Source: an uncultured Oscillospiraceae bacterium (GTDB lineage Bacteria; Bacillota; Clostridia; Oscillospirales; Oscillospiraceae). From it: a DNA stretch of 13,154 nucleotides. Below the pieces are notes generated by a model that saw nothing but the letters and a program-made list of their open reading frames with translations, was not told the DNA's origin and ran no database searches. Numbering within the stretch: position 1 is the stretch's first letter; each line of letters begins with the position of its first letter. This document shows, piece after piece, positions 1 to 13,154 of the stretch. The translations under genes and the position numbers were made by a program. Location of the stretch: assembly GCA_905233595.1 (NCBI GenBank), contig CAJOFI010000028.1, forward strand, positions 1 through 13,154, in the 5' to 3' direction.

Positions 1-321
1 CGTCAGCGCCCGCATATCGCGGGAGATGATGCCGCTGATGCGTTTGACCAAATCACGCTCCGGCTGCTTGCTTCCTTTCTGTTCCGGCACCGCGGAAAAA
101 TACTTCTCCGCCTTTGCCGCGGCGTCAGTGTATCCCTTCATCAGGGTTTCCAACCTCTGCGCATCCAGCAGCGGCGGGAAGCCCTGCCGGTTCAGCGCGT
201 TCAGTTCCTTCAGCTGGCTGTCCAGCGCGCGCATACTGGCAAGATACTCCTGAAACGCCGGATTGTCGGACTGCGTCTGAGAAAGCTGGCTGTAAAGTTC
301 GTTGTATTCGGTTCCTGGCAT
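1..321 (-). CDS. Partial paralog of the neighbouring kinase-like protein (N-terminal 107 aa)
   Basis: This reading frame is open from an ATG at 321 to the left window edge, so only the N-terminal 107 residues are visible. The start has a good ribosome binding site (AAGAGGTG, 5-6 nt upstream). The visible part is mostly helical and charged, with no signal peptide or membrane segment. It resembles the N-terminus of the gene at 363-2819: both have a LLD...LM/IM...Y-x-DAA-KA...Y pattern followed by R-x-SG-hh-x-x-DM-x-AL (here residues about 50-106; in the neighbour about 56-114). The 41-bp gap to the stop of the upstream gene and the lack of a visible terminator suggest one operon. If the similarity continues, a kinase-like domain should follow beyond the window. 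The function is unknown, and the paralogy is inferred by eye from the N-terminal region only. Confidence 0.8.
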   Translation of the reverse strand, partial: MPGTEYNELYSQLSQTQSDNPAFQEYLASMRALDSQLKELNALNRQGFPPLLDAQRLETLMKGYTDAAAKAEKYFSAVPEQKGSKQPERDLVKRISGIISRDMRALT

Positions 322-362
322 GATTCTTCACCTCTTAGGGTCGTTTGTTCCGCTCCGGTCGA

Positions 363-2819
363 TTATTTGACCGCCTGTGGCTTTTTTGGTGCCTGCTTGG
401 CGCCAGCCGCCAGCCGGTCGGCAAGCTGGGCGGCGGCGCGGTTGCACTCCTCCAGTCCCGCGCGCTCGTTGGCCTTAACCGTCTCAAACTCGTCCGGCGA
501 ACGGCGGCGCGCGTCGGCAACATAGGCGTTAAAGCTCCCCAGCTGCTTAGCCTGCTCCGTCTTGCCCGCCTGATCCAGCGCCTGCATATAATTCTCTGTC
601 GCCTCCTGCAGGGACAAGAGCTGCTTGTCCATCTGGTTGATGTCCCGCATCCCGATGCGGCTATCGAAGGCGAGCCGCATCTTTTCCTCAAGCCGCAGCT
701 CGATCTTGATGTCGTCCGCCGACTTCCCGTTCGCGTTTTTCAGCCGCTCGTTCGCGGCGGCGGTCAGTTCCTTCTCGTTCATCGGCTTCTGATTCAGCCG
801 CTCGTCCAGCTTCCGGTGGAACTCGGCATATTTGACCAGTTCCTCGCGGAACGCGCGCTGCGCGGTGAGCTCGGGCGCTTCGCCCTCTTTCGCGGGCAGC
901 AAGTCCTCCCCCTGCAGGAACGGCGCCGCCATGACTTTGAAGTTCATCTGGATGTCCTTCATGGCTGTACGGTCGGCGCGATCGGCGTGGGTAACGAGCT
1001 TCGCCGCCTTCGGCGCCGCGTTTTTCTGCTGTTGTCCCAGCTTCTTTGCTGCCTCCTGCTTCAGGACTTGAAGATGCTGCTCCGCGTAGGTGAACAGATT
1101 GGTCTGGCGCGGCTTGAACCACGGCTTGTAGTTGGTCTTGAGATCGCTGAGCTTCAGCTTCTGCCACTCATTGTCCTCCACGATGCGGATATAGCCGCGC
1201 TTGGTGGGCGTCGATTCGATGCGCTTGTTCGCAAAATACCGCTCACCCTTCGTGATGGCGCGCTTCATCAGCTCCAGCCGCTTGGCGGCGGCGTTCAGTT
1301 CCGACTCGTGTAGGCCGTACTGCCGCAGGGAGACCTTGAGCGTCTCCGCGTCCATCGCCTTGATCTTCTCCGCCATGCTGCGGCTCATCGCCTTCATGTA
1401 ATCGAGCCCCACCATGTGGTTGACCTTTCTCCCGTTGGCAGGCACAAGGTCGCCGAACGACGTATCATTGTCAAAGCCCTTGATGCCGAGCACCCGCGGC
1501 GGCCTGTCGTTGGACATCTGGAAGCTGAAATTGCCATCGTGGCGGTCGACGTTCCCGCAGAGAAAGTCCAGCGCCTGCAGATCGGCGATCTGCTTGAAGC
1601 AGCCCTTGCTGTTTTCCAGTGGGTCGTCCCTATCCAGCATGGCGCATTTCGGGTCGGGATCGTCGGGATCTTCGCCGCCGGCGTCCGCCATGAAGGTTCC
1701 CTCGACCAGCTTGCCCTCCTCATCCACGCAGCGCACCATCTGTGAGCGGCACAGCACGTTGGACACGCCCAGAAGCTCCGCCGTGGTGCTCATGGCGGCG
1801 TTGCGCTCGTCGATACGCGCATGGTTCTGCACACCGGCCATCTGATAGATCCCCGGCGTAACGTTTATGCTGGCGAGCGTTTTGCCGAAGGATTGCAGGA
1901 CGACTCCCTGGTGTTTTTTTAGCTCTCTCTCCTCCTCAGGGGACACCCCGCACTCCGTCAGCAGCTCGCTTATCAGCGCGTTTGGGTTGCCGTCGCCCAA
2001 TACCGCATGAGCAAACTCCGAAGTCAGGCTCTCGATAACCTCCGCTTTGTTCGAAGGATCGAGATTCGAGCGCCGCGCGTATACGCCCAGAAACCGATCG
2101 AGCACCGACCGCATGAGGTCGGCCTTTTCCCCCTGCGCGAGCGCCTTGACGCTTTCCAGCGCGGTGTCGTACGCCTTCACCATATCCGTTTCCAGATCGC
2201 TGCGCTTGGTCAGATAGCCCTTGACGGTTTTGCCCTCGCTGTCGACAAAGCTCAGCGGGATGCGCTGGGACAGCGCGCCGCCCTGACGCTGGATGGTGGT
2301 GTCCTTGAGGTTGATCGTGCGCATCCGAGCCATCTCCACCAGCGTCGGCAAGGAGCGCAGGGTCTTCTCCACCGGCACCTGTTTGGTGCGGACATGAACC
2401 TTGCCGTTCTTATCCTTTACGCGCTGCTTCACTTCTTTCACTTCAGCAGGCTTTTTCAGATACTGCTCGTACTGGCGCAGCGCGCTCATATCCTTCGCCA
2501 GAACGCCGGATACCTGCCGCAGGATGCCGGCGACCGGAGGCTCCGGCTCATCCGGCTGCCTCTGGGCGGCGATCTTCTCCAGATAGCTCTCGCCCGCCTT
2601 GGCGGCGTCCTGATAGAATTTCATGATCTCCGCCACCGCCGCCGTGTCCAGCAGCTTCACGCCTTCTCGCGTCATGCGGTAGTATTCGCTCATCTTCTGC
2701 TGGAGCGCGGCGATCTTCTCGCGGTAGGCGGCGTGCTCCTCGCGGAGCCCCTCCGCGACCTGCTGCTCCGCCAGTCGCCGATCCAGCTCCTCAAAAATAC
2801 TTCTCTCCTGATCTGACAT
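363..2819 (-). CDS. Large cytoplasmic protein with atypical kinase-like motifs (HipA/PI3K-PI4K-like)
   Basis: The protein has 818 aa, no signal peptide and no membrane segment; the start follows a GAGGAGGA ribosome binding site. Residues 1-125 are charged and helical. Residues about 165-210 (GGALSQRIPLSF ... GKTVKGYLTKR) look like a kinase N-lobe, with K205 as a possible ATP-contacting lysine. Residues about 340-382 (TTAELLGVSNVL ... EGTFMADAGG) would form the lobe connection. The clearest signal is NVDRHDGN at 423-430, with D425/R426/H427/N430, followed by GFDNDTSFG at 448-456, with D450/D452. This DRHxxN plus downstream Asp layout is the catalytic-loop and metal-binding pattern of PI3K/PI4K, actin-fragmin kinase and HipA-type kinases. 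Residues about 575-818 are charged, Ala/Lys/Glu-rich and probably coiled-coil. I do not recognise a named family. Kinase activity is inferred from the motifs; the substrate is unknown, and protein or small-molecule phosphorylation are both possible. A related gene follows downstream, and the XRE-receiver regulator is divergent upstream. Confidence 0.8.
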   Translation of the reverse strand: MSDQERSIFEELDRRLAEQQVAEGLREEHAAYREKIAALQQKMSEYYRMTREGVKLLDTAAVAEIMKFYQDAAKAGESYLEKIAAQRQPDEPEPPVAGILRQVSGVLAKDMSALRQYEQYLKKPAEVKEVKQRVKDKNGKVHVRTKQVPVEKTLRSLPTLVEMARMRTINLKDTTIQRQGGALSQRIPLSFVDSEGKTVKGYLTKRSDLETDMVKAYDTALESVKALAQGEKADLMRSVLDRFLGVYARRSNLDPSNKAEVIESLTSEFAHAVLGDGNPNALISELLTECGVSPEEERELKKHQGVVLQSFGKTLASINVTPGIYQMAGVQNHARIDERNAAMSTTAELLGVSNVLCRSQMVRCVDEEGKLVEGTFMADAGGEDPDDPDPKCAMLDRDDPLENSKGCFKQIADLQALDFLCGNVDRHDGNFSFQMSNDRPPRVLGIKGFDNDTSFGDLVPANGRKVNHMVGLDYMKAMSRSMAEKIKAMDAETLKVSLRQYGLHESELNAAAKRLELMKRAITKGERYFANKRIESTPTKRGYIRIVEDNEWQKLKLSDLKTNYKPWFKPRQTNLFTYAEQHLQVLKQEAAKKLGQQQKNAAPKAAKLVTHADRADRTAMKDIQMNFKVMAAPFLQGEDLLPAKEGEAPELTAQRAFREELVKYAEFHRKLDERLNQKPMNEKELTAAANERLKNANGKSADDIKIELRLEEKMRLAFDSRIGMRDINQMDKQLLSLQEATENYMQALDQAGKTEQAKQLGSFNAYVADARRRSPDEFETVKANERAGLEECNRAAAQLADRLAAGAKQAPKKPQAVK

Positions 2820-2853
2820 GGTCGAGTCCTCCTCGCTTGGAATTTACTTCTTT

Positions 2854-2883
2854 ATCATACCAATTTCTCACTTTTGCCCGCAA
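2854..2883 (-). promoter_or_regulatory. Promoter of the kinase-like operon
   Basis: On the minus strand TTGCGG (2883-2878) is followed after 18 bp by TATGAT (2859-2854), with a TGn extension of the -10. It lies about 35 bp upstream of the ATG at 2819. The -35 overlaps the left end of the palindrome at 2880-2914, so a protein bound there should affect this promoter. Assigned by consensus only. Confidence 0.55.
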
Positions 2884-2914
2884 GGGGTTGCCACAGAACG
2901 TGGCAACCCCTTGC
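2880..2914. promoter_or_regulatory. Perfect 15-nt-arm palindrome between divergent promoters (candidate operator)
   Basis: GCAAGGGGTTGCCAC (2880-2894) is repeated in perfect inverted orientation at 2900-2914 with a 5-nt spacer. Each outer end, CTTGC, forms part of the -35 hexamer of one of two divergent promoters: TTGCGG on the minus strand and TTGCGC on the plus strand. A site in this position would control both transcription units. The natural candidate ligand is the XRE-receiver protein encoded next to it, as many XRE proteins autoregulate from palindromes. The plus strand has a T run after the hairpin (2919-2924), so an intrinsic terminator against read-through from the left is an alternative. 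A terminator between two divergent promoters would, however, be an unusual arrangement. Confidence 0.6.
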
Positions 2915-2938
2915 GCTATTTTTTGTTTTGTGTATGAT
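2911..2938 (+). promoter_or_regulatory. Promoter of the XRE-receiver/histidine kinase operon
   Basis: TTGCGC (2911-2916) and TATGAT (2933-2938) are separated by 16 bp, about 30 bp upstream of the GTG start at 2969. The -35 overlaps the right end of the palindrome at 2880-2914. The -10 is followed by AT-rich sequence that is itself palindromic (2937-2957). Confidence 0.5.
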
Positions 2939-2957
2939 ATAAAATAGCATTTTATAT
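2937..2957. repeat. AT-rich perfect inverted repeat before the regulator's RBS
   Basis: ATATAAAAT (2937-2945) and ATTTTATAT (2949-2957) are exact reverse complements with a 3-nt spacer. The repeat begins at the end of the -10 element and stops directly before the GGAGG ribosome binding site (2958-2962). It could be a second operator half or a weak leader hairpin, and no function can be assigned from sequence alone. Confidence 0.5.
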
Positions 2958-2968
2958 GGAGGCTCACC

Positions 2969-3574
2969 GTGCGTAACACAGATGAATTTGCGAGCGTGCT
3001 GAAAGAACTGCGCTCGAAAAAAGGCCTTTCCCAACAGCAGCTCGCAGAACAACTCAATGTCTCCCGCAGCGCCGTTTCCATGTGGGAGCTCGGCACGCGG
3101 CTGCCGGATATGAGGATGCTCGGTCGCCTCGCGGCATGCCTTGATGTGGATAGCCATATTCTGCTCGACGCCATACAAAGTGCGCCGGACGAGATCGTCA
3201 ACATCATCGTGGTGGAGGATATCCCCACCTTGCTGCAGGGCAGTATCGGCATGATCCAGAATATCGTACCGGAAGCGAGCATCGTCGGTTTTGAAAGCGG
3301 CACAGAGGCAATTGCCTACGCCCTCGCCAACCGCGTGTCCATTGCTTTTCTGGACATTGAGATCGACGAGGAGCTCAACGGATTGGAGCTGGCGCAGCGG
3401 CTGCTGGAGATCCACCCGCACACCAACATCATCTACCTCACAAACTACGTGGAATACATGAAGCAGGCGATCTACGACCATTGCAGCGGCTATATTCTCA
3501 AACCACTCAGTCGGGAGCGCGTCCGTCACGAGCTGATGAACCTGCGCTTCCCCGTAAGGGGGCTTGACCTATGA
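2969..3574 (+). CDS. XRE-family HTH fused to a response-regulator receiver domain
   Basis: The 201-aa cytoplasmic regulator starts at GTG with GGAGG 6 nt upstream. Residues about 7-61 form an XRE/Cro-type HTH (LRSKKGLSQQQLAEQLNVSR, then SAVSMWELGTRLPD). Residues about 78-195 form a receiver domain, with the acidic pair E83/D84, phosphoacceptor D129 in FLDIEID, T158 in YLTN, and K178-P179 in LKPL, so all key receiver residues are present. In most response regulators the receiver is N-terminal and the DNA-binding domain C-terminal; here the order is reversed. Phosphorylation by the kinase encoded next should switch DNA binding. The stop overlaps the next ATG (ATGA at 3571-3574), which indicates translational coupling. 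The divergent palindrome at 2880-2914 is the most likely binding site, and this is inference. Confidence 0.88.
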   Translation: MRNTDEFASVLKELRSKKGLSQQQLAEQLNVSRSAVSMWELGTRLPDMRMLGRLAACLDVDSHILLDAIQSAPDEIVNIIVVEDIPTLLQGSIGMIQNIVPEASIVGFESGTEAIAYALANRVSIAFLDIEIDEELNGLELAQRLLEIHPHTNIIYLTNYVEYMKQAIYDHCSGYILKPLSRERVRHELMNLRFPVRGLDL

Positions 3575-6072
3575 AAACGCGGATCGATCGACAGAGTGCC
3601 GTGGACCTTGCGGTGGCGTTGGTTTTTGCCGCCGTGGTCGCGCTCTCGGCATTCCTCTGGAACACCTCCGGCATGAAGGGTGTCGCGCCCGCGATCAGCC
3701 CGTTTCTCGTCATGCGCCCGCTGGAGATGCGCGAGGAGGTCATCGCGGATTACGCGGGCGTGCAGCGCGTCTACGAATTTGATCTCACGAAAGCATCGGG
3801 CGTTCGCGCCGGAACATTGTTCGTCCATCTGCGCCACACGATCGCGGTCGTGGAGAAGGACGGCAGCGTGGTTGCCGATACGGGCGAGACGCCCTCCTGG
3901 CACATCGGGCGCACGCCGGGCAACTACTGGCTGGCGCTGCCGATCTATCCCGAGGACGCGGGCAAGACGCTGCGCGTCACGCTCACGCCGGTTTATCAGA
4001 GCGTGCGCGCGCTTGAGCCGGACTTTCTCGTGATGGATCGCCAGATGCTGCTGCACCTCGAGGTGCTGCCCGACGAGGCGGCAATGCTGCTGCTCAGCTG
4101 CGTCACGGCGGCGATGGGCTTTTTCCTGATGCTGCTGGCGCTTTCACTGGGGCTGACGGCGCAGGATCGACGGCGGGTGTTCTATCTCGGCGCGTTCTCC
4201 TGCACGGCGGGCGTGTGGAAGCTGTGCGGGCTGTCCGTCGTGCCGCTGCTGCTGGATTGGTACGGGCGGCAAAAGCTGCTGTGGTACGTCGGCGCAACGG
4301 CTTATCTTCTGATGCTGGTGCTCTCGCTGCGGCTCCTGACGGTGATTCAGGATCGGGAGCACGATCGCCTCGGCAGGCTCTGCTGCTATTTCAGCGCATT
4401 TGCCACGCTGGTGCTTCTCACGCTGCAAGTGCTCGGCGCCGCGGAGCTGCACGACGCGCTGATCGCGTTCGGCATCGCCATGGCGGGGCTGCATCTCATC
4501 GCGCTGCTGGGGCAAAAGCCCGAGCGCGCGGCGCTTTTGTGGCTGCTGCCGACGTTCGCGGCGCTGGGGCTGGATCTCGTGTTCTTTTCCATTAAGGGCC
4601 AGTCGCCCATTGCGCCGGTGTTTCTCGCCTGGGTCGCGCTCAATCTGTTCGTGCGCGGCTTCGGCTTCCTGCGCGACGCCATCCGCCGCGAGCGGGAGCT
4701 GCGGGAAAAAGATGAGCAGCTGCGCGGCGCCAAAATGCAGAACCTCATCAACCAGATCCGCCCGCACTTCATCTACAACACGCTCGCCTCGGTCAGCATG
4801 CTCTGCGACAGCGACCTGCGCTTTCCCGACGCCGTGGACAGCGAGGGAAAGCGCCATCCGCTCACCAACGGCTCTTACGGCGTCATCCTGCAAAGCCCCG
4901 ACCGCGCCCTGCGCCGGGACGCCTTCGAGAAGGTCTACGCCCGCTATGACGAGATGAAGAACACCCTCGCCGCGATCCTCGACGCGCAGTTCAAGCAGAC
5001 GCTCTTCTTCGCCCAGGCGCGTGGCTACGCGAGCACGCTCGAGGCCGCGCTTGACCGCACCGAGGTGCCCACGCAGGTCTATACCCAGCTCATCGAGGCC
5101 GTGCACTTCAATCTCGACAAGCTGCACCGCTACGTCGCCCTGCGAAAGAAGCTGCTCGGGCTGGACGAGGTGCACATGTACGACGTGTACGCCCCCATCG
5201 TGCCGGACAGCGCGCGCAGGATCAGCTTTGACGAGGCTAAGGCCACCGTGCTCGAGGCGCTCGCGGTGCTCGGGGAGGACTACACGGCGCTGCTGCGCGA
5301 GGGCTTTGAGCAGCGCTGGATCGACGTCTATGAGAACGTGGGCAAGCGTGCCGGCGCCTATTCCACAGGCACCGCCCGCCCCCACCCCTACGTGCTCTTA
5401 AACCACAAGGACACGCTCAACTGCATGTTCACCCTCGCCCACGAGATGGGTCACGCCCTGCACAGCTACCACAGCTGCAAGCACCAGCCCGTCTGCACGA
5501 GCGATTACGTGATTTTCGTGGCGGAGGTCGCCTCCACCTGCAACGAGGTGCTGCTCATGCGCTATCTGCTCGGGAAGACCGCGGATCAGAAGGAGCGCGC
5601 CTCGCTCATCAACTACTTCCTCGAGCAGTTCAAGGGCACCGTCTACCGCCAGACCATGTTCGCGGAGTTTGAGCTGATGATGGGCAGGATGGCCGAAAAC
5701 GGCGAGACGCTGACCGCCGAGAGCCTGAGCGGGAAGTATCTCGCGCTCAACAGGCTCTACTACGGCGAGAACATGGTCTCCGATCCGCAGATCGCCCTCG
5801 AATGGTCGCGCATCCCGCACTTCTTCTATAATTATTACGTCTTCCAGTACGCGACGGGCTTCTCCGCCGCCGTCGCCATCGCAAACCGCATCCTCAGCGA
5901 GGGCGAAAGCGCCGTGCGCGATTACAAGCGCTTCCTCTCCGCCGGCAGCAGCGCAGACCCCATCACGCTGCTCAAGATCGCGGGCGTGGACATGTCCTCC
6001 CCCGAGCCGGTCAACTCCGCCCTCCGTCTCTTCGGCGAGCTGCTCGACGAGATCGAGCGCCTTGCGATTTAG
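3571..6072 (+). CDS. Chimeric ORF: 7TM LytS-like histidine kinase N-part fused in frame to oligoendopeptidase F C-part
   Basis: The 833-aa frame joins halves of two unrelated proteins. Residues 1-411 are a membrane sensor kinase: one TM at about 12-30, an extracytoplasmic domain at about 31-165, about seven TMs at 170-370 (7TMR-DISM-like), a short charged helix, then the His_kinase box NQIRPHFIYNTLASVSML with H399. A complete kinase would continue for about 100-200 residues through dimerisation and ATPase domains, and these are absent. From about residue 412 the sequence (SDLRFPDAVDSEGKRHPL ...) matches M3B oligoendopeptidase F from about its residue 185 to the end. It has zinc ligands H624/H628 in HEMGH, catalytic E625 and third ligand E652 in VAEVAS. 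The PepF N-terminal region is missing. The ATGA overlap with the XRE-receiver gene shows that the kinase part belongs to that operon. The junction (about 4798-4820) is probably an assembly chimera or a deletion fusion. Neither half is expected to work normally as drawn. Confidence 0.85.
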   Translation: MKTRIDRQSAVDLAVALVFAAVVALSAFLWNTSGMKGVAPAISPFLVMRPLEMREEVIADYAGVQRVYEFDLTKASGVRAGTLFVHLRHTIAVVEKDGSVVADTGETPSWHIGRTPGNYWLALPIYPEDAGKTLRVTLTPVYQSVRALEPDFLVMDRQMLLHLEVLPDEAAMLLLSCVTAAMGFFLMLLALSLGLTAQDRRRVFYLGAFSCTAGVWKLCGLSVVPLLLDWYGRQKLLWYVGATAYLLMLVLSLRLLTVIQDREHDRLGRLCCYFSAFATLVLLTLQVLGAAELHDALIAFGIAMAGLHLIALLGQKPERAALLWLLPTFAALGLDLVFFSIKGQSPIAPVFLAWVALNLFVRGFGFLRDAIRRERELREKDEQLRGAKMQNLINQIRPHFIYNTLASVSMLCDSDLRFPDAVDSEGKRHPLTNGSYGVILQSPDRALRRDAFEKVYARYDEMKNTLAAILDAQFKQTLFFAQARGYASTLEAALDRTEVPTQVYTQLIEAVHFNLDKLHRYVALRKKLLGLDEVHMYDVYAPIVPDSARRISFDEAKATVLEALAVLGEDYTALLREGFEQRWIDVYENVGKRAGAYSTGTARPHPYVLLNHKDTLNCMFTLAHEMGHALHSYHSCKHQPVCTSDYVIFVAEVASTCNEVLLMRYLLGKTADQKERASLINYFLEQFKGTVYRQTMFAEFELMMGRMAENGETLTAESLSGKYLALNRLYYGENMVSDPQIALEWSRIPHFFYNYYVFQYATGFSAAVAIANRILSEGESAVRDYKRFLSAGSSADPITLLKIAGVDMSSPEPVNSALRLFGELLDEIERLAI

Positions 6073-6114
6073 GCGTTAGCACCCAGCGCCTGACTCCTAA
6101 TGCCTGATACGCAT

Positions 6115-6208
6115 GGCTCCCCCTCGGGGGGCTGTCGCCGCCGCCTGCGGCGGTGGCTGAGGGGGCGTCCCCTATCGGCCTTCGGCCACTTCCCCCGGAG
6201 GGGGGAGC
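6115..6208. repeat. GC-rich palindromic intergenic repeat (REP/MITE-like)
   Basis: The outer arms GGCTCCCCCTCGGGGG and CCCCCGGAGGGGGGAGC are imperfect reverse complements. Between them lie two smaller hairpins, CCGCCGC/GCGGCGG (around 6127-6143) and GGCC-TTC-GGCC (6177-6187). The pattern 'GGCTCCCC..GGGG..CTGTCGCC..GGCTGAGGGG' is, from memory, a common dispersed intergenic repeat in gut Clostridia. It lies just after the PepF stop and may also act as a transcription terminator or RNA-stabilising structure. It encodes no protein; an ORF at 6100-6324 through it has no family features. Confidence 0.65.
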
Positions 6209-6300
6209 ATAGGGTCAGATCCTCGCTTTTTCACAGATGCATAACCCAATCAGGCGCTCTCTCCTGGGCGACAGGCGCTAAAAGCCGCAAAACCCTTGAA

Positions 6301-6335
6301 AAAAGCCGACTCTACTCTGAGTAGAGTCGGCTTTT
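6301..6335. terminator. Bidirectional intrinsic terminator between the PepF part and degV
   Basis: AAAAGCCGACTCTACTC (6301-6317) is exactly complementary to 6319-6335, giving a long stem with T runs at both ends (TTTT on the plus strand, six U on the minus strand). It ends transcription coming from the pepF side and isolates the degV promoter at 6390-6418. Confidence 0.8.
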
Positions 6336-6389
6336 CCGCTATTCTACTGTTTGAAGCGGAGGTGTAGGACGGCGAAAAGCGGGAATATC

Positions 6390-6418
6390 TTGCGGCTTTG
6401 GGCGCGCTCGGGTATAAT
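6390..6418 (+). promoter_or_regulatory. Sigma-A-type promoter of degV
   Basis: TTGCGG (6390-6395) and a perfect TATAAT (6413-6418) are separated by 17 bp. The leader to the ATG at 6495 is about 70 nt and ends in GGAGGT (6483-6488). No riboswitch or operator is evident in the leader. Confidence 0.75.
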
Positions 6419-6494
6419 AGACGCAGATTCGCGCCGGGGCGCTCCACAGTGATCGTTGAAGGGATCGCCGGCGCAGGACAACGGAGGTAGGAAG

Positions 6495-7554
6495 ATGAGC
6501 TTTGCCGTTTTGACAGATACGTCGGGCAATCTATTGAACCGCGAGATCGCGGACTATAAGCTGCACGTGATCCCCTTTACCTATATTTATGACGGGCAGG
6601 AGCACACCTGCCTCGACACCGAGAGCTTCGACGCGGAGGATTTCTACGGGCGCATCAGGCGCGGCTTGCAGGTGAGCACCTCGCAGATCTCCCCCCAGCA
6701 GTATATGGACTTCTTCGAGCCTTACCTGCGCGAGGGGCAGGACGTGATCTACGTCGCCATGTCCTCGGGCATCTCCGGCTCCTGCAACTCCGCCCGCATC
6801 GGCGCGGAAATGCTGCGCGAGACCTACCCGGAGCGCACGGTCGCCGTCATCGACACGCGCGGCGCCGCCCTCGGCGAGGGCATCATCGCCCTGCTCGCCT
6901 GCGAGCTTCGCGACCGGGGGCTCGGCACGGCGGAGGCCGTCGCCATCCTCGAGGAGCATGTGGAGCGGATGTTCAACGTCTTCACCGTGGACGATCTGAT
7001 GCACCTGCGCCGGGGCGGGCGGCTGTCCAACCTCTCGGCAATCATGGGCACGGTGCTGAACATCAAGCCCCTGCTCAAGGGCAACGAGGAGGGCAAGATC
7101 GTCGCCTTCGGCAAGCTGCGCGGGCGCAAAAAGTCCGTGGAGGCGCTGGCCGCGATCTATGACAAGCTGGTCGTGAACCCGCTGCCGGGAGGACGCGGAC
7201 TATCTCGTGGAGCTTCTCAAGCGCAGGCGCCCGCCGAAGCGCATCCTGCTGGCCGATTACGAGCCCGTCACGGGCTGCCACGTCGGCCCCGGGGCGCTGG
7301 CGCTCTTCTTCGAGAGCGAGGAGGGCGTGCGCAGCTACGGCAACGAGGGCATCACCGGCGGGCTCAAGGAGGCCATGAAGGTGGGCGAGAACGCCCTCAA
7401 GGGCATCACCGGCACCGAGACCTTCAAGAAGACCAGCCGTCTCGTCAGCGAGAACGCGAAAAAGGCCGCCGAGACCGCAAAGCGCATGGGCGGCACCGCC
7501 GCCGCAACGCTGAGCGAAAAGCTCAAAGACCTCACCGGCCGGGACGGGAAGTAA
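6495..7554 (+). pseudogene. DegV family (fatty-acid-binding) protein, interrupted by a +1 frameshift
   Basis: The start is set at ATG 6495, with GGAGGT 6 nt upstream; it begins MSFAVLTDTSGNL, the usual DegV start, so an in-frame codon at 6456 is not used. DegV/FakB-type proteins bind a fatty acid and present it to a FakA-type kinase. Visible landmarks are D8-T9-S10, TSQISP at 62-67, SSGISGS at 90-96, HLRRGGRLS near 170-178, and a C-terminal CHVGPGALALFF. The frame breaks at GGG 7187-7189: removing one G gives VVNPLPEDADYLVELLKRR and continuity to the TAA at 7552-7554. The break may be a sequencing error, since both sides are well conserved. The joined protein would be about 352 aa, against about 280 for typical DegV. 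The excess is an Ala/Lys/Glu-rich helical tail of about 75 residues after the core. The gene appears monocistronic, ending in the hairpin at 7553-7599. Confidence 0.85.
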
Positions 7555-7599
7555 AAACCGTGGAAGCGAAAAACTTCGTTTTTCGCTTCCACGGTTTTT
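7553..7599. terminator. Bidirectional terminator between degV and the convergent lipoprotein gene
   Basis: The arms 7553-7574 and 7578-7599 are 22 nt each, exact reverse complements with a TTC loop, flanked by A5 and T6 runs. The degV stop codon lies in the base of the stem. It serves degV on the plus strand and can also stop the minus-strand ypeB-lipoprotein transcript. Confidence 0.9.
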
Positions 7600-7607
7600 T
7601 AGTTTTA

Positions 7608-7722
7608 GGAACTGTTCCGAAATAACTTGTGCAATCTGACTTGCCTTTTTCACCTGTAGCTTCGTTGTCAAATCTTGAAATACACAAAGTATTCCTGCGA
7701 TAATTTATTTCTGCACAGTTCC
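7608..7722. mobile_element. 115-bp MITE-like element with terminal inverted repeats and TTA flanks
   Basis: The left end GGAACTGTTCCGAAATAA (7608-7625) and the reverse complement of the right end (7705-7722) match at 16 of 18 positions. TTA occurs directly at both borders (7605-7607 and 7723-7725), consistent with a 3-bp target duplication. The interior is clearly AT-richer than the neighbouring genes and has no ORF of its own. This is the structure of a small non-autonomous transposable element or the joined ends of a deleted insertion sequence. The parent transposase family cannot be named from the ends alone. Confidence 0.6.
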
Positions 7723-7732
7723 TTAGCGCATC

Positions 7733-8554
7733 TCAAAGCTCCGGAACGCTCACGCTGACCTGGTTGAAGTCGGAGAAACTGAGCGCCATTTTGAGGCTTT
7801 CGATGCCGAAATCCATGCCGAAGCCGCCGAGGTAGGCTTTCAGCAGGGCGGCGCAGGGCTCGCGCAGCGCCTCGGTCAGGTCGAGCTCCGCCGAGCGCGG
7901 GAGGTTGTCCGCCTTGCCGATCACCAGCCGGACGGGCACGTCGCCCACGAGGGAGAGCGTCTCCTCCGCGGCGGCGGACGGAAGCAGGCTCTCCAGATCA
8001 TCGGCGCTTCGCAAGGCCTCCTGCAAAAGCTCCCCGGGGATCACGCCCTCGTAGACGACGCCCTCCCCGTCGGGCAGCGTGACCGTGCCGCTCTGCTCAA
8101 AGAGCTGCGACAGCCCGACGCCGAGCTTGATAAAATCCACCGGGTTCGGCGTCGCAAGCTCCGTCGCGGCCTCCGCCAGTTCCCCCGGCTCAACGACGTA
8201 CTCCTCCCAGCTCTGCCCGTCGAAGGAGAGATAGACCCGGATCGTCCCGTCCTCGGCGGGCTGGGCGAAGAAATACAGCTTCTCCCCCTCCTCGCCGCTG
8301 CTGATGGTCAGCTCAAAAAATCCCCGCGCCGGTTCCCTCTGCACGTCGCCGCGCAGCCGCAGCTCCAGCTGATACGGGACGTCGGCTCCAAAGGCGCTCA
8401 TCGTGGCCTCGATCTCCGTCACGGCCTCCACGCGCAGGCTCTCCAGCGCGGCGACGCGCTGCACGCTCACGGCCATGCGCGGCGCAAAGCTCCCGCAGGC
8501 GCAGAGCGCGAGGGCAAGCGCGCAGACGGTCAGCAGGCAAACAAAGCGTTTCAA
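7733..8554 (-). CDS. Secreted lipoprotein of unknown function (LppX/LolA-like fold possible)
   Basis: The 273-aa protein has a lipoprotein signal: MKRF, a hydrophobic stretch, then LCAC with the predicted lipidated Cys20, so it should be anchored outside the cell membrane. The start is TTG at 8554, supported by AAGGAGGG about 7 nt upstream; no ATG fits better. The mature part alternates beta-strand-like segments (YQLELRLRGDV, GFFELTIS, LYFFAQPAEDGTIRVYLSFD) and ends FSDFNQVSVSVPEL. That ending resembles Firmicutes lipoproteins with an LppX/LolA-like half-barrel (DUF6612-type), but this is by eye and weak. It begins 51 bp after ypeB on the same strand, with no terminator seen between them, so co-transcription with the spore germination gene is likely. 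A spore-related role is only inference. Confidence 0.85.
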   Translation of the reverse strand: MKRFVCLLTVCALALALCACGSFAPRMAVSVQRVAALESLRVEAVTEIEATMSAFGADVPYQLELRLRGDVQREPARGFFELTISSGEEGEKLYFFAQPAEDGTIRVYLSFDGQSWEEYVVEPGELAEAATELATPNPVDFIKLGVGLSQLFEQSGTVTLPDGEGVVYEGVIPGELLQEALRSADDLESLLPSAAAEETLSLVGDVPVRLVIGKADNLPRSAELDLTEALREPCAALLKAYLGGFGMDFGIESLKMALSFSDFNQVSVSVPEL

Positions 8555-8605
8555 ATCCTATCCCTCCTTAATTTGGATAAGACTATTTTACACGCTTTTT
8601 GCGCC

Positions 8606-9812
8606 TCACGCAAGGGCTATGCGAAATTGTCTGCCCGTCTCGGCGCTGACGTAGACGCTCACGTTCGCCCCTTCCCCGTCCTCGCAGAAAAAGGCGTAGC
8701 AGGGCACGTCGCGCAGTCCCTCGCTTTTGCAGATGAGTTTGCGCGTCTCGCGGACGCTCAGCCCCTCGGGCAGCGCCTGCCTTGCGCTCTCCTCGTCCAC
8801 GCTCCAGGAGACGGCGGCTTTCTCGCTGCAATAGTCCTCGGCGTTGTAGCTGTAGATCGAGCCGTCGTCGAGCGCGACGGCGAGCCTCACGCAGTTTTCC
8901 GGGCAGTCCGCCCCGTCCTGGCTTGCGCAGTAGCGCAGGGAGAGCACCGTGCCGCTGTTCTCCTCCCCGGCCGGGGAGAGCGCGTCGAAGCCCCGGGCGG
9001 CGAGAAAATCCTCCGCGATCTTGCGCGCCTCAGCCGGGTCGATGCGCGCTTCCTCCACAAGCCGGGACTGCGCCATGCTGTCCACCCCCGCGCGGCTGAC
9101 GCAGAGGAAGCAGTCCTCGTAGCGGTAGCAGCGGCGGCAGTCGTTGCCCTCGTAGCGGTAGAGCAGCGTCAGCTCCTCCGGCTGCGCGCCGACGAAGTCC
9201 GCCGCCTCGGCGAGCATCTCCTCCTCGGTCAGATAGCCCGCGCGGCTCTTCTTCTCGCAGCCGTAGCGCCCGTCGTAGGAGAATCGGCGCGTCCTCCACG
9301 TTCGGCAGGCGCTTTTCCCGCTCGTCAAAGCGCAGCTCCCCGGCGTTTACGTCCTCCTGCATCTCTCGCAGGGTGTCGGCAAAGTCCGCCGCCGCGAGGG
9401 AGAGCGCGCGCAGGTGCTCCAGCTCCTCCGCCGTGAAGCCCTCGCTCGCGGCCGTGGGGCAGAGGGAGATCGCGTAATCCCCCGCGACGTTCAGAAAGGC
9501 CGAGAGCTCCTCCAGCTCCTGCGTGGCGAAGGGCAGCGCCAGCATCGCGCCCTCGGCGGCGCTTGATTCGGCGTAGGCCTCGCCGCAGACGCGGGCGCAC
9601 ATCCCGCCGTCGGTGGCGTAGACGCTCTTGCCCAGCGCCTCGGAGAGCGCGTCCACCGCGCGCACGGTCTCCTCGAAGGCGCGCGCGGAGACGTGCAGCG
9701 CGTCCGCGCGGTGATAGGACAGCCCCGCGCTCTTCGCCGCGCCCCAGCCGCCCAGCGCCGCCACCGCCGCCAGCGCGTAGCTCGTGAGGACGATCTTGGT
9801 TTTTCGCTTCAT
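8606..9812 (-). pseudogene. ypeB: Spore germination protein YpeB, interrupted by a frameshift
   Basis: YpeB is a spore inner-membrane protein needed for localisation and stability of the cortex-lytic enzyme SleB. The start is ATG 9812 with AGAGGTG 5 nt upstream. The N-terminal part (about 175 aa) has a membrane anchor at about residues 7-24, then helical repeats with YpeB-like FATQELEELSAFLNVAGDYA. The C-terminal part (about 225 aa, other frame) starts at FSYDGRYG, as at the beginning of the YpeB PepSY region, and continues through EEEMLAEAADFVG, then RIDPAEARKIAEDFL, ending RQFRIALA. The two parts join with a +1 shift near 9283-9292 (minus-strand CGCCGATTC); removing one C gives DARFSYDGRYG. 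The joined length of about 400 aa is near the usual 450. The break may be a base-calling error, as both halves look intact. No sleB is adjacent: upstream is a divergent M3 peptidase gene, and downstream is a lipoprotein gene. Confidence 0.85.
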
Positions 9813-9819
9813 AAAAACA

Positions 9820-9850
9820 CCTCTTTGCGGATAGTATCTGCACAAAGAGG
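9820..9850. repeat. Inverted repeat overlapping the ypeB RBS
   Basis: CCTCTTTG (9820-9827) and CAAAGAGG (9843-9850) are exact reverse complements, and wobble pairs would extend the stem in a minus-strand RNA. One arm contains the ypeB ribosome binding site. If transcription starts upstream of the whole repeat, the hairpin could mask translation initiation. If it starts at the nearby sigma-G-like promoter, the outer arm is not transcribed and the repeat would act, if at all, as a DNA site. Confidence 0.45.
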
Positions 9851-9861
9851 CGCCTTTTTGA
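9832..9861 (-). promoter_or_regulatory. ypeB: Candidate forespore (sigma-G/F-like) promoter of ypeB
   Basis: On the minus strand TCAAAA (9861-9856) is followed after 17 bp by GATACTA (9838-9832). This is close to the sigma-F/sigma-G -10 consensus CATACTA (6 of 7), with a weaker -35. Sigma-G control of ypeB is established in Bacillus subtilis. The predicted start would leave a short leader before the AGAGGTG ribosome binding site. Supported by consensus and context only. Confidence 0.4.
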
Positions 9862-10020
9862 TTTGTAAATTTTGCTAATCCCCCGGCAGCGCCGCGTTCC
9901 GGGGTTTGAGATCATTTTGAGTCGAATCCGAACAGTTCCCAAGTGACAGAGGCTGAAGCCTTTGCAGGCAGATCACTGACCGCGCCTCCTGCGTTTGCTC
10001 TGTTCAATCGGCGGGATTTG

Positions 10021-10029
10021 TGGTAGAAT
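10021..10029 (+). promoter_or_regulatory. Extended -10 promoter of the M3 lipoprotein gene
   Basis: TGGTAGAAT is a TGn-extended -10 (TAGAAT at 10024-10029). A weak -35 candidate, TGTTCA at 10001-10006, lies 17 bp upstream. The leader is about 25-30 nt and ends in AGAGGAGAG before ATG 10062. Confidence 0.5.
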
Positions 10030-10061
10030 AGAATAAAATCTGTTTGTAGAGGAGAGAGACG

Positions 10062-11768
10062 ATGAAGAAACTGCGGATCCTGCTTGCTTTGCTGCTGTGC
10101 GCGGCGCTGCTGTGCGGCTGCGCGGGGCCGACGATGATCGGCGCGCTCTTTTCCGGCGGCGACGACACGCCCGACTTTGCGGATATGGTCTACGAGCGCC
10201 CGCAGAGCGCGCTGGACGATTTTGCGAACAACCTCTCGGAGCTCGAGCGCGCCCTCGAGCGCGGAAGCTCCCTGCACACGGTCACGTCGATCCTGGACGC
10301 CTGCTACGAGGACTATTACCGCTACGACACCATGTACACCCTCGCGATGATCCGCTCCAGTCTGGACATGAGCGACGCCTACTACGCCGGGGAGCTGAGC
10401 TTCTGCGAGGAGCACTATGACGGGCTGCAGCAGATGATGGACGAGATGTACTATCTCTGCGGCGCGTCAAAGATGGCGCAGAGCCTGGAGGAGAACTATT
10501 TCTGGGAGGGCTTCGCCGGGGAGTACGCGGACGCGGAGCTGTCCCTGTACAACGAGGAGACCCTCGCCCTCATGCAGCGGGAGAGCGAGCTGATGGGGGA
10601 GTACCGCGCGCTCATCGCGGAGCCTGTCGTCACCCTCGAAAACGGGGAGCACGTATCGCTCTACGACTATCTGCTCACGGCGGACGATGCGGCCTATACC
10701 GAGGCGCAGACGGCCTATTATCGACAGTATAACGAGCCGATCAGCCGCGTGTACATCGAGCTTGTGAAGACCCGCTCGGCGCTGGCCGAGGCGCTGGGCT
10801 ACGAAAGCTATGAGGAGATGGCCTATCAGTACAGCTTCGGGCGGGATTACAGCCCGCAGGAGGCGGCGCGCTATCTGCGGGACGTGCGCCGGCTGCTGGT
10901 GCCGCTCTACCGGCGGCTCAACAGCTACGAGGTGGATTACGGCTTCCTCGAGGAGGAGGAGGAGCTTGTCGCCCTGTTGCAGCAGGTCGCGCAGCGCATG
11001 GGCGGCGATGTGGAGGAGTCCTTCTCCTTCATGCGCGAGCACGGGCTTTTCGACGTGGGCTTCCGTCCGAACAAGGCCGCCAAAAGCTTCCAGACCTATC
11101 TGGAGGACTATGAGGCGCCCTTCGTCTTCGTCAGCCCTTATGAGGACGATTCCGACCTGCTCTACTTCGCCCATGAGTTCGGGCATTTTACGGACGCCTA
11201 CGTGAACAAAAACGCCGCCGAGAGCATCGACCTTGCGGAGGTCTTCTCCCAGAGCATGGAGTACCTGGTGCTCGACTATCTGGAGGGCGCGCTGCCGGAG
11301 GAGCGGCTGGAGAAGCTGCGCCGCTTCAAGTGGTTCGGCACGCTCGACACCTACGTGCAGCAGGCTTCCTTCGCCGCCTTCGAGCACGCGGTCTACCGCG
11401 CCGACCCGGAGACGCTGGACGCGGACTTCCTCAACGCCCTCTCCCTGCAGAGCGCCATCGACTTCGGCTACTACGACGGAGTCAGCGAGGAGTATTACGC
11501 CATGAGCTGGATCGACATCCCCCACTTTTTCGAGCAGCCCTTCTACGTCGTGAGCTACCCCGTCTCAAACGACGTCGCCCTGCAGATCTGGGCGCTGGAG
11601 CAGACCGAGCACGGCGCGGGGCTGCAAAAGCTCACGGAGCTGCTGCCCCGGGAATACTACGGCATGCTCGACACCGTTGAGGCCGCCGGGCTGGAAAGCC
11701 CCTTCGCCCCCGGACGGATCGCCCAGGTCGCAAAGCTGCTGCGGGACAATCTGTTTGGCGCGCAGTAA
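10062..11768 (+). CDS. M3 family (oligoendopeptidase F-like) metallopeptidase lipoprotein
   Basis: The 568-aa protein begins with a lipoprotein signal (MKKLRILLALLL, then LCGC with lipidated Cys20), so the peptidase is predicted to be tethered on the outer face of the membrane. The zinc site is complete: HEFGH at 371-375 with E372 catalytic, and third ligand E393 in LAEVFSQSMEYL. The C-terminal region carries the M3 signature IDIPHFFEQPFYVVSYPVS (about 486-504), with conserved Tyr/His residues for substrate binding. The length is normal for the family. M3 enzymes cleave short peptides; an exported version may process peptides outside the cell or in the outer forespore space. The gene stands alone between divergent ypeB and the glmS ribozyme operon. 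It is a distant relative of the PepF fragment at about 4805-6072, which has no signal peptide of its own. I am confident of the family; the physiological substrate is unknown. Confidence 0.92.
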   Translation: MKKLRILLALLLCAALLCGCAGPTMIGALFSGGDDTPDFADMVYERPQSALDDFANNLSELERALERGSSLHTVTSILDACYEDYYRYDTMYTLAMIRSSLDMSDAYYAGELSFCEEHYDGLQQMMDEMYYLCGASKMAQSLEENYFWEGFAGEYADAELSLYNEETLALMQRESELMGEYRALIAEPVVTLENGEHVSLYDYLLTADDAAYTEAQTAYYRQYNEPISRVYIELVKTRSALAEALGYESYEEMAYQYSFGRDYSPQEAARYLRDVRRLLVPLYRRLNSYEVDYGFLEEEEELVALLQQVAQRMGGDVEESFSFMREHGLFDVGFRPNKAAKSFQTYLEDYEAPFVFVSPYEDDSDLLYFAHEFGHFTDAYVNKNAAESIDLAEVFSQSMEYLVLDYLEGALPEERLEKLRRFKWFGTLDTYVQQASFAAFEHAVYRADPETLDADFLNALSLQSAIDFGYYDGVSEEYYAMSWIDIPHFFEQPFYVVSYPVSNDVALQIWALEQTEHGAGLQKLTELLPREYYGMLDTVEAAGLESPFAPGRIAQVAKLLRDNLFGAQ

Positions 11769-11809
11769 AATCCTTTTTGTGGAAGTTTAACAAGAATGAA
11801 CGAAAAGCG

Positions 11810-11853
11810 ATCGCGCGGAGGGCAATCTTTTTACTTGCTCTCCACGCGATTTT
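11810..11853 (+). terminator. Terminator after the M3 lipoprotein gene
   Basis: ATCGCGCGGAGGGCAA (11810-11825) pairs with TTGCTCTCCACGCGAT (11835-11850), with one mismatch and one G-U pair, followed by a short T run. It lies 41 bp after the stop at 11768. The right arm overlaps the proposed -35 of the next operon, so the two assignments should be weighed together. Confidence 0.6.
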
Positions 11854-11863
11854 GCGTTAAAAT
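11835..11863 (+). promoter_or_regulatory. Possible promoter for the glmS ribozyme operon
   Basis: TTGCTC (11835-11840) and TAAAAT (11858-11863) are separated by 17 bp. A transcript starting near 11870 would contain the whole ribozyme with about 80 nt 5' of its cleavage site. The -35 matches only moderately and lies in the terminator stem. Confidence 0.45.
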
Positions 11864-11939
11864 AAGTATTCAGAGCGGAGGGCGCGTCGGACTGCGCGCC
11901 GCACCGCCCGAAAACGCCCGCCGGTCACGGAGGAGACCG

Positions 11940-12080
11940 GGAGCCGTTAGCGCCGGAGCCGTAATTGGCTGACGAGGATGGCAGTGATCGAAGCATTCGG
12001 CGGATGCTGCCACGGCTGGCGTGAGCCGTCAGGACGGGGGAAAAGAGCAGAATCAACACTGTAACAGAGCCCCGCCCGAC
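11940..12080 (+). ncRNA. glmS-type glucosamine-6-phosphate-activated self-cleaving ribozyme
   Basis: The leader contains the conserved glmS ribozyme blocks in order. These are TTAGCGCC (predicted cleavage between A11949 and G11950), GACGAGG (11971-11977), ATCGA (11987-11991) and ATTCGGCGGATG (11995-12006). Stems fit: AGCC/GGCT (11957-11960/11967-11970), TGGCAG/CTGCCA (11979-11984/12007-12012), ACGGCT/AGCCGT (12012-12017/12024-12029), and CGGGG/CCCCG (12035-12039/12070-12074). The class cleaves its own mRNA when GlcN6P binds and so lowers expression when amino sugar is plentiful. It normally precedes glmS; here it precedes a GlmU-like gene and nagB. The 3' boundary is approximate. Confidence 0.88.
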
Positions 12081-12117
12081 ACGCGATGCAGTCCAAACTC
12101 AACTTTGGAGGCAATTT

Positions 12118-12774
12118 ATGTATCGTATTGCGGATCTTTACGATCTGGAACACACGCTCGCGGCGGACTATCTGCGCGGCTTCACCTACCCCTGGGAGGC
12201 GCTCAAGGGCATCAAGGACATGATCCTCGCCCTCGGCCCCACGCTGGGGGAGGAGTACGAGGAAGTGAGCGAGCACGTCTGGGTGCACAAGACGGCGAAG
12301 GTCTTCCCCTCGGCCTATCTCGGCGCGCCCTGCATCATCGGCCCTGAGACCGAGGTGCGGCACTGCGCCTTCATCCGCGGCTCCGCCCTGGTGGGCGCAA
12401 ACTGCGTCGTGGGCAACAGTGTGGAGCTGAAAAACGTGATCCTCTTCGACCACGTGCAGACCCCGCACTATAACTACGTGGGCGACTCGATTCTCGGCTA
12501 TTACAGCCACATGGGCGCGGGCTCCATCACGTCCAACGTCAAGAGCGACAAGAAGCTCGTCGTCGTGCACAACGGCACCGAGCAGCTCGAGACCGGCCTC
12601 AAGAAGTTCGGCGCCATGCTGGGCGACTACGTCGAGGTCGGCTGCAACAGCGTCTGCAATCCCGGCACCGTCATCGGGCGGCACAGCAACGTCTACCCCA
12701 CCTCCTGCGTGCGCGGCGTCGTGCCGGAAAACAGCATCTACAAAAACAGCGGCGAGATCGTCGAGAAATTCTGA
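12118..12774 (+). CDS. GlmU-like left-handed beta-helix acyltransferase (acetyltransferase half only)
   Basis: The 218-aa cytoplasmic protein is preceded by GGAGG (12107-12111). From residue about 55 it consists of hexapeptide repeats of a left-handed beta-helix ([22 protein letters not shown], read as successive I/V-G turns). It contains [11 protein letters not shown] (117-127) and MGAGSITSN (132-140), which match the GlmU active-site region; H117 corresponds to the catalytic His of GlmU. The N-terminal uridylyltransferase domain of GlmU (about 230 aa, with its glycine-rich nucleotide-binding loop) is absent; only about 50 unrelated residues precede the helix. It may acetylate GlcN-1-P or another amino sugar, or act with a separate pyrophosphorylase. 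It is often named 'UDP-N-acetylglucosamine pyrophosphorylase' by similarity, but no nucleotidyl-transfer domain is present. It lies between the glmS ribozyme and nagB (29 bp gap), so it shares GlcN6P feedback control. Confidence 0.85.
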
Positions 12775-12803
12775 TAGTCTATCTTGAAAAGGAGAAAATT
12801 ACC

Positions 12804-13154
12804 ATGCGTGTTGTGATTCAGGACAATTACGATAAAATGTGCAAATGGGCGGCGGACTACATCGCCGCGAAGATCAACGCCCACAAGGAAGAGCGCCCCT
12901 TCGTGCTGGGTCTGCCCACCGGCTCCAGCCCCATCGGCGTTTACAAGGAGCTTGTGCGCATGAACAAGGCGGGCGAAGTCAGCTTCAAGAACGTCGTCAC
13001 CTTCAACATGGACGAGTACCTCGGCCTGCCCCACGAGCATGACCAGAGCTACTGGTACTTCATGCACGACAACCTCTTCGACCACCTGGTCGATATGAAG
13101 CCGGAGAACATCAACATCCTAAACGGCATGACCGACGATCTCGAGGGCCAGTGC
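12804..13154 (+). CDS. nagB: Glucosamine-6-phosphate deaminase NagB (partial, N-terminal 117 aa)
   Basis: The frame starts at ATG 12804 after AAAAGGAG and is open to the right window edge. The visible 117 residues follow NagB of E. coli closely: [20 protein letters not shown] (31-50), [18 protein letters not shown] (59-76), then the substrate-loop [13 protein letters not shown] and ENINILNG. D70 in the NMDEY motif corresponds to the catalytic Asp72 of E. coli NagB. The enzyme interconverts glucosamine-6-P and fructose-6-P plus ammonia. It is the second gene behind a GlcN6P-activated ribozyme. A gene repressed by its own degradation substrate fits poorly with a catabolic role, so the reverse, biosynthetic reaction is suggested. 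The remaining active-site residues (His and Glu further on) are outside the window. Confidence 0.93.

Follow-up and report, generated by a model that had tools for sequence, protein, structure and literature searches.

In textbooks the glmS ribozyme stands for one RNA serving one gene, and it is being pursued as an antibacterial target; a survey by McCown and colleagues in 2011 reportedly placed all but two of 463 such ribozymes in glmS mRNAs. The locus described here raises the question of what a glmS ribozyme does ahead of a GlmU-like acetyltransferase gene and nagB. The window, i.e. the whole stretch of DNA that was analysed, comprises 13154 bases and corresponds to contig C28 of the source assembly. 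A first, sequence-only reading had proposed that NagB makes GlcN6P here and perhaps replaces GlmS, and that the GlmU-like protein catalyses a later acetylation step. Our analysis leads to a modified proposal: the window is probably the head of an end-product-repressed biosynthetic UDP-GlcNAc operon with the order ribozyme-LbH-nagB-glmM, which exists alongside a separately controlled GlmS. The relevant features are the following:

11938..12086, + strand: glmS ribozyme (RF00234), 5' leader of the LbH-nagB(-glmM) transcript; Rfam covariance match
11949..11950, + strand: predicted cleavage site, A(-1)/G(+1) of AGCGCC; alignment to the Rfam consensus
12107..12111, + strand: GGAGG, putative ribosome-binding site of the LbH gene; sequence reading
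12118..12774, + strand: LbH, stand-alone GlmU-type acetyltransferase of 218 amino acids, predicted GlcN-1-P N-acetyltransferase; TIGR03992 and ST0452 structures
12790..12794, + strand: AGGAG, putative ribosome-binding site of nagB; sequence reading
12804..13154, + strand: nagB, first 117 codons, cut by the contig end; TIGR00502

An Rfam scan of the window gave a single above-threshold match, to RF00234, which spans the whole model (positions 1-167 of 167) and scores 59.8 bits, the gathering score being 37, with an E value of 6e-12; it is also the sole RF00234 match of the source genome. The cleavage-site motif AGCGCC is present. The ribozyme upstream of the GlmU-like gene and nagB and its coordinates had been recognized correctly in the sequence-only reading, which did not mention that the contig end at 13154 cuts nagB short. 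A custom covariance model was trained on 24 ribozymes (17 of the genus, the other 7 taken from the 12 loci L008-L019) and scores the window ribozyme, a member of its own training set, at 143.1 bits. Besides AGCGCC the window ribozyme holds the motifs GACGAGG and TCGGCGGAT. An alignment (A3) of 80 operon ribozymes was prepared from which L150, L087 and L089 (whose ribozyme matches are cut or split) and L038, L039, L043 and L050 (loci identical to same-genus rows) were left out. In it, AGCGCC is present in 79 sequences (the exception being L090), GACGAGG in all 80 and TCGGCGGAT in 72. Standard pairs make up 98.5% of the base-pair cells, both-sided (compensatory) changes occur in 16 of 28 pairs as compared to 4-7 in slid controls, and 249 compensatory cells stand against 8-39 in the controls, figures in which structure is somewhat favoured because the sequences had been aligned by fitting them to the model. 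Judged from its sequence, the RNA is predicted to undergo GlcN6P-dependent cleavage.

The gene that follows the ribozyme after a gap of 31 nucleotides encodes a left-handed beta-helix protein (LbH) which matches the acetyltransferase half only of GlmU-type enzymes. It aligns to positions 215-393 of TIGR03992 (139.6 bits; the family cut-off of 292.1 applies to full-length proteins) and solely to profile positions 302-433 of TIGR01173, the bifunctional GlmU, the N-terminal uridylyltransferase domain being absent. The ST0452 structures 2ggo and 5z09 are matched with E values of about 1e-21. Residues H117, Y120, N140 and K146 of LbH align with H308, Y311, N331 and K337 of ST0452, which we take to be active-site residues, and the position of ST0452 K340 is occupied by V149. 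LbH thus shares the His/Tyr/Asn residues and one lysine with Sulfolobus ST0452 and the acetyltransferase domain of bacterial GlmU, but has neither their nucleotidyltransferase half nor their second lysine. Since most of the GlcN-1-P acetyltransferase residues appear to be retained, the later acetylation step assigned to this protein in the sequence-only reading is supported as a prediction. A full-length, bifunctional GlmU above the TIGR01173 cut-off was found in none of the 73 same-genus genomes searched.

The 117 residues of NagB encoded in the window match positions 1-118 of the 259 positions of TIGR00502 with 167.6 bits, the cut-off for full-length proteins being 236.9; the full-length NagBs of relatives exceed it (L040, 377.8 bits). 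In what we take to be the residue numbering of E. coli NagB, the protein of the same-genus genome G041 keeps the catalytic residues D72, D141, H143 and E148. Of these, D72 (in FNMDEY) is included in the window and the other three fall past the contig end; in the relative L089 an arginine is found at H143. With the TIGR00502 cut-off exceeded by full-length relatives and the catalytic residues kept in G041, this NagB resembles the hexameric type of E. coli, from which it differs by Gly and Arg at positions 158 and 160, by a gene that clusters with glmM and LbH instead of nagA, and by a switch that would turn off on GlcN6P. Positions 158 (Arg) and 160 (Lys) are presumably allosteric contacts for GlcNAc6P. 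The G/R pair is present in 115 of 116 NagBs examined, ribozyme-free ones included (52 of the 115 were flagged as lacking the exact search motif and were then read by eye), and is consistent with, though not specific for, a loss of GlcNAc6P activation. Loss of the allosteric site was rejected as a marker of an anabolic NagB, the ribozyme-free relatives L117-L120 having the same loss.

The source assembly comprises 1.73 Mb in 264 contigs, with a completeness of 85.35% and a contamination of 6.09%. Its glmM gene (550.2 bits) is located at the end of contig C18, where the bases before glmM encode NagB residues 213-262 with 92% identity to the G041 protein, and the nagB stop and glmM start overlap as TAATG. 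The simplest reading is that C28 and C18 are contigs left unjoined which together carry ribozyme-LbH-nagB-glmM, an order shared by L038 and L039, two close relatives. All four GlmM copies tested (532.7, 536.2, 541.3 and 550.2 bits) score above the TIGR01455 equivalog cut-off of 447.55. For glmS, the genome holds a C-terminal fragment at a contig edge which matches the intact GlmS of congeners with 100% identity across 158 residues. Pieces of nagA are on contig C172 and nagB is on C28. An RNase J-type gene is present as well (TIGR00649, 624.1 bits), of a family which we take to degrade cleaved glmS mRNA. Further genes on the window contig appear frame-shifted or fused.

A search for LbH in a collection of named genomes yielded at least 587 loci, of which the best 80 were kept. 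Using the custom covariance model, a ribozyme was detected at 61 of these best 80 loci, with nagB at all 61 and glmM at 58; the three without glmM are two truncated contigs (L037 and L075) and L077. The first gene behind the ribozyme is glmS at none of the 61. The pairing with nagB in place of glmS, which had been read from the window only, is therefore conserved. The order ribozyme-nagB-LbH-glmM occurs at 43 of the 61 loci (three with glmS further downstream) and ribozyme-LbH-nagB-glmM at 14 (in three of these glmS lies upstream of the ribozyme and in one downstream), followed by ribozyme-LbH-nagB (2), ribozyme-nagB-LbH (1) and ribozyme-LbH-glmM-nagB (1, L115), the sole case of nagB after glmM. 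Directly behind the ribozyme, nagB comes first at 44 loci. Two of the operon records name a strain and not a MAG, i.e. Ruminococcaceae bacteria YRB3002 (L040) and P7 (L067). At the other 19 of the best 80 LbH loci a ribozyme was not detected; within the stretch, nagB is present at 13 of them and glmM at 15.

Within the genus, RF00234 matches 25 of 73 genomes, two of them under the gathering score, and the gene behind the ribozyme in all 25 is nagB, or LbH and then nagB. The custom model adds G045, where the contig end cuts into a ribozyme that is followed by LbH-nagB-glmM. Mapping by tblastn showed LbH and/or glmM adjacent in 17 of these 26 genomes, the window's own genome being counted from its contigs C28 and C18. 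Within the fetched stretch, nagB is alone behind the ribozyme in G027, G034, G037, G049, G054, G061, G066 and G069; the contig of G035 stops with the nagB that follows the ribozyme. The cases with nagB alone show that nagB itself is the target of the ribozyme. When 345 bits or more is taken as defining the same nagB type, a ribozyme was undetected in 13 of the 39 same-genus genomes that possess it; nagB stands alone in 10 of these 13 and beside glmM in three (G050, G053 and G025, the last with its upstream side cut by a contig end). This patchy occurrence of the ribozyme, in the genus as among the LbH loci, is a point against the operon proposal.

A nagA gene above cut-off is found in 55 of the 73 same-genus genomes; it is not beside nagB, whose neighbours are LbH and glmM. 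Inspection of the proteins of 19 further NagB-like loci showed that D72 or E148 is missing. As nagA is common and these further NagB-like proteins lack D72 or E148, the ribozyme-linked NagB, beside which several genomes may have no other catalytically intact NagB, may also serve GlcNAc catabolism.

A search of 50 of the 61 named operon genomes found GlmS above the family cut-off in 44, and 18 of the 26 same-genus ribozyme-nagB genomes have it too; among the remaining eight, the window's genome has the contig-edge fragment and seven have no match above the cut-off (G034, G035, G037, G041, G045, G049 and G062). No ribozyme was found with the custom model at 30 glmS loci of operon genomes (no match better than E 0.4; four of these loci have less than 1.5 kb upstream), nor by Rfam at 20 of the same 30 loci, nor by Rfam at 20 same-genus glmS loci, nine of which are from ribozyme-nagB genomes. 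The possibility of a ribozyme on glmS that Rfam had missed was rejected, the custom model and Rfam both being empty at the loci checked. Neither a glmS with a ribozyme of its own nor catabolic nag genes around nagB were thus encountered: glmS has no detectable ribozyme at these loci and the neighbours of nagB are anabolic. The operon NagB is proposed to make the same GlcN6P from fructose-6-P as GlmS, which is unrelated to NagB, uses glutamine and is encoded alongside the operon in the 44 genomes mentioned; because of this GlmS, NagB would be dispensable for GlcN6P synthesis in those genomes.

In the proposed pathway, NagB would convert fructose-6-P and free ammonia to GlcN6P, GlmM would convert GlcN6P to GlcN-1-P, and LbH would acetylate the latter to GlcNAc-1-P. 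Plentiful GlcN6P would serve as the cofactor for self-cleavage of the ribozyme in the leader, after which RNase J would probably degrade the cleaved mRNA with its 5'-hydroxyl, so that less of the encoded enzymes would be made. GlmS would provide a glutamine-dependent route from elsewhere in most genomes, with no detectable ribozyme where checked, and ribozyme control would act on the ammonia route and, in the majority of loci, also on the two steps that come after it. A reverse NagB route was reportedly described by Vogler et al. in 1989 for E. coli mutants that obtain GlcN6P from fructose-6-P and ammonium; in contrast to this mutant bypass, a natural and feedback-regulated operon is proposed here.

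The sign of the switch is taken from B. subtilis, for which PMC6171935 reports that GlcN6P triggers cleavage and glmS expression drops, and that mutation of the ribozyme raises the mRNA more than 50-fold. If the same sign is applied here, every enzyme of the operon would fall at high GlcN6P. Since GlmM and LbH draw on GlcN6P or its product, such feedback would be coherent only with NagB as the source of GlcN6P: a NagB that consumes GlcN6P would turn the loop into one that amplifies an excess and worsens a shortage, whereas a NagB that makes GlcN6P would give ordinary end-product repression. The switch sign, the anabolic neighbours and the genomes with nagB alone behind the ribozyme together argue for a biosynthetic NagB. 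By gene content and switch sign, this role of NagB in the operon is well supported, and we infer that synthesis is also its direction in vivo. The cdaA-cdaR-glmM-glmS operon of B. subtilis has the same RNA class, predicted cleavage site and pathway node, with glmM nearby. There, the ribozyme controls glmS and glmM lies upstream in the operon, as described in PMC6171935, whereas in the present loci the ribozyme precedes nagB or LbH, glmM is mostly downstream of it, and glmS lies next to the cassette or elsewhere in the genome, but not directly behind the ribozyme.

The main competing view is that NagB stays a catabolic deaminase, the ribozyme being incidental after a rearrangement or tuning GlmM and LbH with NagB as a relief valve. 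We regard this as unlikely, even though the usual role of NagB is catabolic and nagA occurs elsewhere in most genomes of the genus. The NagB of Akkermansia also speaks for it: according to PMC5902328, it deaminates under physiological conditions, amination being seen only when conditions are saturating and non-physiological (the Km for ammonium is 41 mM); the organism itself needs added GlcNAc. The sign would be wrong for a catabolic NagB, however, as high GlcN6P would shut off every GlcN6P-removing enzyme of the operon. Nor does a passenger role agree with nagB being first behind the ribozyme at 44 of the 61 named loci and the sole pathway gene found there in eight same-genus genomes, with its position after glmM in L115 only, or with a cassette that persists as a unit amid mostly unrelated surroundings. 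As for an outright replacement of GlmS by NagB, the sequence-only reading is supported in making NagB anabolic, nagB being found mostly with glmM and a GlmU-type acetyltransferase and not with nagA, but replacement itself has little chance of being correct. It could draw on the absence of GlmS above cut-off from 7 of 26 same-genus ribozyme-nagB genomes, G034 (94% complete) and G045 (92%) among them, on the same absence from 6 of 50 operon genomes of the named set, and on the relatives G074, G087, G090, G092 and G001 (95-99% complete), which have a high-scoring nagB and no GlmS above cut-off. Against it stand the GlmS found in the large remainder of both sets, the glmS fragment of the window's own genome, and the finding that 57 of 58 inspected glmS loci read MCGIVG...LAKSVTVE. 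An association between missing GlmS and the nagB type was also sought in 65 genomes with completeness of at least 90% and contamination of at most 5%, and was rejected: the type occurs in 7 of 18 genomes without GlmS and 11 of 47 with GlmS, which by simple count is no clear excess.

A third possibility is a relic: the ribozyme would have decayed or been re-tuned and would no longer respond to GlcN6P. All 14 sampled named operon loci score above the gathering score of RF00234, at 40.7-69.6 bits; these values and that of the window are below those of many glmS-linked ribozymes of the class, which reach 122.8 bits, and the same-genus matches in G044 (36.3 bits) and G067 (35.9 bits) are slightly under the gathering score, in addition to which L090 is devoid of AGCGCC. 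A long insert in a peripheral stem, present in six same-genus ribozymes including G044 and G067, may lower some of the covariance scores, and the near-universal core motifs and the excess of compensatory cells over the slid controls are not what a relic would display; we consider decay very improbable. Finally, the fragmented and somewhat contaminated assembly and the apparently damaged genes elsewhere on the contig could point to an assembly or binning artefact that joins a glmS ribozyme to unrelated genes. This explanation is refuted by the recurrence of the same junction at 61 of the best 80 named loci, including those of the strain records YRB3002 and P7. A biosynthetic operon under end-product repression is the reading that we favour.

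The cassette is likely to have spread by horizontal sharing. In 30 genomes for which both were measured, the median pairwise identity is 90.1% for NagB and 88.9% for LbH as compared to 51.7% for GlmS; for GlmM it is 87.4% at 26 of the 30 loci, four having failed the length filter. The best 80 loci were picked by LbH similarity, which biases LbH identity upward and inflates the cassette identities, and GlmS may itself have been exchanged between lineages. The flanks are mostly unrelated: when 24 long-flanked loci were compared pairwise, no homologous flanking ORF of at least 150 amino acids was common to the two members in 266 of 276 pairs. It is the cassette identity of about 90% against about 51% for GlmS, taken together with these flanks, that makes horizontal sharing likely. 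We lean towards the view that through this shared cassette many Clostridia of gut and rumen have, beside GlmS, another way into UDP-GlcNAc synthesis, one that is fed by ammonia, repressed by GlcN6P and served by a NagB dedicated to synthesis.

Whereas the enzymes and the class of RNA are known, their pairing in one regulated operon appears to be a novel variation. Open-access titles and abstract openings on glmS ribozymes with nagB, on a biosynthetic NagB and on rumen NagB, a scope that does not extend to the McCown surveys of 2011 and 2012, showed no earlier report of this arrangement, and the passages on nagB in PMC10668854, PMC7967978 and PMC12168751 concern its usual catabolic role or mention it for reference only. 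If the proposal is true, this is a natural system in which a glmS ribozyme is set over an unrelated enzyme that makes the same product, and dozens of such ribozymes on the operon of another enzyme would mean that the switch follows the metabolite and not the gene. A switch turned off by GlcN6P predicts a GlcN6P-making NagB, by which the old question of NagB direction becomes testable. Direct use of ammonia for cell-wall sugars in ammonia-rich guts is a further prediction, and GlcN6P-mimicking drugs aimed at the ribozyme would strike different enzymes in these bacteria.

The usual genomic context of the ribozyme, which does not enter into the definition of the RNA class, is the 5' UTR of glmS. 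In other families of the order it lies ahead of glmS (L008-L015, L017-L019, G112 and G116), with the exception of G089, where no sense gene was found downstream of the ribozyme in the fetched stretch. The order LbH-glmM-ribozyme-glmS in G112 suggests how nagB could have replaced glmS behind the ribozyme. A class-wide sample gave an RF00234 match in 107 of 291 genomes. For 105 newly examined matches (G000, G084 and G089 were not recounted), the first sense-strand hit among five reference proteins was sought within about 1.5-2.6 kb downstream; it is glmS in 101 cases, nagB in two and none in two (G204 and G339), 99 of the glmS calls being made by script and those for L280 and L284, with the ribozyme near the contig start, by eye. 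GlmS is thus the usual partner of the ribozyme in the class, yet its gene has no detectable ribozyme at the checked loci of the operon genomes. Both nagB cases of the class survey, G423 and G303, fall outside the window's family. G423 has the order ribozyme-nagB-LbH-glmM, and G303 a weak match (30.1 bits) devoid of AGCGCC, with nagB similarity over 111 residues only. In G303 the nagB stretch is followed by a frame of 591 amino acids that looks transposase-like by eye.

The genome to which the window belongs carries, on contig C11, a NagB-like paralogue (nagB2), a protein of about 230 amino acids that is also encoded at further loci:

L225:3879-4574, NagB-like paralogue, own-genome copy (contig C11)
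L226, L227, L229-L231, L234, L235, L240, L243 and L244, further loci with the NagB-like paralogue

The gene order nagB2-glmM-LbH is found in 10 of the 19 NagB-like loci (those inspected), and the linked glmM and LbH products share ca. 65% and 70% identity, respectively, with their counterparts of the ribozyme operon. Since the position of catalytic residue D72 (E. coli numbering) is occupied by A or T and that of D141 in most cases by N, the paralogue is, judging from these replacements, probably not a deaminase; perhaps it is a sensor or an enzyme with a different specificity.

Five genomes of 95-99% completeness (G074, G087, G090, G092 and G001) possess the NagB type found behind the ribozyme in the window's genus (345 bits or more), with neither a GlmS above the cut-off nor an Rfam ribozyme. 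They are candidate cases of NagB working on its own, or of dependence on amino sugars.

In the relative G089 an intact-looking ribozyme has no sense gene downstream in the stretch examined:

L016, 1501-1667, glmS ribozyme (78.2 bits)

By eye, it is followed by an inverted repeat of high GC content and by a gene in convergent orientation; glmS of G089 is located on a different contig. Outside the window's family, locus L379 of G303 displays the ribozyme-nagB arrangement. Its nagB is apparently broken some 111 residues in, where a frame of transposase-like appearance (by eye) intervenes. The AGCGCC cleavage motif is absent from its ribozyme; possibly the two are decaying together.

The window itself encodes further proteins:

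363-2819, minus strand, 818-aa protein
3571-6072, plus strand, fused frame of 833 aa
6456-7625, plus strand, DegV protein, apparently split between frames (by eye, ORF list)
8606-9845, minus strand, YpeB-like germination protein, apparently split between frames (by eye, ORF list)

The fused frame combines a part whose histidine-kinase domain is truncated (a match of 27 residues) with an oligoendopeptidase F that is missing the first 144 profile positions, and represents either a deletion fusion or a misassembly. That both the DegV and YpeB-like genes appear split suggests base-level errors in the contig, or pseudogenes. Neither Pfam nor NCBIfam gave a match to the 818-aa protein at E 0.001; its GNVDRHDGN stretch recalls kinase-like folds, and its N-terminus resembles, by eye, the minus-strand frame at 1-321.
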